The notes under the pieces: generated by a model
Seen by the model: the letters and a program-made list of their open reading frames with translations, nothing else
Told to the model about the DNA's origin: nothing
The model's database searches: none
NCBI RefSeq assembly: GCF_008477545.1
Contig: NZ_VORA01000001.1
Span: forward strand, 1,364,001 to 1,428,000
Length of the DNA: 64,000 bases
Direction of reading: 5' to 3'
DNA from: Roseibium aestuarii
GTDB lineage: Bacteria; Pseudomonadota; Alphaproteobacteria; Rhizobiales; Stappiaceae
Shown: piece by piece, positions 1 through 64,000 of the stretch
Position numbering within the stretch: the stretch's first letter is position 1
Layout: each line of letters begins with the position of its first letter
Made by a program: the position numbers and the translations under genes

Positions 1-687
1 GTTCTCGTAGCGCTGCGGATCGGCCTCGGTCGTGTAGACCGTGGCATCCTGCAGATACCAGATCCGGTTGCCGAGCCGGGCTTCGCGCGCCTCCACCCGT
101 TCCTGGAACAGGCCCGCCTTGTCGAAGGCGAAGATCGTCACGTCGAGGAGCGTCGCGCCGCCGTCGAGCAGCTTCTTGGCCAGGAGCACGCTTTCCCCGT
201 CCAGCCCGTCCTGACGCACCCAGATGTCATCGGTGGTCTGCATCAGCATGCTGTCGCCGGAGCCGAAGATCCCGGCCGAGACTTCCTCGGATTTCTGCTG
301 CAGCCAGACCGCACCCGGATTGTAGACCGTCACCGAGAAGGTGCCGAGCACCAGGCCGACCAGAAGCGCGGGCAGGGTGAACTGCCACACCGAAACGCCG
401 GCTGCCCGCGTCACCACCAATTCGAGCGCCCGGCTGAGCGAGACGAAGGCCGCGATGGAGCCGAAGAGCACCGCGAAGGGGAAGACCTGTTCGAGCAGGA
501 GCGGAACCCGTAGCAGCGAGATCGCCGCGACCCGCAGCACCGAGAAGCCTTCCCGGTCCGCGCCACGGCGTACCAGTTCCAGCACGTCGAAGAGGAAGAT
601 GAGCACCGCCGCAAGCAGGAACAGCCCGAGGATCGAGCGCAGGAAGCGGAAGGAGAAATAAAGGGAGAGCGTGCGGCCAAGGAACAT
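1..687 (-). CDS. lptG: LptG, LPS export permease (3' part missing)
   Basis: Inner-membrane permease of the LptB2FG ABC exporter that extracts lipopolysaccharide from the inner membrane. The open frame runs off the left edge, so about 229 N-terminal residues are present, roughly two thirds of the family's usual length. It begins MFLGRTLSLYFSF, has a hydrophobic segment near residues 10-30 and further membrane segments near 60-80 and 95-120, then enters the periplasmic jellyroll part (GVSVWQFTLPALLVG... QKSEEVSAGIFGSGDSML). It follows lptF directly in the usual lptF-lptG order. I chose ATG at 687 because GGAG lies 12 bases upstream; an ATG at 705, overlapping the lptF stop, is the alternative. 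Confidence 0.88.
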   Translation of the reverse strand, partial: MFLGRTLSLYFSFRFLRSILGLFLLAAVLIFLFDVLELVRRGADREGFSVLRVAAISLLRVPLLLEQVFPFAVLFGSIAAFVSLSRALELVVTRAAGVSVWQFTLPALLVGLVLGTFSVTVYNPGAVWLQQKSEEVSAGIFGSGDSMLMQTTDDIWVRQDGLDGESVLLAKKLLDGGATLLDVTIFAFDKAGLFQERVEAREARLGNRIWYLQDATVYTTEADPQRYEN

Positions 688-691
688 GGGG

Positions 692-1882
692 TCAGGACGC
701 TCCATGGCCGGTGCCGGACGGGGTGAGCCGCGCCCAGAGCCGTTCGAAGGCCTCGGTCAGCCGCTCCGCGCGCCGCGCCACGGCGCCCGGCAGGTGCAGG
801 CGCTGGGACCGGACGATGGACCAGAGGGCCAGGGCAGCGCCCCCCAGCGGAATGACATAGAGCAGGCTCAGCAGCAGCGGATTGGTGCCGGCGATGGCGC
901 TGGCCCCGAAACCGGCGGTGCGCAGGCCGATGCAGCAGGCGATGGCGCCCAGCGTGATGAGACCGGCGCTCTGGCGGGTGGTGCGCACGCGGCCGAGGAA
1001 GGCGAAGACGACCAGCGCGAAGGAAAGGCAATAGAGCGGCTGGCTGAAGCGCTCGTGCAGTTCCGTGCGCAGCCGGTCCGGATGCTGGTTCGCATAGGCG
1101 TCGTCTGCGGAGGGTGCCAGCAGATCGAAGGTCGAGCGCTCGCTGGCCTTGTAGACCGGTTCGCCGGCTTCCGGGATCAGGCTCGACAGGTCGAAGGCAT
1201 AGGACTGGAAGCGGACGATGGAGATGTCTCCCTCCGACTTCGGCTTGCGCTGGATGGTGCCGTTCTGCATGACCAGAAGCGTGCGGTTGGCCGCCTCGAT
1301 GATCTGGCCGTTCTCGGCCTGATAGGTGAAGGCGGTCGCCTCGTCGCGCGTGTCATGCAGCAGCAGGCCTTCGAGCGTGCCGTTGCCCGAGCGGTTGCGG
1401 ATGTGGAAGGTCAGCCCGTCCTCGACCGAGATGAAGCGGCCGGGCTTGACGATATTGGCCACCAGATCGGCGCGCACCCGGGTCAGCTCGTCGCGCAGCT
1501 GCGCCAGCCCGAGCGGGGCGAGATGCAGCGACATGCTGGCCGCCATCAGGAACACCAGGCCGGAAAACAGCATCACCGGCTTCAGCACCAGAAAGCGAGA
1601 CCCGCCCGTGGCGTTGATGACGATGAGCTCGCTGTCCCCCGACAGGGCATTGAGCACGAGGATGAGCGCGATCATCAGCGCAAAGGGCGCGACGATCACC
1701 AGCAGGAAGGGCATGGCAAGCAGGGTGATGCCGATGAACTGCACCACGGTCTGGCCCTTGGAGGTCACCAGATCGAGCTGACGCAGGGCCTGGGTCGCCC
1801 AGACAACACCGGTCATTGCGCCCAGTGTCATGATGAACACGAAGGCGGTGCGACGGATGATGTAGCGTTCCAGAATTTTCAT
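692..1882 (-). CDS. lptF: LptF, LPS export permease
   Basis: Partner permease of LptG in the LptB2FG lipopolysaccharide exporter. The 396-residue protein starts MKILERYIIRRT, has membrane segments near residues 12-35, 55-80 and 100-122, a periplasmic jellyroll domain in the middle (VEDGLTFHIRNRSGNGTLEGL), and three C-terminal membrane segments (about 280-360), the standard YjgP/YjgQ layout. It is first in an lptF-lptG operon, with the two genes touching. It is divergent from pepA across a 250-base spacer, an arrangement also seen in many gammaproteobacteria. Confidence 0.93.
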   Translation of the reverse strand: MKILERYIIRRTAFVFIMTLGAMTGVVWATQALRQLDLVTSKGQTVVQFIGITLLAMPFLLVIVAPFALMIALILVLNALSGDSELIVINATGGSRFLVLKPVMLFSGLVFLMAASMSLHLAPLGLAQLRDELTRVRADLVANIVKPGRFISVEDGLTFHIRNRSGNGTLEGLLLHDTRDEATAFTYQAENGQIIEAANRTLLVMQNGTIQRKPKSEGDISIVRFQSYAFDLSSLIPEAGEPVYKASERSTFDLLAPSADDAYANQHPDRLRTELHERFSQPLYCLSFALVVFAFLGRVRTTRQSAGLITLGAIACCIGLRTAGFGASAIAGTNPLLLSLLYVIPLGGAALALWSIVRSQRLHLPGAVARRAERLTEAFERLWARLTPSGTGHGAS

Positions 1883-1960
1883 GTGCGTCGAACCGGTCCA
1901 GGCTGCCTCTTCTAGGGGAAGCGCTTCCCATCAGCAATAGCACGCCCCTTGGTGAATCAA

Positions 1961-2000
1961 CGCTCAACAAGATTGGTAAAAATCCGTTCATGGTTGAGCG
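1961..2000. repeat. 8-bp inverted repeat in the lptF/pepA spacer
   Basis: CGCTCAAC (1961-1968) and GTTGAGCG (1993-2000) form a perfect inverted repeat with a 24-base AT-rich loop, centred in the spacer between the divergent lptF and pepA genes. It could be a regulator site or a hairpin in the lptF leader. No known motif was recognised. Confidence 0.4.
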
Positions 2001-2132
2001 AATGCATCCGGTGCTTGCAGCGGTGAGGGCGAGCGGCCATGATCTGGCTCCCGGCGGAGCCCTCCGGCCACCGGCGCATCCGGCGCCGACGACGGCCTGG
2101 CCCGCCCGGCTGACAAGAGGATTTGAGAAGTC

Positions 2133-3635
2133 ATGGCACAGTTGACCAAGGTTTCCTTCGTCAAGATGTCGAAGCCGTCCGAGGGGACGGTTGTCCTGCT
2201 CGCAGGAGAGGGGCTGACCCTGGGCGCCGCCGCCGGCGAGCTGGTCGCCGACCTGTCCGGCGGACTGGAGCGCGCCGCGACCGTCGGTGGGTTTACCGGC
2301 AAGAAGGGCACGAGCCTGGATCTGATCGCCCCCGCGGGGCTCACCGCCGATCGTCTCGTGGTCTTCGGTCTCGGCAAGGCGGCCGAGCTTGGCGAAGAGG
2401 ACTGGATCGGTCTCGGCGGCAAGCTGCAGGCGCTGCTCGCCCGCTGCAAGGTCGAAGCGGCCACGGTCGTGACCGACATGGCCGATCTGGACGAGGCGGC
2501 GGCAAGCGTGGCGGCAGCCCGCATGGCCATGGGTGCGCGCCTGGCCTCCTATGTGTTTGACAGCTACAAGACCCCCAAGGCCGAGGATGACGCGCCCAAA
2601 GCCCTGAAGATTGCCTTCGCCTGCGCCGAATCCAAGGCTGCCAAGAAGGCCTGGGCCGATCTGGAAGCCGTCAGCGACGGCGTGCTGCTCGCCCGCGAGC
2701 TGGTCAACCTGCCGCCCAACGCCCTCGGTCCGGTGGAATTCGCCGACCGGGTCAGGGAAATGGAAAAGCTCGGCGTCGAGGTCGAGATCCTGACCGAGAA
2801 GGAAATGGGCAAGCTGAAGATGGGCGCGCTTCTGGCGGTTGCCCAGGGCTCCGTCCGTCCTCCGCGTCTGGCCGTCATGAAGTGGAACGGCGGCAAGAAG
2901 GGGGAGGCACCGCTTGCCTTCGTCGGCAAGGGCGTCGTCTTCGACACCGGCGGCATCTCCATCAAGCCCGGCGCGGGCATGGAGGACATGAAGGGCGACA
3001 TGGGCGGCGCGGCTGCCGTCACAGGCCTGATGCATGCGCTCGCGGCCCGCAAGGCGCGGGTCAACGCCATCGGCGTGATCGGCGTGGTGGAAAACATGCC
3101 CGACGGCAATGCCTACCGTCCGGGTGACATCCTCACCGCCATGTCCGGCACCACCATCGAGGTGCTCAACACGGACGCGGAAGGCCGCCTAGTGCTGGCC
3201 GATGCGCTCTGGTACACCCAGGACCGGTTCAAGCCGGCCTTCATGATCGATCTGGCCACCCTGACCGGTGCCGTGCTGATCGCGCTCGGACATCTCAACG
3301 CCGGCATGTTCACCGAGGACGATGCCCTGGCCGAGAAGCTGACCGCGGCCGGCAAGGCCTCTGGCGAGCCGGTCTGGCGCCTGCCGGTCTCCAAGGACTA
3401 TGACAAGCTGATCGACACCCCCAATGCGGATGTGAAGAACACCGGCGGTCGCACGGCCGGCTCCATCACGGCGGCCCAGTTCCTGCTGCGCTTCTCCAAC
3501 GGGGTGCCCCATGTTCATCTGGACATCGCGGGTACGGCCTTTGGCGGCGCCAAGACGGACATCAATCCGGGCTGGGCGTCCGGCTATGGCGTGCGTCTGC
3601 TCGACCGGCTGGTTGCCGACAATTACGAGGGCTGA
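2133..3635 (+). CDS. pepA: Leucyl aminopeptidase PepA
   Basis: M17 cytosolic leucine aminopeptidase, a two-metal exopeptidase that removes N-terminal residues; in some bacteria it also binds DNA. The length of 500 residues matches the family. The C-terminal catalytic domain carries [15 protein letters not shown] and the family signature NTDAEGRL starting at residue 346, which supplies the metal ligands D348 and E350. The N-terminal macro-like domain spans about residues 1-160. The start has GAGAAG-like ribosome-binding sequence just upstream. A strong terminator follows, so it is probably monocistronic. Confidence 0.95.
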
Positions 3636-3667
3636 TCCGCCGTCGCTGCCTCACGGCCTGCAAAAAG

Positions 3668-3696
3668 AAAAACCCGCCGGAAACGGCGGGTTTTTT
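3668..3696 (+). terminator. Rho-independent terminator after pepA
   Basis: AACCCGCCG, a GAAA loop, CGGCGGGTT and then a run of six T. This perfect 9-bp stem ends pepA about 35 bases after its stop. The complementary strand also has an A/T-rich flank, so it may stop the small minus-strand gene at 3743-3862 as well. Confidence 0.9.
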
Positions 3697-3742
3697 CATG
3701 TCTCGTTTGCGGCGTGAGCTAGCAGGCCGTGAGGTCCGCGTC

Positions 3743-3862
3743 TCAGCAGGTCTTGTAGGCCTGGCAGGCAGACGCTTCCTCGGACACCAGCAGTCCGATG
3801 GAGGCGGTGGCGCCGGCCAGAGCGAAAACGAGAGCAAAGAATACAACAATGCGAGCAGCCAT
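3743..3862 (-). CDS. Small exported or membrane peptide (39 aa), unknown
   Basis: A 39-codon frame reads MAARIVVFFALVFALAG, continues with a hydrophobic stretch to about residue 26, and ends ACQAYKTC. It looks like a signal peptide or single membrane anchor with a very short tail that carries two cysteines four residues apart. AAGGGG sits six bases before this ATG, which is why I prefer it to the ATG two codons upstream, where the same sequence would touch the start. It runs convergent to pepA and ends just past the terminator. No family was recognised; it is supported only by its ribosome-binding site and hydrophobic profile. Confidence 0.5.
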   Translation of the reverse strand: MAARIVVFFALVFALAGATASIGLLVSEEASACQAYKTC

Positions 3863-4313
3863 GCTCATCCCCTTGAAAAACGCTGCAGGACCGTACCGAT
3901 CCCGCCTTGCCAAGCCGTCGGGTCGCGCAGGAAACGTCGTGTTTCCCGTCCGCGAACCTTCCGGATTCGTGTCCCCGGTCGGCGAGATTAGGTGGTCCTG
4001 ATTTGCGATCGGTTAATGACGTTGGGCGTGGAAAGAGTCCAGTGCCAATCCGCCGGCAACCAACCGCGTGTCGTTGCCCTGCCTCCGGTGTTGCCGTGCT
4101 GCATCACAAGGCCGCGCCGACACCCGCAAAACGCCATGAAATGGCCGCAAGTTCCCTGTGAGCAAAAGTTTTCCCCAGCTTGCGAAGGCTTGTGCGATGC
4201 GAAGCCCCCGCCATGGCCGTGACGGGTTAGACTGAGGCCACCAGGAGAATCGCGAGGGCCCTGGGCGCGTCCGGACAATGGCGCTGCGGCAGGCCCCACG
4301 GCGCACGGGCACC
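3863..4313. other. Spacer between the small peptide gene and holC
   Basis: About 450 bases without a convincing gene. Short open frames here have no family features. It should hold the promoters of the minus-strand small peptide gene and of holC, but I could not assign clear -35/-10 boxes. Confidence 0.4.
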
Positions 4314-4766
4314 ATGACCACCGAAGTTCTGTTCTATCACCTCATGCATCAGCCGCTGGAAGACGCCTTGCCGCGTCTGCTGCTCAAGTGCCTCGAGCGC
4401 GACTGGGTCGTGGCCGTGCAGGCCGGCAACCCTGAGCGGCGCGATGCGCTCAATGCCCATCTGTGGACCTTCTCCGACGAGAGCTTCCTGCCCCATGGCA
4501 CGCAGGAGGACGGCTATCCCGAACAGCAGCCGATCTACCTCACTGCGGAAGGGGACAACCCGAACGAGGCGCAGGTGCGCTTCATGGTGGACCGGGCCCA
4601 GCTTGCGGACCTTACCCCCTATGCACGGGTCGTCTATCTCTTCGACGGCAACGACCCGGAAGCGCTCGGCGAGGCGCGCCAGACCTGGAAGGCCGTGAAG
4701 GCCGCCGGTCACGCGCTGACCTACTGGCAGCAGACCGAAAGCGGCGGCTGGGAGAAGAAGGCCTGA
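4314..4766 (+). CDS. holC: DNA polymerase III chi subunit HolC
   Basis: Chi subunit of the clamp-loader complex, which links the replicase to SSB. The 150-residue protein begins MTTEVLFYHLMHQPLEDALPRLLLK and carries the family pattern of GxxERRDALNAHLWTFSDESFLPHG near residues 38-63 and ARVVYLFDGND near 103-113. I took ATG 4314 because the MTTEVLFYHL opening matches the family; an upstream ATG at 4278 would add 12 residues of unlikely sequence. pepA-holC adjacency is widely conserved, but here a terminator and the small peptide gene separate them. Confidence 0.9.
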   Translation: MTTEVLFYHLMHQPLEDALPRLLLKCLERDWVVAVQAGNPERRDALNAHLWTFSDESFLPHGTQEDGYPEQQPIYLTAEGDNPNEAQVRFMVDRAQLADLTPYARVVYLFDGNDPEALGEARQTWKAVKAAGHALTYWQQTESGGWEKKA

Positions 4767-4813
4767 GGCCCACCGCAACCTGCCGCCCGTGACCATGACC
4801 GGGAGACTGGACC

Positions 4814-5515
4814 ATGCCTGACGACAGACCTGACGCGTTTCTCGCCCGCCGGGACGCGGCCCGCGCCCGCCTCGACGATCTGACCGGCGGCAAGGGCGGC
4901 TCGTCTGCCGACAGGGCCGAATGGTTTCGCACCGTCTACCGCGAGGCGGCCGGCGACACCGCCGCCGTGCCCTGGGCGGATGGCAAGGCGAAACAGGCGC
5001 TGGTCGACTGGCTGGCCGATCACCCGGGGCAGGGGCAGACCGCCCTCGATGTGGCCTGCGGGCTCGGCGACAATGCGCAGGCACTGGCGGAAGCCGGCTA
5101 CACCACCACCGCCTTCGATCTGGCCCCCGAGGCGATCGACTGGGCCCGGTCGCGCTTTCCCGGGTCCTCCGTGCGCTATGTGGCCGCCGATCTGATTGAG
5201 CTGCCGCCCGACTGGTCGGGTGCCTTCGATTTGGTGCATGAATGCTACACGCTCCAGGCCCTGCAGGAGCCCTTGCGCTCCCGGGCGGTCGACGTGCTTG
5301 CCGGTCTGCTGAAACCCGCCGGCCGGCTGCTGCTGATCAGCCGGGTGCGCGCGGAAGGCGCAGCCTCCGATGGGCCGCCTTGGCCGCTGAGCCCCTCCGA
5401 ATGGCGCCGCTTCGAGAGCCTCGGGCTGACGCTCGTGGAGGCGACCTCCTACGAGATCACCCGGCCCGGCCGCACCATTCCCCATGTGCGCGCCGTCTTC
5501 GCCCGTCCCGCCTGA
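4814..5515 (+). CDS. Class I SAM-dependent methyltransferase
   Basis: A 233-residue Rossmann-fold methyltransferase. SAM-binding motif I is TALDVACGLGDNA near residues 76-88, followed by TTAFDLAPEAIDWA (motif II acidic region) and DLVHECYTLQAL (motif IV area). The substrate is unknown. It lies 47 bases downstream of holC and is probably co-transcribed with it. GGGAG precedes the ATG by about 10 bases. It resembles the small-molecule or thiopurine-type methyltransferases rather than rRNA or protein-modifying enzymes, but this is inferred from motif spacing only. Confidence 0.8.
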   Translation: MPDDRPDAFLARRDAARARLDDLTGGKGGSSADRAEWFRTVYREAAGDTAAVPWADGKAKQALVDWLADHPGQGQTALDVACGLGDNAQALAEAGYTTTAFDLAPEAIDWARSRFPGSSVRYVAADLIELPPDWSGAFDLVHECYTLQALQEPLRSRAVDVLAGLLKPAGRLLLISRVRAEGAASDGPPWPLSPSEWRRFESLGLTLVEATSYEITRPGRTIPHVRAVFARPA

Positions 5516-5536
5516 AGGTCCGGGCCAGCGCGGGGC

Positions 5537-6277
5537 TCACGTCAGCCGCGCGAGAAGCTCCGGAAGCTTGCCCATGTGATCGATCCGGTGAAACCGCTCG
5601 ATGCCTTCCGGCGCGTCGGCCTCCTCCAGCGCCCAGGTGATGTCATGGGGCACGTGGACCCCATGGGCCCCGGCGCCAAGCGCGGGCAGGATGTCCGACT
5701 TGACCGAGTTGCCGATCATCATGGCTTCAACCGGCCCGGTGCCGTGGCGGGCAAACAGGGTGGCATAGGTGACTTGCGTCTTTTCCGACACGATTTCCAC
5801 CGCCCGGAACAGCTCCGCCAGCCCGCTTTCGGCCACCTTGCGCTCCTGATCGAACAGGTCGCCCTTGGTGATCAGCACGAGGCGATAGGAGCCGGAGAGC
5901 GCCTCCAGCGTCTCGCGCACATGGGGCAGGGGCTCCACCGGATGGGCGATCATCTCCCGCCCGGCCGCGAGGATCCGTTCGATGATCTCGCCCGGCACCC
6001 GGTTGTCGGTGACCTCCAGCGCCGTCTCGATCATCGAGAGCACGAATCCCTTGATGCCATAGCCATAGCGCGACAGGTTGCGCCGCTCGGCCGCCAGCAG
6101 GCGCTCGCGCAGGTGATCGCTTGCGGCGTGATCGGCCAGGAGCTCGGTGAAATGGGCCTCGGTGAACTGGAAGATCCGCTCATTGTGCCAGAGCGTGTCA
6201 TCCGCATCGAAACCGAGGGTGGTGATCTGTGAGGTCTGGGGCGCGGTCTGTGGCATCGGATCTCTCGCGGAGGGCAT
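5537..6277 (-). CDS. HAD-superfamily hydrolase (phosphatase-like)
   Basis: Haloacid dehalogenase-type phosphatase of about 246 residues. Motif I is GFDADDTLW, with the nucleophile and acid/base aspartates two residues apart. A helical cap follows (about residues 45-125). LITKGD provides motif II, KTQ the motif III lysine, and GNSVKSDI the motif IV metal aspartate. The physiological substrate is unknown. The frame stays open far upstream, antisense to ldhA, so the start had to be chosen: ATG 6277 gives [10 protein letters not shown], and ATG 6256 is equally possible. It is convergent with the methyltransferase gene. Confidence 0.85.
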
Positions 6278-6436
6278 CGCCTGCGACACTATCGTGGAGG
6301 ACGCCCGCAGAGAACCTGTTTTCCCTCTGCCAAAGCGCTTAGGGTCTTCACCAGCGGGGGCCCCCGCCCGGCAGGAACGGCGACAAACGATCGGCAGCTT
6401 GGGGCAGCGGCGAGACAGGCGAGGGGATCGAGGATC

Positions 6437-7453
6437 ATGCGGAGTGATGCGGCACAGGTGAGGATCGATGTCTTTTCCACCAAGCCCTACGACCGGGAGT
6501 TCCTGACCCGGGCGGCGGAAGGGGCGGAGCCCCCCCTCGAACTGGTCTTTCACGACGCCCGGCTCGGGCCCTCCACCGCAATGCTGGCAAATGGCGCCAC
6601 GGCCGTCTGCGCCTTCGTCAACGACGATCTCTCCGCACCCGTCCTCGATCTCCTGGCCGACATGGGCATCGGGCTTGTGGCCATGCGCTCGGCCGGGGTG
6701 AACAACGTGGATCTGCCCCGCGCCCGGGAGCTCGGCCTCAAGGTGGCCCGCGTGCCCGCCTATTCCCCCCATGCGGTGGCCGAACACGCGGTGGCGCTCA
6801 TTCTGGCGCTGAACCGAAAGATCCACCGGGCCTACAACCGGGTGCGGGAGGGCAATTTCGCCCTCGACGGCCTCATGGGATTCGATCTTCACGGCAAGAC
6901 GGCAGGGGTCGTCGGCACCGGCGTGATCGGTCAGGTTCTGGCGCGCATTCTCCTCGGCTTCGGCTGCAAGGTGGTGGCGAGCGACCCTTACCCCAATGAG
7001 GCGCTTCAGGCCGCAGGCGTCACCTATCTGCCCTTCGAGGCGCTGCTCGGCCAGTGTGACGTGATCACCCTGCAATGCCCGCTGACGCCGGAAACCCGCC
7101 ATCTCATCGATGCGCGGGCGGTCGCGGCCATGAAGCCGGGCGCCATGCTGATCAACACCTCCCGCGGGGCGGTGGTCGACACGGATGCGGTGATCGCCGG
7201 GCTCAAGTCCGGCCAGATCGGCGCGCTGGGCCTCGATGTCTATGAGGAGGAGAGCGATCTCTTCTTCGAGGATCTCTCCAACCGGATCATCCCCGACGAC
7301 CATTTCGCCCGGTTGCAGACCTTCCCCAACGTGCTCATCACCGGCCATCAGGGCTTCTTTACCCGCGAGGCGCTGACGGCCATCGCCCGGACCACGGTGG
7401 AAAATATCACGAGCTTTGCCGGGGACGGCACCCCGGCAAACAGAGTGGAGTGA
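6437..7453 (+). CDS. ldhA: D-lactate dehydrogenase, LdhA type
   Basis: NAD-dependent 2-hydroxyacid dehydrogenase that interconverts pyruvate and D-lactate. The 338 residues align by eye along their whole length with the enterobacterial LdhA pattern: FSTKPYD near the start, [26 protein letters not shown], the Rossmann GTGVIG motif, NTSRGAVVD with the substrate arginine, [14 protein letters not shown], and GHQGFFT with the catalytic histidine. It starts at ATG 6437, divergent from the HAD gene 160 bases away. Confidence 0.9.
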
Positions 7454-7544
7454 CCCGTCATCGGTTTTGTAATCAAGAAAGTTGCGCGCGAGATATGGTG
7501 TATGCGTTGCCTAATTTTGGAGATGTTCTTGTTTTTCGACTGAG

Positions 7545-9041
7545 GTGGCAATAGAGATCTGGTCGTCTTTTGGAAATGCTTCGCGCTCGTTGGTGATACT
7601 GAAGGCTTTGGATTTGAATGTTCTCCTGCGTAAGGTCTCAAATTGCCGGGATAAGTCCTACACGAAGGAATTGGGTGTTGTCGGTCTGGACAATGAGCGC
7701 GCCCGAAAGCTGATACTGATCGGCGGGCTGGTCTGCGTGCTGATCAGCGCGCTCTGGTGCTTTTACTATGCCGTCGAGGGTCGCTGGTTCCTGTACTGCG
7801 TGAACATGCTAACGATCGGTGTCGGAGCGGCGATGGTGGCACTTGCCCTGATCGGGCGCCTTAGGCTTGCCGCGATCCTCATGAGCCATATGCTCATTGT
7901 CACGGTAACGCTCTCAAGCCTTTCTGATGTTCCCAGCGCAGAGGTGTCGCGGTCCATTCACTTAAACATGCTCGCGGTTGCTGCTGCGTCGTACTTCCTT
8001 CTGTACCGTGAAGGTTTTTATCTGCGTATTGTGCTGCCCACGCTTGCACTGGTCATCTTCTGCGCGTTCTCTCTCGATCTAAACGTGTTGAACCATCTGG
8101 GGTTCGAAGGCACGCCCGGGCGACACAAGATCGGCGTCCTCGTCAATCATTTGACCGGGATTGGTGGTGCTGCTGTGTCGATCGTTCTGATGCAATCGAA
8201 TCTCGTGGGACGTCGAACCTTTGTCGCCGACGTTCGTCGTGGTCTCCTGAGAGGCGAGTTCCATCTTCAGTTTCAGCCGCAGGTGGGTGAAGACAGACAA
8301 ATCCTGGGGGTCGAGGCGCTCTTGCGTTGGACCCATCCCGAACGAGGACAGATATCACCCGCCGACTTCATTCCTCTCGCCGAAGAAGAGGGACTGATCG
8401 TCCCCATCGGCGAATGGGTGCTCAGAACTGCCTGCGCCCAACTGGAGCGCTGGTCCCATGATCCGGCGACGGCCCATCTAACAATGGCTGTTAATGTCAG
8501 TGCCATCCAGTTCCGCCAGGATGACTTCGTTCGCCAAGTCATATCAATTGTTAATTCCAGCGGCGCTCGGCCTTCCAGATTGAAACTGGAACTTACAGAA
8601 AGTGCATTGGCCGAAGATTGGACCCGGGTGATTGCAAAGATGGAGGCTTTACGCGCTGAGTCAATCACGTGGTCGCTGGATGATTTCGGAACAGGCTATT
8701 CGTCTCTCAGCTCTCTCAAGCGGTTTCCCTTCGATCAAATCAAGATTGACCAATCTTTCGTTCGCGACCTCATCGCGGATCCACGTAATATGGCCATCGT
8801 CAAGACCATCGTTGATCTCGCTCGAAGCCTGGATTTGAATATCATTGCGGAAGGCGTTGAAACGGAAGAGCAACTTGATGCGCTAAAGAGTGCTGGCTGT
8901 TTGTTTTATCAGGGATACCTGATCAGCCGACCACTTTCGCTTGTTGATCTGAGCGCCCTTCTGGACCATCAGTCCGGATCCTACCGCGACGAAGCTCTGG
9001 ACATTGCTGCGCGTCGCATCGGGGCAGACCGGACTTTCTGA
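7545..9041 (+). CDS. Membrane-anchored EAL-domain c-di-GMP phosphodiesterase
   Basis: About six hydrophobic segments (roughly residues 57-215) form an integral-membrane sensor, followed by an EAL domain (about 225-480). Catalytic landmarks are present: VEALLRW, NVSAIQF, LELTES, DDFGTGYSS, IKIDQSF and AEGVETEEQ, so c-di-GMP hydrolysis to pGpG is expected. There is no GGDEF domain. The GTG at 7545 is the first possible start, but the first 50 residues look atypical and an internal start is likely. The codon use is visibly more AT-rich than in ldhA or the ABC-F gene, suggesting later acquisition. Confidence 0.82.
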   Translation: MAIEIWSSFGNASRSLVILKALDLNVLLRKVSNCRDKSYTKELGVVGLDNERARKLILIGGLVCVLISALWCFYYAVEGRWFLYCVNMLTIGVGAAMVALALIGRLRLAAILMSHMLIVTVTLSSLSDVPSAEVSRSIHLNMLAVAAASYFLLYREGFYLRIVLPTLALVIFCAFSLDLNVLNHLGFEGTPGRHKIGVLVNHLTGIGGAAVSIVLMQSNLVGRRTFVADVRRGLLRGEFHLQFQPQVGEDRQILGVEALLRWTHPERGQISPADFIPLAEEEGLIVPIGEWVLRTACAQLERWSHDPATAHLTMAVNVSAIQFRQDDFVRQVISIVNSSGARPSRLKLELTESALAEDWTRVIAKMEALRAESITWSLDDFGTGYSSLSSLKRFPFDQIKIDQSFVRDLIADPRNMAIVKTIVDLARSLDLNIIAEGVETEEQLDALKSAGCLFYQGYLISRPLSLVDLSALLDHQSGSYRDEALDIAARRIGADRTF

Positions 9042-9213
9042 GCGCCGGTTTATAAATCTGACCTCGGGAACGGCCGCTTGTCCAGTGCCGCTAGGTCGCA
9101 AGCGTCTCTTCATCAGTCCTGCCCGCACCTCTCCGCCGCATGGGCGCTTGCGAGGATGCGGCTTTCAGGTGGGGGTACCGTGAGGAGCCAAGACCGTGCG
9201 GCTGGCACCCATT

Positions 9214-9261
9214 CCCTCTCCCGAGACCGGGAGAGGTCGGCGCGCAGCGCAGGGTGAGGGG
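9214..9261. repeat. Dispersed intergenic repeat family A, copy 1
   Basis: CCTCTCCCG pairs with CGGGAGAGG, followed by TCGGCGCGCAGCGC and GGGTGAGGGG. About 45 bases are nearly identical to 17223-17269, which lies in another spacer. Confidence 0.85.
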
Positions 9262-9397
9262 GGCCTCTGACCTCGCGGCCCAGCGGAAGCTCCACAGATC
9301 GCCATCGCTGCTCTCCGTTCTTCCCACCTCTCCCTCGTCATGCCGTGACCTTGCGCCGTTGGAGAGGCCCTCATGTGCCGAGAGCTCACGGCATGGG

Positions 9398-9418
9398 CCC
9401 TCGGGTCAAGCCCGAGGG
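9398..9418. repeat. Dispersed palindrome family B, copy 1
   Basis: CTCGGGTCAAGCCCGAG core flanked by CC/GG. The same core occurs at 17101-17119, again close to a family A copy. Confidence 0.8.
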
Positions 9419-9741
9419 TGACGAAGGAGAGGGGGTGAAACGCGGAAAGGCGGGGGTGATGGGTGGAGAGGCGGCGCCATTTGCACGGTCGTCATCCCTG
9501 CGCAGGCAGGGATCCAGTAACCGCTGACGTTGAGTGTCTTGCGAAGACTGCCGTCGTGTTATTCGCTCCTGGCCCTGAGGAAGGCCCTGAGGAAGGCCCA
9601 GAGCCGGGACCTGTTGCCGGGACCTCTCGCCGGGAGGTGCTTTCAGCGCACAGGGCTTCTGGTGCGACACCGGCAAGGTCCCGGATCAGGTCCGGGACGG
9701 CACCCGCACCCGCCACCGCACTCTTTGAGACAATCGCCCCC

Positions 9742-11625
9742 TCAAACCGCCTCGTCATACTCGGCGGAGAGTTCCAGCCATTCCTCTTCCGTCTTCATCA
9801 GCTTCTTCTCGCAGAAGGCCCGTTCCTTGGCGAATTTCGCCGCGCGATCCGGGTCCCTGGTGAAGAATTCCGGGTCGGACATCATCTCGTCGATCTTCTC
9901 GATCTTTTCCTGAAGGCGGGCCATTTCCTTTTCCGCCAGATCGATCTTGGCCTTCAGCGGCTTGAGCTGGGCGCGCTTCTGGGCGGCGTCGCGGCGCTTG
10001 TCCTGACCCGAGACGGCGGCCTCGGCGGCGGCTTCCTTCTCGCGCGCCTTGCGGGCGGCTTCCGGGCCCTGAAGGATCAGGCGTTTGTAGTCCTCCATGT
10101 CCCCGTCATAGGGCGCCACCGTGCCCCCGTGCACCAGCCACAGGGTGTCGGCGCAGGCCTCCACCAGATGCCGGTCGTGGGAAATGAGCAGCACCGCGCC
10201 CTCGAAGTCGTTGAGCGCCAGCACCAGCGCCTCGCGGCTGTCGATGTCCAGGTGGTTGGTCGGTTCGTCGAGGATCAGCAGGTTCGGTCCGTCGAAGGTG
10301 GCAAGTCCCAGCAGCAGGCGCGCCTTCTCGCCGCCGGAGAGATCCTTGGCGGGCGTGTCCATCCGGTCGGTGGGCAGGCCGAAGCGGGCGACACGGCCCC
10401 GCACCTGGGCTTCCGGCGCCTGGGGCATGAGACTGCGCACATGGTCGACCGCCGTCTCGGCCGGGCGCAGCTCGTCGAGCTGGTGCTGGGCGAAAAAGGC
10501 GATCTTCAGCTTCGAAGCGCGGGTGACCTCGCCGCTCATGGCCTCCAGCCGTCCGGAGATGAGCTTGGCGAAGGTGGACTTGCCGTTGCCGTTGGCGCCC
10601 AGAAGCGCGATGCGGTCGTCCGTGTCCACGTTGATGGTCAGGCCGCGCAGGATCGGCTTGTCGCCATAGCCGGTGCTCACCCCGTGGAGCTTGAGGATCG
10701 GCGGGGAGAGGCGGCCTTCCGGATTGGGGAAGTGGATCGGCCGGGCGCTTTCTTCCGTCAGCGCCGCGATCGGTTGCATCTTTTCCAGCATCTTCAGCCG
10801 CGACTGGGCCTGGCGGGCCTTGGTGGCCTTGGCGCGGAACCGGTCGACGAAGGCCTGCAGGTGCTTGCGCTGCGCATCCTGCTTCTCCTTCGCCTTGGCC
10901 TGCAGCGCCATGGTCTCGCGCCGCTGCCGGTCGAAACTGTCATAGCCGCCGGAGTAATAGGTGAGCTTGCCCTGATCCAGATGAACGATGCTGTCCACCG
11001 CCTTGTTCAGCAGGTCCCGGTCGTGGGAAATGAGCAGAACCTGATGGGGATAGCGCGCCACATAGCTTTCCAGCCAGAGAGTGCCTTCCAGATCGAGATA
11101 GTTGGTCGGCTCGTCGAGCAGCAGCAGGTCCGGCTCGGCAAAGAGCACGGCCGCGAGCGCCACGCGCATGCGCCAGCCGCCGGAGAAGGCGGAACAGGGG
11201 CGCCCCTGCGCTTCCTCGTCAAACCCGAGGCCCGAGAGGATCGAGGCCGCGCGCGCTTCCGCCGTGTGGCTGCCGATGTCGGCAAGCCGCGTGTGGATCT
11301 CGGCAATGCGCGCCGGGTCGCTGGCGGTCTCGGCCTCCGCCAGCAGGGCGGCCCGTTCCGTGTCGGCCTTCAGCACCACCTCCAGCAGCGTCTCTTCCGT
11401 GCCCGGCGCTTCCTGCGCCACCTGGCCGATCCGGGCATTCTTCGGGATCGTCACTGACCCGGTCTCCGAGGCCAGATCCCCGGTGATCAGCTTGAACAGG
11501 GTAGACTTGCCGGCGCCATTGCGGCCGACGAGGCCGGTCTTGGCGCGGGAGGGAAGGGTGACGCTGGCCTTCTCGATGAGAAGCCGGCCGCCGATGCGGT
11601 AGGTGAGGTCGGTGATCTGCAACAT
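9742..11625 (-). CDS. ABC-F family ATPase (ribosome-associated type)
   Basis: Soluble protein of about 627 residues with two ABC nucleotide-binding domains and no membrane domain. ABC-F proteins act on the ribosome as translation factors or antibiotic protection factors. Walker A is GRNGAGKST in domain 1 and GANGNGKST in domain 2; signature motifs are FSGGWRMR and LSGGEKAR; both Walker B motifs read LDEPTN. An arginine/lysine-rich linker lies between the domains, and a charged coiled-coil tail (about 540-625) is like that of Uup/YheS. I chose ATG 11625 (MLQITDLTYRIGG), as family members start there; an upstream in-frame ATG lies at 11658. Neither has a clear ribosome-binding site. Confidence 0.9.
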   Translation of the reverse strand: MLQITDLTYRIGGRLLIEKASVTLPSRAKTGLVGRNGAGKSTLFKLITGDLASETGSVTIPKNARIGQVAQEAPGTEETLLEVVLKADTERAALLAEAETASDPARIAEIHTRLADIGSHTAEARAASILSGLGFDEEAQGRPCSAFSGGWRMRVALAAVLFAEPDLLLLDEPTNYLDLEGTLWLESYVARYPHQVLLISHDRDLLNKAVDSIVHLDQGKLTYYSGGYDSFDRQRRETMALQAKAKEKQDAQRKHLQAFVDRFRAKATKARQAQSRLKMLEKMQPIAALTEESARPIHFPNPEGRLSPPILKLHGVSTGYGDKPILRGLTINVDTDDRIALLGANGNGKSTFAKLISGRLEAMSGEVTRASKLKIAFFAQHQLDELRPAETAVDHVRSLMPQAPEAQVRGRVARFGLPTDRMDTPAKDLSGGEKARLLLGLATFDGPNLLILDEPTNHLDIDSREALVLALNDFEGAVLLISHDRHLVEACADTLWLVHGGTVAPYDGDMEDYKRLILQGPEAARKAREKEAAAEAAVSGQDKRRDAAQKRAQLKPLKAKIDLAEKEMARLQEKIEKIDEMMSDPEFFTRDPDRAAKFAKERAFCEKKLMKTEEEWLELSAEYDEAV

Positions 11626-11712
11626 GGGAAGGAGGAATGGCGGAGCTTGTGCGCCCATGCAAGGAGATTTTGCGGAGCCCCCGGCCGGCCGCGAGTGTGT
11701 TGCCCCCGCCGC

Positions 11713-12714
11713 TCAGTTGCCCTGTGCGCCCCTCGCGTCAGGTGCCGCTGCGTCCTCGTCCTCGTTGTAGCTCTCGCCGTCGCCCTCGCCGTCGTAAGTG
11801 GCGGGAAAGATCTCCAGGAACAGCGCGCCATATCCGCGCAGCAACCCGTCGCACAGGGTCACTTCGCTGCGCGCATCGTCCCAGGCAATGGCCGGCGTGG
11901 TGCAGTTGCGGGCGGCCAGCGTCAGCGGGCGGGTAAAGCCATAGAGCTGGTTCATCTGGCTGGCGACCAGCTCCAGCAGGTGGCTCTCCTTCAGGAAGAG
12001 GCGCAAGGGATCGGTGGCGGCATCCTCGTGGATCACGGCAACGGGCACCCGGTCCGGCACCGCCTCCGGGCGCAGGCCGAAGGTCAGGTCGTGCCAGGTG
12101 TCGAAGGCGGCGTTGAGCCGGGGCGCGCAGGTCTCCAGATCTTCCTCCGGATAGCCCAGACCTTCGGCAAGGGCGGCGAAGCCCGCCGGATCATCCGGGT
12201 CGAGCTGGCTGCACAGCAGCAGGCGGTTGGCAAGGTCGCTGCGCGCGGGCAGGGCCGAAAGCTCTGTTGCGGGTGAGGAAGCCATGTGGCCAAGGGCAAC
12301 GGCGCCGATCAGGCCGGTGGACAGGTAAAGGGCGGCCTCGTCCTCCGCCAGCGCCGACATCTGGATGGCGGACAGCGCGTCCAGGGTGGTCTGGGGTGAC
12401 GGGCCCTTCTCCAGTCCCAGCCGCTGCAGAACGGCTTCGGCCAGCCGGTCATGCAGGGCGACATAGGCATTGCCGGCGAGGAAGATGAAGAACTCGTCGC
12501 GCTGATCCGGCGTCATGGCGGAAAGGAGGGCCGGCAACGGATCGTCGGAGAGGCTCTCGGCAGACGCGGCAGGGGGCGTCACGGCCTCCACGGGAAGGTC
12601 CTCGCGCGTCGCCGCCTGGGCCGGGCTGGATGCTGCAAGACCTGAAAGGGGAGAAAGAGGCGAGAGGGCCAGAAGGAGGGAGAGGCAAAGCGCCCGTCTC
12701 CAGGAGGAGCGCAT
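11713..12714 (-). CDS. Exported DUF4344-like putative metallopeptidase with degenerate active site
   Basis: A 333-residue exported protein with a signal peptide (about residues 1-34, ending AQA-AT). The mature part resembles the DUF4344 putative metallopeptidases: an FxxGNxxxxLH stretch near residues 78-88, cysteines in C..LDPDD and LETCAPRLNAA, and a C-terminal NCTTPAIAWDDARSEVTLC block. At the place where that family has HExxH this protein has H88-D-R-L-A92, so a zinc peptidase function is doubtful. The family call comes from remembered pattern, not a search. The acidic tail is low complexity. An in-frame ATG at 12765 would bury the signal peptide, so I use 12714. Confidence 0.55.
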   Translation of the reverse strand: MRSSWRRALCLSLLLALSPLSPLSGLAASSPAQAATREDLPVEAVTPPAASAESLSDDPLPALLSAMTPDQRDEFFIFLAGNAYVALHDRLAEAVLQRLGLEKGPSPQTTLDALSAIQMSALAEDEAALYLSTGLIGAVALGHMASSPATELSALPARSDLANRLLLCSQLDPDDPAGFAALAEGLGYPEEDLETCAPRLNAAFDTWHDLTFGLRPEAVPDRVPVAVIHEDAATDPLRLFLKESHLLELVASQMNQLYGFTRPLTLAARNCTTPAIAWDDARSEVTLCDGLLRGYGALFLEIFPATYDGEGDGESYNEDEDAAAPDARGAQGN

Positions 12715-12921
12715 CGGGTCGCGCCCCGTCGAGGCAATCTGCGTGAAACCTGTCGTGTCCGCCATGGGGACTAACCCTTGTGTCGATGTGGCGATCCGCC
12801 CTTGCGGAAGCCGGAAGGCCCCTTGCCCGTGGCGACCAGCCTAGCGGCCGCCCCTGAGTCGGGCCAGAGAGCGGGACGAAAGCTCTGGGGGCAAGACGCA
12901 AAAACGTCATGAAGGCCCCCC

Positions 12922-12950
12922 TTGCGATCCCGCCGTGGCACGGCTATAGA
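12922..12950 (+). promoter_or_regulatory. Predicted housekeeping promoter of ndk
   Basis: TTGCGA (12922-12927), a 17-base spacer, then TATAGA (12945-12950). The surrounding CTTGCG...GCTATAG fits the alphaproteobacterial sigma-70 pattern. It would give a leader of about 95 bases before ndk. Confidence 0.6.
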
Positions 12951-13053
12951 AGCGCCAAATCGAGGCTGGCGAAGCAATTCACCGGCCTCTTGCGTATCGG
13001 CGGGACCCGATCCCTCGGCCCGCCTTCACAGACCAACAGGAAGACCCAAGACC

Positions 13054-13476
13054 ATGGCGATTGAACGCACGTTTTCGATGATCAAGCCGGACGCAACCAA
13101 GCGCAACCTGACCGGCGCCATCACCAAGAAGCTCGAAGACGCCGGCCTGCGCGTCGTCGCTTCCAAGCGCGTGTGGATGTCCCAGCGCCAGGCTGAAGCC
13201 TTCTACGCTGTCCACAAGGACCGCCCCTTCTTCGGTGAACTGACCGAGTTCATGTCCTCCGCTCCGACCATCGTTCAGGTCCTGGAAGGCGAAAACGCCA
13301 TTGCCAAGAACCGTGAAGTCATGGGCGCCACCAACCCGGCCAACGCTGACGAAGGCACCATCCGCAAGGAATTCGCCCTGTCCATCGGCGAAAACTCCGT
13401 GCACGGCTCCGACGCTCCGGAAACCGCAGCAGAAGAAATCGCCTTCTGGTTCGCCGGTCACGAAATCGTCGGCTAA
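13054..13476 (+). CDS. ndk: Nucleoside diphosphate kinase
   Basis: Transfers the terminal phosphate of a nucleoside triphosphate to any nucleoside diphosphate through a phosphohistidine. The 140-residue length matches the family. It begins [19 protein letters not shown], and the catalytic histidine is H117 in [12 protein letters not shown]. The frame is open 132 bases further upstream, but ATG 13054 matches the family start and has AGGAAG about 11 bases before it. It uses strongly preferred codons, as expected of a highly expressed gene, and has its own promoter and terminator. Confidence 0.97.
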
Positions 13477-13520
13477 TCCAGCCTGACGGTTCGACCGGAC
13501 GCCTGATCGCGTTCACTTGA

Positions 13521-13555
13521 AAAGGGCCTGCCCGGCAACGGGTGGGCCCTTTTTG
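13521..13555 (+). terminator. Rho-independent terminator after ndk
   Basis: AAAGGGCCTGCCCG, a GCAA loop, CGGGTGGGCCCTTTT. A long GC stem with one wobble pair and a T run, 45 bases after the ndk stop. Confidence 0.88.
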
Positions 13556-13738
13556 CGTGTCCAGCTGCATGACGTGTGTGTCGGCCGGTCGCGGACCCCA
13601 CGCCTGACATGGCTCCGTTACATCTCGCGACGGCTCAAGGACAGCATTTGCCCGCGCAAGGCTCCATCTTCACTACGGAGCGCAAGACCGGCCGGATAGC
13701 CCGCCGGAGACGCCTCTGACCGGACAAGGAGCCTTCTC

Positions 13739-14176
13739 ATGCGCATGCCGACCCTCATTCTCATCGCCGGCCTTGTTGCCCCCTTCGCCGCCGTTTCTGC
13801 TGCCCAGGCCGCGCCCGGCGCGCATTTCATCGAGAACTGGGATCTCGACGGCGACGGCGCCGTCACCGTCGACGAGGCCCGCGACCGCCGGTCCGATGTC
13901 TTCGCCTCCTTTGACACCAATGACGACGGGTTTCTCGATGCCGAGGAATACGTGACCTTTGACGAGGCGCGTGCCAATGATCAGGCCGAGAACGGTCAGG
14001 GCATGGGCGAGGGCCGCCGCAACCCGGCCAATGGCCTGCGTCTGGAGGTCAATGATCTGGACGGCGACGGCCGTGTGTCCCGCGGCGAGTTTCTGGATGC
14101 CGCCGCCGGCTGGATTGCCCGGATCGACCGCAATGGCGACGGGGTCGTGCGTGCCGACGACTTCGGCCGGCCCTGA
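13739..14176 (+). CDS. Exported EF-hand calcium-binding protein
   Basis: A 145-residue periplasmic protein with a signal peptide (about residues 1-24, AAQA-AP). Four EF-hand loops can be seen: DLDGDGAVTVDE, DTNDDGFLDAEE, DLDGDGRVSRGE and DRNGDGVVRADD, arranged as two pairs. It should bind calcium, though the role is unknown; such proteins are common in Hyphomicrobiales. ATG 13739 follows AAGGAG closely. It lies alone between ndk and the molybdopterin oxidoreductase. Confidence 0.85.
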   Translation: MRMPTLILIAGLVAPFAAVSAAQAAPGAHFIENWDLDGDGAVTVDEARDRRSDVFASFDTNDDGFLDAEEYVTFDEARANDQAENGQGMGEGRRNPANGLRLEVNDLDGDGRVSRGEFLDAAAGWIARIDRNGDGVVRADDFGRP

Positions 14177-14284
14177 AGTAGCGCTGGGCAGGCGGCACGG
14201 AGAGCGGGGAGGGAGCGCGCCCCCTCCTTGACAGCGGAGGGTTTCCGACCGACTTTCCGCTCACTTTCCTCCACGAGCCCGATC

Positions 14285-16384
14285 ATGAACAAGCCCCTGC
14301 CGTCGACCGCCTTTTCTGCCTGCCCTCACGACTGTCCCTCGACCTGCGCCCTCGATGTGCATCTGGACGAGGAGGGCCGGGTCAAGCGCCTGAACGGGGC
14401 AAAGGACAACGGCTACACCGCCGGCGTGATCTGCGCCAAGGTCGCCCGCTATGCGGACCGGCTCTATCATCCGGACCGGCTGAAGACGCCCCTGCGCCGC
14501 ATCGGCCCCAAGGGCTCCGGCCAGTTCGAGCCCATCTCCTGGGATGCGGCACTCGACCTGATCGCCGAGAAGTTCCTGGCAGCGGAGGCCGAATTCGGCG
14601 CCGAGAGCGTCTGGCCCTATTACTACGCCGGGACCATGGGTCTGGTGCAGCGCGACAGCATCTGGCGCCTGACCCATGCCAAGGGCTACTCCCGCATGTT
14701 CGGCAGCTTCTGCACCAACATGGCCTGGACCGGCTATGTGGCCGGAACCGGTCTTCTGGCCGGCCCCGATCCGCGCGAGATGGCGGTTTCCGACCAGATC
14801 GTGATCTGGGGCACCAATCCGGTGGCCACCCAGGTCAACGTGATGACCCACGTCACCGCCGCCCGCAAGAACCGTGGCGCAAGGCTGATCGTGGTCGACG
14901 TCTACCGCACCCAGACCATGAAGCAGGCCGACATCGGCCTGGTGATCCGGCCGGGCACCGACGCGGCCCTTGCCTGCGGCATCATGCATGTGCTCTTCCG
15001 CGATGGCTTTGCCGACCGGGACTATCTCGCCGCCTATACCGACTGCCCGGATGAGCTGGAAGAACACCTCAAGACCCGGACCCCGGAATGGGCCGCGGCG
15101 ATCACCGGGCTCGATGTCGAGCAGATCGTCGAGGCGGCCAATGCCATCGGCACGGTCAAGAAGACCTATTTCCGCCTCGGCTACGGCTTCACCCGCTCGC
15201 GCAATGGCGCGGTCTCCATGCATGCGGCCGCAAGCATCGGCGCGGTCACCGGCTGCTGGAAATACGAGGGCGGCGGGGTCTTCCACAACAACGGTGCCAT
15301 CTACAAGCTCGACAAGTCGATGATCGAGGCGCCCGAGCTGCTGGATCATCCGACCCGTCAGCTCGACCAGTCCCTCGTCGGCCGCATCCTCACCGGCGAT
15401 GAGGCCGCCCTTCTCGGCGGCGGGCCGGTCAAGGCGATGATCATCCAGAACACCAATCCGGTCTCGGTCGCCCCCGAGCAGGAGCTGGTGCGCAAGGGCT
15501 TCGCCCGCGAGGATCTCTTCACCGTGGTCCACGAGCAGTTCCTCACCGACACGGCCCGGATGGCCGATATCGTGCTGCCCGCCACCCAGTTCCTGGAGCA
15601 TGACGACATCTACAAGGGCGGCGGCCATCAGTATCTTCTCTTCGGCCCGAAGGTCGTCGAGCCGGAGGAGGGGCCGAAGGAGAACCTCTTCGTACTCAAC
15701 GAGATCGCAAAGCGCGTTCATGCAAAGGATCATCCCGGCTTCCACATGAGCGCCCGCGAGCACGTGGACTGGATGATGCGTGCCTCGGGCTACGGCACCC
15801 TGGAGGACTTCGAGGCCGCGCGCTGGATCGACCTGCAGCCGGACTTCGAGACTGCCCATTATCTCAAGGGCTTCGGACATGCCGACGGCAAGTTCCACTT
15901 CAAGCCCGACTGGGGCCGCTCGGCAGCGCCCAACAAGCCGACCGACGGGCGCGTCTTCGGTCCCTGGACCACCATGCCCGAGCTGCCCGACCAGTGGGAC
16001 GCGATCGAGGCCGCCGACGAGCGTCATCCGTTCCGTCTGGTGACCGCGCCGGCCCATTCCTTCCTGAACTCGACCTTCAACGAGAACGAGACTGGCCGGA
16101 AGAAGGAACGCCGCCCGGAGGCGTGGCTGCGGGCGGCCGATGCGCAAGCCCTGGGCATTGCCGATGGCGATCTGGTGAAGATGGGCAATCACCGCGGTGT
16201 GGTGACCCTCCATGCCCGTTTCTACGAGGACGTGACCCCGGGCACGGTGATCTCCGAAGGCATCTGGCCGAACGACAGTTTCGTCGGCGGAAAGGGCATC
16301 AACACACTCACCGGCGCCGACCCCGTCGCCCCCTACGGCGGCGCCGCCTTCCACGACACGGCGGTCTGGATCCGCAAGGCGTGA
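14285..16384 (+). CDS. Molybdopterin-dependent oxidoreductase with 4Fe-4S cluster
   Basis: A 699-residue catalytic subunit of the DMSO-reductase family. The N-terminal [4Fe-4S] ligands are C13, C17, C21 and C50 (CPHDCPSTC then VICAK). The molybdopterin domains follow (FGSFCTNMAW, IVIWGTNPVATQ, LIVVDVYRT, MIIQNTNPVSVAPE), and the C-terminal cofactor-binding barrel includes FLNSTFNE and DGDLVKMGNHRG. There is no twin-arginine signal, so the enzyme is cytoplasmic. The substrate is unknown, and no electron-transfer subunit is adjacent. ATG 14285 is the family-like start; the frame is open upstream to 14228. The next gene starts 7 bases after the stop. Confidence 0.88.
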   Translation: MNKPLPSTAFSACPHDCPSTCALDVHLDEEGRVKRLNGAKDNGYTAGVICAKVARYADRLYHPDRLKTPLRRIGPKGSGQFEPISWDAALDLIAEKFLAAEAEFGAESVWPYYYAGTMGLVQRDSIWRLTHAKGYSRMFGSFCTNMAWTGYVAGTGLLAGPDPREMAVSDQIVIWGTNPVATQVNVMTHVTAARKNRGARLIVVDVYRTQTMKQADIGLVIRPGTDAALACGIMHVLFRDGFADRDYLAAYTDCPDELEEHLKTRTPEWAAAITGLDVEQIVEAANAIGTVKKTYFRLGYGFTRSRNGAVSMHAAASIGAVTGCWKYEGGGVFHNNGAIYKLDKSMIEAPELLDHPTRQLDQSLVGRILTGDEAALLGGGPVKAMIIQNTNPVSVAPEQELVRKGFAREDLFTVVHEQFLTDTARMADIVLPATQFLEHDDIYKGGGHQYLLFGPKVVEPEEGPKENLFVLNEIAKRVHAKDHPGFHMSAREHVDWMMRASGYGTLEDFEAARWIDLQPDFETAHYLKGFGHADGKFHFKPDWGRSAAPNKPTDGRVFGPWTTMPELPDQWDAIEAADERHPFRLVTAPAHSFLNSTFNENETGRKKERRPEAWLRAADAQALGIADGDLVKMGNHRGVVTLHARFYEDVTPGTVISEGIWPNDSFVGGKGINTLTGADPVAPYGGAAFHDTAVWIRKA

Positions 16385-16391
16385 AGGGCCG

Positions 16392-16898
16392 ATGACGGAC
16401 CCGCGTGCGCCCGAGATGCAATGGGACCTCTGGCGCAAGGCCCAGTCCGCCGAGGCCCTGATGGCCCTCGTGGTGCGGGCGCAGTTGAGGGTGCTCCCCT
16501 TGCTCTCCGGCCAGGGGCCGGCGGCAGAGGCAGATCCCGCGGCGCGGAGCCGCAATGCCCTCCAGACCCTCGCCCGGGACTGGCAGCGCGTGACGATTCC
16601 TCAGGACTTTCGCGATCAGGATGATCTCTACAGCCGCGCCCGGGCGCTCATCGCGGCCGCCCGCCTCGGGCAGGACGAGGACGATTGCGCCACCTATCAG
16701 GACATGTGCGCCCTGCGCTCGGGCATGTCGCCCTCAGAGCTTTTGACCATGCCCCTCTGGCCGGAGGGCGCGCCTGCCTGGGCCGTCCGGTTCTGGCTGC
16801 AGATCCGCGACCAACTGCAGGAAGATGCATCCTCCGCCGAACCCGGCGATGCGGCGCTCGTGCAATGGTACGACGACATGCTCCGCCGCCCCCGTTGA
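16392..16898 (+). CDS. Hypothetical protein, 168 aa
   Basis: Unrecognised soluble protein rich in tryptophan, leucine and acidic residues (MQWDLWRKAQSAEALMALVVRAQ... WAVRFWLQIRDQLQED). No signal peptide or membrane segment. It starts 7 bases after the oxidoreductase, with GAAGGG just upstream, so the two form an operon. A dedicated helper for the enzyme (maturation or cofactor handling) is possible but is inferred only from position. Confidence 0.65.
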   Translation: MTDPRAPEMQWDLWRKAQSAEALMALVVRAQLRVLPLLSGQGPAAEADPAARSRNALQTLARDWQRVTIPQDFRDQDDLYSRARALIAAARLGQDEDDCATYQDMCALRSGMSPSELLTMPLWPEGAPAWAVRFWLQIRDQLQEDASSAEPGDAALVQWYDDMLRRPR

Positions 16899-17100
16899 CC
16901 CCGACCACGTGAAGGCGCGAGCCAAAAGCGTGCGGCACATAGGGCTTGCGGCCAGGGAGGGCAATCCTGTCCCCTGTGCCGAGGATACGGTCCTCGGCCC
17001 CCGTGTCTTTCGCTTTCACCTCTCCTCCATGCCATGGCATCCATGCCGTTCCCTTGCCTCCTCGCGGGGCCGTGCTGGGTCAAGGCGTCACCGCATCGAT

Positions 17101-17119
17101 GCTCGGGTCAAGCCCGAGC
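17101..17119. repeat. Dispersed palindrome family B, copy 2
   Basis: GCTCGGGTCAAGCCCGAGC, a perfect palindrome around a short centre, shared with 9398-9418. Confidence 0.8.
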
Positions 17120-17222
17120 AAGACGGAGGAGAAGGGAGGGATATCGCAAGAGAGCTTGCGAGGGAGCGGCCCTGAGGTGGCATTGGCGAGCGGATCCGGG
17201 TCCCGGAGGCAGCCACCTGTTA

Positions 17223-17269
17223 CCTCTCCCGAGACCGGGAGAGGTCGGCGCGCAGCGCCGGGTGAGGGG
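17223..17269. repeat. Dispersed intergenic repeat family A, copy 2
   Basis: Same stem and tail as the copy at 9214-9261, with one or two base differences (CAGCGCCGGG here against CAGCGCAGGG). Confidence 0.85.
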
Positions 17270-17399
17270 TGTGCCTTCTCACCTCGGAGTTAGCAGCAGA
17301 GCCACGAGATGATGGCGAGGATCGGCTTCGGTGGAGACGCAGGCCGCAGGTCGTGGTCGGTCGGTGCTGAAGCGAGAGCCCTGTTCATGCACAAGACAC

Positions 17400-17438
17400 A
17401 AAAAAGGCCGGAGGGCGTATCGCTGCCTCCGGCCTTTT
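17400..17438 (-). terminator. Rho-independent terminator after purN
   Basis: On the minus strand AAAAGGCCGGAGG, a short loop, then CCTCCGGCCTTTTTT. It lies about 30 bases beyond the purN stop. Confidence 0.9.
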
Positions 17439-17463
17439 GCCTGTCAGGAACGGGTCTCGCGCC

Positions 17464-18201
17464 TCAGGGCACGATGAGGGCGCCGGGTTCGGGGGCGTCG
17501 CCGCTGAAGCTGTCCGTGCCGCTGACGACCCGGCGGTCGCGCAGCTTGGCCTTGCCGGAGGCCACGAGCGCAAGGGCGCGGGGGTAGATCTGGTGCTCGA
17601 CGCCGAGCACCCGCGCGCCCAGGGTCTCGGGCGTGTCGTCATCGAGGACCGGAACGGCCCCTTGCGCGATGATCGGTCCGTCGTCCATCTCGGCCGAGAC
17701 GAAATGCACGGTCGCGCCATGCAGCTTGACGCCGGCTTCCAGCGCCCGCTCGTGGGTCGCCAGTCCCTTGAAGGAGGGCAGCAGCGCCGGGTGGATGTTG
17801 ATCATCCGGTCCCTCCAGGCATTGACCAGGAAGGGGGTCAGCAGGCGCATGAAGCCGGCCAGCGCCACGATCTCGATCCGTTCTGCCTTGAGGATGGCGT
17901 CCACGGCCCGCTCAAAACCTTCCCGGTCCCCCTTGTAGTCCCGGTGGTCGACCACGGCGGTGGCAATGCCGAACTCCGCGGCGCGGGCCAGCCCGCCCGC
18001 ATCCGGCCTGTTGGAGAGCACGAGGGCGATTTCCGCCGGGTAGGCCGGATCCATCGCCGCCGCGATCAAGGACTGCATGTTGGAGCCGCGTCCGGAGATG
18101 AGCACGGCAACGCGCTTGCGCTCGATCTTGCGGACCGGCCCAGTGTCGCTGCCAGTGCCAGTGCCAGTCTCGGAGCCAGCGCCGGTTCCCGTGCCGCTCA
18201 T
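17464..18201 (-). CDS. purN: Phosphoribosylglycinamide formyltransferase PurN
   Basis: Transfers a formyl group from 10-formyltetrahydrofolate to GAR in purine synthesis. The core has [21 protein letters not shown] and [12 protein letters not shown] with the catalytic Asn/His, then [18 protein letters not shown]. The ATG at 18201 overlaps the purM stop (ATGA), indicating translational coupling. The first 28 residues are an extension absent from the usual family start: a Gly/Thr/Ser low-complexity stretch ([20 protein letters not shown]) encoded by short GC-rich repeats. The first core strand starts near residue 31. Confidence 0.95.
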
Positions 18202-19289
18202 GCGGTCAGGCCCAGGGAGCCGGTGAAGTGGACGGCTTCGCCCGTGCCGGTGCCTTCCGGAGCGATCGTGCCGATGCGGAACACGGTCTCGCCTTCACGG
18301 GTCAGCACATCGGTCACGGCCTGCGCCTGATCGGCCGCCACCACGATCACCATGCCGACGCCGCAGTTGAAGGTGCGCAGCATTTCCTTTTCCGCCACGC
18401 CGCCGGCCTTCGCCAGCCACTTGAAGACCGCCGGCGCATCGATGGCGCTCAGATCGATCTCGGCTACCGTGCCCTCGGGCAGCACGCGCGGCAGGTTTTC
18501 CGGCAGGCCGCCACCGGTGATGTGCGCCAGCGCCTTGACCCCGGAGGTTTCCTTGAGTGCGGCCAGCAGCGGCTTCACATAGATGCGGGTCGGCGTCATC
18601 AGGGCTTCGCCCAGCGACTTGCCGTCGGCAAACGGCGCCGCATCGTCCCAGGTCAGGCCGGAGACGGCGACGATCTTGCGCACCAGGGAGAAGCCATTGG
18701 AGTGAACGCCGGAGGAGGCGAGGCCCAGCAGCACGTCGCCGGTCGCCACATCCTTGCGCGGCAGGATCTGGTCGCGCTCGACGGCGCCGACCGAGAAACC
18801 GGCGAGGTCATAGTCGTCCTTGGCATACATGCCGGGCATCTCGGCGGTTTCGCCGCCGATCAGGGCGCAGCCGGAGATCTTGCAGCCATCGGCAATGCCT
18901 GCGACCACATCCGTTGCGGTGGCAACGTCAAGGGCGCCACAGGCGAAATAATCCAGGAAGAAGAGGGGTTCGGCACCCTGGACCACCAGGTCGTTGACGC
19001 ACATGGCCACCAGATCGATGCCGACGGTGCGGTGCTGGGCGGTGTCGATGGCGATCTTCAGCTTGGTGCCGACGCCGTCATTGGCGGCCACCAGGATCGG
19101 GTCCTTGAAGCCCGCGCCCTTGAGATCGAACAGGCCGCCGAAGCCTCCGATGTCGCTGTCGGCGCCTGCCCGGGCGGTGGCCTTGACCAGCGGCTTGATG
19201 CGCTTGACCAGTTCGTTGCCCGCGTCGATGTCGACGCCAGACTGGGCGTAGGTCAGACCGTTCTGGCCGGTGGACGAGGTATCGCTCAT
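18198..19289 (-). CDS. purM: Phosphoribosylformylglycinamidine cyclo-ligase PurM
   Basis: AIR synthetase: closes the imidazole ring from FGAM with ATP. The 363 residues show the family blocks: [16 protein letters not shown], a glycine-rich [69 protein letters not shown] and [10 protein letters not shown]. The frame is open far upstream, antisense to perM; ATG 19289 is chosen because [16 protein letters not shown] leads straight into the conserved domain and GGAAGCGGAG precedes it. First gene of the purM-purN operon. Confidence 0.97.
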
Positions 19290-19667
19290 GGGGGACTCCG
19301 CTTCCAGGGGGATGAATGCGTCTCTAGGCCACGCGCTTACAGGGTGAAGCGCCGGAAAACAAGGGCCTATGCCGGGCAGCGACCGCTTCTTCGAGACGGT
19401 CTTGGCTGCGCGCACCCGACGGGGCAGTCCTGCACCGTGCAGGAGTGGCTCGGCAGGGACCCAAATGCGGGTCCTCCGCCATTCTCCCGGAGGGGCCAGA
19501 TCGGCGGCTGAGGGGCAGTGGAGGGACGCCTTGGCCGGAAACCGGTCACCTCGGTCTCTTGATGTGTCTCTTGACCTGAGCCGCTGGTCATCCCTAAGTG
19601 CGAAGGCCGGACGCGGGATCGCCGTCCGGCCGCTCAGACTGCAACCCTCCGCGCGAAAAGGTGTCCC
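19290..19667. promoter_or_regulatory. Divergent purM / PerM-like spacer with two palindromes
   Basis: About 380 bases holding the promoters of the purM-purN and permease-hdaA units. 19428-19444 is a perfect palindrome, TCCTGCAC-C-GTGCAGGA. 19605-19631 has GGCCGGACG and CGTCCGGCC, a 9-bp stem with a 9-base loop, in the permease leader. Either could be a control element; no known purine operator or riboswitch was recognised. Confidence 0.45.
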
Positions 19668-20762
19668 ATGTCCCTGCGTCGTCACGTCCAGTTCTGGCTG
19701 CTGGCTACCGCGCTTCTGGTGCTCTTCCTCACCGTTTTCTCCGACGTGCTGCTGCCCTTTGTGGCCGGCATGGCGGTTGCCTATCTGCTCGATCCGGTGG
19801 CCGACCGGTTCGAGGCCTGGGGCATGAGCCGCATCTGGGCCACCCTGACGATCCTCTTTGTCTTCATCCTGATGGTGCTGCTCTTCCTGCTGGTGGTGGG
19901 TCCGGTGCTTGGCTCCCAGGTCTCGGGCTTCCTGGAAAAGGCTCCGGGGCTGGTGGACCAGCTGCAGCAGCTTCTGCGCACCAATTTCGGCGAGCGGCTC
20001 GCCCGTCTCGGCCTGTTCCGCATGGAAGACCTCCAGTCCTCCTTCGGCAACCTGCTGGGGCAGGGGGCGAGCTGGGTTACCGGTATCCTGAAGTCGGTGT
20101 GGAACGGCGGTCAGGCGCTTCTGTCCGTTGTCTCCCTTCTGGTGGTGACCCCGGTTGTCGCCTTCTACCTGCTGCTCGACTGGGACCACATGGTCGCCCA
20201 TATCGATAGCTGGCTCCCCCGCGATCATCAGGAGACCATCCGCCAGCTGGCCCGGGAAATGGACGCCGCGGTGTCGGGCTTCGTGCGCGGACAGGTCTCC
20301 GTCTGCCTGCTGCTCGGCGCCTTCTATGCCATCGGCTTGATGCTCGCCGGTCTCAACTTCGGCCTGCTGATCGGCATGGGGGCAGGGCTCGTCAGCTTCA
20401 TTCCCTTCGTCGGCGCCAGCCTCGGCTTCCTGGTCTCCCTCGGGGTCGCCCTGGTGCAATTCTGGCCGGACTGGAGCATGATACTCGTCGTGGCGGCCAT
20501 CTTCGGCGCCGGACAGTTTCTGGAAGGCAACGTGCTGCAGCCCAAGCTGGTGGGCGAAAGCACCGGCCTGCACCCGGTCACGCTCATGTTCGCGCTCTTC
20601 GCCTTCGGCTACCTGTTTGGATTTGTGGGGATGTTGATCGCCGTTCCGGTCGCGGCCATGCTTGGGGTGCTTGCGCGTTTTGCCCTGAGGCAGTACCTAG
20701 CGAGCCCACTGTACACAGGGACCGGCCGCACCGCAGCGGCCCAAGAAGAAACAGGCGCATGA
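19668..20762 (+). CDS. AI-2E family (PerM/YdgG) membrane permease
   Basis: A 364-residue inner-membrane protein with two N-terminal membrane helices (about 12-60), a longer hydrophilic region (90-200), then five or so helices. The family stretch [14 protein letters not shown] and the [15 protein letters not shown] and [21 protein letters not shown] motifs mark the AI-2E/PerM transporters. The transported compound is not known. In alphaproteobacteria this gene typically precedes hdaA, as here, where only one base separates the two. Confidence 0.9.
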
Positions 20763-20763
20763 C

Positions 20764-21453
20764 ATGATGGCGGACACTCCTCGCCAGCTGCCATTGGACC
20801 TGCCACACGATGAGGCGCTCGGTCGAGACGACTATCTTGTCGGCAGCTCCAACATGGCGGCCTTCGAACTGCTCGACCGCTGGCCGGACTGGCCGTCTTC
20901 GGTCGTGATCCTTGCCGGGCCGGTCGGTGCGGGCAAGACCCATCTCGTGGAGGTCTTCCGGGCCGAGAGCGGGGCTGCCGTCATCGATGCCCAGGATCTG
21001 ACGAGCGAGCTCGTGGGCGATCTGGCTCTGGCCCCGGCCGTGGTTCTCGAGGATGCCCATCGCGGCGTCGACGAGACCGCGCTCTTCCATCTGCTTAACG
21101 CGGCGCGGCAGGCAGGCATCAACGTCCTGATCACCAGCCGCACCTGGCCGAGTGCCTGGAACCTGCGCCTGCCGGATCTCATGTCGCGCCTGCGCGCAGC
21201 GACCCCGGTCGAGATCCTGGAGCCGGACGACGGTCTGCTTCAGCATGTGCTGGTCAAGCTCTTCGCCGATCGTCAGCTCCATGTGGATCTGGCCGTGGTC
21301 GACTATCTGGTGGTGCGCATGGAGCGGTCTCTGGGCGTGGCCTGCCGGGCTGTCGAGGCCATCGACCGGGAAGCGCTGGCGGGCCGGGTCAAGATCTCCA
21401 AGCCCCTCGTGGGCCGCGTTCTCGACCGGCTGGAGGCCGAGCCCCTCGTCTGA
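20764..21453 (+). CDS. hdaA: DnaA-homologous replication regulator HdaA
   Basis: Regulatory inactivation of DnaA: Hda with the sliding clamp stimulates ATP hydrolysis by DnaA after initiation. The 229-residue protein begins with QLPLDLPHDEAL, a clamp-binding QLPLDL motif at about residues 8-13, followed by GPVGAGKTHL (Walker A-like), VVLEDAHRG (Walker B-like) and ITSRTWPSAWNLRLPDLMSRL, the AAA+ sensor/arginine region. There is no DNA-binding DnaA domain IV. It lies between the PerM-like gene and ppk, the usual alphaproteobacterial order. Confidence 0.92.
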   Translation: MMADTPRQLPLDLPHDEALGRDDYLVGSSNMAAFELLDRWPDWPSSVVILAGPVGAGKTHLVEVFRAESGAAVIDAQDLTSELVGDLALAPAVVLEDAHRGVDETALFHLLNAARQAGINVLITSRTWPSAWNLRLPDLMSRLRAATPVEILEPDDGLLQHVLVKLFADRQLHVDLAVVDYLVVRMERSLGVACRAVEAIDREALAGRVKISKPLVGRVLDRLEAEPLV

Positions 21454-21494
21454 GCCTGTCCCGCTGCGAGACGTGAGGGCCTGTGCCTGCTGAC

Positions 21495-21506
21495 AAGTGG
21501 CCACTT
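21495..21506. promoter_or_regulatory. 12-bp perfect palindrome upstream of ppk
   Basis: AAGTGGCCACTT, in the spacer between hdaA and ppk, about 105 bases before the ppk start. A possible regulator site; not a PHO box by pattern. Confidence 0.35.
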
Positions 21507-21610
21507 ATGCGGCACTAGTGGGGCGGGCAAGGTCCGAGATTCGTGTCCCTGCGGCACCAGGCCGGAGGGGCGGCGGGCCTGCGGCGGTTACAGCGTGGGA
21601 GCGTAGAGGG

Positions 21611-23845
21611 ATGACGGACGAGATCGATCTGAGGGATGCGGTGCAGGCCTCTGCGGGAGCCCCGAGCTCGCTGGCGGGAGATCCGGCCGTTGCCGACCCG
21701 GACCTGGCCTCGTCCCCCAGCCGCTTCATGAACCGGGAGCTCAGCTGGCTCCAGTTCAACCACCGGGTGCTCGAAGAGGCGATGAACCGCAACCATCCGC
21801 TGCTGGAGCGGCTGCGGTTCCTGTCCATCTCCGCCAACAATCTCGACGAATTCTTCATGGTCCGCGTGGCGGGCCTGCGCGGTCAGCAGCGGGCGGAAGT
21901 GATCAGCCGCTCCGCCGATGGCCTCACCCCGTCCGAACAGCTTGTCCGCATCTCCGAGGCCGTGCGGGGGCTCCAGGCGTCGCAGCAGACCATCTGGCGC
22001 GGCCTGCGCACGGAGATTGCCGAAACCGGTATCCAGACGCTGGCCGTGGCAGAACTTGGGCCTGCGGACCGCAGCTGGCTCGAGGATCACTTCCTCACCT
22101 ACATCTTCCCGATCCTCACGCCGCTCGCCATCGATCCGGCCCATCCGTTCCCCTTCATTCCGAACCTCGGCTTTTCGATCGTCTTCGAGCTGGCCCCGGT
22201 AAAGGGCGGCCGCGGCATGATCGCGCTCCTGCGCATCCCCTCCCAGGTGGACCGCTTCGTGCGCCTGCCCAATGGCGAGGACGGCGGCATCCGCTTCATC
22301 GCCATCGAACGCGTCGTCGGCCTCTACATCGGGAGGCTGTTCCCGGGCTACGAGATCATCGGCAAGGGCGCGTTCCGCATCATCCGCGACAGTGACATCG
22401 AGATCGAGGAAGAGGCGGAGGATCTCGTCCGGCTCTATGAGAGCGCCCTGAAGCGCCGCCGCCGGGGATCGGTGATCCGTCTGGAAATCCAGGACACCAC
22501 GCCGCCGGCCCTGCGCGCCTTCGTGGCCGAGGCGCTGCATGTGGGCGAGGACGAGATCTTCCTGGCCGACGGGTTGCTTGCCCTTAACAACCTCTCCCAG
22601 ATCGTCGACCTGGACCGCAACGACCTGAAGTTCGAGCCCTATACGGCCCGTTTCCCCGAGCGCATCCGCGAGCATGGCGGCGACTGCTTTGCCGCCATCA
22701 GCCAGAAGGACATCATCGTTCATCACCCTTATGAATCCTTCGACGTGGTGGTGCAGTACCTGCGCCAGGCCGCTCAGGATCCGGATGTGGTGGCGATCAA
22801 GCAGACGCTCTATCGCACGTCGAACAACTCGCCCATCGTCAAGGCGCTGGTGGAAGCCGCCGAATCCGGCAAGTCGGTGACGGCGCTGGTGGAGCTGAAG
22901 GCCCGTTTCGACGAGGAGGCCAACATCAAGTGGGCCCGCGACCTGGAGCGCGCCGGCGTTCAGGTGGTCTTCGGCTTCATCGAGCTGAAGACCCACGCGA
23001 AGATCTCCATGGTGGTGCGCCGCGAGCACGGCAGCCTGCGCACCTATTGCCACATCGGCACGGGCAACTATCACCCGATCACCGCGCGGATTTACGAGGA
23101 TCTGTCCTTCTTCACCGATGATCCGGACGTGGCCCAGGACGCGGCCCGGGTGTTCAACTACATCACCGGCTATGCGGAGCCGGGCGAGCTCAACCATCTG
23201 GCGGTCTCGCCGCTGAGCCTGCGGCGGCGTATCCTCGAGCTCACGCAAGCGGAGATCGACCATGTCCAGGCCGGACGTCCCGGCCAGATCTGGATGAAGA
23301 TGAACTCCCTCGTCGACGCCCAGGTCATCGATGCGCTCTACCGGGCAAGCCAGGCGGGTGTGCAGGTGGACCTGATCATCCGCGGCATCTGCTGCCTGCG
23401 CCCGGGCATTCCGGGCCTCTCCGACAACATCCGGGTGAAGTCCATCGTCGGACGGTTTCTGGAACATTCACGAATTTATTGCTTCGGTAATGGGCACGGG
23501 TTGCCCTCGCCGCAGGCCCACGTGTACATCGGCTCTGCGGACATGATGCCTCGTAACATCGACCGCCGGGTGGAGGTGCTTGTTCCTCTGCGGACGGCGA
23601 CCGTGCATGAACAGGTTCTCGACCAGATCATGGTGGCGAACCTCAGGGACAATCAGCAGAGCTGGCGGATCCTGCCGGACGGCTCGCACGAACGGGTGAT
23701 CCCGGGGGACAACGAGGAACCTTTCAACGCCCACCGCTATTTCATGACAAACCCCTCCCTGTCGGGCCGGGGCAAGTCGCTGAAGAGCGATCGGCCGAAA
23801 TCCTTCCTCAAGCGGGCTGCCGAAGGCGCACCGCCGAAAGAGTGA
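21611..23845 (+). CDS. ppk: Polyphosphate kinase Ppk1
   Basis: Reversibly makes inorganic polyphosphate from ATP. The 744-residue protein has the N domain [19 protein letters not shown] near residue 40, the head domain, and the catalytic C domain with [34 protein letters not shown] (phosphohistidine region) and IYCFGNG... [21 protein letters not shown] 21611 gives [10 protein letters not shown], with GGAG 9 bases before; the frame is open upstream to 21497, but that part is not family-like. The ppx start follows the stop by one base. Confidence 0.95.
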
Positions 23846-23846
23846 C

Positions 23847-25373
23847 ATGACTGCAAACCGCTATCCCGCTCGCGGCCGTCTGAACGGCACCGGCCCGATC
23901 GCCGTCATCGACATCGGCTCCAATTCCGTGCGTCTGGTGGTCTATGAGCGCCATGCCCGTACGCCCACCATGCTCTTCAACGAGAAGACGCTTGCGGGCC
24001 TCGGACGCGGCATCGCGGTGACCGGCTGCATGGCCGAGGACAGCGTTCAGAGCGCGCTTGGCGCCATCACCCGCTTCAAGGCGGTCAGCGCCCATATCGG
24101 CGTGCGCGAGACCCATGTGATTGCTACCGCTGCTGCCCGCGACGCCGCCAACGGCCCCGCATTCGTTGCGGCCGTGGAAGAGATCCTCGGCGTTCCCGTG
24201 CGCATCCTGAACGGTGGCGAGGAAGCCTTTTACTCCGCCCTCGGCGTCATCGCCGGCTTCTGGGATCCCCACGGCATCGTCGGCGATCTGGGGGGCGGCA
24301 GCCTCGAGCTGGTGCCCGTCGACAAGGGCACATCCGGCCCTGGAGAAACCTTCGCGCTCGGCGGCCTGCGTCTGGCGGAAGCCTCGGAAGGCAAGATTGC
24401 CCGGGCGCAGACCCTGGCGGAAGAGGCGCTGGCGACCTATCAGTGGCCGGATCTCGGGCCGGGCGAGCGCATCTTCTATGCGGTCGGCGGCACTTGGCGT
24501 TCGCTGGCGCGCCTCTACATGGAGCGCGTCGCCTATCCCCTGCACGTGATGCATAATTTCGAGATCCCGGCGGCCGATGCCATCGCTTTCTGCCGCGAGG
24601 TCTCGGTCAAGGACCTCTCTGGCGTGGCCGGATCGGAGGTCGTGTCGAAGCAGCGCCGGTCCCTCGTGCCCTTCGGGGCCGTGGTGCTGGAAAAGGTGCT
24701 CACCGCCATGCAGGCGGACAAGCTGATCATTTCGGCCACCGGTGTGCGTGAAGGCCTGCTCTACGACATGCTGCCCGCCCGCATGAAGCTGCAGGATCCG
24801 GTGATCGAGGCCGCGCGGGAATTCGCGCTGCTGCGCGCCCGCTCGCCCGAACATGCCGAGGAGCTGGTGGCCTGGTCCGACCGGATCTTCGGCGCACTGG
24901 CCATCGAGGAAGTGGGGCAGGAGAAGCCCCTGCGCCACGCCGCCTGCCTGCTCTCCGACATCGGCTGGCGCGCCCATCCCGACTATCGCGGCGAGCAGAG
25001 CCTCAACATCATTTCCAACGCGGCCTTCGTCGGGCTCGACCACGCGGGCCGCGCCTTCCTGGCGGCTTCGGTCTTCTATCGCCATCAGGGGCTGGGGGAC
25101 GCGGGCCTGTCGCCGGTGATCCGTCAGCTCTTCGACGGGCGCCTGAAGGAGCGCTCCCGGATGGTGGGCGCCATGCTGCGGGTGGCCTCGCTGCTGACCG
25201 CCTCCATGCCCGGCATCCTGCCGCGCACGGGCATCAAGGCGGAAGAGGGGCTCGTGACCCTGACCCTGCCGAAGGATCTGGCCGAATTCGACGGCGAGCG
25301 CCTGCGCAAGCGCTTCACCCAGTTTGCCAAGCTGGTGGACTGCCGGGGCGAGATCGTCGTCAGCGACAGCTGA
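23847..25373 (+). CDS. ppx: Exopolyphosphatase Ppx/GppA
   Basis: Hydrolyses terminal phosphate from polyphosphate and/or pppGpp. A 508-residue ASKHA-fold protein: phosphate-1 motif IDIGSNSVRLVVYE near residues 19-32, TAAARDAANG, the GDLGGGSLEL phosphate-2 motif near 147-156, and a C-terminal HD-like helical domain (about 320-490). ATG 23847 overlaps nothing but sits one base after the ppk stop, giving a synthesis-breakdown operon. Confidence 0.93.
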   Translation: MTANRYPARGRLNGTGPIAVIDIGSNSVRLVVYERHARTPTMLFNEKTLAGLGRGIAVTGCMAEDSVQSALGAITRFKAVSAHIGVRETHVIATAAARDAANGPAFVAAVEEILGVPVRILNGGEEAFYSALGVIAGFWDPHGIVGDLGGGSLELVPVDKGTSGPGETFALGGLRLAEASEGKIARAQTLAEEALATYQWPDLGPGERIFYAVGGTWRSLARLYMERVAYPLHVMHNFEIPAADAIAFCREVSVKDLSGVAGSEVVSKQRRSLVPFGAVVLEKVLTAMQADKLIISATGVREGLLYDMLPARMKLQDPVIEAAREFALLRARSPEHAEELVAWSDRIFGALAIEEVGQEKPLRHAACLLSDIGWRAHPDYRGEQSLNIISNAAFVGLDHAGRAFLAASVFYRHQGLGDAGLSPVIRQLFDGRLKERSRMVGAMLRVASLLTASMPGILPRTGIKAEEGLVTLTLPKDLAEFDGERLRKRFTQFAKLVDCRGEIVVSDS

Positions 25374-25400
25374 CGTCACGCGCGCCCCTTATCCGGCAAG

Positions 25401-25770
25401 TCACAGGGCGTAGAGCCTACCCCGGCTTGCATTGCGGATCCGGTCGACGCGCTGCCCGTCGAGATGGAAGTCATAGTGGTCGCCCTACACTAGGATCGGC
25501 AGCAGGTCCGGCCAGAAGACGCCGATGCAGCATCCGCCTTCGTGACGCACGCTCGGATAGACGATGCCGTTCGATTCAGCCTCCCGCAGCGCCCGTCCGA
25601 TCGTCTGTCCGTCGCTCGTGTCGTCCGGGTCAAGCAGGTCATCGCGCCCCGTCGCGTCATGCAGTTCCAGATCCACCGCCCCGATCGGTGGAAACGTGGA
25701 CGAAGCTGGCCATGAGCAGGCTAGCGCCCGGGCCGGAAACCCGACGCTCCGGCGGCAGCTGTCCTTGCAC
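25401..25770 (-). pseudogene. Remnant of a RES-domain (NAD-degrading toxin family) gene
   Basis: Three pieces of a RES domain can be read on the minus strand. From about 25770 to 25685 one frame gives LPPERRVSGPGASLLMASFVHV, the N-terminal RES pattern. The middle of the domain is missing. A second frame gives VDLELHDATGRDDLLDPDD, then IGRALREAESNGIVYPSVRHEG and CIGVFWPDLL, followed by an in-frame TAG (25485-25487). Beyond the stop, GDHYDFHLDGQRVDRI continues the domain to a TGA at 25401. So there is a deletion with frameshift plus a nonsense codon. The usual Xre-like antitoxin partner is not present next to it. It lies between the ppx end and the rnd terminator. Confidence 0.75.
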
Positions 25771-25802
25771 CAGAACGAAAACCAGCGGGGACGCCCGAAA
25801 AC

Positions 25803-25830
25803 AAAAAACGGCGCGGAGGACCGCGCCGTT
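25803..25830 (-). terminator. Rho-independent terminator after rnd
   Basis: On the minus strand AACGGCGCGG, a TCCT loop, CCGCGCCGTT and a T run. It begins 28 bases after the rnd stop and precedes the RES remnant. Confidence 0.88.
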
Positions 25831-25857
25831 TGAGGGTTCTGCGAAGGAGAGGGCCGC

Positions 25858-27030
25858 TTACTCGGCGGCTTCGCGCTCGGCAGCAGGCTCGATGGCGACG
25901 ATCTGCCGGTCGCGGAAGGCAAGGGCCACTTCGCCGCGCTTCAGCTTGAGCGCGGTCTCGCCGAAGAGCTCGCGGCGCCAGCCCTGCAGGGCCGCCACAT
26001 CCGCGTGGTCATCGGCGGCGATCTTTTCCAGATCATCGACCGTAGCGATCACCTTGGAGGCAACCCCGTGGTTCTCGCTGACGAGCTTGAGCAGCACCTT
26101 CAAGAGATCAACGGCGGCGGCGGATCCGTCCGGAGACTGACGGCCCTTTGGTACCTTCGGAAGCTTGTCGCGCGGGGTGGAGAGGGCGGCACGCACGGCC
26201 TTGAGGATTTCCTCGGCCGGCTTGGAGCGCTCGAAGCCCTTGGGGATGGTGCGCAGGCGGGCAAGCGATTCCGGATCGGCCGGCTGCTGGGCGGCGATCT
26301 CGTAGATCGCATCATCCTTCAGCACCCGCGAGCGCGGCACGTTGCGCCCCTGCGCCTCGCGCTCGCGCCAGGCGGCGACTTCCATCATTACCGCCAGCTC
26401 GATCGGCTTGCGCACGCGCAGCTTCAGGCGCTGCCAGGCATGGGCGGGCTCGGTGCGATAGGTGCTTTCCGACAGCAGCACCTTCATCTCGTCCTCGACC
26501 CAGTGGCTGCGCTTCTGCTCGGCCAGATTGGCCTTCAAGAAGGCATAGCAGTCGCGCAGATGGGTGACATCGGCCACCGCATATTCGAGCTGCTTCCTGG
26601 TCAGGGGACGCCGGGCCCAGTCGGTGAAGCGCGAGGACTTGTCGAGCTGGGCGCCCGTCACCTTGTAGACCAGCTGGTCATAGGAGATCGAATCGCCGAA
26701 GCCGCAGACCATGGCGGCCACCTGGCTGTCGAAGAGCGGGGTCGGGATCAGACCGCCCAGATGATAGATGATCTCGATGTCCTGGCGGGCCGCATGGAAC
26801 ACCTTGGTCACGTCCTCCTTCGCCATCAGGGCAAAGAAGGGCGCAAGATCAAGGCCTTCGGCGAGCGCATCGATCACGTAGGCCTGACCTGGACCGGCCA
26901 GCTGGATCACGCAGAGCTGCGGCCAGAAGGTGCTCTCCCGCAGAAACTCCGTATCGACGGTCACATAATCGTTCGAGCCGAGGGTCTCGCAGGCGGCGGC
27001 GAGTTCGGATGTAGTCGTAATCACATTCAT
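25858..27030 (-). CDS. rnd: Ribonuclease D
   Basis: 3'-5' exoribonuclease of the DEDD family, active on tRNA precursors and other stable RNAs. The 390-residue protein shows ExoI YVTVDTEFLRE (DxE) near residues 21-31, ExoII region KVFHAARQDIEII near 83-95, SYDQLVYKVTGAQLDKS, and ExoIII YAVADVTHLRDCY near 165-180, followed by an HRDC domain (about 205-280). ATG 27030 (MNVITTTSEL) is preferred over a TTG three codons upstream. No ribosome-binding sequence precedes it. Divergent from aspS. Confidence 0.93.
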   Translation of the reverse strand: MNVITTTSELAAACETLGSNDYVTVDTEFLRESTFWPQLCVIQLAGPGQAYVIDALAEGLDLAPFFALMAKEDVTKVFHAARQDIEIIYHLGGLIPTPLFDSQVAAMVCGFGDSISYDQLVYKVTGAQLDKSSRFTDWARRPLTRKQLEYAVADVTHLRDCYAFLKANLAEQKRSHWVEDEMKVLLSESTYRTEPAHAWQRLKLRVRKPIELAVMMEVAAWREREAQGRNVPRSRVLKDDAIYEIAAQQPADPESLARLRTIPKGFERSKPAEEILKAVRAALSTPRDKLPKVPKGRQSPDGSAAAVDLLKVLLKLVSENHGVASKVIATVDDLEKIAADDHADVAALQGWRRELFGETALKLKRGEVALAFRDRQIVAIEPAAEREAAE

Positions 27031-27041
27031 GGTGACCAAGT

Positions 27042-27070
27042 GCTATATCGCAGTCCTGCCTCTTTGTCGC
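27042..27070 (-). promoter_or_regulatory. Possible rnd promoter giving a near-leaderless mRNA
   Basis: On the minus strand GCGACA (27070-27065), a 17-base spacer and TATAGC (27047-27042). Initiation would fall only a few bases before the rnd ATG, which agrees with the lack of a ribosome-binding site there. The -35 box is weak. Confidence 0.3.
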
Positions 27071-27383
27071 CACGAAATCGCGCGAACCGGCCCGGGAGCT
27101 GCAGCGGGTTGCATCCATGCCGCAGGTCGGCAGCCGGAGGACAGGGAAAGCACGGGGCAGGGGCGCGGCAGACCCCGCTGCCGTTTACGCGCCCGCGCTT
27201 TTGCGATATGCCGGCGCAAAACGGGTCGCAAACCGCCCTGCGCCTTGACTTCTGACCGGTGACGTGGCTTCTCCACCCATCGAGATCTGGCGTGCGCGCC
27301 GACCCCATCTGTCGAATCCCGTCCACCATGGCCGTCGAACTGCCGGACGGGGCTGTCCGAATTAGAAAACTGTCGAGGAATAC
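27071..27383. other. Remaining rnd/aspS spacer
   Basis: About 310 bases with no convincing gene; the open frames are short and family-free. It must contain the aspS promoter, which I could not place with confidence. Confidence 0.4.
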
Positions 27384-29165
<1,782 letters not shown>

Positions 29166-29400
29166 TCGGTGCGGTGGCACACGCATCGGATCCCCTCGGG
29201 ATGTGATTGAAACTCTGGAACAGGGGCGCTGGATCGGTTCGGTGCCCCTTCCGTCTTTGAAGGGGCCGGAGTGCCCGAAGCGGCGCCCCTCTGCCTTGAG
29301 CCGCGAGTGCCGGCGGCTCACCCATCCCGGAACTCCCGGCCTTGCCGGATGATGACGATCATTCACCTGTTGCCACCTGAAAAGCCGACCGAAACGGATC

Positions 29401-31224
29401 ATGTCGAAAAAGACCAAGACCGCTGAAAAGCTCGCGCCCGAGACGACGATCCCCCTGATCCGCCGTCTGCTGCTGGAGAATGCCCGCAGCTACCTGCGCC
29501 AATATGCGGTCGCCTTCGTCTTCATGGGGGCGGTGGCCGCCTCCACGGCCGCCAGCGCCTGGATCATGAAGGACGTCATCAACGAGGTCTTCATCAACCA
29601 GGACAAGGGCATGATCGTCGCGATCGCGCTCTTCGTCATGGCGATCTTCACGGTCAAGGGCGCCTCGACCTATGGCCAGCAGGTGGTTCTCAGCCGGGTC
29701 GGCAATGCCATCGTCGCCGATTGCCAGCGCCGGCTCTTTGCCCGCCTGCTCGAGCAGGACATGGCCTATTACAGCCGCACGCCGCTGGGGGAACTGACCA
29801 CCCGCATCCAGCACAACACGTCGGCCGCCCGCGCCGTCATCGATCTGGTGGTCGTCAGCCTCGGGCGTGACGTGCTCACCATTATCGGTCTGGTCGCGGT
29901 CATGATCGCGCAGGATCCGCTGCTCTCGCTCTTCGCGCTGGTCATCATGCCGCCGGCGGTCATCGGCGTGTCGCTGCTGGTGCGCCGGGTGCGCAAGCAC
30001 GCCAAGTCCCAATTTGTCTCCACCACGCGCATTCTGTCCGTGCTTCAGGAGACTGCCCTCGGCATTCGCATCGTCAAGGCCTTCGGGGTCGAGGACCGGC
30101 TTCAGGCCGCCATGAATGCCGCCGTCGGCGACGTGGAGCGGCAGGCCAACAAGATCGCCTCCCTGACCGCGCGTACCTCGCCGCTGATGGAAACCCTCGG
30201 CGGCTTTGCCGTGGCGCTGGTCATTCTCTACGGCGGCTATTCCGTGGTCGAGATGGGCCAGGAGCCCGGTGCCTTCTTCTCCTTCATCACCTCGCTGCTG
30301 CTGGCCTATGATCCGGCCAAGCGCCTGGCGCGCCTGCAGGTCAACCTGACCAACTCGCTGGTCGGCGTCCGACTGATGTATGACCTGATCGACGAGGAGC
30401 CCGAGCTCAAGGATGCCGCCGACGCCCGTCCGCTGGGGGTCACCGCCGGTGAGGTCCGTTTCGAGGATGTGAGCTTCTCCTATGGCGAGGGCTCCGCGCT
30501 CAACGGGCTCACCTTCGTGGCGGAAGCCGGGCGCACCACCGCGCTGGTCGGTGCCTCGGGAGCGGGCAAGTCCACGGTCTTTGCCCTCATCGAGCGCTTC
30601 TACGATCCCGCTTCGGGGCGCATTGCCATCGACGGTCAGGCGCTTTCCGGTGTCTCGCTGGCAAGCCTGCGCCGGTCGATCGCCTATGTCTCGCAGGATA
30701 CGTTCCTGTTCGATCTGAGCGTGCGCGACAATATCCGCCTCGGCCGCCCGGAGGCGAGCGACGAGGAGGTGATGCAGGCTGCCCGCGACGCCAACGCTCA
30801 TGACTTCATCACTGCAATGCCCAAGGGCTACGACTCGTCCGTGGGCGAGGGCGGCGACCAGCTTTCCGGCGGTCAGCGTCAGCGCATCGCGATCGCCCGG
30901 GCCATGCTGCGCAACGCGCCGATCCTGCTGCTCGACGAGGCGACCTCCGCCCTTGATGCGGAATCCGAGGCCAAGGTTCAGGCAGCGCTTGAGCGCCTCA
31001 TGCAGGGCCGGACGACGCTGGTGATCGCCCATCGCCTGTCCACCGTCATGCATGCGGACAAGATCGTGGTCATGGATCGCGGCCGCTGCGTGGAAGAGGG
31101 CACCCATGTGGCGCTCAATGCCCGGGACGGCATCTATCGCCGCCTCTGCGACCTGCAATTCCGCGCCGGCCAGCGCGAGGCAGCTCCCGCCGGTGCCGAT
31201 CCGGTCGAGCCCGGCCAGCCCTGA
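29401..31224 (+). CDS. ABC transporter, fused permease-ATPase (MsbA/multidrug type)
   Basis: A 607-residue half-transporter that should dimerise. Six membrane helices form the N-terminal half (about residues 30-330; PLGELTTRIQHNTSA is the coupling-region pattern). The C-terminal ATPase has Walker A GASGAGKST, the Q-loop YVSQDTFLFDLSVRDNI, signature LSGGQRQRIAIARA, Walker B ILLLDEATSALD and an H-loop in IAHRLSTV. It probably exports lipids or drugs. The start at ATG 29401 is supported by the charged MSKKTKTAEK leader. Followed by a terminator shared with the convergent gene. Confidence 0.9.
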   Translation: MSKKTKTAEKLAPETTIPLIRRLLLENARSYLRQYAVAFVFMGAVAASTAASAWIMKDVINEVFINQDKGMIVAIALFVMAIFTVKGASTYGQQVVLSRVGNAIVADCQRRLFARLLEQDMAYYSRTPLGELTTRIQHNTSAARAVIDLVVVSLGRDVLTIIGLVAVMIAQDPLLSLFALVIMPPAVIGVSLLVRRVRKHAKSQFVSTTRILSVLQETALGIRIVKAFGVEDRLQAAMNAAVGDVERQANKIASLTARTSPLMETLGGFAVALVILYGGYSVVEMGQEPGAFFSFITSLLLAYDPAKRLARLQVNLTNSLVGVRLMYDLIDEEPELKDAADARPLGVTAGEVRFEDVSFSYGEGSALNGLTFVAEAGRTTALVGASGAGKSTVFALIERFYDPASGRIAIDGQALSGVSLASLRRSIAYVSQDTFLFDLSVRDNIRLGRPEASDEEVMQAARDANAHDFITAMPKGYDSSVGEGGDQLSGGQRQRIAIARAMLRNAPILLLDEATSALDAESEAKVQAALERLMQGRTTLVIAHRLSTVMHADKIVVMDRGRCVEEGTHVALNARDGIYRRLCDLQFRAGQREAAPAGADPVEPGQP

Positions 31225-31246
31225 AGGTCATGACACCTGCGAGACA

Positions 31247-31276
31247 AAAAAACGGCCGGAGAGTTCCGGCCGTTTT
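31247..31276. terminator. Bidirectional terminator between the ABC exporter and the exported protein gene
   Basis: AAAACGGCCGGA, a short loop, TCCGGCCGTTTT, with A and T runs on both sides, so it can act on both strands. It lies between two convergent stops. Confidence 0.9.
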
Positions 31277-31300
31277 CGTTTGTGCGGTCCTGACGGGCTG

Positions 31301-32536
31301 TCAGTTCGCGGGGTTGGCTTCGACCTTCAGTCCCAGGAGGCCGGGCAGGCTGTTGGGGGCCATCATTCCGGCGCCCATCAGAACGCCGATCACCGGCGGG
31401 GTGGCCGGCGTGGCCGTCGCCCGCAGGCTGCCCGGAGTGGCGAGGAAGGCAGTCAGCGCCTCCTGCGCCTGGCGTCGCAGCTCCGTGTCCTGGATCTGGA
31501 CCAGCGCCATGGGCAGGACGATGCCGAGCTGCTTTTCCAGATCCTGACGGCTGACGCCCTGGCCCTGTGCCTGCAGCTCGATCACGCGTTCGTAGAGCCC
31601 GTGGTTGACCAGATCGAGCGTGATGGAATTGACCGTCACCGACTGGAGCAGCTCCTGCTGGAGCTTCTGCTGCTCTTCCCGGGAGGGTTTGAGCGCGGAC
31701 ACCGCCTGCAGCTTGTCCATAAGCGGCTTGGTGACCCCGCCGGCGGTCAGGCTCAGGTCGAGGCTCGCCATGTCGCGGGCGTCCACATGCAGGCTCTCGA
31801 TGGTCAGGGTGCTGGTTTCCGGTGCCCAGCCGACAGCGGCCTTCAGGCCGAGGTTGACCTCCGAATAGCCGAGCGCCCGGATCTGGGCACGTCCCTTCGG
31901 ATCAAAGGCGTCCAGCGGCAGGTTGAGGTCGCTGACCTCGAGACTGCCCTTGTGGGCGACACCCTCGCGCAGATCGTCGAGGCGGACGCCCAAATGGCCG
32001 ACAGTCACATGGCGCCCGTCCTTGTTGTCGATGCGGATCGTGTCGACATCGACCTCCCGGTACATGGACTTGCCTTCGAGGCCGCGTTCGGCGCGCACGT
32101 CCTCGACGGAGGGCAGGGTCACGTCGCGGGCCTCGGCGGTCGCTGCCGTGACGGTCGTGTCCTGCTTGTCGGTGATCCGGATGCCCTGAAGCGCGAGTGT
32201 CTCGATGGTCAGCCGACCATCCGCCTCTATCGTCGCGCCCTTCAGGGTGTTGGTGTCGATGCTCAGACGCGTGCCGTCATCCCCGTTGTTGACGAAGAGC
32301 AGATCGCTCAGCGTCACCACATCGCCCGAAGCCTCCACCTTGCCCACGGTGACGGTTTCGTTCTGGCCGCTCTCCAGCAGGGTCAGATAAGTGTCGGCGA
32401 TCTCGTTGCCGGTCGGCTCGAAGGCGGCAGCCGGGGTGACGAGGGCAGCTCCCGACAGGAGTGCGGCACTCAGTGCCAGGCGGGTGAAGGGGCGCAGGCC
32501 CGGGCCGGATGCGGATCGGAAGGGGGGCAGATGCAT
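31301..32536 (-). CDS. Hypothetical exported protein, 411 aa
   Basis: Secreted or periplasmic protein with a signal peptide (about residues 1-37, ALVTPAAA-FEP). The mature region is a long run of beta-strand-like repeats with recurring VTLSDL, LTIETLALQGI, VTVGHLGVRLDDL and LEVSDLNLPLDAF patterns, then a helical region (about 290-400). This recalls AsmA-like or DUF-type envelope proteins but I do not recognise the family. ATG 32536 is chosen for GGAG and the signal peptide; the frame is open to 32755. Function unknown. Confidence 0.75.
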   Translation of the reverse strand: MHLPPFRSASGPGLRPFTRLALSAALLSGAALVTPAAAFEPTGNEIADTYLTLLESGQNETVTVGKVEASGDVVTLSDLLFVNNGDDGTRLSIDTNTLKGATIEADGRLTIETLALQGIRITDKQDTTVTAATAEARDVTLPSVEDVRAERGLEGKSMYREVDVDTIRIDNKDGRHVTVGHLGVRLDDLREGVAHKGSLEVSDLNLPLDAFDPKGRAQIRALGYSEVNLGLKAAVGWAPETSTLTIESLHVDARDMASLDLSLTAGGVTKPLMDKLQAVSALKPSREEQQKLQQELLQSVTVNSITLDLVNHGLYERVIELQAQGQGVSRQDLEKQLGIVLPMALVQIQDTELRRQAQEALTAFLATPGSLRATATPATPPVIGVLMGAGMMAPNSLPGLLGLKVEANPAN

Positions 32537-32782
32537 GAAAGGCTCCGTCTGGGCGGAAGGCCGGCCTCGGCCGGTCCGCAGGGCAATGACATGATTAAAA
32601 CGCCGCCATGATGCCATGACGGTGTGCGGAAGGACAACGCCGGACATGCCGCTTGCGTGCCATGGGCCGGGTCTCTCCGCTCGCAGACGGCGACAGGCCA
32701 TTGGCGCAGGGAGAGGATCCGTCCCCTGAGGTAAGGGATTGATCCGGGGTTTCAACCGGTGCGGTCTTGCCGGGGCGGCGGG

Positions 32783-33679
32783 TCAGTCCGGCTTTTCGGC
32801 AAACTCGGCGATGGCCGCGGCAATGTCGGCCCAGGTGGGCAGGCTGTTCTCGTTGCCCAGATGCTGGATGGCGTGGCTGGAGGCCCCGCGGGCCTGGGTG
32901 AAGTGATGCAGCCAGGAATGGGCCGGATCATGCAGGTAGGAGGCGATATAGGCGCCGTGGAAGATGTCGCCGGCGCCGTTGCTGTCGACCACCCGGTCGC
33001 GCGGCACGTCAAGGGCCGGCATGATCTCGTGATGCCGGCTGCCATCATACCAGACCATCCCGTGTTCGCCGAGGGTGACGGCGCCCACCGGGCAGCCGCG
33101 CGAGCGCAGATAGTCCAGTGTTTCGCCCGGCGTGCGGCCGAGTTGCTCGCAGAAGCGCTCGGACACCACGGCCACGTCGATATGGGCCAGGAGCTCGTCG
33201 GTGTTGTCGCGCACCGCGCCCCCGTCGAGGGAGGTCAGGATCCCGTGCTCCCGGCACGCCTTGGCGTAGTGGAGCGCCGCATCGGGCATGTGTCCGTCCA
33301 GATGCAGAGCCTTGAGCCCGGTCAGGGTCAGGGGCGGGAAGGGATGCAGGAACTCGTTGTCCCGGCAACGAACGATGGCGCGCTTGCCGTCCTTGGGCAT
33401 GATGAAGGAGAGGGAGCTTTCCTTCACCTTGCGGCCGTGGACCGAGATGCCGTATTGCGCCGCCATGTCGAGGAACATGCGCGCCAGCCAGTCATCGGCC
33501 TGGGAGCAGAGCAGCTCCGGCTTGCCGCCGAGCTTGGCGCAGGCAAAGGCCGCCGTCACCGCATTGCCTCCGAAGGACACCGCATAGTCCCGGGCGATGG
33601 TCTTCTCGTCGCCCGTGGGCAGCCGGTCGGTGAGGAAGGTGATGTCGATATAGGCTTGGCCGATGAAGAGGGCTTGCAT
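32783..33679 (-). CDS. PfkB-family sugar kinase
   Basis: Ribokinase-like kinase of 298 residues. It has the N-terminal substrate-binding GGNAVTAAFACAKLGG near residues 37-52, and the C-terminal signature DSNGAGDIFHGAY with the catalytic base aspartate at about residue 244. Substrate unknown; ketohexokinase- or ribokinase-type sugars are plausible. There is no neighbouring sugar transporter. Divergent from the EAL gene, with 96 bases between starts. Confidence 0.87.
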   Translation of the reverse strand: MQALFIGQAYIDITFLTDRLPTGDEKTIARDYAVSFGGNAVTAAFACAKLGGKPELLCSQADDWLARMFLDMAAQYGISVHGRKVKESSLSFIMPKDGKRAIVRCRDNEFLHPFPPLTLTGLKALHLDGHMPDAALHYAKACREHGILTSLDGGAVRDNTDELLAHIDVAVVSERFCEQLGRTPGETLDYLRSRGCPVGAVTLGEHGMVWYDGSRHHEIMPALDVPRDRVVDSNGAGDIFHGAYIASYLHDPAHSWLHHFTQARGASSHAIQHLGNENSLPTWADIAAAIAEFAEKPD

Positions 33680-33775
33680 GGCGGCGGAAACTCCGTGGGG
33701 CCGGCATTCTCGGAAAGGATGTCCCGTTTTGTCGAACAGGTTGCATCAGCATAGACAGGCTGATGCGTGGCGCAA

Positions 33776-35488
33776 ATGACAAGTATCAAAGCCTCTGTTC
33801 AGCGCTTGTTTACGCCTTTGCCCCATGATTTTGCAGCACTTGTTTACCGTAGGCCTTCGATTGTGTCCCGCCGCTACCTGTTCTTCGTGAAGGCTGTGAT
33901 TGTCGCGCTGTTTCTGGCGACGGCACCGCTGTTCGTGATCAACTGGATCCTCAATTATCACGCGGAAAGTCACGCCTACGTGGAAATGGAGCGCATGGGC
34001 GAGCGCTATGTCCAGCGCGCCGAGGAGATGATCAGCCAGACCGTGACCGCCCTGCAGCGGCTCGATCGGGATGATGTCCAGACTTGCGACGGCGCGGACC
34101 GGGTGCTCTTCCAGAAGGTGGTCTCCAGCGAAGGCGCAATTGATTCCGTCGGTCTGGTGGATCATGAAGGCAAGCGCATGTGCATTGTTCCCGACCGGGA
34201 GCTGACCGGCAAGGCAATCCTGCCCGTGCTGCGCCAGGACGGTCCGCTGGTCGGCATCGGCATGCTGGAGCGCGAATATCTTGGCGCGCGGGCCGCCGTG
34301 GTCAGCTGGGACCTTCGCAACGGCTACCGTCTCTTTGCCGAGATCAATCCGGCGGCCATCGCCATCGATCCGGGTCCGGATTTCATCCGCTCCTACCGCC
34401 GTGTCGAGCTGCGCCTCGGGGCGGATCTGCTTTGGTATACGTCGGGTGGCTATACGTCCCAGGGCAATGACCCGGAAAACGTGATGGTCGCCACCATTAA
34501 CTCCACCCGGTATCCCCTCTCGGCCATGATCATCGCGCCCCGCTCGGCCGCGCTGACCATGATCCAGGACCTGAAGGTGCTTGCCGCAGCCGGCTGCGGC
34601 GCGCTGGTGCTGATCTTCGTGGCCATCGGCGTCTGGTTCTCCTGGCGCCCGGAAAGCGAGGCGCACGACGACTTCTCCGCCGCCATCCGCAACGGCGAGT
34701 TCATTCCCTACTACCAGCCTGTGATGGACATCGAGACCGGCAAGCTGCGCGGCTGCGAGGTGCTCATGCGCTGGCGCCGGCCCAATGGCACCATGGTGTC
34801 GCCCGGCCAGTTCATGGCCTATGCGGAAAGTACCGGCCATATCTTCGACATGACCCGCTCCATCATGGTGCAGACCACCCAGGAGGTCGGTCAGCTCTAC
34901 GAGGAAAACCCGGACTTCAAGCTGTCGGTCAATCTCTTTGCCGGACACTTCCGCAACCGCGAGGTGATTCAGGATCTGAAGGACATCTACGAGAATTCGA
35001 AGATCTCCTTCCAGCAGATCGTCGTCGAGGTCACTGAGCGCTATCCGCTGGACGATCTGGATCTGGCGCGAAAGATGATTGCCGAGATGCAGGCCATGGG
35101 CCTGCGCGTCGCCCTCGACGACGTGGGCACGGGTCATGGCGGCATGGCCTATCTGCAGAAGCTGGGCATCGATATCATCAAGATCGACAAGATGTTCATC
35201 GACAGCATCGGCGACGATGACAGCTCAACCACCATCGTGGACAGCATGGTCGAGCTGGCCGACAACCTCGGCATGGGCATCATCGCCGAGGGGGTCGAGA
35301 CGGAGGACCAGATCGACCGTTTGCGCGAGTTGGGGGTGACGGCGGCGCAGGGGTATTTCTTCGCCCGGCCAATGCCTGCGTCGGAATACATCGCCTTCGC
35401 CGCGAAGGTCGAGGAGGATCTCGCCGCAGCCGCCCGGCGCGCCCGGGCCGAGGCCGAGGCCGCCGCCGCCGCGGAAGCCGCCGCCTGA
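33776..35488 (+). CDS. CSS-motif / EAL c-di-GMP phosphodiesterase
   Basis: A 570-residue inner-membrane sensor. A membrane helix (about residues 36-60), a periplasmic CSS-like domain (60-270) with cysteines at TCDGAD and KRMCIVP, a second helix (about 275-295), then an EAL domain (about 305-545). Catalytic residues are kept although the signature reads EVL: CEVLMRW, VNLFAGHF, VVEVTERY, DDVGTGHGG, IIKIDKMF and AEGVETEDQ. In related PdeB/PdeC proteins, oxidation of the periplasmic cysteines controls activity. The tail is an alanine-rich coiled coil (AAAARRARAEAEAAAAAEAAA region). ATG 33776 is chosen; GTG 33767 is possible. Confidence 0.85.
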   Translation: MTSIKASVQRLFTPLPHDFAALVYRRPSIVSRRYLFFVKAVIVALFLATAPLFVINWILNYHAESHAYVEMERMGERYVQRAEEMISQTVTALQRLDRDDVQTCDGADRVLFQKVVSSEGAIDSVGLVDHEGKRMCIVPDRELTGKAILPVLRQDGPLVGIGMLEREYLGARAAVVSWDLRNGYRLFAEINPAAIAIDPGPDFIRSYRRVELRLGADLLWYTSGGYTSQGNDPENVMVATINSTRYPLSAMIIAPRSAALTMIQDLKVLAAAGCGALVLIFVAIGVWFSWRPESEAHDDFSAAIRNGEFIPYYQPVMDIETGKLRGCEVLMRWRRPNGTMVSPGQFMAYAESTGHIFDMTRSIMVQTTQEVGQLYEENPDFKLSVNLFAGHFRNREVIQDLKDIYENSKISFQQIVVEVTERYPLDDLDLARKMIAEMQAMGLRVALDDVGTGHGGMAYLQKLGIDIIKIDKMFIDSIGDDDSSTTIVDSMVELADNLGMGIIAEGVETEDQIDRLRELGVTAAQGYFFARPMPASEYIAFAAKVEEDLAAAARRARAEAEAAAAAEAAA

Positions 35489-35584
35489 TCCGCATGCCCT
35501 TCGAAATCTTCCCCCGGGTGACCTGATCCCGCAGTCGGGCAGGGCGTTTTTCTGCCCACCCTGGCATGTTCTGACTATTGTCTG

Positions 35585-35600
35585 TACCGGCTGGACGGTA
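35585..35600. promoter_or_regulatory. Putative operator of the TetR-RND operon
   Basis: TACCG (35585-35589) and CGGTA (35596-35600) form an inverted repeat with a 6-base centre, typical in shape of a TetR-family site. TTGTCT at 35578 and TATAAA at 35599 could be the promoter boxes (15-base spacer, so weak). The position supports translation starting downstream, at 35638. Confidence 0.5.
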
Positions 35601-35637
35601 TAAAAGCGGGCAGATTTTTCGCACCGGATCTGAAGCC

Positions 35638-36273
35638 TTGAGCTCTACCCCCCACCTTGCCGACACGTCCGAGACCGATGCTGCGCCCCGCCGCCGTGGC
35701 CGCAAGCCGGACGCGTCCGGCCGCTCGCGCGAAGCCATTCTCGAAGCCGCGCTCCAACTCGTTTGCGAGAAGGGGGCAGGGGCGTTGACCATCGAGTCTG
35801 TCGCTGAACGCGCCGGCTTCTCCAAGGGCGGCGTTCTCTACAACTTTCCCAACAAGGAACTGCTGGTGAAGGGAATGGTAGAGCGCGAAGTTGAAGGCTT
35901 CGCCTCCCAGGTCGAGACCGAGCGCCAGCGCCAGCTCGATCTTGGTTCGGGCTGCCCGACACTGGCCGCGCTTGTCGAGGCCGGCGAGCTCTGGATCCGG
36001 GGAAACGATGCGGGGCCGCGCGGCATTCTCCTCACCCATGTGAGTGCGCCGGACCTGTGTGAACCCTTTCTCGCGCACAAGGAAAAGCTGCGCGACGAGA
36101 TGCGTCGCGAGACGCGCAACCTGCCCCGCGCCATGCTCGTGTGGAGCGCCCTCGAAGGCGTTCTCATGAGTTATGCCCACGGGGTGATGCGCTTCTCCGA
36201 CACCGAACTGACTGCTTTTTTTGACGAACTGCGTTCCCTCCTCCGCGGTTCGTTCCTGAATGAAGGACTGTAG
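35638..36273 (+). CDS. TetR-family regulator of the RND efflux operon
   Basis: A 211-residue repressor. The N-terminal helix-turn-helix region reads SREAILEAALQLVCEKGAGALTIESVAERAGFSKGGVLYNFPNKELLVKGMV (residues about 28-80, quoted in part as SREAILEAAL...VLYNFPNKE), and the C-terminal domain fits the TetR_C ligand-binding type. TTG 35638 puts the start after the operator palindrome; a TTG at 35578 would place the operator inside the gene. The stop is 3 bases from the membrane fusion protein start, so it is the first gene of the operon and probably autoregulates. Confidence 0.83.
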   Translation: MSSTPHLADTSETDAAPRRRGRKPDASGRSREAILEAALQLVCEKGAGALTIESVAERAGFSKGGVLYNFPNKELLVKGMVEREVEGFASQVETERQRQLDLGSGCPTLAALVEAGELWIRGNDAGPRGILLTHVSAPDLCEPFLAHKEKLRDEMRRETRNLPRAMLVWSALEGVLMSYAHGVMRFSDTELTAFFDELRSLLRGSFLNEGL

Positions 36274-36276
36274 ACG

Positions 36277-37380
36277 ATGTTTCTGTCTCCCCGGTTTTCC
36301 GGTGCCCGCCTGCTGAAGAGCGCAGGTCTCGTTCTGGCTCTCGGCCTCGGACTTGCTGCCTGTCAGGACGAGGCGACCGACCCGATTGCCGAAGCCGAGG
36401 CCAAGCTGATTGCCCAGCCGCGCCCGGCCCGGATCTTCACGGTCTCCGAAGACACGGCCACCCTCTCGCGCCGCTTTACCGGCCGCGTCCAGCCGGTGAA
36501 GACCGTCGATCTGGCCTTCCAGGTCGGCGGCAAGCTGCAGGAACTGCCGGTTCTCGAGAGTGCGGAAGTGAAGAAGGGCGACCTTCTGGCGGCCCTCGAC
36601 CCCACCGACTATGAGCGTGCCGTGCGCGAGGCCCAGCTGCGGGTCGATCAGGCCAAGCGTGATCTTGACCGTCAGGAAACCCTGCGCGCCCGCTCCGTCG
36701 TCTCCCAGTCGACCTATGACGACCAGAAGAACCAGTATGATCTGGCGGTCGAAGCCCTGAAGACGGCCGAGCAGAACCTGGCCTACACCCGTCTCTTCTC
36801 GCCCTTCGAAGGGGTTGTGACCCGCCGGCTGGTGGACAACTTCACCTTTGTGACGGCCGGGGCGGCCGTGCTGCGCCTGCAGGATGTCTCCGAGGTGCAG
36901 ATCGACATCAACGTGCCGGAAGCCCTCTTCGCGCGGGTCAAGGGCGAGGATGTCAGCAATCTCCACGCCGAGTTCCAGGCCTTCCCGGGCCAGTCCTTCC
37001 CGCTGGTCTACCGCGAGCATTCCTCGGAAGTCGATGACGTGACCCAGACCTACCGGATCACCCTGGCCATGCCGCAGAACCCCGACTACCGGATCCAGCC
37101 GGGCATGTCCGCCACCGTTGTGGCCAATCTGAACGAGAACCCGGGTGCCCGCGAGGCTCTGCTCGTGCCCACGTCTGCCGTCGCGGTGGACGGGGCCGGT
37201 GAAGCCTATGTCTGGGCCTTTGACGAGGCAGCGGGAACCGTCTCGCGCGCGCCCGTGAAGATCGGTGTGGTCAATGGCGACTATATCCCGGTCCATGAGG
37301 GCCTGTCCGTGGGCGACCAGATCGTCTCGGCCGGCGTCTCCTATCTCACCGACGGCCAGGCCGTCCGGCCGCTGCGCTGA
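36277..37380 (+). CDS. RND efflux periplasmic adaptor lipoprotein
   Basis: Membrane fusion protein of 367 residues. Signal peptide with lipobox L-A-A-C, so the mature protein starts at C29 as a lipoprotein. A lipoyl/barrel-sandwich domain (FTGRVQPVKTVDLAFQVGGKLQELPV near 68-94), an alpha-helical hairpin (about 105-165), and beta-barrel and membrane-proximal domains follow. AAGGA precedes the ATG. It links the downstream RND pump to an outer-membrane channel that is not encoded in this operon. Confidence 0.92.
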   Translation: MFLSPRFSGARLLKSAGLVLALGLGLAACQDEATDPIAEAEAKLIAQPRPARIFTVSEDTATLSRRFTGRVQPVKTVDLAFQVGGKLQELPVLESAEVKKGDLLAALDPTDYERAVREAQLRVDQAKRDLDRQETLRARSVVSQSTYDDQKNQYDLAVEALKTAEQNLAYTRLFSPFEGVVTRRLVDNFTFVTAGAAVLRLQDVSEVQIDINVPEALFARVKGEDVSNLHAEFQAFPGQSFPLVYREHSSEVDDVTQTYRITLAMPQNPDYRIQPGMSATVVANLNENPGAREALLVPTSAVAVDGAGEAYVWAFDEAAGTVSRAPVKIGVVNGDYIPVHEGLSVGDQIVSAGVSYLTDGQAVRPLR

Positions 37381-37413
37381 TTGCGCGTGTCCGGAAACAA
37401 GGGAGCCTGACCC

Positions 37414-40400
37414 GTGGATATTGCCCGTTACTCGATCGAAAAGCCGGTCAACACCTGGATGATCGTGCTGGTCGCCCTGCTCGGAGGCCTCTGGGGCCTC
37501 ATGACCGTGGGGCGGCTGGAAGATCCGGCCTTCACCATCAAGACCGCTCAGGTGATCACCGCCTATCCGGGCGCGACCGCCGAGGAAGTGGAGCTGGAGG
37601 TCACCGAAAAGCTGGAAACCGCCATCCAGCAGATGCCCCAGCTCGACAAGCTCAAGTCCGTGTCCCAGCCCGGTCTCTCCCGCATCGAGGTGGAGATCAA
37701 GGACACCTATGACGGCGAGGAGCTGCCCCAGGTCTGGGACGAGCTGCGCCGCAAGGTGAATGACGAGGTGCGCAACCTGTCGAGCGGTGTGCAGCCGCCG
37801 CTGGTGTATGACAGCTTCGGCGACGTCTTCGGCCTCTATTACGCCTTCACCGCCGAGGGCTACTCCCGCCGCGAGATCCGCAAGACCGTGAAGCAGATCC
37901 GCCGCGAGCTGCTGACCGTCGACGGGGTGGCGAAGGTGGAGATCGCCGGCGAGCCGGATGATCGCATCTACCTGAATATCTCCCAGGAGAAGATGGCCAA
38001 CCTCGGCATTTCCATGTCCGACGTGGCCGATGTGCTCGCGGCTGAAAACGCCATCCAGACCAACGGATCGGCGCTCTCCGGCGACAAGCGCATCCAGCTC
38101 ATGACCGCGTCGGCCTTCGATGCCTACGAGAAGATCCAGGATCTTGTCGTCGGTGTTCCGGGCACCACGGCCATGATCCACCTCTCCGACATCGCGACCC
38201 TCGAGGTGCTGCCGCCGGAAGAACCGGACCTGATCATCCGCCACGATGGCCGCGAGGCCGTCACGCTCGGCGTGTCTCAGGTCAATGGCACCAACATCGT
38301 CGACGTGGGCTCCGGCGTGCAGGCCAAGCTGGCGGAAATCCGCGCCCAGCTCCCTGTCGGCATGGAAATCAGCCCGATCTATGAACAGAACGTGGTGGTG
38401 GACGAGGCCGTCAACGGCTTCATCGTCAACCTGGCCGCCTCGGTGGTCATCGTGATCGGCGTGCTCTGCCTCTTCATGGGCTGGCGTGCCAGCCTCGTGG
38501 TCGGGGCCGTGCTCCTGCTCACCGTCATGGCGACGGTGCTCTTCATGCGCATATTCGGCATCGAGATGGAACGTATCTCGCTGGGCGCGCTGATCATCGC
38601 CATGGGCATGCTGGTGGACAACGCCATAGTGGTCGCCGAAGGCATGATGATCAACATGCAGCGTGGCGAGAAGGCCATTCCCGCTGCCAGCAAGGTGGTG
38701 GGCCAGACCATGTGGCCGCTGCTGGGCGCCACCGTCATCGGCATTATGGCCTTTTCCGGCATCGGCCTGTCCCCGGACGCGACCGGCGAATTCCTGTTCT
38801 CGCTCTTCGCGGTGATCGGCATTTCGCTGCTGCTGTCCTGGGTTTTTGCCGTGACCGTGACCCCGCTCTTCGGCAAGTACTTCTTCAAGGTTGGCGCCGG
38901 CGGCGATGGCCATGATCCCTACAAGGGCATCCTCTACACCTTCTACCGCAAGTTCCTGATCGTCTCGCTCAAGGCGAGGGTGCTGACGGTGGTGGTGCTG
39001 GTGGCCATCACTGCGGTCTGCTTCGTGGCCTTCGGCAGCGTCAAGCAGGCCTTCTTCCCCGACAGCAACACACCGATCTTCTACATCCACTACTGGGCGC
39101 CCCAGGGTACGGACATCCTTGCCACGGCTCGTGACATCGCCGAGATCGAGGACATCGTTCAGGCCGACGAGCGGGTGGAGACGGTGACGAGCTATGCCGG
39201 CGGCGGTGCGACCCGCTTCATGCTGACCTATGCTCCCGAAAGCGCCAATGACGCCTATGGCCATCTCATCGTGCGCACCACCAGCCGCGACGTGATCGAT
39301 CAGCTGGCCCTCGACCTGCGCGAGAAGCTCGGCATGGACTATCCCGAAGCGCAGATCATCACCAAGCGTCTGGTCTTTGGCCCGGGCGGCGGGGCAAAGA
39401 TCGAGGCCCGCTTCTCCGGTCCGGATGCGGATGTGCTGCGTCAGCTCTCGGCCAAGGCCGAGGCGATCTTCCGCGATCCCGACAACCGTCTGAACGACAT
39501 CCGTGCCGACTGGCGTCAGCGCGAGCTGGTGCTGCGGCCTCTCTTCGACGAGGACCGGGCCCGGATCGCCGGCATCACCCGCCAGAACCTGTCCTACGCC
39601 CTGAAGTTCGCCACCTCAGGCGTTCAGGTCGGTACCTTCCGCGATGGGGATGACAACATTCCGATCTATGCGCGCAAGGCCCGTCCGGAAGGGCAGGAAG
39701 CCACCAAGACGCTCTATGACAACCTGGTCTATTCCAACTCCCAAGGCGAGTATGTCCCGGTCGATCAGATCGTGCGCGACTTCCAGATGGAGCCGCAGGA
39801 CACCCTCATCCATCGCCGCGACCGGGTACGAACCCTGACCGTGGCCGCCGAGGTGACCGGTGGCGAGACGGCGGATGCGGCGCTGAAGCGCGTGCGCCCG
39901 CAGATCGAGGCCATCGAGTTGCCCTATGGCTATCACCTGGAGTGGGGCGGGGAGTTTGAAAGCACCCGTGACGCACAGGCCTCGCTTGGGGCCCAGCTGC
40001 CGCTCGGCTTCCTGGTCATGCTCATCACCTCGATCCTGCTCTTCGGATCGATCCGCGAGCCGCTGATCATCTGGCTGATGGTGCCCATGTCCATCAACGG
40101 CGTGGCGCTGGCCCTTCTGGGCACGGACACCGCCTTCGGCTTCATGTCCCTGCTGGGCTTCCTGTCCCTGTCGGGCATGCTGATCAAGAATGCGATCGTT
40201 CTCCTCGAGGAGATCGACATCCTGATCGAGGAGGGCCGTCCGAAATATGATGCCATCGTGGAAGCCGGGGTCTCGCGCATGCGCCCGGTGATGCTGGCAG
40301 CCATCACCACAATCCTCGGCATGGCACCGCTTCTGTCAGACGCCTTCTTCCAGGGCATGGCGGTCACCATCATGGGCGGTCTGGCCTTTGCCACGGTTCT

Positions 40401-40500
40401 GACCCTGATCGCGACGCCGGTGCTCTTCGCGCTCTTCTACGGAGTGCGCCCACCGAAGAAGGGAGAGGCCGAGCCTGCCTCAGCCGAAGCCGCCTTGTGA
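37414..40500 (+). CDS. RND-family efflux pump, inner-membrane permease
   Basis: Proton-driven HAE1/CzcA-like transporter of 1028 residues with twelve membrane helices in two halves and two large periplasmic loops (about 35-330 and 555-860). The first helix block is MDIARYSIEKPVNTWMIVLVALLG in part; LGALIIAMGMLVDNAIVVAEGM in helix 4 contains the proton-relay aspartate, and SLSGMLIKNAIVLLEEI is the matching second-half segment. It begins with GTG, with GGGAG 8 bases upstream. The substrate is unknown. Third and last gene of the tetR operon. Confidence 0.93.
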   Translation: MDIARYSIEKPVNTWMIVLVALLGGLWGLMTVGRLEDPAFTIKTAQVITAYPGATAEEVELEVTEKLETAIQQMPQLDKLKSVSQPGLSRIEVEIKDTYDGEELPQVWDELRRKVNDEVRNLSSGVQPPLVYDSFGDVFGLYYAFTAEGYSRREIRKTVKQIRRELLTVDGVAKVEIAGEPDDRIYLNISQEKMANLGISMSDVADVLAAENAIQTNGSALSGDKRIQLMTASAFDAYEKIQDLVVGVPGTTAMIHLSDIATLEVLPPEEPDLIIRHDGREAVTLGVSQVNGTNIVDVGSGVQAKLAEIRAQLPVGMEISPIYEQNVVVDEAVNGFIVNLAASVVIVIGVLCLFMGWRASLVVGAVLLLTVMATVLFMRIFGIEMERISLGALIIAMGMLVDNAIVVAEGMMINMQRGEKAIPAASKVVGQTMWPLLGATVIGIMAFSGIGLSPDATGEFLFSLFAVIGISLLLSWVFAVTVTPLFGKYFFKVGAGGDGHDPYKGILYTFYRKFLIVSLKARVLTVVVLVAITAVCFVAFGSVKQAFFPDSNTPIFYIHYWAPQGTDILATARDIAEIEDIVQADERVETVTSYAGGGATRFMLTYAPESANDAYGHLIVRTTSRDVIDQLALDLREKLGMDYPEAQIITKRLVFGPGGGAKIEARFSGPDADVLRQLSAKAEAIFRDPDNRLNDIRADWRQRELVLRPLFDEDRARIAGITRQNLSYALKFATSGVQVGTFRDGDDNIPIYARKARPEGQEATKTLYDNLVYSNSQGEYVPVDQIVRDFQMEPQDTLIHRRDRVRTLTVAAEVTGGETADAALKRVRPQIEAIELPYGYHLEWGGEFESTRDAQASLGAQLPLGFLVMLITSILLFGSIREPLIIWLMVPMSINGVALALLGTDTAFGFMSLLGFLSLSGMLIKNAIVLLEEIDILIEEGRPKYDAIVEAGVSRMRPVMLAAITTILGMAPLLSDAFFQGMAVTIMGGLAFATVLTLIATPVLFALFYGVRPPKKGEAEPASAEAAL

Positions 40501-40528
40501 GTGGCTTTGCAAACGGATTACCGAGTGC

Positions 40529-40556
40529 AAGGGGCGGGCCGAAAGGTCCGCCCCTT
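40529..40556 (+). terminator. Terminator-like hairpin after the RND operon
   Basis: AAGGGGCGGGCC, a GAAA loop, GGTCCGCCCCTT. A strong 12-bp stem about 30 bases after the permease stop; the T run is short. Confidence 0.65.
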
Positions 40557-40677
40557 CATGCTTTGTTAGGAGCGTTTTCAGTCATCGCTCCCCGCCGCGT
40601 GTATCCTGTGGTCTGGCTGATCTGACGCAGCGTAAATGAATGCGTCAACTGACACGCATGTGTCTGAGGAGGTTCGC

Positions 40678-41091
40678 ATGAAGAAGATTTTTGCCGCAGC
40701 GATGGTCCTGTCCACTCTGGCCTTCGTGGGAGGAGCGGGCGCCAGCGGTGAGCTGGGTGTGATGGCATCCGATCAGGATGTCTCCGGCGGCTCGGTGATG
40801 GCCGATAACGTGATGGCAGCCGCGCCGGGCTGGCTTGTCGTCCACCGCACGGATGCGGCCATGAAGCCCGGTCCTGTCGTGGGCCACGCGGCGCTTGCTG
40901 CCGGCGACAACAAGGGCGTCACCGCCACCCTCGACGAGCCGGTCAAATCCGGCGAGATGCTGATGCTCATGCTGCACGGCGAAGAGGGCGGAATGAAACC
41001 CGGCGTCTTCGAATACACCCTCGGCGCCAAGGAAGATGGCCCCGTGAAGGTGGACGGCAAGCTGGTGATGCAGGTCATCACGGCCAAGTGA
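40678..41091 (+). CDS. Exported DUF7282-like protein
   Basis: A 137-residue exported protein. Signal peptide about residues 1-22 (GGAGA-SG). The mature domain reads DQDVSGGSVMADNVMAAAPGWLVVHRT... GPVVGHAALAAGDNKGVTATLDEPV, the beta-sandwich pattern of DUF7282, found in bacterial exported proteins and archaeal surface proteins. Function unknown. A perfect AGGAGG lies 5 bases before the ATG, which fixes this start over the upstream in-frame ATG at 40636. Confidence 0.75.
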   Translation: MKKIFAAAMVLSTLAFVGGAGASGELGVMASDQDVSGGSVMADNVMAAAPGWLVVHRTDAAMKPGPVVGHAALAAGDNKGVTATLDEPVKSGEMLMLMLHGEEGGMKPGVFEYTLGAKEDGPVKVDGKLVMQVITAK

Positions 41092-41117
41092 GCTGTGTCC
41101 GCATAAGCGGACAAGGG

Positions 41118-41151
41118 AAAAGGGGCGGACCGGGCAGGTCCGCCCCTTTTT
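41118..41151. terminator. Bidirectional terminator between the DUF7282 gene and allA
   Basis: AAAAGGGGCGGACC, a short loop, GGTCCGCCCCTTTTT: a 14-bp stem with A and T runs at both ends, between two convergent genes. Confidence 0.92.
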
Positions 41152-41177
41152 CATGACGTTTAGGAGGGGATGCTGAC

Positions 41178-41672
41178 TTAACGCAGCACCACCTCGAAAG
41201 GTTCCTCGAACCAGATTTCTTCCAGATTGTCGCCCGGGCCGATCCGGTCGATCACCGCAAAGAGCCCGGGATCGGACAGCGGCGTCAGCACCCCGTGCCA
41301 GGTGTTGCGGTGGAAGTTGATGCCCTGACCGGGCGCCGTGACGAAGGCCAGCGGCCGGCCGGGCTTTCCGGCCTCGTCGGGGGCGACGATCACCAGGAAG
41401 GGCTCCGCCGTCATGGGCAGGAAGGCTTGCGAGCCGAGCGGATGACGCTCCACCATGTCCAGCCGGTAAGGCAGATCGCGCTTCTGCGACAGGAAGAGCG
41501 AGATCCCGGCCTTGCCGTCCTCTCCGGTGAAGTCGAGGGTCGCCCGGTCGTGGAACCGGCCGCAGAGCCCCTGGTTGATCAGCTTGTCCGGGCTGCCCGA
41601 GGCCTCCAGCACCTCGCCGAAGGGGGCGAAGGCCGCAGCCGTCAGCGGCTCGGCAATGATGGTCCGGTCCAT
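41178..41672 (-). CDS. allA: Ureidoglycolate lyase AllA
   Basis: Splits ureidoglycolate into glyoxylate and urea, the last step of allantoin breakdown. The 164 residues begin MDRTIIAEPLTAAAFAPFGEV and carry FRSQKR-like LSQKRDLPYRLDMVERHPLGSQAF and GQGINFHRNTWHGVLTPL, the AllA cupin pattern with the active-site histidines. It starts 5 bases after the upstream gene's stop, so the two are co-translated. The frame is open upstream, but this start matches the family. Confidence 0.93.
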   Translation of the reverse strand: MDRTIIAEPLTAAAFAPFGEVLEASGSPDKLINQGLCGRFHDRATLDFTGEDGKAGISLFLSQKRDLPYRLDMVERHPLGSQAFLPMTAEPFLVIVAPDEAGKPGRPLAFVTAPGQGINFHRNTWHGVLTPLSDPGLFAVIDRIGPGDNLEEIWFEEPFEVVLR

Positions 41673-41677
41673 GGCGC

Positions 41678-42499
41678 TCACCGCAGCTTCATGTGCCGGT
41701 TGACGTCCTTGTAGAGCAGGTAGCGGAAGTCGCTCGGGCCGCCCGCATAGCACGCCTGGGGGCAGAAGGCGCGCAGCCACATGTAGTCGCCCGCTTCCAC
41801 TTCCACCCAGTCCTGGTTGAGCCGGTAGACCGCCTTTCCCTCCAGCACATAGAGCCCGTGTTCCATCACATGGGTCTCGGGGAAGGGTATGACCCCGCCG
41901 GGCTTCAGGGTGACGATGGTCACATGCATGTCGTGGCGCAGGTCACTCGGATCGACGAAGCGGGTGGTCGCCCAGACCCCGTCCGTATCCGGCATGACCG
42001 AGGGCGCGATGTCGTTCTCGTTGAGGAAGAGCGGCTCGGGCTTGTCCAGACCGTCAACTGCCTCATAGGCCTTGCGGATCCAGTGGAAGCGGGCGGAAGC
42101 CCCGCCGGTGTTCTTGAGCGTCCAGCCGCTGCCGGCCGGCAGATAGGCATAGCCGCCGGGCACCAGCGTGTGCGCCGCGCCGCCGACCATCACCTCGATG
42201 GAGCCATCCACCACGAAGAGCACCCCTTGCGCGCCGCTGTCCGCCTCCGGACGGGTGCTGCCGCCGCCGGGCTGCACCTCCATCACGTAGTGGGAGAAGG
42301 TTTCGGCGAAGCCGGACATGGGCCGGGCGATCACCCAGAGCCGGGTCTTGTCCCAGAAGGGCAGCAGGCTTGTGGTGATGTCGGAAAGCGTGCCCTTGGG
42401 GATCACCGCATAGGCCTCGGTGAACATGGCCCGGTCGGTGAGGAGCTGGGTCTGGGGGGCGAGGCCTCCGGGAGGCGCGTAATAGGTGCGGTTGCTCAT
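41678..42499 (-). CDS. allE: (S)-ureidoglycine aminohydrolase
   Basis: Bicupin enzyme that converts ureidoglycine to ureidoglycolate and ammonia, the step before AllA. 273 residues: MSNRTYYAPPGGLAPQTQLL at the start, N-terminal cupin with GVLFVVDGSIEVMVGG, and a C-terminal cupin with PFPETHVMEHGLYVLEGKAVYRLNQDWVEV, where E/H/Q residues bind the manganese. Together with AllA it forms a compact two-gene operon. The enzymes for uric acid and allantoin are not in the window. Confidence 0.92.
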   Translation of the reverse strand: MSNRTYYAPPGGLAPQTQLLTDRAMFTEAYAVIPKGTLSDITTSLLPFWDKTRLWVIARPMSGFAETFSHYVMEVQPGGGSTRPEADSGAQGVLFVVDGSIEVMVGGAAHTLVPGGYAYLPAGSGWTLKNTGGASARFHWIRKAYEAVDGLDKPEPLFLNENDIAPSVMPDTDGVWATTRFVDPSDLRHDMHVTIVTLKPGGVIPFPETHVMEHGLYVLEGKAVYRLNQDWVEVEAGDYMWLRAFCPQACYAGGPSDFRYLLYKDVNRHMKLR

Positions 42500-42749
42500 G
42501 CTGTCTTCGCTGTGCGGTCTGGGGAGGTGGGGCGGGAGAATCTCCGGCACCTGTGAAGAAACCTCACAGTGGGTCCTTGCCCGGGCGCCGTCAACGGGGA
42601 AGCGCGGGGGCTCGGGCCCTGCTTGCCAAAACGCCCAATGGACCGGCAGCCTGCTCTGTGTTTTGCTGACATCTCGGGCAAAGCCGAAAGGTCGCGCATC
42701 TCATGCGCGCGCTTGAGGGGAGGGGCGCCCTCCCGAGGAGGAGAGAGCC

Positions 42750-43067
42750 ATGCCGAAGATTTCCGATCAGGCCCATTGCCAGACGGTGCTGACCACCTTC
42801 GAAATGACGCCGGGCACCTGTTACGACCTGCTGGAGGAATTGAAGGACGCCTATGCGGAGTTCATCTCCCGCCAGCCCGGCTTCATCGGCGCCGGCCTCC
42901 ACGTGAACGACGCCCAGACCCGCATCGCCAACTATTCCCAGTGGGAGCGGCGCGAGGACTTTCTTGCCATGCTGCGCACGCCGGAAATGCGCGAGCGCAA
43001 CCGCCGGATCGCTGCCCTGTGCAAGAGTTTCGAGCCGGTCATGTATGACGTGGCGAAGGTGTTCTGA
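42750..43067 (+). CDS. Antibiotic-biosynthesis-monooxygenase (ABM) fold protein
   Basis: A 105-residue protein with the dimeric ferredoxin-like ABM fold: TVLTTFEMTPGTCYDLLEEL, then QPGFIGAGLHVNDAQTRIANYSQWERREDFLAML. The pattern of W/F residues and the NYSQWE core suits the family, which includes quinone monooxygenases and haem-degrading enzymes, but the substrate cannot be told. GAGGAG precedes the ATG. It is divergent from the ureide operon and converges on the AEC transporter gene. Confidence 0.8.
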   Translation: MPKISDQAHCQTVLTTFEMTPGTCYDLLEELKDAYAEFISRQPGFIGAGLHVNDAQTRIANYSQWERREDFLAMLRTPEMRERNRRIAALCKSFEPVMYDVAKVF

Positions 43068-43097
43068 CCCGGTCTCGGGTCGTTCCCGAAGAGCCGA

Positions 43098-44063
43098 TTA
43101 CAGCCCGGCGCCGAGCAGCCAGAGGGCAGCCGTGACGGTGACGAAATTCAGCGCCGTGCAGAGCGCCAGCGCCACCGCCGGCCCCCGGTCGATGCCATAG
43201 GCCATGGAAAGGATCGGGTAGATCGACACGGGCGCGATGCCGGCCAGAACGATCATCGCCTTGAGCAGGTCAGCCGGCATGGTCAGCCAGCCGAGCGCCA
43301 TGGCGAGCCCCGTCAGCCCCACCACGAGCGCGGGCATGACCCCCACCTTGAACACGGCAACCGACAGCACCCTGGCATCGATGGAGCGCCAGGACAGGTT
43401 GGCCAGCGAGGCGCCGATCACCACCAGCGACACCGCAGCGCTCGACTGGGCGAGCAGATCGATGCTGCGCGACAGGGGCATGGCAAGGCCTGCCGGCAGG
43501 GAAAGGCCGGAGAGCGAGGCGCCGATGCCCGAGAGCATGGCCCAGAGAATGGGGCTTGCCGACAGGCGCCGGGCGATTTGCCGCGCCAGCGCCCCGCCAC
43601 CCAGATGCCGGTTGCGGCCGCGCTCCGCCAGCACCAGGATCAGCGGCAGCATCAGCAGCGTCTCGACCATCACGTTATGGGTGAAGGCAAGCGGCGCCAC
43701 GGCGGGCAGGGCGATCAGGACGATGGGCAGGCCGATGAAGCCCGAGTTGGAGCAGGACATGCCCAGCCCCTGAAAGGCCGCCTCCACCGGCGAGAGCCCG
43801 AGCAGCCGGGTGGAGACGAAGAGCCCGAGCCCGAGCGTCAGCAGGGAGGCGCCCGCATAGATCGCCAGATAGTCGGCCTGCAGCACATGGGCGAGATCCG
43901 CCTGCGCCAGCGTGCGGAAGATCAGCGCCGGCAGCGCCAGATTGGCCACATAAGCCCCCAGGATCCGGATGTCCCCCGCCTGAAACCACCCCAGCCACAA
44001 CACCAGCCGGCCAAGGCCCACGAGCAGGAAGATCACGGACGTGATGGAAAGAACGTCGAGCAC
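43098..44063 (-). CDS. AEC-family transporter (auxin efflux carrier type)
   Basis: A 321-residue inner-membrane carrier with about ten helices in two inverted halves. NLALPALIFRTLAQ and GMSCSNSGFIGLPIVLIALP are the family's broken-helix signatures, and SLVVIGASLANLSW marks the second half. In bacteria such carriers move malonate, malate or related acids. Substrate unknown. It starts just before the AT-rich island. Confidence 0.88.
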   Translation of the reverse strand: MLDVLSITSVIFLLVGLGRLVLWLGWFQAGDIRILGAYVANLALPALIFRTLAQADLAHVLQADYLAIYAGASLLTLGLGLFVSTRLLGLSPVEAAFQGLGMSCSNSGFIGLPIVLIALPAVAPLAFTHNVMVETLLMLPLILVLAERGRNRHLGGGALARQIARRLSASPILWAMLSGIGASLSGLSLPAGLAMPLSRSIDLLAQSSAAVSLVVIGASLANLSWRSIDARVLSVAVFKVGVMPALVVGLTGLAMALGWLTMPADLLKAMIVLAGIAPVSIYPILSMAYGIDRGPAVALALCTALNFVTVTAALWLLGAGL

Positions 44064-44329
44064 GGGAAAATCTCGGGAGGAAACGAGGAGCCGGCCGCAT
44101 TCGGCCAGAATCCGGTGAGACCCTACCTATGGCGAGACTCGACGCAAAAAGGCAAGGGGAGCTGATAAGCATTGAGGCTAAGATTAGAGTTTCCGAATGG
44201 ATGGTACGATGCTATCTGTAAGAAAATTTAGGTCAAAATTTTAAAATACGTTGATATTAAGGATTTTTCACTTAATATAGAAATCACTCAGATGAATCTT
44301 TGTGAGTGTATAGTGAAAAGGCTAGCTCC

Positions 44330-45673
44330 TTGATTACCCGAATTGAAATAGATGGGTTTAAGACCTTTAAGGAGTTCTCGGCGGACCTTCAGCCATTTGT
44401 TGCTGTTGTTGGGGCTAATGCAACGGGAAAATCAAATCTATTTGATGCATTGAAGTTTCTTTCGCGTCTCGCTCAAGTTGATGTCCGGCAAGCAATGCAG
44501 GAGCTCAGGGGCGAGCCTGAAGAGCTATTTCGCCATACGTCAGCAGGTATGCAAAAGGTTATGAAGTTCGCAATTGAAGTCCTTCTGCCAACGCGTGGCG
44601 TGGATGATTTTGGTGCGTCATTTGAGACGCAGTCGCAGAGGCTTCGATATGAAATTGACGTTGAGATGCGAGATCAGCCTCATGGGATATTTGTTTGTCA
44701 TGAGGAGTGTCGCGTCATTCAAGCCAAAAACGATCGCATGGTTTTCTTGCCATCTAAGAAGATAAGTCGTTCAAGCAGAAAGCAGCCGTATCTGGAAACT
44801 GAGCAAGATATTCAAGGTCGGCCTAGGGTATTTACTATTAGGCAGGATGGAGTTGCGGAGAGCGGTGCGTCGAAGAGAGGGAACCCTTTGCAGCTGCCAG
44901 CGGCTGAGGCCTCTAGAAGTGCTCTATCAACTATTGCGACTTCAGAATTTCGCCATTTGTACGCTCTGAAAAAGCTAATCGCGCGGCCGCAATTTCTTGA
45001 AATTAATCCAGCGGAAGCACGTAAAGCCAACGACAGGTTCGAGAATAAACGCCTTAAAAGCGATGCCTCAAACTTGGCGGCGAGTTTGTCTGAAATTCAG
45101 CGTCTTTCTGCATCTGAGAACCGTCCAATGGGTGCGCTGGCTGATATCTCTGCCGACCTATCAATGTTGATTCCTCAAGTTAAGGGGATACGTGTTCTCG
45201 ATGATGCAAAAAATAGAGAGTATGCATTTGATGTAGAAGTTAGGGATGGGGCGTCATTTAGTTCGCGTGTAATTAGTGATGGGACAATTCGCTTACTTGC
45301 TCTTCTTGCAGTGATCGATGATCCTGATCGTCAGGGTATATTGTGTTTTGAGGAGCCTGAAAATGGTGTTCATGAGGGTAGGATACCAGATCTTATAAAT
45401 TTGTTGCGCGATGCGACGCAGGAGCAAGGTCCTTATGGTGATTATTTTCAAGTTCTTATGAATACACACTCTCCTGCAGTTATGAGTGCTTTAAAGGCCG
45501 AGGAAATTTTGTTTGCCGATATGGTTCGTAGCTTCGTGGGGGATGGAGCCGTAGCGCAGACGCGCACACGTATGCGTAGAATAGTCCCCGAGAAGACTCT
45601 GTTTGATGATGAGCATCATTTGTATCGTGAGAAGGTAGACGAGATTCTCCGGAATCGAGCGGGTGGAATTTGA
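44330..45673 (+). CDS. SMC/OLD-like AAA ATPase of a candidate defence pair
   Basis: ATPase of about 447 residues. MITRIEIDGFKTFKEF leads into Walker A G28-ANATGKSN; the long middle insert (about 75-250) is helical. The C-terminal lobe has SDGTIRLLALLAVI, Walker B ILCFEEPENGVHEG with E341/E342, and NTHSP (378-382) with the switch histidine, as in AAA_21/OLD-type ATPases of RloA, AbiL, PARIS and Septu-like systems. TTG 44330 has AAGG 8-9 bases upstream; GTG 44306 is the alternative. Its stop overlaps the next start (TGATG). The base composition is far more AT-rich than its neighbours, suggesting transfer. Confidence 0.85.
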   Translation: MITRIEIDGFKTFKEFSADLQPFVAVVGANATGKSNLFDALKFLSRLAQVDVRQAMQELRGEPEELFRHTSAGMQKVMKFAIEVLLPTRGVDDFGASFETQSQRLRYEIDVEMRDQPHGIFVCHEECRVIQAKNDRMVFLPSKKISRSSRKQPYLETEQDIQGRPRVFTIRQDGVAESGASKRGNPLQLPAAEASRSALSTIATSEFRHLYALKKLIARPQFLEINPAEARKANDRFENKRLKSDASNLAASLSEIQRLSASENRPMGALADISADLSMLIPQVKGIRVLDDAKNREYAFDVEVRDGASFSSRVISDGTIRLLALLAVIDDPDRQGILCFEEPENGVHEGRIPDLINLLRDATQEQGPYGDYFQVLMNTHSPAVMSALKAEEILFADMVRSFVGDGAVAQTRTRMRRIVPEKTLFDDEHHLYREKVDEILRNRAGGI

Positions 45674-46317
45674 TGTATCTTTCATGGTCAGCGTTTTATG
45701 AGGGTGTTACAGATCAAAGATATTTAAATATATTGATTCCGCGATTACTAGAGGATATAATATTAACTCGCGGGCGTAGGCCTTGCGACGTTGGTGAATT
45801 TCCTGCTGTTGAGTTTGGTATAAATAAGCGTTCTTTTGACTCTGTCGCTGATCAGATTTGTTTGAGGCGAAGGGAGTTTCACATATTATTTGTTCATGCT
45901 GATCTTGGAGGTCGGCATACCGCAGGCTCTCTCAGGCAAAGAAGAGAGCAGCTAGTGGAGATGGCATCAGCCAAATGTGGATTTGATCCGCGTAAAGCAG
46001 TTTTGCTTTCGCCGAACAGGGAACTTGAGGCGTGGGCATTGGCGGATGAGGATGCCGTCAAAACAGCTTTAGGTGTTAGGTCTCTCACGGGCAATCTAAT
46101 GCCGAGAGATGGGCGTCACGCCGAGAGATTGAGTGATCCGAAGGCGATGCTCGATGGAATTGTCAGAGGCGCTCAAACGAAAATGACCTCCTCTGGTCAG
46201 GTGCTTGTTAGGATTGCGCAGGAACAGAGATTAAGTTGCCTGAGGTCTGCCCCGTCTTTTACTTTATTCGAGAATGACTTATGTAGATGCTTAAGTTTTT
46301 GCAACTTCATTGATTGA
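45673..46317 (+). CDS. TOPRIM / DUF4276-like partner protein of the ATPase
   Basis: A 214-residue protein starting at the ATG that shares one base with the ATPase stop. It reads FYEGVTD (E10, T13, D14), like the first TOPRIM acidic motif, ILFVHADLGGRH with D77 as a likely second acidic motif, and NRELEAWALADEDAV (E117, E119, W121, D125), the ExEAWxLAD block typical of DUF4276. Proteins of this kind pair with AAA ATPases in AbiL- and PARIS-like phage defence, where the TOPRIM protein is the nuclease. The family call rests on these motifs, not a search. AT-rich like its partner. Confidence 0.72.
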   Translation: MYLSWSAFYEGVTDQRYLNILIPRLLEDIILTRGRRPCDVGEFPAVEFGINKRSFDSVADQICLRRREFHILFVHADLGGRHTAGSLRQRREQLVEMASAKCGFDPRKAVLLSPNRELEAWALADEDAVKTALGVRSLTGNLMPRDGRHAERLSDPKAMLDGIVRGAQTKMTSSGQVLVRIAQEQRLSCLRSAPSFTLFENDLCRCLSFCNFID

Positions 46318-46424
46318 TGTAATTTTATTGATGAGTTCATATGGGCTTATTACAATTTTTTGTTTTTCAATTCGTTTACACGCACTGCCAGAGTTGTTTT
46401 CTGGTTGCATTTTCTAGTCTTAAC

Positions 46425-46467
46425 TTGACCTGCGTTTCCGTTCCAATGTAGTGCTATCTGCACCACA
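46425..46467 (+). promoter_or_regulatory. Promoter and operator of the TacA-TacT module
   Basis: TTGACC (46425-46430) is a good -35 box. The inverted repeat TGTAGTGC-tatct-GCACCACA (46447-46467, 7 of 8 pairs) covers the expected -10 position, as is usual for autoregulating RHH antitoxins. Confidence 0.6.
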
Positions 46468-46494
46468 TAGGTTCTGGAGCCCAGGAGTGCTTCC

Positions 46495-46803
46495 ATGCTG
46501 GATCGGCCGGAGGCCGGGGAGCCCGGTGAAAAGCAGACGCGGACCACGCAGATCCGCCACGGAGAGGCTCTGGCACAGCTCATTGAGCGGGCGGCGGTGA
46601 CGCTTGGCGTCGACAAGTCGGTCTTCCTGCGCGATGCCATTGCCCGCGAGGCGCGCCGGGTGATCGAAGAGAGTTCCCACCACGTCCTGAGTGCGGAAGA
46701 CGCTAGGCTGTTTGCCGCAGCGCTCGACACGCCACCGCCACCGACCCCACGCGCGCTGCAGGCGGCCGAAACCTATCGCCGCCGCGTCACGCATGCCGAA
46801 TGA
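46495..46803 (+). CDS. DUF1778 (TacA-type) antitoxin
   Basis: A 102-residue ribbon-helix-helix antitoxin. TTQIRHGEALAQLIERAAVTLGVDKSVFLRDAIAREARRVI (residues about 17-57) is the DUF1778 RHH core; the proline-rich C-terminal part (LDTPPPPTPRALQAAE) would wrap the toxin. AGGAG lies 8 bases before the ATG. Its stop is inside the toxin gene, an 11-base overlap. The composition returns to the GC-rich chromosomal type. Confidence 0.85.
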   Translation: MLDRPEAGEPGEKQTRTTQIRHGEALAQLIERAAVTLGVDKSVFLRDAIAREARRVIEESSHHVLSAEDARLFAAALDTPPPPTPRALQAAETYRRRVTHAE

Positions 46804-47335
46804 CGACACGCCCCTGCGCATCGAGAGGTGGGATCCCGACCGGCACGACCGGTCCGGCTTCGACTGCGGCGTCCAGCGCCTCGACAATTATCTTGCGCTT
46901 TCTGCCAGACGGCAGCAGCGGGACGACATGACCCGCGTGCATGTGGCCGTCGAGGAGGGGCAGACGAGGATCCTCGGCTATTCCGCCATCAACATGGGCA
47001 TGATGAATGTCGCCGAACTGGCGAGCCCCCCAAGGGCAACCCCGAGCCACGGAGAGATTCCGGTCCTGTTCCTGGGGCAGATTGCCGTGGACCGCCGGGC
47101 GCAGGGCTGCGGCCTGGGCGGCATCCTTCTGCATCACGTGTTCGAAAAGGCCTGCGTCATCGCCGCCGACGTGGGGTGCCGCGCGGTTCTGCTGGACGTG
47201 ATGAGCGATGGTGGCCCGGAGGCCTTTCAGCGGCGCAAGGACTGGTATGTGGCCTTCGGCTTCCGGAGCTTTGCCAGCAGGCCCTCCCGACTGTTCATGA
47301 CCCTTCGTCAGATCCGCCAGATCGTCCAGCGCTGA
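46793..47335 (+). CDS. GNAT-family acetyltransferase toxin (TacT-type)
   Basis: A 180-residue GNAT domain toxin. FDCGVQRLDNYLALSARRQQRDDMTRVHV is the N-terminal signature of TacT/AtaT-like toxins; IPVLFLGQIAVDRRAQGCGLGGILL is the acetyl-CoA binding motif A, and DWYVAFGFRSF the C-terminal catalytic tyrosine region. Known relatives acetylate the amino group of aminoacyl-tRNA and stop translation. ATG 46793 lies within the antitoxin's end, so the pair is coupled. Confidence 0.85.
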   Translation: MPNDDTPLRIERWDPDRHDRSGFDCGVQRLDNYLALSARRQQRDDMTRVHVAVEEGQTRILGYSAINMGMMNVAELASPPRATPSHGEIPVLFLGQIAVDRRAQGCGLGGILLHHVFEKACVIAADVGCRAVLLDVMSDGGPEAFQRRKDWYVAFGFRSFASRPSRLFMTLRQIRQIVQR

Positions 47336-47338
47336 TCC

Positions 47339-47391
47339 CTCTCTCCCCCCGTGAGGGGGAGATGTCCGTGAAACGGACAGAGGGGGGCTTT
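47339..47391. repeat. Intergenic double-hairpin repeat after the toxin gene
   Basis: Two adjacent hairpins: CTCCCCCC/GGGGGAG and TGTCCGT-gaa-ACGGACA (47363-47379), then AGGGGGGCT. This resembles a repeat often seen in Rhizobiales spacers. It may also end the toxin transcript and the convergent BKACE transcript. Confidence 0.65.
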
Positions 47392-47429
47392 CACGGCGAC
47401 GCGCCGCCGGTGAGGTCCGGATGGACTGC

Positions 47430-48293
47430 TCACCCCTTCAGCGGCAGGTCCAGCATGTCGCGGGCCTGTTGCCAGGTGGCGACGGGGCGCGCGTAGCGGT
47501 CGCAGAGCTCGGTGACCCGCTTCACCAGTGCGGCATTGGAGGGGGCGAGCCGGTGCCGGTCGAGGCGCACGTTGTCCTCCAGTCCGGTGCGGGCGTGGCC
47601 GCCGGAGGCGACGCACCATTCGTTCAGCACGATCTGGTTCGGGCCGATGCCGGCCGCGCACCATTCCGCATCCGGGGTCAGGCGCCGCACCGTGCGGATG
47701 TAATAGTCGAACGTGTCCCGGTCGGCCGGCATGGCGTTCTTCACCCCCATGACGAACTGGATGTAGAGCCGGCCCGGGATCCGTCCGTCCCGGTTCATGG
47801 TCGCCGCCTGATGGATGTGGCTGAGGTCAAAGGCCTCGATTTCCGGCTTCACATGGTAGCGGCGCATTTCGGAGGCCAGCCAGTCGACCAGATCCGGCGG
47901 GTTCTCGTAGACCCGGTTGGGGAAGTTGTTGGAGCCGACGGAAAGCGACGCCATGTCGGGGGACAGGGGCAGCATGCCGCCCCGGGTCTGGCCTGCACCC
48001 GACCGACCGCCGGTGGAGAACTGGACGATCATGCCGGGGCAATGCTTGCGCAGGCCCTCCAGCAGACGGGCGAATTTCTCCGGATCCGAGCTCGGGGTCT
48101 CGTCGTCATTGCGCACATGGGCGTGGACGATGGTCGCACCCGCCTCGAAGGCTTCCTGGGTGCTTTCCACCTGCTCGGAAACGGTGATGGGCACGGCCGG
48201 GTTGTTGGCCCTGGTGGGCAGGCTGCCGGTGATGGCCACGCAGATGATGCAAGGCTTGTTGGCGGAGGTCTCGGCAGGGGGTTGCGTCATCAT
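47430..48293 (-). CDS. BKACE-family beta-keto acid cleavage enzyme (DUF849)
   Basis: A zinc-dependent enzyme that condenses a beta-keto acid with acetyl-CoA and splits it. The 287-residue TIM barrel has IVHAHVRNDDETPSSD with the metal-binding HxH near residue 57, QFSTGGRSGAGQTRGG, and PNQIVLNEWCVASGGHARTGLEDNV with the last metal and substrate residues. The exact keto acid (dehydrocarnitine, 3-keto-5-aminohexanoate and others) cannot be told. Its ATG overlaps the marR stop by four bases (ATGA), so the two form one operon. Confidence 0.9.
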   Translation of the reverse strand: MMTQPPAETSANKPCIICVAITGSLPTRANNPAVPITVSEQVESTQEAFEAGATIVHAHVRNDDETPSSDPEKFARLLEGLRKHCPGMIVQFSTGGRSGAGQTRGGMLPLSPDMASLSVGSNNFPNRVYENPPDLVDWLASEMRRYHVKPEIEAFDLSHIHQAATMNRDGRIPGRLYIQFVMGVKNAMPADRDTFDYYIRTVRRLTPDAEWCAAGIGPNQIVLNEWCVASGGHARTGLEDNVRLDRHRLAPSNAALVKRVTELCDRYARPVATWQQARDMLDLPLKG

Positions 48294-48778
48294 TCGGCTC
48301 CTTCGGTGGGCTCCGGGGTCGCAAGGGGGATGAGCGGCGCGCGGCTCAGGTCGTTGGTCGCCTCTGTCGCCTTGGTCAGCAGCTCCATGAAGACCTGCTG
48401 CTCGCGCGCGTCCAGCCCCTGCAGCATCACGGTCTGCGCTTCCTCCACGGCGGGCATGACCCGATCAAGGGCTGCTTCGCCCTCCGCGGTCAGCGAGACG
48501 ACCCGCGCGCGCCGGTCCGTCGGGCTGATCTTGCGGTCCACCAGCCCCTTGGCCGTCAGCCGGTCGATCACCCCGGTGATCGTGGTCCGGTCATAGGCGA
48601 TCAGCCCGGCAAGGGTCGCCTGGTCGATGTCCTTGTGGACGCGCAGGGTGTTGAGGGCGGCAAATTGCACCGGCGTCAGATCCAGTCCCAGCGGGTCGAC
48701 CTGACGGTGAAACACCGCCACTGCGATCTGCTGGTAACGTCGGATCAGATGCCCGGGCATCTGCTTGAGTTCGGTCAT
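48290..48778 (-). CDS. MarR-family regulator of the aromatic catabolic switch
   Basis: A 162-residue winged-helix regulator. FAALNTLRVHKDIDQATLAGLIAYDRTTITGVIDRLTAKGLVDRK... spans the helix-turn-helix and wing (residues about 32-90), with SPTDRRARVVSLT as the wing. AAGGAGA is 5-6 bases before the ATG. It is transcribed with the BKACE gene and divergent from the flavin monooxygenase, and its likely site is the palindrome at 48837-48848. MarR members next to such genes usually respond to the aromatic substrate. Confidence 0.88.
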   Translation of the reverse strand: MTELKQMPGHLIRRYQQIAVAVFHRQVDPLGLDLTPVQFAALNTLRVHKDIDQATLAGLIAYDRTTITGVIDRLTAKGLVDRKISPTDRRARVVSLTAEGEAALDRVMPAVEEAQTVMLQGLDAREQQVFMELLTKATEATNDLSRAPLIPLATPEPTEGAE

Positions 48779-48817
48779 GGCGTCTCCTTGTCTGGACTGT
48801 GAAAGTCTGAGAGGAAT

Positions 48818-48855
48818 TTGACAAGCATACTAATCATCAGTATACTGATTATCAA
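48818..48855. promoter_or_regulatory. Overlapping divergent promoters with a central MarR palindrome
   Basis: Plus strand, for the monooxygenase: TTGACA (48818-48823), 17 bases, TATACT (48841-48846), a full consensus. Minus strand, for marR-BKACE: TTGATA (48855-48850), 17 bases, TAGTAT (48832-48827). The perfect 12-bp palindrome TCAGTATACTGA (48837-48848) covers the plus -10 and the minus spacer. One MarR dimer bound here would shut both promoters. Confidence 0.8.
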
Positions 48856-49075
48856 CGTGCTGCCGCGTGGCCCCATCCGCTCTCGTTGCAAAACGAGGGC
48901 GGTCGCCCTCCGCAAGGCGGTCGACCCACGGACGGCACGGAACGGACGACGAGGAGAGGATCCCGCAAGACGGATCTGTCCTCGTCGTCCCCATTCCAGA
49001 CGCTCATGCCGGACCATACCCCGAGGGGGCGGAGGTCCGGTTCCGGACCCGATCCAGGGCGGGCCGGTCTCTCGT
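48853..49075 (+). promoter_or_regulatory. Long structured leader of the flavin monooxygenase mRNA
   Basis: If transcription starts from the consensus promoter, the mRNA has about 235 untranslated bases. They hold a perfect 12-bp stem (48944-48955 with 48979-48990, 23-base loop) and a GGTCCGG (49034-49040) that can pair with CCGGACC either upstream (49009-49015) or downstream (49043-49049). The ribosome-binding GGAGG follows at about 49076. No known riboswitch class was recognised. Confidence 0.5.
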
Positions 49076-49086
49076 GGAGGATTTTC

Positions 49087-51015
49087 ATGCAGTTCCATCT
49101 CGACGGCTATCAGTTCGGTGATCCAGCCATTGCACGCGCAGCTCCGGAAATCGAGGGGGGCAACGTCACGTCGCTGCCCGCTGAAGTAGATGTGATGATC
49201 GTCGGCTGCGGTCCGGCCGGTCTGACGCTCGCCGCCCAGCTCGCCCGCTTCCCCAGCATCGTCACGGCCATTGCCGACCAGCGCGACGGCCCGCTGGAGC
49301 TGGGCCAGGCCGATGGGATTGCCTGCCGCACGGTCGAGATGTTCCAGGCCTTCGGCTTTGCCGAAAAGGTGCTGAAGGAAGCCTATTGGGTCAACGAGAC
49401 CACCTTTTGGAAGCCGGATCCGGCGAACCCGGCGTCCATCGCCCGCTCAGGGCGCATCCAGGACACGGAGGACGGTCTCTCCGAATTTCCCCATGTGATC
49501 CTCAATCAGGCCCGCGTCCACGAGTTCTATCTCGACCTCATGCGCAAGAGCCCGCGCCGGCTGGAGCCTGCCTATGGCCGCCGCCTGATCAGCGTCGATG
49601 TCGCGGTAGAGCCTGTCAGCCATCCGGTCACCCTGACCTTCGAGCATGACGTGAACGGGGAAACCCGGCAGGAGATCGTGCGTGCCCGTTATGCGGTGGG
49701 CAGCGACGGTGCCCGCAGTGTCGTGCGCCGCTCTATCGGCCGCGAGCTGAAGGGCGATGCCGCCAATCAGGCCTGGGGCGTCATGGACGTGCTGGCCGTC
49801 ACCGACTTCCCCGACATCCGCATGAAGGCGGCTGTCCATTCGTCGGGAGAGGGCAACCTGCTGATCATCCCGCGCGAGGGCGGATATCTCGTTCGCCTCT
49901 ATGTGGAAATGGACAAGCTGGCCGAAGACGAGCGCGTCGCCGACCGCAAGATCACCAGCGACCGGCTCGTGGCCGCCGCCCAGCGCATTCTTCACCCCTA
50001 CACGCTCGACGTGAAGGAGATCGCCTGGTGGTCGGTCTACGAGATCGGCCAGCGCATCACCGACCGGTTCGACAATGTGACTGATCCGTCCGCGGGCGAC
50101 CGGATCCCGTCCGTTTTCATCGCGGGCGATGCATGCCACACCCACAGCCCCAAGGCCGGGCAGGGGATGAATGTCTCCATGCAGGACACGTTCAACCTGG
50201 GCTGGAAACTGGCCGCCGTGCTGCAGGGTCTGGCGAGACCTGAGCTTCTGCTGACCTATTCGGCCGAGCGTCAGGGCATCGCCCAGGACCTGATCGACTT
50301 CGACCGGGAATTTGCGCGCATGTTCTCCGCCAAGCCGGTGGAAGACGGCGAGGCGGCGGCCGATGCGGTCGATCCCAAGGCGTTCCAGCGGTACTTCGTC
50401 AAGCAGGGCAGGTTTACGGCGGGCACGGCGACCCACTATCGCCCCTCCGTCCTGACCAGCGATGCAGCCCATCAGCCGCTGGCCACCGGTTTCACCGTCG
50501 GCATGCGCTTCCACTCCGCCCCCGTGGTGCGCCTGGCTGACGGCAAGCCGATGGAACTGGGACACGCGGCCGAGGCCGATGGCCGCTGGCGCCTTTATGC
50601 CTTTGCCCCGGCCGGCGACACGGGAATGGCCGGGGGCGCAATTGCCGAGCTGATGGCCTGGCTGGAAACGGATGCGGCCTCTCCTGTGCGCCGCTTCACT
50701 CCGGCGGGTGCCGATGCCGATGCGGTGTTCGATGTGCGGGCGATCTTCCAGCAGGGCTTCCGCGATCTGGCCTTCGGTCTGATGCCCGGCCTCCTGCGTC
50801 CCGCAAAGGGTAGCTTCGGGCTCACCGACTACGAGAAGGTCTTCTGCGCCGACCTGAAGTCGGGGATCGACATCTTCGACCTGCGGGGCATCGACCGGGA
50901 GAAGGGCGCGCTGATCGTGGTGCGGCCGGACCAGTATGTGGCGGACGTGCTGCCCCTTCAGGTGCGTGTCCCGCTCACGGCCTATTTCGACCGCCTGCTT
51001 CTGCCCCAGGGCTGA
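49087..51015 (+). CDS. FAD-dependent aromatic hydroxylase (3-hydroxybenzoate 4-monooxygenase / phenol 2-monooxygenase type)
   Basis: A 642-residue class A flavoprotein monooxygenase using NAD(P)H and O2. It has the FAD motif VDVMIVGCGPAGLTLAAQLA near residues 34-53, the ADQRDGPLELGQADGIACRTVEMFQAFG substrate-side region, the DG motif in YAVGSDGARSVVRRSIG, the GD motif IAGDACHTHSPKAGQGMNVSMQDTFNLGWKLA, and a C-terminal thioredoxin-like domain (about 450-640). Length and layout match 3-hydroxybenzoate 4-monooxygenase. GGAGG stands before ATG 49087. Regulated from the shared MarR promoter region. Confidence 0.88.
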   Translation: MQFHLDGYQFGDPAIARAAPEIEGGNVTSLPAEVDVMIVGCGPAGLTLAAQLARFPSIVTAIADQRDGPLELGQADGIACRTVEMFQAFGFAEKVLKEAYWVNETTFWKPDPANPASIARSGRIQDTEDGLSEFPHVILNQARVHEFYLDLMRKSPRRLEPAYGRRLISVDVAVEPVSHPVTLTFEHDVNGETRQEIVRARYAVGSDGARSVVRRSIGRELKGDAANQAWGVMDVLAVTDFPDIRMKAAVHSSGEGNLLIIPREGGYLVRLYVEMDKLAEDERVADRKITSDRLVAAAQRILHPYTLDVKEIAWWSVYEIGQRITDRFDNVTDPSAGDRIPSVFIAGDACHTHSPKAGQGMNVSMQDTFNLGWKLAAVLQGLARPELLLTYSAERQGIAQDLIDFDREFARMFSAKPVEDGEAAADAVDPKAFQRYFVKQGRFTAGTATHYRPSVLTSDAAHQPLATGFTVGMRFHSAPVVRLADGKPMELGHAAEADGRWRLYAFAPAGDTGMAGGAIAELMAWLETDAASPVRRFTPAGADADAVFDVRAIFQQGFRDLAFGLMPGLLRPAKGSFGLTDYEKVFCADLKSGIDIFDLRGIDREKGALIVVRPDQYVADVLPLQVRVPLTAYFDRLLLPQG

Positions 51016-51024
51016 GCCGCGGCG

Positions 51025-52278
51025 TCACGTCGGCAGGGGACCGTCGGGCGGTGTGCCCGGCGGCTCCCTCAGGTCTGCGGGCCGCATCAGGTGGCGCAGG
51101 CCGATCAGCCCGGCAATCAGGCCGGAGGCGACCGCAAGCCCGAGGCTCCAGCGCGCGCCGAAATGGTCGACGATGAAACCGGCAATCGGCGCGCCGACCG
51201 GCGTGCCGCCCATGGTCACCGCAATACGGATCGACATGACCCGGCCGCGCATGGCCGGTTCCGTGTCCAGCTGCATCAGCGCCATGGAGGTCGTCATCAC
51301 CGTGATCGCGCTGACCCCGCAGGCAACCAGCGCCACGGCGAAGAGCACCGGCGTTGGCGCAAGGGCGGCCAGCAGCGAGGCCACGCCAAAGCCCAGCGAC
51401 CCCGCGACCAGAACCGTGCCCGTGGCCTGGGCCCGCCCGGCCGCCAGAAGCGCGCCGCTGACCGTTCCCACCGCAAGACAGGACGACAGGAAGCCGTAGT
51501 CCGAGGCGCCGAGCCCGAAGACCTTGGTCGCCATGGTCGAGACATAGATCGGGAAGTTGAGGCCGAAGGTGCCGATGAAGAAGAGCATCAGCAGCCAGGT
51601 CATCAGGTCTGAGCGCGCCCGCACATAGGCCAGCCCCTCAAGGAAGCCGCCGCGCATGGAGAGGCGCTTGCGCGCTTCCGTCGGCGCCACCCGCGGCCGC
51701 AGCAGGAACAGCGAGACGAGCACCGCACCGAAGGACAGCGCATTCAGCAGAAAGCCCCAGCCCGTGCCGGCCAGCGCAATGACGATCCCGGCCGCCGCCG
51801 GTCCCACCATCCGCGCGGCATTGAAGAAGGCCGAGTTGAGAGCCACCGCATTGGGCAGCTCCTCCTTGCTCACCAGCTCAGAGACATAGGTCTGGCGCGC
51901 TGGAATGTCGAAGGCGGCGGTGCAGCCGTGCAGGAAGGCGAGAAGGCACACATGCCAGAGCTGGATGTGGCCGGACAGGGTGAGGCCTGCCAGGACCAGC
52001 GCCAGATGCCCCATGATCGACTGGGTGATCATCGTCAGCTTGCGCTTGTCGAAACTGTCGGCCACCGCCCCCGTCCAGGGCAGGCACAGGAGCTGCGGAC
52101 CGAATTGCAGCGCCATGACCAGCCCGACGGCGGAGGCATTGTGATCCGTCAGCTCGGTGAGAACCAGCCAGTCCTGCGCCGTGCGTTCCATCCAGGTGCC
52201 GATGTTGGACACCAGCGCGCCGATGGCGAAGAGCGCGTAGTTGCGGTTGGCAAGCGATCGGAACATCCGGTGGGGCAT
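51025..52278 (-). CDS. MFS transporter, EntS-like
   Basis: A 417-residue major facilitator with twelve membrane helices. It begins MPHRMFRSLANRNYALFAIGALVSNIGTWM and has the family's WTGAVADSFDKRKL loop 2-3 motif near residue 70 and an ARMVGPAAAGIVIALAG helix. EntS-type members export siderophores or drugs. It ends 9 bases from the monooxygenase stop, convergent, with no terminator between them. An internal ATG five codons in is the alternative start. Confidence 0.88.
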   Translation of the reverse strand: MPHRMFRSLANRNYALFAIGALVSNIGTWMERTAQDWLVLTELTDHNASAVGLVMALQFGPQLLCLPWTGAVADSFDKRKLTMITQSIMGHLALVLAGLTLSGHIQLWHVCLLAFLHGCTAAFDIPARQTYVSELVSKEELPNAVALNSAFFNAARMVGPAAAGIVIALAGTGWGFLLNALSFGAVLVSLFLLRPRVAPTEARKRLSMRGGFLEGLAYVRARSDLMTWLLMLFFIGTFGLNFPIYVSTMATKVFGLGASDYGFLSSCLAVGTVSGALLAAGRAQATGTVLVAGSLGFGVASLLAALAPTPVLFAVALVACGVSAITVMTTSMALMQLDTEPAMRGRVMSIRIAVTMGGTPVGAPIAGFIVDHFGARWSLGLAVASGLIAGLIGLRHLMRPADLREPPGTPPDGPLPT

Positions 52279-52631
52279 GGAGCAACTTCAAAAGGGCGTC
52301 CCGAAAGGGCCGGGCCGGGGCGCGGGACCGCCTCGGCTGGTGTCGCCCGTTGCAGGCGGATCGCGCGTCCGGAGAGGACGCGGTCGCGGCTCGGGCGGGG
52401 AATCTCGGGAAACTTGATAAGGACACCTTGGTTTTAGGGCGGGGCACGAAGCCGGTCAAGCCGCGCCCTTGCAGCAAGGCGGCGGCCGTCGCTGCGGGCC
52501 GCTGTACAGGTCAGAACGATTTCGAAAAAACGATTGCAAAAAAACTTAATCGTACTATCTTCTCCTCAAGTTGGACGGGTACCGGCGATCTCTCCGTGCC
52601 CCGACCCAGATCCCCCGTGGCGAGGTTCCTG
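52279..52631. promoter_or_regulatory. Spacer and promoter region of bigR
   Basis: About 350 bases, no gene. Near its right end an AT-rich patch has ACGATT twice (52516-52521, 52530-52535) and the inverted AATCGT (52548-52553), possible operator half-sites. TTGCAA (52534-52539), 16 bases and TATCTT (52556-52561) could be the bigR promoter. Confidence 0.45.
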
Positions 52632-52988
52632 ATGGCTCTTCTCGACGTCTCAATGGACGACATGGCTCTAGATGCGGAGAGCGGTGCGGCGGCGCCCCTC
52701 TCAGCGATGGGCGAGAAGGTGCTGGAGGCTTCCGGCTTCCTGAAGAAGCTCGCCAATCCCGACCGGCTTCTCGTCTGCTGTGCCCTGATGGAAGGGGAAC
52801 GCAGCGTGCGCGAGCTGGAAGAGCAGCTCGGCATCCGGCAGCCCGGGCTGTCCCAGCAACTGGCCGAATTGCGCCGGGCCGAGCTCGTCGTCCCGCGCAA
52901 GGATGGCAAGCAGGTGTTCTACTCCTTGGCGGATCACAAGGTCCGCACCGTGATCGAGACCCTGCATCGCCTGTTCTGCGCGGAGTGA
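52632..52988 (+). CDS. bigR: ArsR-family persulfide-sensing repressor, BigR/SqrR type
   Basis: A 118-residue winged-helix repressor. The core reads FLKKLANPDRLLVCCALMEGERSVRELEEQLGIRQPGLSQQLAELRR (helix-turn-helix about residues 58-85) and ends LHRLFCAE. Cysteines are C49, C50 and C116; the 66-residue spacing between C50 and C116 equals that of the reactive pair in known BigR and SqrR, which form a polysulfide bridge. ATG 52632 has GAGG 6 bases upstream. It precedes two sulfur-transport genes, the typical bigR context. Confidence 0.85.
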   Translation: MALLDVSMDDMALDAESGAAAPLSAMGEKVLEASGFLKKLANPDRLLVCCALMEGERSVRELEEQLGIRQPGLSQQLAELRRAELVVPRKDGKQVFYSLADHKVRTVIETLHRLFCAE

Positions 52989-53064
52989 CCCCTGACCACG
53001 CGCCGATTTGACGACCTTGCTCCTTCGGGAGCCGAACCGATCCTGTTCCGAGGACTGACGAACC

Positions 53065-53499
53065 ATGATCACTGAATTCACCCCCTTGCTGTCCTTCGTG
53101 GGCGGCTCCCTCATCGGCCTCGCGGCCGTGCTCCTGATGCTCTTCCACGGCCGCATCGCCGGCATGACCGGCATCCTGACCGGCATCCTACCGCCCCTTG
53201 CCAAGGACTGGGACTGGCGCCTGTTCTTCGTGATCGGCGCCATCGCGGCACCGGCGATCATCACCGCCGTCTATGGCCCGGACACCATCACCTTCCAGAC
53301 CGACATTCCGATGGTCTGGACCATCATCAGCGGCCTGCTCGTGGGCGTTGGCGTCTTCTTCGCTTCCGGCTGCACCTCCGGTCACGGGGTCTGCGGGTTG
53401 TCGCGCCTCTCGGTCCGCTCGCTGGCCGCAACCCTGACCTTCATGGCCGCAACGGCTGCGACCGTCTTCGTCATTCGTCACGTTCTCGGAGGCTTCTGA
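53065..53499 (+). CDS. YeeE/YedE sulfur-transport protein, first half (PmpA-like)
   Basis: A 144-residue membrane protein with four hydrophobic segments. FASGCTSGHGVCGLSRLSVRS (about residues 95-115) is the YeeE signature, with a cysteine pair in the transport path. Such half-size proteins work as a pair with the next gene, moving thiosulfate or other sulfur compounds. Second gene of the bigR operon. Confidence 0.9.
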   Translation: MITEFTPLLSFVGGSLIGLAAVLLMLFHGRIAGMTGILTGILPPLAKDWDWRLFFVIGAIAAPAIITAVYGPDTITFQTDIPMVWTIISGLLVGVGVFFASGCTSGHGVCGLSRLSVRSLAATLTFMAATAATVFVIRHVLGGF

Positions 53500-53501
53500 T
53501 C

Positions 53502-53936
53502 ATGCGTGCGCTTCTTGCTCTTCTCGCCGGTCTCGTCTTCGGGGCCGGGATCGCTCTGGCCGGCATGATCAATCCGGCCAAGGTCCTGAACTTCTTCGAC
53601 GTGGCCGGCACCTGGGACCCGTCCCTGGCCTTCGTGATGGGCGGCGCCATCGTCGTGACCTTCATCGGATACCGGCTGGCCTGGCGCCGCACCGCGCCGC
53701 TCCTCGACACCCGCTTCCATCTGCCGACGGCCCAGACCATCGATCTGCGCCTGGTGGGAGGGGCTGCGATCTTCGGCGTGGGCTGGGGCATCGCCGGCTT
53801 CTGCCCGGGTGGGGCTATTCCGGCGCTGGGCCTCGGCCGCGTTGAGCCGCTGGTCTTTGTCGGCGCCATGATCGTCGGCATTCTGGTGGCCCGCACCGCG
53901 CGCAACGCGGCAACCCGCAAGGCAAGCCTCGCCTGA
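53502..53936 (+). CDS. YeeE/YedE sulfur-transport protein, second half (PmpB-like)
   Basis: A 144-residue membrane protein starting 2 bases after the preceding stop. LVFGAGIALAGMINPAKVLNFFDVAGTWDPSLAFVMGGA and GWGIAGFCPGGAIPALGLG are the second-half signature, with a cysteine in the GFCPG loop. Partner of the upstream protein. The rest of the classical bigR operon (ETHE1-like sulfur dioxygenase and sulfite exporter) is absent here. Confidence 0.9.
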   Translation: MRALLALLAGLVFGAGIALAGMINPAKVLNFFDVAGTWDPSLAFVMGGAIVVTFIGYRLAWRRTAPLLDTRFHLPTAQTIDLRLVGGAAIFGVGWGIAGFCPGGAIPALGLGRVEPLVFVGAMIVGILVARTARNAATRKASLA

Positions 53937-53962
53937 CCGCATGAGCTGCGGGCGAAACGCGA

Positions 53963-53994
53963 AAAGGGCGCGGCAGATCTGCCGCGCCCTTTTT
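53963..53994. terminator. Bidirectional terminator between the YeeE pair and rlpA
   Basis: AAAGGGCGCGGCAGATCTGCCGCGCCCTTT in two parts: a 15-bp arm, perfect, with almost no loop, and A and T runs outside. It can stop transcripts on both strands. Confidence 0.85.
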
Positions 53995-54021
53995 CATGAC
54001 ATGTGATGATGTGAAGCGAGG

Positions 54022-54068
54022 GCGCTCTAGAACCAGGGCGCTCTAGAACCAGGGCCCCTAGAACCAGG
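54022..54068. repeat. Tandem triplication over the rlpA stop codon
   Basis: Units 54022-54037, 54038-54053 and 54054-54068 (16, 16 and 15 bases) each read close to GCGCTCTAGAACCAGG. On the coding strand every unit encodes the ending P-W-F-stop, so the last codons of rlpA were copied twice beyond the gene's own stop. Confidence 0.85.
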
Positions 54069-54513
54069 GCTTGTCGAGGGCCTTCACGTCCTTGAGCGCG
54101 ACCTTGAGGTTCGGGCGCTTGCGGGGCAGGGGCATGGCTTCGAGCTTTGCCGCTTCCTGCTTCGTCACCGGCTTGATGCAGACCTTGGTCACGCCCTTGG
54201 AAACGAAGCTGAGCTGTCGCGCCGCGGCCTTGGACAGGTCGAGGATGCGCTTGCCGCTGAAGGGGCCGCGATCATTGATCCGCACATAGACATCCTGACC
54301 GTTGCTCACATTGGTGACCTTGAGCAGGGTGCCGAAGGGAAGGCTGGGGTGGGCGGCGGTCATCTTGCTGGCGTCCATCATTTCGCCGGACGCGGTCCGG
54401 CTCTTGAGGGCATACCAGGAGGCCTTGCCGCAATTGGGGAAGGCCGCTGCTTCGTTCGCCTGAAAAAGGGCAAGCAGGAGGCCCGCCGAAAGAAGGATCG
54501 GCTGAAGCTTCAT
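54058..54513 (-). CDS. rlpA: RlpA-like septal ring protein (double-psi beta-barrel)
   Basis: A 151-residue exported protein with a signal peptide (about residues 1-24, EAAA-FPN). The RlpA fold shows in CGKASWYALKSRTASGEMMD, MTAAHPSLPFGTLLKVTNVSNGQDVYVRINDRGPF and RILDLSKAAARQL, with the aspartate of NDRGPF at the active site. RlpA proteins cleave peptidoglycan strands that lack stem peptides. There is no SPOR domain and no lipobox, so the protein is a short form. The gene ends PWF-TAG inside the triplicated repeat. Confidence 0.88.
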   Translation of the reverse strand: MKLQPILLSAGLLLALFQANEAAAFPNCGKASWYALKSRTASGEMMDASKMTAAHPSLPFGTLLKVTNVSNGQDVYVRINDRGPFSGKRILDLSKAAARQLSFVSKGVTKVCIKPVTKQEAAKLEAMPLPRKRPNLKVALKDVKALDKPWF

Positions 54514-54654
54514 GGGTGTCTCTTCTGAAGGGCGACCGCTGCCGCATTCGCGGACCGGACATCGCGAGCAGCCGGAGCTGCCGTCTTGTTTACGCAGCGT
54601 TTCCCTTAAGGATCCCAGAGGGCCAAACTATGGCGAGGATGTGGAACCTTTGGG

Positions 54655-55206
54655 TCAGATGGCCAATTTCTGCGCTTTTTGAAGAAAATCCGACAATTTC
54701 CGGAACGCGCGGGGCTCGCCTTCCGCGCTGGCGATCACCCATGCCCCCTCCAGTTGCATGAGCAGCTGCTCGGCAAGATCCTCCGGATCCGGCTCTCCGA
54801 GGCGCTCCGCATGGGCGCGCAGGCAGCCGCGCCAGTCGTCGAGCACGGCTCTTGCCGCCTCGCGCAGCTGCGGATCCTGATCCCCCGCCTGCACCACGCT
54901 CATCACCGGACAGGCGCCGAGCGCCACCCAGTCTCCCAGCAGGGCGCACAGGGCGACCATGCCATCGGTGAAGCTGGCAGAGCTCTCGAAGGCCCGGTCG
55001 AGACGCCGTTGCAGCACGCCGCCGATCCAGCGGGTCGCGGCCGCACCGAGTTCCGCCTTCCCGCCGGGGAAATGGTGGTAGAGCGACCCCTTGGGCACGC
55101 CGGAGGCCTTCAGGATCTCCGACAGCCCGACCCCGTCATAGCCCTTGCGGCGGAACAGGTCGGAGGCGGTCTTGAGCAGCAGGTCGCGGGTGGAGAGATC
55201 GGTCAT
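54655..55206 (-). CDS. TetR/AcrR regulator (LmrA/YxaF type)
   Basis: A 183-residue repressor. TRDLLLKTASDLFRRKGYDGVGLSEILKASGVPKGSLYHHFPGGK in part (residues 6-50) is the TetR helix-turn-helix; GSLYHHFPGGKAELG is characteristic of the YxaF/LmrA branch. The ligand domain has ALLGDWVALGACPVM. Divergent from the hydrolase gene across a 119-base spacer with two operator palindromes, which it probably binds to repress both genes. Confidence 0.88.
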   Translation of the reverse strand: MTDLSTRDLLLKTASDLFRRKGYDGVGLSEILKASGVPKGSLYHHFPGGKAELGAAATRWIGGVLQRRLDRAFESSASFTDGMVALCALLGDWVALGACPVMSVVQAGDQDPQLREAARAVLDDWRGCLRAHAERLGEPDPEDLAEQLLMQLEGAWVIASAEGEPRAFRKLSDFLQKAQKLAI

Positions 55207-55225
55207 GGCGCAATCCTATCCGCAC

Positions 55226-55267
55226 TAGACCGATTGGTCCAGATGGGCTATTAGACCGACTGGTCTA
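55226..55267. promoter_or_regulatory. Twin operators of the TetR/hydrolase pair
   Basis: TAGACCGATTGGTCCA (55226-55241) and TAGACCGACTGGTCTA (55252-55267). The second has perfect 6-bp arms, the first five of six. Their centres are 26 bases apart, in the divergent spacer between the regulator and the hydrolase. They match the general TAGACC..GGTCTA form of LmrA/YxaF sites. Confidence 0.82.
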
Positions 55268-55325
55268 GTGATCGACCGCCGTGGTCATCAGGGCTGATGG
55301 GCCGCGACGGGCAGGGGAGGCGGAG

Positions 55326-56267
55326 ATGGAGCATTACATGGAGCGCATGACGATCGAGGCGGAGGGTGCCCTGCTTGCGGCCCGGCTCTACCGGCCGGTC
55401 GGCCCCTTGCGCGCCCATCAGGTGCTTCATGGCGCAACCGGCGTTCCCCAGCTCTATTATCGCCCCTTTGCGGAATGGGCCGCTAGCCGGGGTGTGGCCA
55501 CCCTGACCTATGACTACCGGGACTTCGGGGAGTCTGGCACCGGCCCCTTGCGCCGGAGCCGCGCCACCTTCATCGACTGGATGCTGAGCGACCAGCAGGC
55601 GGCCGAGCAGGCCTTGGCCCGCCTTGCGCCGGAAGGTTCCTTGCGGATCATCGGTCATTCCCTCGGCGGCCTGGGCTTCTCCTTCCGCGTGCCCGATCCG
55701 CGCGTCGACTGCATCACCACGGTCGGCGCCGGGGTCGGCCATGTGAGCGATCATCCCTGGAGCTACCGGCCTCTGGCGCTGGCCTTCTGGTATCTGCTCG
55801 GTCCCGTCGGCATTGCGCTGACAGGCTATCTGCCCGGCCGCCATCTGGCGCTTGGCGCGGATCTGCCCAAGGGCGTTTACTGGCAGTGGCGGCGCTGGTG
55901 CACCCGGCACGGCTTCTATTCTCACGATTTCGGCTCGCTGCTGCCCCATCCCGATTATGAGCGGGTGACGCCGGCCCTGCGGGTGCTGACCATGGCTGAC
56001 GATCCGGTGGTGCCGCCCGCCGCCTGCCGCCGCTATGCGGACTGTTTCCCGGCCGAGCGGGTCGCCTACCGGATCCTCGACCCGCAAGCCCACGGTCTGC
56101 GCCGCCTCGGCCATATCCAGGTGTTCTCGCGCGCCAGCGCCCCCGTCTGGCCCGAGCTGCTGGGCCTGGGGGAGGAGGCCGGACCGTCCGCGACGATGCC
56201 TGCCTCCACGCCTGCCACCCCGTCGACCGCCTCTGTCCTCACCGGTGCACTGGAGCCGACAGCCTGA
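55326..56267 (+). CDS. Alpha/beta hydrolase
   Basis: A 313-residue serine hydrolase. The nucleophile elbow GHSLGG lies near residue 117-122, after TYDYRDFGESGTGPL; the C-terminal acid/histidine part reads MADDPVVPP and AHGLRRLGHI. It belongs to the COG4757-like group of putative hydrolases. ATG 55326 is chosen for GGAGG about 6 bases upstream; the frame is open to 55281. The tail is rich in Thr/Ala/Pro. Regulated with the divergent TetR gene; ester or acyl substrate unknown. Confidence 0.83.
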   Translation: MEHYMERMTIEAEGALLAARLYRPVGPLRAHQVLHGATGVPQLYYRPFAEWAASRGVATLTYDYRDFGESGTGPLRRSRATFIDWMLSDQQAAEQALARLAPEGSLRIIGHSLGGLGFSFRVPDPRVDCITTVGAGVGHVSDHPWSYRPLALAFWYLLGPVGIALTGYLPGRHLALGADLPKGVYWQWRRWCTRHGFYSHDFGSLLPHPDYERVTPALRVLTMADDPVVPPAACRRYADCFPAERVAYRILDPQAHGLRRLGHIQVFSRASAPVWPELLGLGEEAGPSATMPASTPATPSTASVLTGALEPTA

Positions 56268-56444
56268 GGGCACAGCGCGGTCTTTCCCGTCGGGCCTGAA
56301 CGGATCTTCCTCTCCAACGCCCTGAAACAACGCGGAATTTTGACTGTGCTCTGACGGTCGAGGGAACAGAGCGGGCGCCCGCGCATTGGTAGACTGGAGC
56401 TCGACGCTCCGCTCGACCAAGCAGGAACGTGGGAAAGCCGCAAC

Positions 56445-57206
56445 ATGAGGCAACTGGCCGACAACTTCTGGAATTTTCGCGGCGATCTGCGGATCGCCCG
56501 GGTGCTGAACCTCGGCACGCACATGTCCCTCGTCCGCCGGGAGAGTGGCCGGTTCCTCCTGCTCGACAGCTATGAACTGGACGAGAGCGACCGCGAGGCC
56601 CTGCTGGCGCTGACCGATGGCGGCCGGGCGGTGGAGGCGATCCTCAACGTCCACCCCTTTCACACGCTCCACTGCCACGCGGCCCACAAGCTGCTGCCCC
56701 ATGCTCGCCTGATCGGGACGCGGCGTCACCACGCGCAACTGCCTGATCTGCCCTGGGATCCGGGCCTGATTGAGGACGCCTCCCTGCAGCAGGAGTTTGC
56801 CGGGGATCTGGACTTCTCGGTGCCCGCCGGTGTGGACTTCATCTGCGCCGACGACAGCGTTCACGTGGCCTCCGTGCTTGTGCGTCACCGGCAAAGCCGC
56901 ATCGTCCACGTGGACGACACGCTCAACGTCTTTGCCGCACCCGGCCTGCTTGGACGACTGCTTCCCCAGTCCCGGCTCCGCTTCCACCCCCAGCTTGCCA
57001 AGGCTCTGCAGAAGAGGGAAGGGGCTGCGGATGCCTATGCCCGCTGGGCCCGGGATCTCGCCGCGATCTGGGCCGGAACGCCCATCGTCTGCGCCGCCCA
57101 TTCAGCAACTCGCCACTTGCCGCCGGAGGGTTGGCGCGAGGAGATCCTTGCGAGCCTCGCCGATGTGGAGAAGACGCTCTCCCGCCACCGCGCCACCCAC
57201 GGCTGA
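56445..57206 (+). CDS. Divergent metallo-beta-lactamase-fold protein
   Basis: A 253-residue protein of MBL-like pattern: MSLVRRESGRFLLLDSYELDESD (the early strands), then LNVHPFHTLHCHAAHKLLPHARLIG where HxHxDH would be, and SRIVHVDDTLNVF with a later aspartate. The metal site reads HPFHTLH, so spacing and residues differ from the classical form. Function unknown. It precedes the aldehyde dehydrogenase by 57 bases on the same strand. Confidence 0.6.
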   Translation: MRQLADNFWNFRGDLRIARVLNLGTHMSLVRRESGRFLLLDSYELDESDREALLALTDGGRAVEAILNVHPFHTLHCHAAHKLLPHARLIGTRRHHAQLPDLPWDPGLIEDASLQQEFAGDLDFSVPAGVDFICADDSVHVASVLVRHRQSRIVHVDDTLNVFAAPGLLGRLLPQSRLRFHPQLAKALQKREGAADAYARWARDLAAIWAGTPIVCAAHSATRHLPPEGWREEILASLADVEKTLSRHRATHG

Positions 57207-57262
57207 CCCCGCACCGCCCCACCCATTTTCCCAAGACGAGAAAAGACAAGAAAGATCACACC

Positions 57263-58636
57263 ATGTCCGGACCTCTGAAGACCACCAATCCGCTCACCGA
57301 ACAGGTCATCGACACCTATCCGCTCATGTCTGACGCAGAAGCCACCGCGGTGGTCGAGGCCTCGCACACCGCGTTCCTGGACTGGCGCCTGAAAAGCCTG
57401 GAGGAGCGGGCAGGGGTGATCGCCGCCATCGGAGCGGAGCTGCGCCGCTCGAAGGACGATTTCGCCCGTCTCATGACCGATGAAGTCGGCAAGCTGCTGA
57501 AGGACAGCCGCAGCGAGGTGGATCTCTGTGCCGCCATCTGCGACTACACCGCAAAGATCGGCCCGGACGCGCTGGCCGACGAGGAGCGCGAGGTCGACAG
57601 CGGCACGGCTTACGTCACCCATTCGCCCATCGGCGTGGTCTATGGCATCCAGCCCTGGAACTTCCCGGCTTACCAGGCCGTGCGCTATTCCATCGCCAGC
57701 CTGATGGCCGGCAACGGGGTGCTGCTGAAACACGCCGAGCCCTGCACCGGTAGCGGCCTCTTCCTGCGTGACCTTTATGAGCGTGCCGGTCTGCCCAAGG
57801 GCCTCTTCGGCGTGCTGCTCATTTCCCACGACCAGTCCGACCGGATCCTCGAGGACGACCGGATCCGCGGTGTTACGCTCACCGGCAGCGACCGGGCCGG
57901 CCGCGCCGTGGGCGCCAGGGCGGCGGAGCTCGTCAAGAAGACCGTGCTGGAGCTCGGCTCCAACGATGCCTATCTGGTGTTCGACGATGCGGATCTGGAG
58001 CTTGCGGTGGAGACCTGCGTTCAGGGCCGCCTCTACAACAACGGCCAGACCTGCGTGAATGCCAAGCGGTTCATCGTGACCGAGCAGAACCACGACGCCT
58101 TCCTCAAGGCCTATGCGGAGAAGTTCGAGGCCATCCGCATGGGCGACCCGTCCGACGAGGCCACCCAGCTCGGCCCGATGGTGACGAAGAAGCAGCGCGA
58201 CACCCTGCACGAGCAGGTGCGAGAGAGCATCGACAAGGGCGCCCGCCTGGTCGTCGGCGGCGAGATCCCGGACCGCGAGGGCTGGTTCTATCCCGCCACC
58301 GTGCTTGCCGACGTGGCCCCGGGCCAGCCGGCCTATGAGGACGAGCTCTTCGGCCCGGCCGCGGCCATCATCAAGGCCCGGGACGACATGGACGCCCTGC
58401 GCATCGCCAACAGCAGCCGCTATGGCCTTGGCGGCGGCATCTTCAGCCGCGATGTGGAGCGGGCCCGCCTCCTCGCCGCCGAGTATTTCGACACGGGGAT
58501 GGTCTTCATCAACACCTTCAACGTGGCCTCGCCCGCCATGCCCTTCGGCGGGGTGAAGACCTCGGGTTACGGCCGCGAACACGGCCCGGAAGGCCTGAAG
58601 GAATTCGTCAACGTCAAGTCGATCCGCATCGGCTGA
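57263..58636 (+). CDS. NAD(P)-dependent succinate-semialdehyde/aldehyde dehydrogenase
   Basis: A 457-residue aldehyde dehydrogenase. PWNFPAYQAVRYSIASLMAGNGVLLKHAEP holds the catalytic Asn and the cofactor lysine region; VTLTGSDRAGRAVGARAAELVKKTVLELGSNDAYLV holds the general-base Glu, and NNGQTCVNAKRFIV the nucleophilic Cys. PFGGVKTSGYGREHG is the C-terminal signature. Its length matches short succinate-semialdehyde dehydrogenases (GabD/YneI type). ATG 57263 (MSGPLKTTNPLT) is family-like; the frame is open upstream. Confidence 0.9.
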   Translation: MSGPLKTTNPLTEQVIDTYPLMSDAEATAVVEASHTAFLDWRLKSLEERAGVIAAIGAELRRSKDDFARLMTDEVGKLLKDSRSEVDLCAAICDYTAKIGPDALADEEREVDSGTAYVTHSPIGVVYGIQPWNFPAYQAVRYSIASLMAGNGVLLKHAEPCTGSGLFLRDLYERAGLPKGLFGVLLISHDQSDRILEDDRIRGVTLTGSDRAGRAVGARAAELVKKTVLELGSNDAYLVFDDADLELAVETCVQGRLYNNGQTCVNAKRFIVTEQNHDAFLKAYAEKFEAIRMGDPSDEATQLGPMVTKKQRDTLHEQVRESIDKGARLVVGGEIPDREGWFYPATVLADVAPGQPAYEDELFGPAAAIIKARDDMDALRIANSSRYGLGGGIFSRDVERARLLAAEYFDTGMVFINTFNVASPAMPFGGVKTSGYGREHGPEGLKEFVNVKSIRIG

Positions 58637-59027
58637 CCGGCGAGGTTGGTGCGGCCTCTCTACCCGCACCTTTCCCTCTCCATCGTCATCCCGGCCAAGC
58701 GCAGCGCGAGCCGGGACCGGTGAGGCAGAAGCCTCTCGTGAATGTAGAAGCCTCCAGCGCCCCGGCTCACCGATCCCGGATCTTCGGGCGGGCCCTCGTC
58801 CGGGATGACGAAGGTGAGGTGAAGTAGGGGGAAGGAGCGGCGGTGAGCGGCGGGCTGGGAGCAGTTTTTGGTGACTTTTCATAGCCAACCAAGCTTGTCA
58901 TTGAGCTCATCGACTCTGTAGGCTTAGCCGCTTAAATTCATTTGATCCCTTGGAATCCACCCCGCATATTTCTTGAGGAGGACCCACTCCTGGTGGTAAT
59001 AGATGCCTAAATCTATTGCTGAGACGT
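58637..59027. other. Spacer at the left edge of the DUF262-HEPN insertion
   Basis: About 390 bases without a supported gene. The left part is a repeat element (58684-58810); the right part is AT-richer and shares its composition with the insertion. GAGGAGG at about 58973 and the inverted AGGAG/CTCCT around it may be leader elements. Confidence 0.55.
58684..58810. repeat. 127-base intergenic element with 11-bp terminal inverted repeats
   Basis: It begins CGTCATCCCGG (58684-58694) and ends CCGGGATGACG (58800-58810), exact inverses. Inside are GAGCCGGGACCGG and CGGCTCACCGATCCCGG, so it can fold as one long hairpin. Similar elements are common in Rhizobiales spacers. Confidence 0.75.
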
Positions 59028-60146
59028 ATGGAGAGAATCTTGTCGCTTTCGGAAGAGGTCCAGGCTGCGCGGAAGAACGTGGTCACTGATGGCTACGATA
59101 TGTCCCTAGGAGAAATCCTCAACCTTTATCGTGATGAGGAGCTCCTTATCGACCCAGTCTTTCAGCGACTTTTTAGGTGGGACGACGAAAGGAAGACGCG
59201 GTTCATTGAATCGATCATATTGGGTATTCCCATTCCGTCGATTTTCGTGTCGCAAAAGGACAACGGCGTGTGGGAGCTTGTCGATGGTCTGCAACGCATA
59301 TCTACTGTTTTGCAGCTAGTCGGTGAGTTGAAAGGTGAGGTCGCCGAAGCTAAGGGGGCGTTGGTTCTGAATGGTACCCGGTTGCTGCCGAGTTTGAACG
59401 GTAAGCGCTGGAAAGAAAGCGCACCTGATGCGGGTGACGGACTTGGGACAGCGCTTCAAATTGAAATCAAGCGCGCGCGGGTGCGGGTCGAAATCCTGAA
59501 AGCCGAAAGCGATGCTGCGGCCAAGTTCGAGTTGTTCCAGCGCCTCAACACCGGGGGGGTTGGCCTTTCCGAACAGGAAGTCAGAAATAGCATGGCTGTT
59601 TCGATCAACCGGCCGTTCTATGACTGGATGATCGACCTAGCGAATGACCCAAATTTCATCACCACAACCCAGCAAACTGAAGCAGCTCTAAAGTCTCAAG
59701 CTGGGGTTGAGCTGGTATTGCGGTTCCACGCGTTCCGGAACGTTCCGTACCAGTCAGGATTGGATGTTCACGAGTATTTGGACCAAGCGCTGATCACAAT
59801 GGCCAGCGACGGCACCTTCGACCTTCACACCCGAGGTGAGGAGTTTAACCTTACTTTTCAGTACATAAACGATGCCCTTGGTTCAGATGCATTTAAGCGG
59901 TGGAATGGCAATATCTTCAGCGGGAAGTTTCTGATGTCGGTTTTCGAGGTCATATCGAAGGGAGTTGCTGATAACCTAGAGGTGATGCGGCAGATGACAG
60001 ACGAGGAACGCAACACCTTCATTTCGAGCAGGGCAAAAAACCTTTGGCGGAACGAAATTTTCTCGCAGAATTCTGGCGCTGGTGTTCGCGGGACAACACG
60101 GTTATCGAGACTACTGCCTTTGGCGACCGAAGTTTTTCAGCAGTGA
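59028..60146 (+). CDS. DUF262 protein of a candidate defence pair
   Basis: A 372-residue DUF262 (GmrS-like) protein. LLIDPVFQRLFRW (residues 39-51) and LVDGLQRISTV (84-94) are the two DUF262 core motifs, followed by FQRLNTGGVGLSEQEVRNS. The C-terminal DUF1524 HNH nuclease of GmrSD is missing, so the protein ends soon after the DUF262 helical part. DUF262 domains have a ParB/Srx-like fold and bind or hydrolyse nucleotides in phage defence systems. ATG 59028 is chosen over TTG 59016. AT-rich compared with both flanks. The HEPN gene follows after 3 bases. Confidence 0.82.
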   Translation: MERILSLSEEVQAARKNVVTDGYDMSLGEILNLYRDEELLIDPVFQRLFRWDDERKTRFIESIILGIPIPSIFVSQKDNGVWELVDGLQRISTVLQLVGELKGEVAEAKGALVLNGTRLLPSLNGKRWKESAPDAGDGLGTALQIEIKRARVRVEILKAESDAAAKFELFQRLNTGGVGLSEQEVRNSMAVSINRPFYDWMIDLANDPNFITTTQQTEAALKSQAGVELVLRFHAFRNVPYQSGLDVHEYLDQALITMASDGTFDLHTRGEEFNLTFQYINDALGSDAFKRWNGNIFSGKFLMSVFEVISKGVADNLEVMRQMTDEERNTFISSRAKNLWRNEIFSQNSGAGVRGTTRLSRLLPLATEVFQQ

Positions 60147-60149
60147 GGG

Positions 60150-60821
60150 ATGGCCGTGGCGGATATCCGTACCCTCGACCAGCTGCAAGACGCGTTAGAC
60201 CAGGAAATGGCGTGGCGAGTTAAGGAAGTCAAAGCGTTCAGCGTCGCGGCGAAAACTAATGGCCCTGAGCGTCGCCATTTTATCAGGGCTGGGGTCGCGT
60301 TATTGTATGCTCATTGGGAGGGGTTCATAAAAGCCTCCTCCGAAATGTATCTTAGGTTTGTCGATAGCCGTGGACTTAAATACAGCGAGTTAAAGTCGTG
60401 TTTTTCCGTTTTTGGGTTAAAATCCAAGCTGCAGACGCTAGCACAATCTCGCCAGTCTTCGGCCAATATTGATGCATTTGATTTTATTCTAGCTGAGCTT
60501 GAGAGTCGGTCTAAATTAAAGCTAGGTTCTGCAATAAACACAGAATCTAACTTAACTTCAAAAGTTTTCAGTAATATTGCGTTGTCGTTGGACATCGATC
60601 TCGGCAGATACATCTCGCGATACAACCTGATCGACGAAAGCTTGGTTCATAGGCGTAACAGGATCGCGCATGGAGAGTTTATCGATATCGGTGGTTCTGA
60701 GTTCGGTGTTCTTCTTGATGAAATTCTTAAAATAATGCGAGAATATAAAACAGATCTTGAAAATGCCGCATCAACTGAATCTTATAAGCGGAACTCTGAA
60801 AAAATTAAGCTTAGAAATTGA
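60150..60821 (+). CDS. HEPN-domain protein (MAE_28990-like), putative RNase partner
   Basis: A 223-residue, largely helical protein. LDQLQDALDQEMAWRVKEVKAFS and FIRAGVALLYAHWEGFIKASSEMYLRFVDSRG (about residues 8-75) match the HEPN_MAE_28990 pattern, and HRRNRIAHGEF carries R169-x4-H174, the conserved HEPN RNase motif. HEPN proteins of this group sit with DUF262 and other defence genes. It starts 3 bases after the DUF262 stop, with GAGGG before it, so the two are a unit. Strongly AT-rich in the second half. Confidence 0.78.
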   Translation: MAVADIRTLDQLQDALDQEMAWRVKEVKAFSVAAKTNGPERRHFIRAGVALLYAHWEGFIKASSEMYLRFVDSRGLKYSELKSCFSVFGLKSKLQTLAQSRQSSANIDAFDFILAELESRSKLKLGSAINTESNLTSKVFSNIALSLDIDLGRYISRYNLIDESLVHRRNRIAHGEFIDIGGSEFGVLLDEILKIMREYKTDLENAASTESYKRNSEKIKLRN

Positions 60822-60902
60822 AGACTTAATGGTTGATATATTTTTATTTTCATCTCGCTTGATCGATCATAACCGTACGTTTTCTGTTCCCACCTAAACA
60901 AA

Positions 60903-60941
60903 CAAAAACCCGCCCGATCCTCTCTGATCGCGCGGGTTTTT
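60903..60941. terminator. Bidirectional terminator between the HEPN gene and nrdJ
   Basis: AAAAACCCGC-C-CGATC, a short loop, GATCG-C-GCGGGTTTTT. Runs of A and T on both sides allow action on both strands between the two convergent genes. Confidence 0.85.
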
Positions 60942-61022
60942 CCGTTTTCCAGGCCCGTTTGAGCCGCCTATTGCCCCAGATCGCTCATCCTGTGCGATCC
61001 GGGACCACGTTAACCCCGCCGC

Positions 61023-64000
61023 TCAGCTGCAGCCGCTGGTGGAGCCGCAGGTGTCGCATTTCAGGCAGGTGCCGTTGCGCACCATGGTGAAATTGGCACA
61101 TTCCGGGCAGCTTTCCCCCTCGTAGCCCTTCATCCGCGCCTGGGCGATCTGCTGGGCGGTGGAGGATTTCGGCGCGCTCGCCGTACCCACCGACGTTTCC
61201 ACCTTGACGCTGGTCACCTCTGCCGAGCGGGCAAAGGCGGTGGCCACCGCCGAGGTCTGCAGGGCAGGGGAGGAGAGCGTCTGGCCAGCGACGGCCTGGG
61301 TCAGCGTGCCGGCCGGTTCGGTGGCCGAGATCAGGCGGAACCGCTCCGTCTGCCCGCGCACCAGCCCGTGGGAGACCACGCCGCTGTCCTTCACCGGATC
61401 GGAGCCGGCCGCCGTCACCGTGCCGGTGGAGCCGAACCGCTCCGGCGGAACATGGGCGAGATCATGCCGGCCGAGATAGGAGACGGCGAGCTCGCGGAAC
61501 ACATAGTCGAGGATCGACGTGGCGTTCTTGATGGCGTCATTGCCCTGGACCATGCCCGCCGGCTCGAACTTGGTGAAGGTGAAGGCGTCGACATATTCCT
61601 CCAGCGGCACCCCGTATTGCAGGCCGAGCGAGACGGAAATGGCGAAGTTGTTGATGAAGGCACGCAGGGCCGAGCCTTCCTTGTTCATGTCGAGGAAGAT
61701 CTCGCCCAGGCGCCCGTCGTCATATTCGCCGGTGCGCAGGAAGATGGTGTGCCCGCCGATCTTGGCCTTCTGGGTGTAGCCCTTGCGCCGGGTCGGCAGC
61801 TTTTCCTGGGCGCGCACGGCCCGCTCCACGATCCGCTCCACGATGCGTTCGGCCACCACCTCGGCCCGCGCCGCCATGGGCCTGGCGGCCAGGGTCTCGA
61901 CGGCCTCGTCCTCGTCTTCGTCCTCGTCGGCCAGAAGCTGGGCGTTGAGGGGCTGGGACAGCTTGGACCCGTCGCGGTAGAGCGCATTGGCCTTCAGCGC
62001 CAGCTTCCACGACAGCATGTAGGCCTCTTCGCAGTCCTTCACCGTGGCATCATTGGGCATGTTGATCGTCTTGGAGATCGCGCCCGAGATGAAGGGCTGG
62101 GCGGCGGCCATCATGCGGATGTGGCTTTCCACCGAGAGGAAGCGCTTGCCGATCTTGCCGCAGGGGTTGGCGCAGTCGAAGACCGGCAGGTGCTCGGCCT
62201 TCAGGAAGGGCGCGCCTTCCAGCGTCATCGCCCCGCAGACATGGGTGTTGGCGGCCTCGATCTCGGACCTGGAGAAGCCGAGGAAGGGCAGCAGCTCGAA
62301 GGCGCCATCCTCCAGCTGCTCAGCGGAGACGCCGAGGGCGGCCATCTGGTCGTCGCCCAGGGTCCAGCGGTTGAAGACGAACTTGATGTCAAAGGCCGAC
62401 TTCAGCGCGCCCTTCAGCTTGGCAAGGCTCTCCTCGGTGAAGCCCTTGGCCTTGAGGCTGCCCGGATTGATGGCCGGCGCCTGTTCCAGCGAGCCGTGGC
62501 CCACCGCATAGGCCTCGATCTCGGCGATCTGGGACGGGGAATAGCCGAGCACCTCGAGCGCTTCCGGCACGGCCCGGTTGATGATCTTGAAATAGCCGCC
62601 GCCGGCCAGCTTCTTGAACTTCACCAGGGCGAAGTCCGGCTCGATGCCCGTGGTGTCGCAGTCCATCACCAGGCCGATGGTGCCCGTCGGCGCGATCACC
62701 GAGACCTGGGCGTTGCGATAGCCGTGCTTTTCGCCCAGCTCCAGCGCCTTGTCCCAGGAGAGCTTTGCCCGCTCGATGAGGGTCTTGTCCGGGCAGGAGG
62801 CATGGTCGAGGGCAACGGGCAGGGTCGACAGACCCTCGTAGCCGCTGGTCTCCCCGTGGGCGGCACGGCGGTGGTTGCGGATCACCCGCAGCATGTGCGG
62901 CGCATTGTCCGCATAGCCCGGGAAGGCGCCGAGCTCTCCGGCCATTTCGGCCGAGGTGGCATAGCAGACACCGGTCATGATGGCGCTCAGCGCCCCGCAG
63001 AGCGCCCGGCCCTCGTCGCTGTCATAGGAAATGCCGGAGGTCATCAGCAACCCGCCGATATTGGCATAGCCGAGCCCCAGGGTGCGGAACTTGTAGGAAA
63101 GCTCGGCGATTTCCTTGGAGGGGAACTGGGCCATCAGCACGGAGATTTCCAGCACGATGGTCCACAGACGCACCGCATGCTCATAGGCCTCCACGTCGAA
63201 GGACCGGTCGGCGCGGCGGAACTGCATCAGGTTCAGGGACGCCAGGTTGCAGGCCGTGTCGTCCAGGAACATGTATTCCGAGCAGGGGTTGGAGGCGCGG
63301 ATCTCGCCGGACGCCGGGCAGGTGTGCCAGTCGTTGATGGTGGTGTGATACTGCAGCCCCGGATCGGCGGAGGCCCAGGCGGCATAGCCGATCTGCTCCC
63401 ACAGTTCCTTTGCCTTCAGCGTCTTCAGCACCTTGCCGTCGCGCCGGGCGGTCAGTTCCCAGTCGCCATCGTCGAGCACGGCCTTCAGGAAGCCGTCGGT
63501 CACGCGCACCGAATTGTTGGAGTTCTGGCCGGCCACGGTCAGATAGGCTTCCGAATCCCAGTCCGTGTTGTAGGTGGGGAATTCGATCTTGGTGAAGCCC
63601 TGGCGGGCAAACTGGATCACGCGCTGGATGTAGTTGTCGGGCACCAGCATCTTCTTGGCGGCCCGGATCTCGCGCTTCAGCGCCGGGTTCTTGGCCGGGT
63701 CGAAGCACTCTCCCTTGTCGGCCTCGCAATTGACGCAGGCCTTCATGATCAGGTTCAGGTGCTTCTGGCAGATCTTCGATCCGGTGACGAGGGCGGCAAC
63801 CTTCTGCTCTTCCTTCACCTTCCAGTTGATGTAGTCCTCGATATCCGGATGGTCCACGTCGACGACGACCATCTTGGCCGCACGCCGGGTGGTGCCGCCG
63901 GACTTGATAGCGCCCGCTGCCCGGTCGCCGATCTTGAGGAAGCTCATCAGGCCGGAGGACTTGCCGCCGCCCGCCAGCCGTTCGCCTTCGCCGCGCACGT
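61023..64000 (-). CDS. nrdJ: Vitamin B12-dependent ribonucleotide reductase NrdJ (N-terminal part beyond window)
   Basis: Class II reductase that makes deoxynucleotides with adenosylcobalamin, independent of oxygen. About 992 C-terminal residues are in the window; the family is near 1200, so roughly the first fifth is missing at the right edge. Recognisable parts: [30 protein letters not shown], the [35 protein letters not shown] barrel segment, and the C-terminal zinc-ribbon [22 protein letters not shown]. An acidic stretch [11 protein letters not shown] lies between domains. There is no class Ia reductase in the window. Confidence 0.94.

Follow-up and report, generated by a model that had tools for sequence, protein, structure and literature searches.

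Two adjacent genes and their surroundings

We analysed a 64,000-nucleotide stretch of the Roseibium aestuarii genome (hereafter the window, meaning the whole of this stretch) and identified within it two adjacent forward-strand genes, encoding a DUF262 protein and a HEPN protein (Table 1). The open reading frame of the first begins with a TTG codon at 59016, contains the ATG at 59028 and stops at 60146. A previous sequence-only reading had placed DUF262 and HEPN frames at 59028-60821 with three bases between them, and both positions are borne out here. In homologous pairs, stop and start overlap by exactly 4 nt in 22 of 81 cases, with starts called mechanically.

Table 1. Coordinates of the two-gene unit, its motifs and the adjacent repeats, numbered within the window.
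Feature	Position	Strand	Remarks
Palindromic intergenic repeat left of the unit	58660..58834		arms 58660-58702 / 58792-58834
DUF262 gene	59028..60146	+	372 aa from ATG; GmrSD_N, predicted ParB/Srx-like
DPVFQR motif	59151..59168	+	P47 and Q50 invariant, R51 nearly so (41 sequences)
DGLQR motif (DUF262 nucleotide-pocket motif)	59283..59297	+	residue 90 onward, numbered from the TTG start
Intergenic gap, DUF262 stop to HEPN start	60147..60149	+	3 nt
HEPN gene	60150..60821	+	223 aa; Rx4H = R169/H174 in RRNRIAHGE
Inverted repeat between HEPN gene and nrdJ	60904..60941		congener homology ends about here

The two genes had been described as AT-rich against GC-rich flanks, and this is upheld by their composition, with a GC content of 51.7% for the DUF262 gene and 43.9% for the HEPN gene against 64.2% for the window. 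GC at third codon positions is 0.61 and 0.46, respectively, compared with 0.86 in the flanking aldehyde dehydrogenase (ALDH) gene and 0.90 in nrdJ, the metabolic genes on either side. A scan of the 64 kb in segments of 1794 nt, at 100-nt steps, identified just two stretches below 53% GC, these being the DUF262-HEPN unit and a pair of genes matching HEC-01. The latter, at 44306-46317, consists of an AAA_21 ATPase gene (HEC-01A, 6.8e-143) followed directly by a gene of 215 aa (HEC-01B, 1.4e-52); lying 13 kb left of the unit, the two are candidates for a second defence pair.

The repeat noted earlier to the left of the unit is not specific to it: a 201-nt query (58680-58880) gave 36 matches in the same genome, itself included, and this dispersed element was therefore rejected as a mark of insertion. 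The inverted repeat on the other side is likely to be a shared intrinsic terminator. Homology of the nrdJ side, as detected by blastn, extends to 60901-60905 in three of ten congeners and to 60958-61025 in the other seven. For ALDH there were zero hits across 29 congener nrdJ loci of 4 kb and, in 30 longer flanks, a single hit at 32% identity; three ALDH matches at 79-81% identity (G054, G018 and G002) are located on contigs other than those holding the nrdJ matches of the same genomes. As ALDH does not adjoin nrdJ in the congeners inspected, an empty ALDH-nrdJ site was not seen in these 29 loci and 30 flanks. The proposed insertion between ALDH and nrdJ is thus supported on the nrdJ side alone, by its blastn edges. 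No tRNA gene was found within the 64-kb window.

The 3' flank of nrdJ differs from one congener to another, and some have defence genes there, such as HEC-01A (9.5e-131, L121), SspA and SspF (5.6e-101 and 6.7e-172, L122) and LmuB (3.1e-15, L117), although six of ten proteins from eight such flanks were unmatched in PADLOC. Across ten congener nrdJ loci, 97 ORFs (mostly of the 3' flank, but including nrdJ ORFs and, in L118 and L121, five from the 5' side) matched 85 PADLOC models, and 85 ORFs from the 5' flanks of eight of those genomes matched four, with model counts not equating to protein counts. In the 5' flanks, the hits to SspA/DndA (seven members) probably represent cysteine desulfurases with housekeeping roles. 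Downstream of nrdJ, the genus thus appears to have a defence hotspot (L117-L126). Beside nrdJ of another congener (L243, 12844-14088) we noted an ORF with a CD-NTase-like GSxxxGT...DxD pattern, by motif match alone.

Around the DUF262-HEPN loci themselves (22 of the 44 suitable ones), 130 neighbouring ORFs gave matches to 173 PADLOC models at 1e-8. We claim no enrichment of defence genes near the pair, because one protein matches many models and the members are inseparable; nor can the 97-ORF nrdJ set serve as a neutral control, having itself matched 85 models.

The DUF262 and HEPN proteins

The DUF262 protein matches Pfam PF03235 (3e-24; 86.7 bits against a curated cut-off of 33.2). NCBIfam gave zero matches at E <= 1. 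DUF1524 is absent from both proteins in Pfam at E <= 1, and neither contains an HNH/DUF1524 or other DNase domain by this search. D90, G91, Q93 and R94 of the DGxQR motif are invariant in all 41 DUF262 sequences aligned. The sequence-only reading, which had reported DPVFQR and DGLQR in a protein without a DUF1524 HNH domain, is thereby confirmed both in the sequence and by Pfam. Among PADLOC models the best match is NsnA (7.3e-57), which we take to be the DUF262 gene of Menshen (NsnABC), ahead of PD-T4-2_A (2.4e-32), and NsnA is likewise the best model for the DUF262 proteins of three distant relatives. In PHROGs, the protein matches phrog_2598 (5.3e-75), a family of unknown function.

The predicted model of the DUF262 protein (pLDDT 91.4) finds its nearest structures in BrxU, SspE, DndI and ParB, supporting a ParB/Srx-like DUF262 fold. 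By sequence, a DUF262 profile gave weak matches to PDB chains 20yv (7.6e-5), 9jfl (3.2e-4) and SspE (0.44), none of which was recovered with the single sequence. DUF262 proteins bind and hydrolyse nucleotides, several of them acting on modified DNA, and their best-known role is as components of systems for phage DNA detection and for DNA cutting or nicking. What is known of the family regarding nucleotides and modified DNA comes partly from excerpts of PMC10952713.

The HEPN protein matches Pfam PF18735 (3.7e-34; 118.7 bits against a curated cut-off of 28.4) and PF18737 (4.2e-31; 109.2 bits against 26.8), as well as phrog_22325 (1.1e-51), again of unknown function. It gave zero hits in PADLOC 2.0.0 at E <= 1; HEPN proteins of six of seven relatives were also unmatched, and the seventh gave a weak match to Cas13a. 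A PADLOC-based survey would therefore probably miss such pairs or label only half of each. The Rx4H motif, reported earlier as intact (R169, H174), is confirmed and conserved: neither residue varies among 121 close sequences, of which the window protein is one, and the motif is present in all 82 of a wider set from genomes and plasmids (77 as RNxxAH and five as variants) and in 69 of 70 viral matches, the exception being L216.

Structure prediction, which had been suggested as a check on both proteins, supports a helical HEPN fold for the second (pLDDT 93.4). The best VIA-align matches of this model are HEPN-domain structures, and AbiV and HEPN toxins appear among the matches, with the caveat that unrelated designed helical bundles score near some HEPN rows. 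Foldseek gave zero matches for it in PDB and BFVD at E <= 0.001; the top-ranked BFVD entry, a MAE-28990-like HEPN from a phage, reached 1.1e-3. The alignment used at the structure stage held 58 of 80 loci (after a length and stop filter), seven database proteins and the window protein; a search of PDB chains with the HEPN profile gave none at E <= 1 and just chance-looking rows at E <= 10. HEPN proteins with Rx4H are commonly RNases, active as dimers, although the fold by itself is not proof of RNase activity.

Pairing across genomes, plasmids and viral contigs

We investigated how consistently the two genes occur together, a survey that the sequence-only reading had proposed. In species genomes, a DUF262 match was found directly upstream of HEPN, on the same strand, in 79 of the best 80 of 283 confirmed relatives; at one locus (L046) the contig starts within this match. 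The DUF262 frame is broken into pieces in L060, L061 and perhaps L069. At the sole exception, L039 from Limnohabitans (about 7800-8654), an intact HEPN frame follows a C-terminal DUF262 remnant, showing that HEPN may persist without a full DUF262 partner. To lessen best-hit bias, an evenly drawn phylum sample of 398 genomes was also searched; it contained nine HEPN carriers including the window's own, and DUF262 was directly upstream in all of the other eight, one of which (L258) is a weak match with an internal stop.

On viral contigs, DUF262 was directly upstream at 12 of 12 HEPN loci. From the DUF262 side, a HEPN-profile match was identified downstream in 70 of the best 80 of 83 viral loci, several of which are near-duplicates. 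These 70 include L219, in which the HEPN match lies about 500 nt downstream, past a partial DUF262 match, and L216, in which it lacks Rx4H. Ten loci were unpaired: five are close to where a contig ends (about 200 nt away at most), four are followed by a frame of 226-242 aa with Rx4H that the profile does not match, and L220 has a different frame downstream. HEPN was also identified in six plasmid records, with DUF262 upstream in all three of those inspected (as two annotated pieces in L004). A tblastn search of phage records with HEPN gave zero matches at 1e-5, even though the PHROGs family matches at 1.1e-51.

Distances between DUF262 proteins were correlated with those between their HEPN partners (mirror-tree r = 0.87, maximum of 1000 permutations 0.146) across the 75 of 79 pairs that passed a length filter; shared ancestry contributes to this value and is not removed by permutation. 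The adjacency of DUF262 and HEPN is thus that of a real unit, a near-obligate pair.

Within the genus, a close copy was found in the window's own genome alone among 25, with one other weak hit (1e-8, 28% identity). Low GC, rarity within the genus and the plasmid and viral carriers are signs of mobility; the pair is probably mobile, and we infer that it was acquired here by transfer. Many viral or prophage contigs (L130-L221) carry the pair, and phages may therefore use it against rivals.

Function and relation to known systems

We consider it likely that the two genes form a cassette gained by horizontal transfer and directed against phages or other mobile DNA. Its action would resemble that of PD-T4-2, but its type would be a separate and uncharacterised one. 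The DUF262 protein would bind a nucleotide at the DGLQR pocket, sense infection, perhaps through modified phage DNA, and release or activate the HEPN protein, which would act as an Rx4H RNase, probably as a dimer, cutting RNA and stopping the infected cell. A DUF262 sensor or NTPase gating a HEPN RNase, with abortive action, is probably the arrangement. The genes, their motifs, the predicted folds, the near-obligate pairing and the carriage on plasmid and viral contigs are what the analysis shows; the sensing step, RNase activity, dimer and abortive outcome are each proposed. The defence role, which the sequence-only reading had put forward, is likely correct by resemblance to PD-T4-2, the link being the homology of the DUF262 protein to that of PD-T4-2-type loci in which the genes are likewise ordered and the partner has Rx4H. 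Points against this explanation are that the HEPN protein has no PADLOC hit and no significant profile match to the PD-T4-2_B homologues, that the flanking genes are metabolic, and that L216 lacks Rx4H. For a stronger version, in which a widespread phage-borne type has a ParB/Srx-like DUF262 NTPase gating a MAE_28990/RiboL-PSP HEPN RNase that was recruited, or diverged, independently of that of PD-T4-2, we see an even chance.

If this is correct, a DUF262 module tied one-to-one to HEPN could drive an RNA-based shutdown rather than the cutting of DNA, and the same DUF262 sensor would be paired with different effectors in different systems. The tight pairing and viral carriage make the pair a clear experimental target.

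A type II toxin-antitoxin module, in which HEPN would be a constitutive RNase toxin and DUF262 its antitoxin, kept mainly for the maintenance of plasmids and prophages, is unlikely. The tight gene order and the carriage on plasmids and viral contigs would accord with it, as would the HEPN toxins with MNT or ParA/Soj-like partners described in excerpts of PMC3710099; however, L039, with HEPN intact beside a C-terminal DUF262 remnant, is unexpected for an essential antitoxin and, as one case, mildly disfavours DUF262 as an obligatory one. The DUF262 protein, moreover, retains the nucleotide-pocket motif and is similar to proteins of restriction systems (BrxU, SspE and DndI). That same resemblance to DNA-directed defence might suggest type IV-like restriction, with a complex that cuts modified phage DNA directly, infected cells that survive, and HEPN as a scaffold or DNA-acting nuclease, and excerpts of PMC10952713 raise the possibility that an associated nuclease is regulated by the NTPase activity of DUF262. 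We regard this as quite improbable, given that Pfam finds neither HNH/DUF1524 nor another DNase domain in either protein, and that Rx4H, typical of HEPN RNases, is present in all 82 HEPN proteins of the wider set.

As in AbiV and HEPN-MNT pairs, the HEPN protein belongs to a two-gene unit, but the partners in those systems differ from DUF262, as the titles of the structure entries also indicate. The DUF262 fold and DGxQR motif are shared with GmrSD, BrxU, SspE and DndI. GmrSD, BrxU and SspE carry DUF1524 according to excerpts of PMC10952713, whereas the window pair is without it, the likely effector being the separate HEPN protein; DUF1524 is absent at E <= 1 from the DUF262, HEPN and ALDH proteins, and the other neighbour is nrdJ. 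DndI, by the title of its structure entry, is part of a phosphorothioation system, unlike the window pair. Menshen, to which excerpts of PMC10952713 assign a DUF262 gene alongside a predicted OLD nuclease, offers the closest DUF262 model (NsnA), but the possibility that the unit represents Menshen in a decayed or alternative form is very remote, and we rejected filing it as such: it is flanked by ALDH and nrdJ rather than an ATPase or OLD-type partner, neither NsnB nor NsnC adjoins it, the HEPN protein has no PADLOC hit, and 79 of the best 80 loci, as well as all eight of the phylum sample, hold this two-gene arrangement.

The earlier view that the architecture is new does not stand: DUF262 with HEPN is already known from PD-T4-2 (PMC9519451, PMC10952713, both in excerpt) and from HEPN operon listings of 2013. 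In the latter (Anantharaman et al. 2013, PMC3710099), table entries read 'Ribo L-PSP-HEPN ... operon with ParB' and 'MAE_28990 ... in operon with a ParB nuclease and DNA methylase genes', the same HEPN families and class of operon partner as here, given in those entries as context without mechanism or test. The HEPN type of the window appears to be without a published test, none having been found for DUF262 with this type in excerpts of the openly licensed PMC literature. A survey of enterobacterial DUF262 clusters (PMC12373910) covers GmrSD architectures, the term 'HEPN' being absent from the main text as excerpted, and excerpts of PMC12839542, PMC9122126 and PMC11291487 contain nothing on the DUF262-HEPN pair.

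The nearest system by architecture is PD-T4-2. Identified in E. coli ECOR65 (Vassallo et al. 2022), it protects E. coli from T4; T4 plaquing rises strongly when it is deleted from ECOR65, and it also works in K-12 (excerpts of PMC9519451). Its components are given as DUF262 and a PF18735 HEPN in excerpts of PMC10952713, although the three PD-T4-2_B homologues that we identified in the 398-genome sample had no Pfam HEPN hits. These homologues (165-169 aa, with Rx4H) all had DUF262 directly upstream, so that in both systems a DUF262 gene is followed, almost without a gap, by a gene for an Rx4H protein. The DUF262 proteins are homologous (hhalign of our profile against those beside PD-T4-2_B matches: probability 99.9, E 4.5e-33, over most of the length). 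The HEPN protein of the window, in contrast, is 223 aa long and matches PF18735/PF18737; it aligned with the PD-T4-2_B homologues without significance (probability 0.28%, E 0.22, touching the Rx4H stretch alone) and was unmatched by the PD-T4-2_B model at E <= 1, and its own genome likewise has no match to this model (PDLC04028) at E <= 0.001. A distant blastn search of E. coli genomes with a Buttiauxella pair found none. As its DUF262 protein, despite matching PD-T4-2_A, is closer to NsnA among PADLOC models, and its HEPN protein misses PD-T4-2_B, we rejected filing the pair as PD-T4-2 itself; it is best read as an uncharacterised, PD-T4-2-like sister type with a different HEPN protein.
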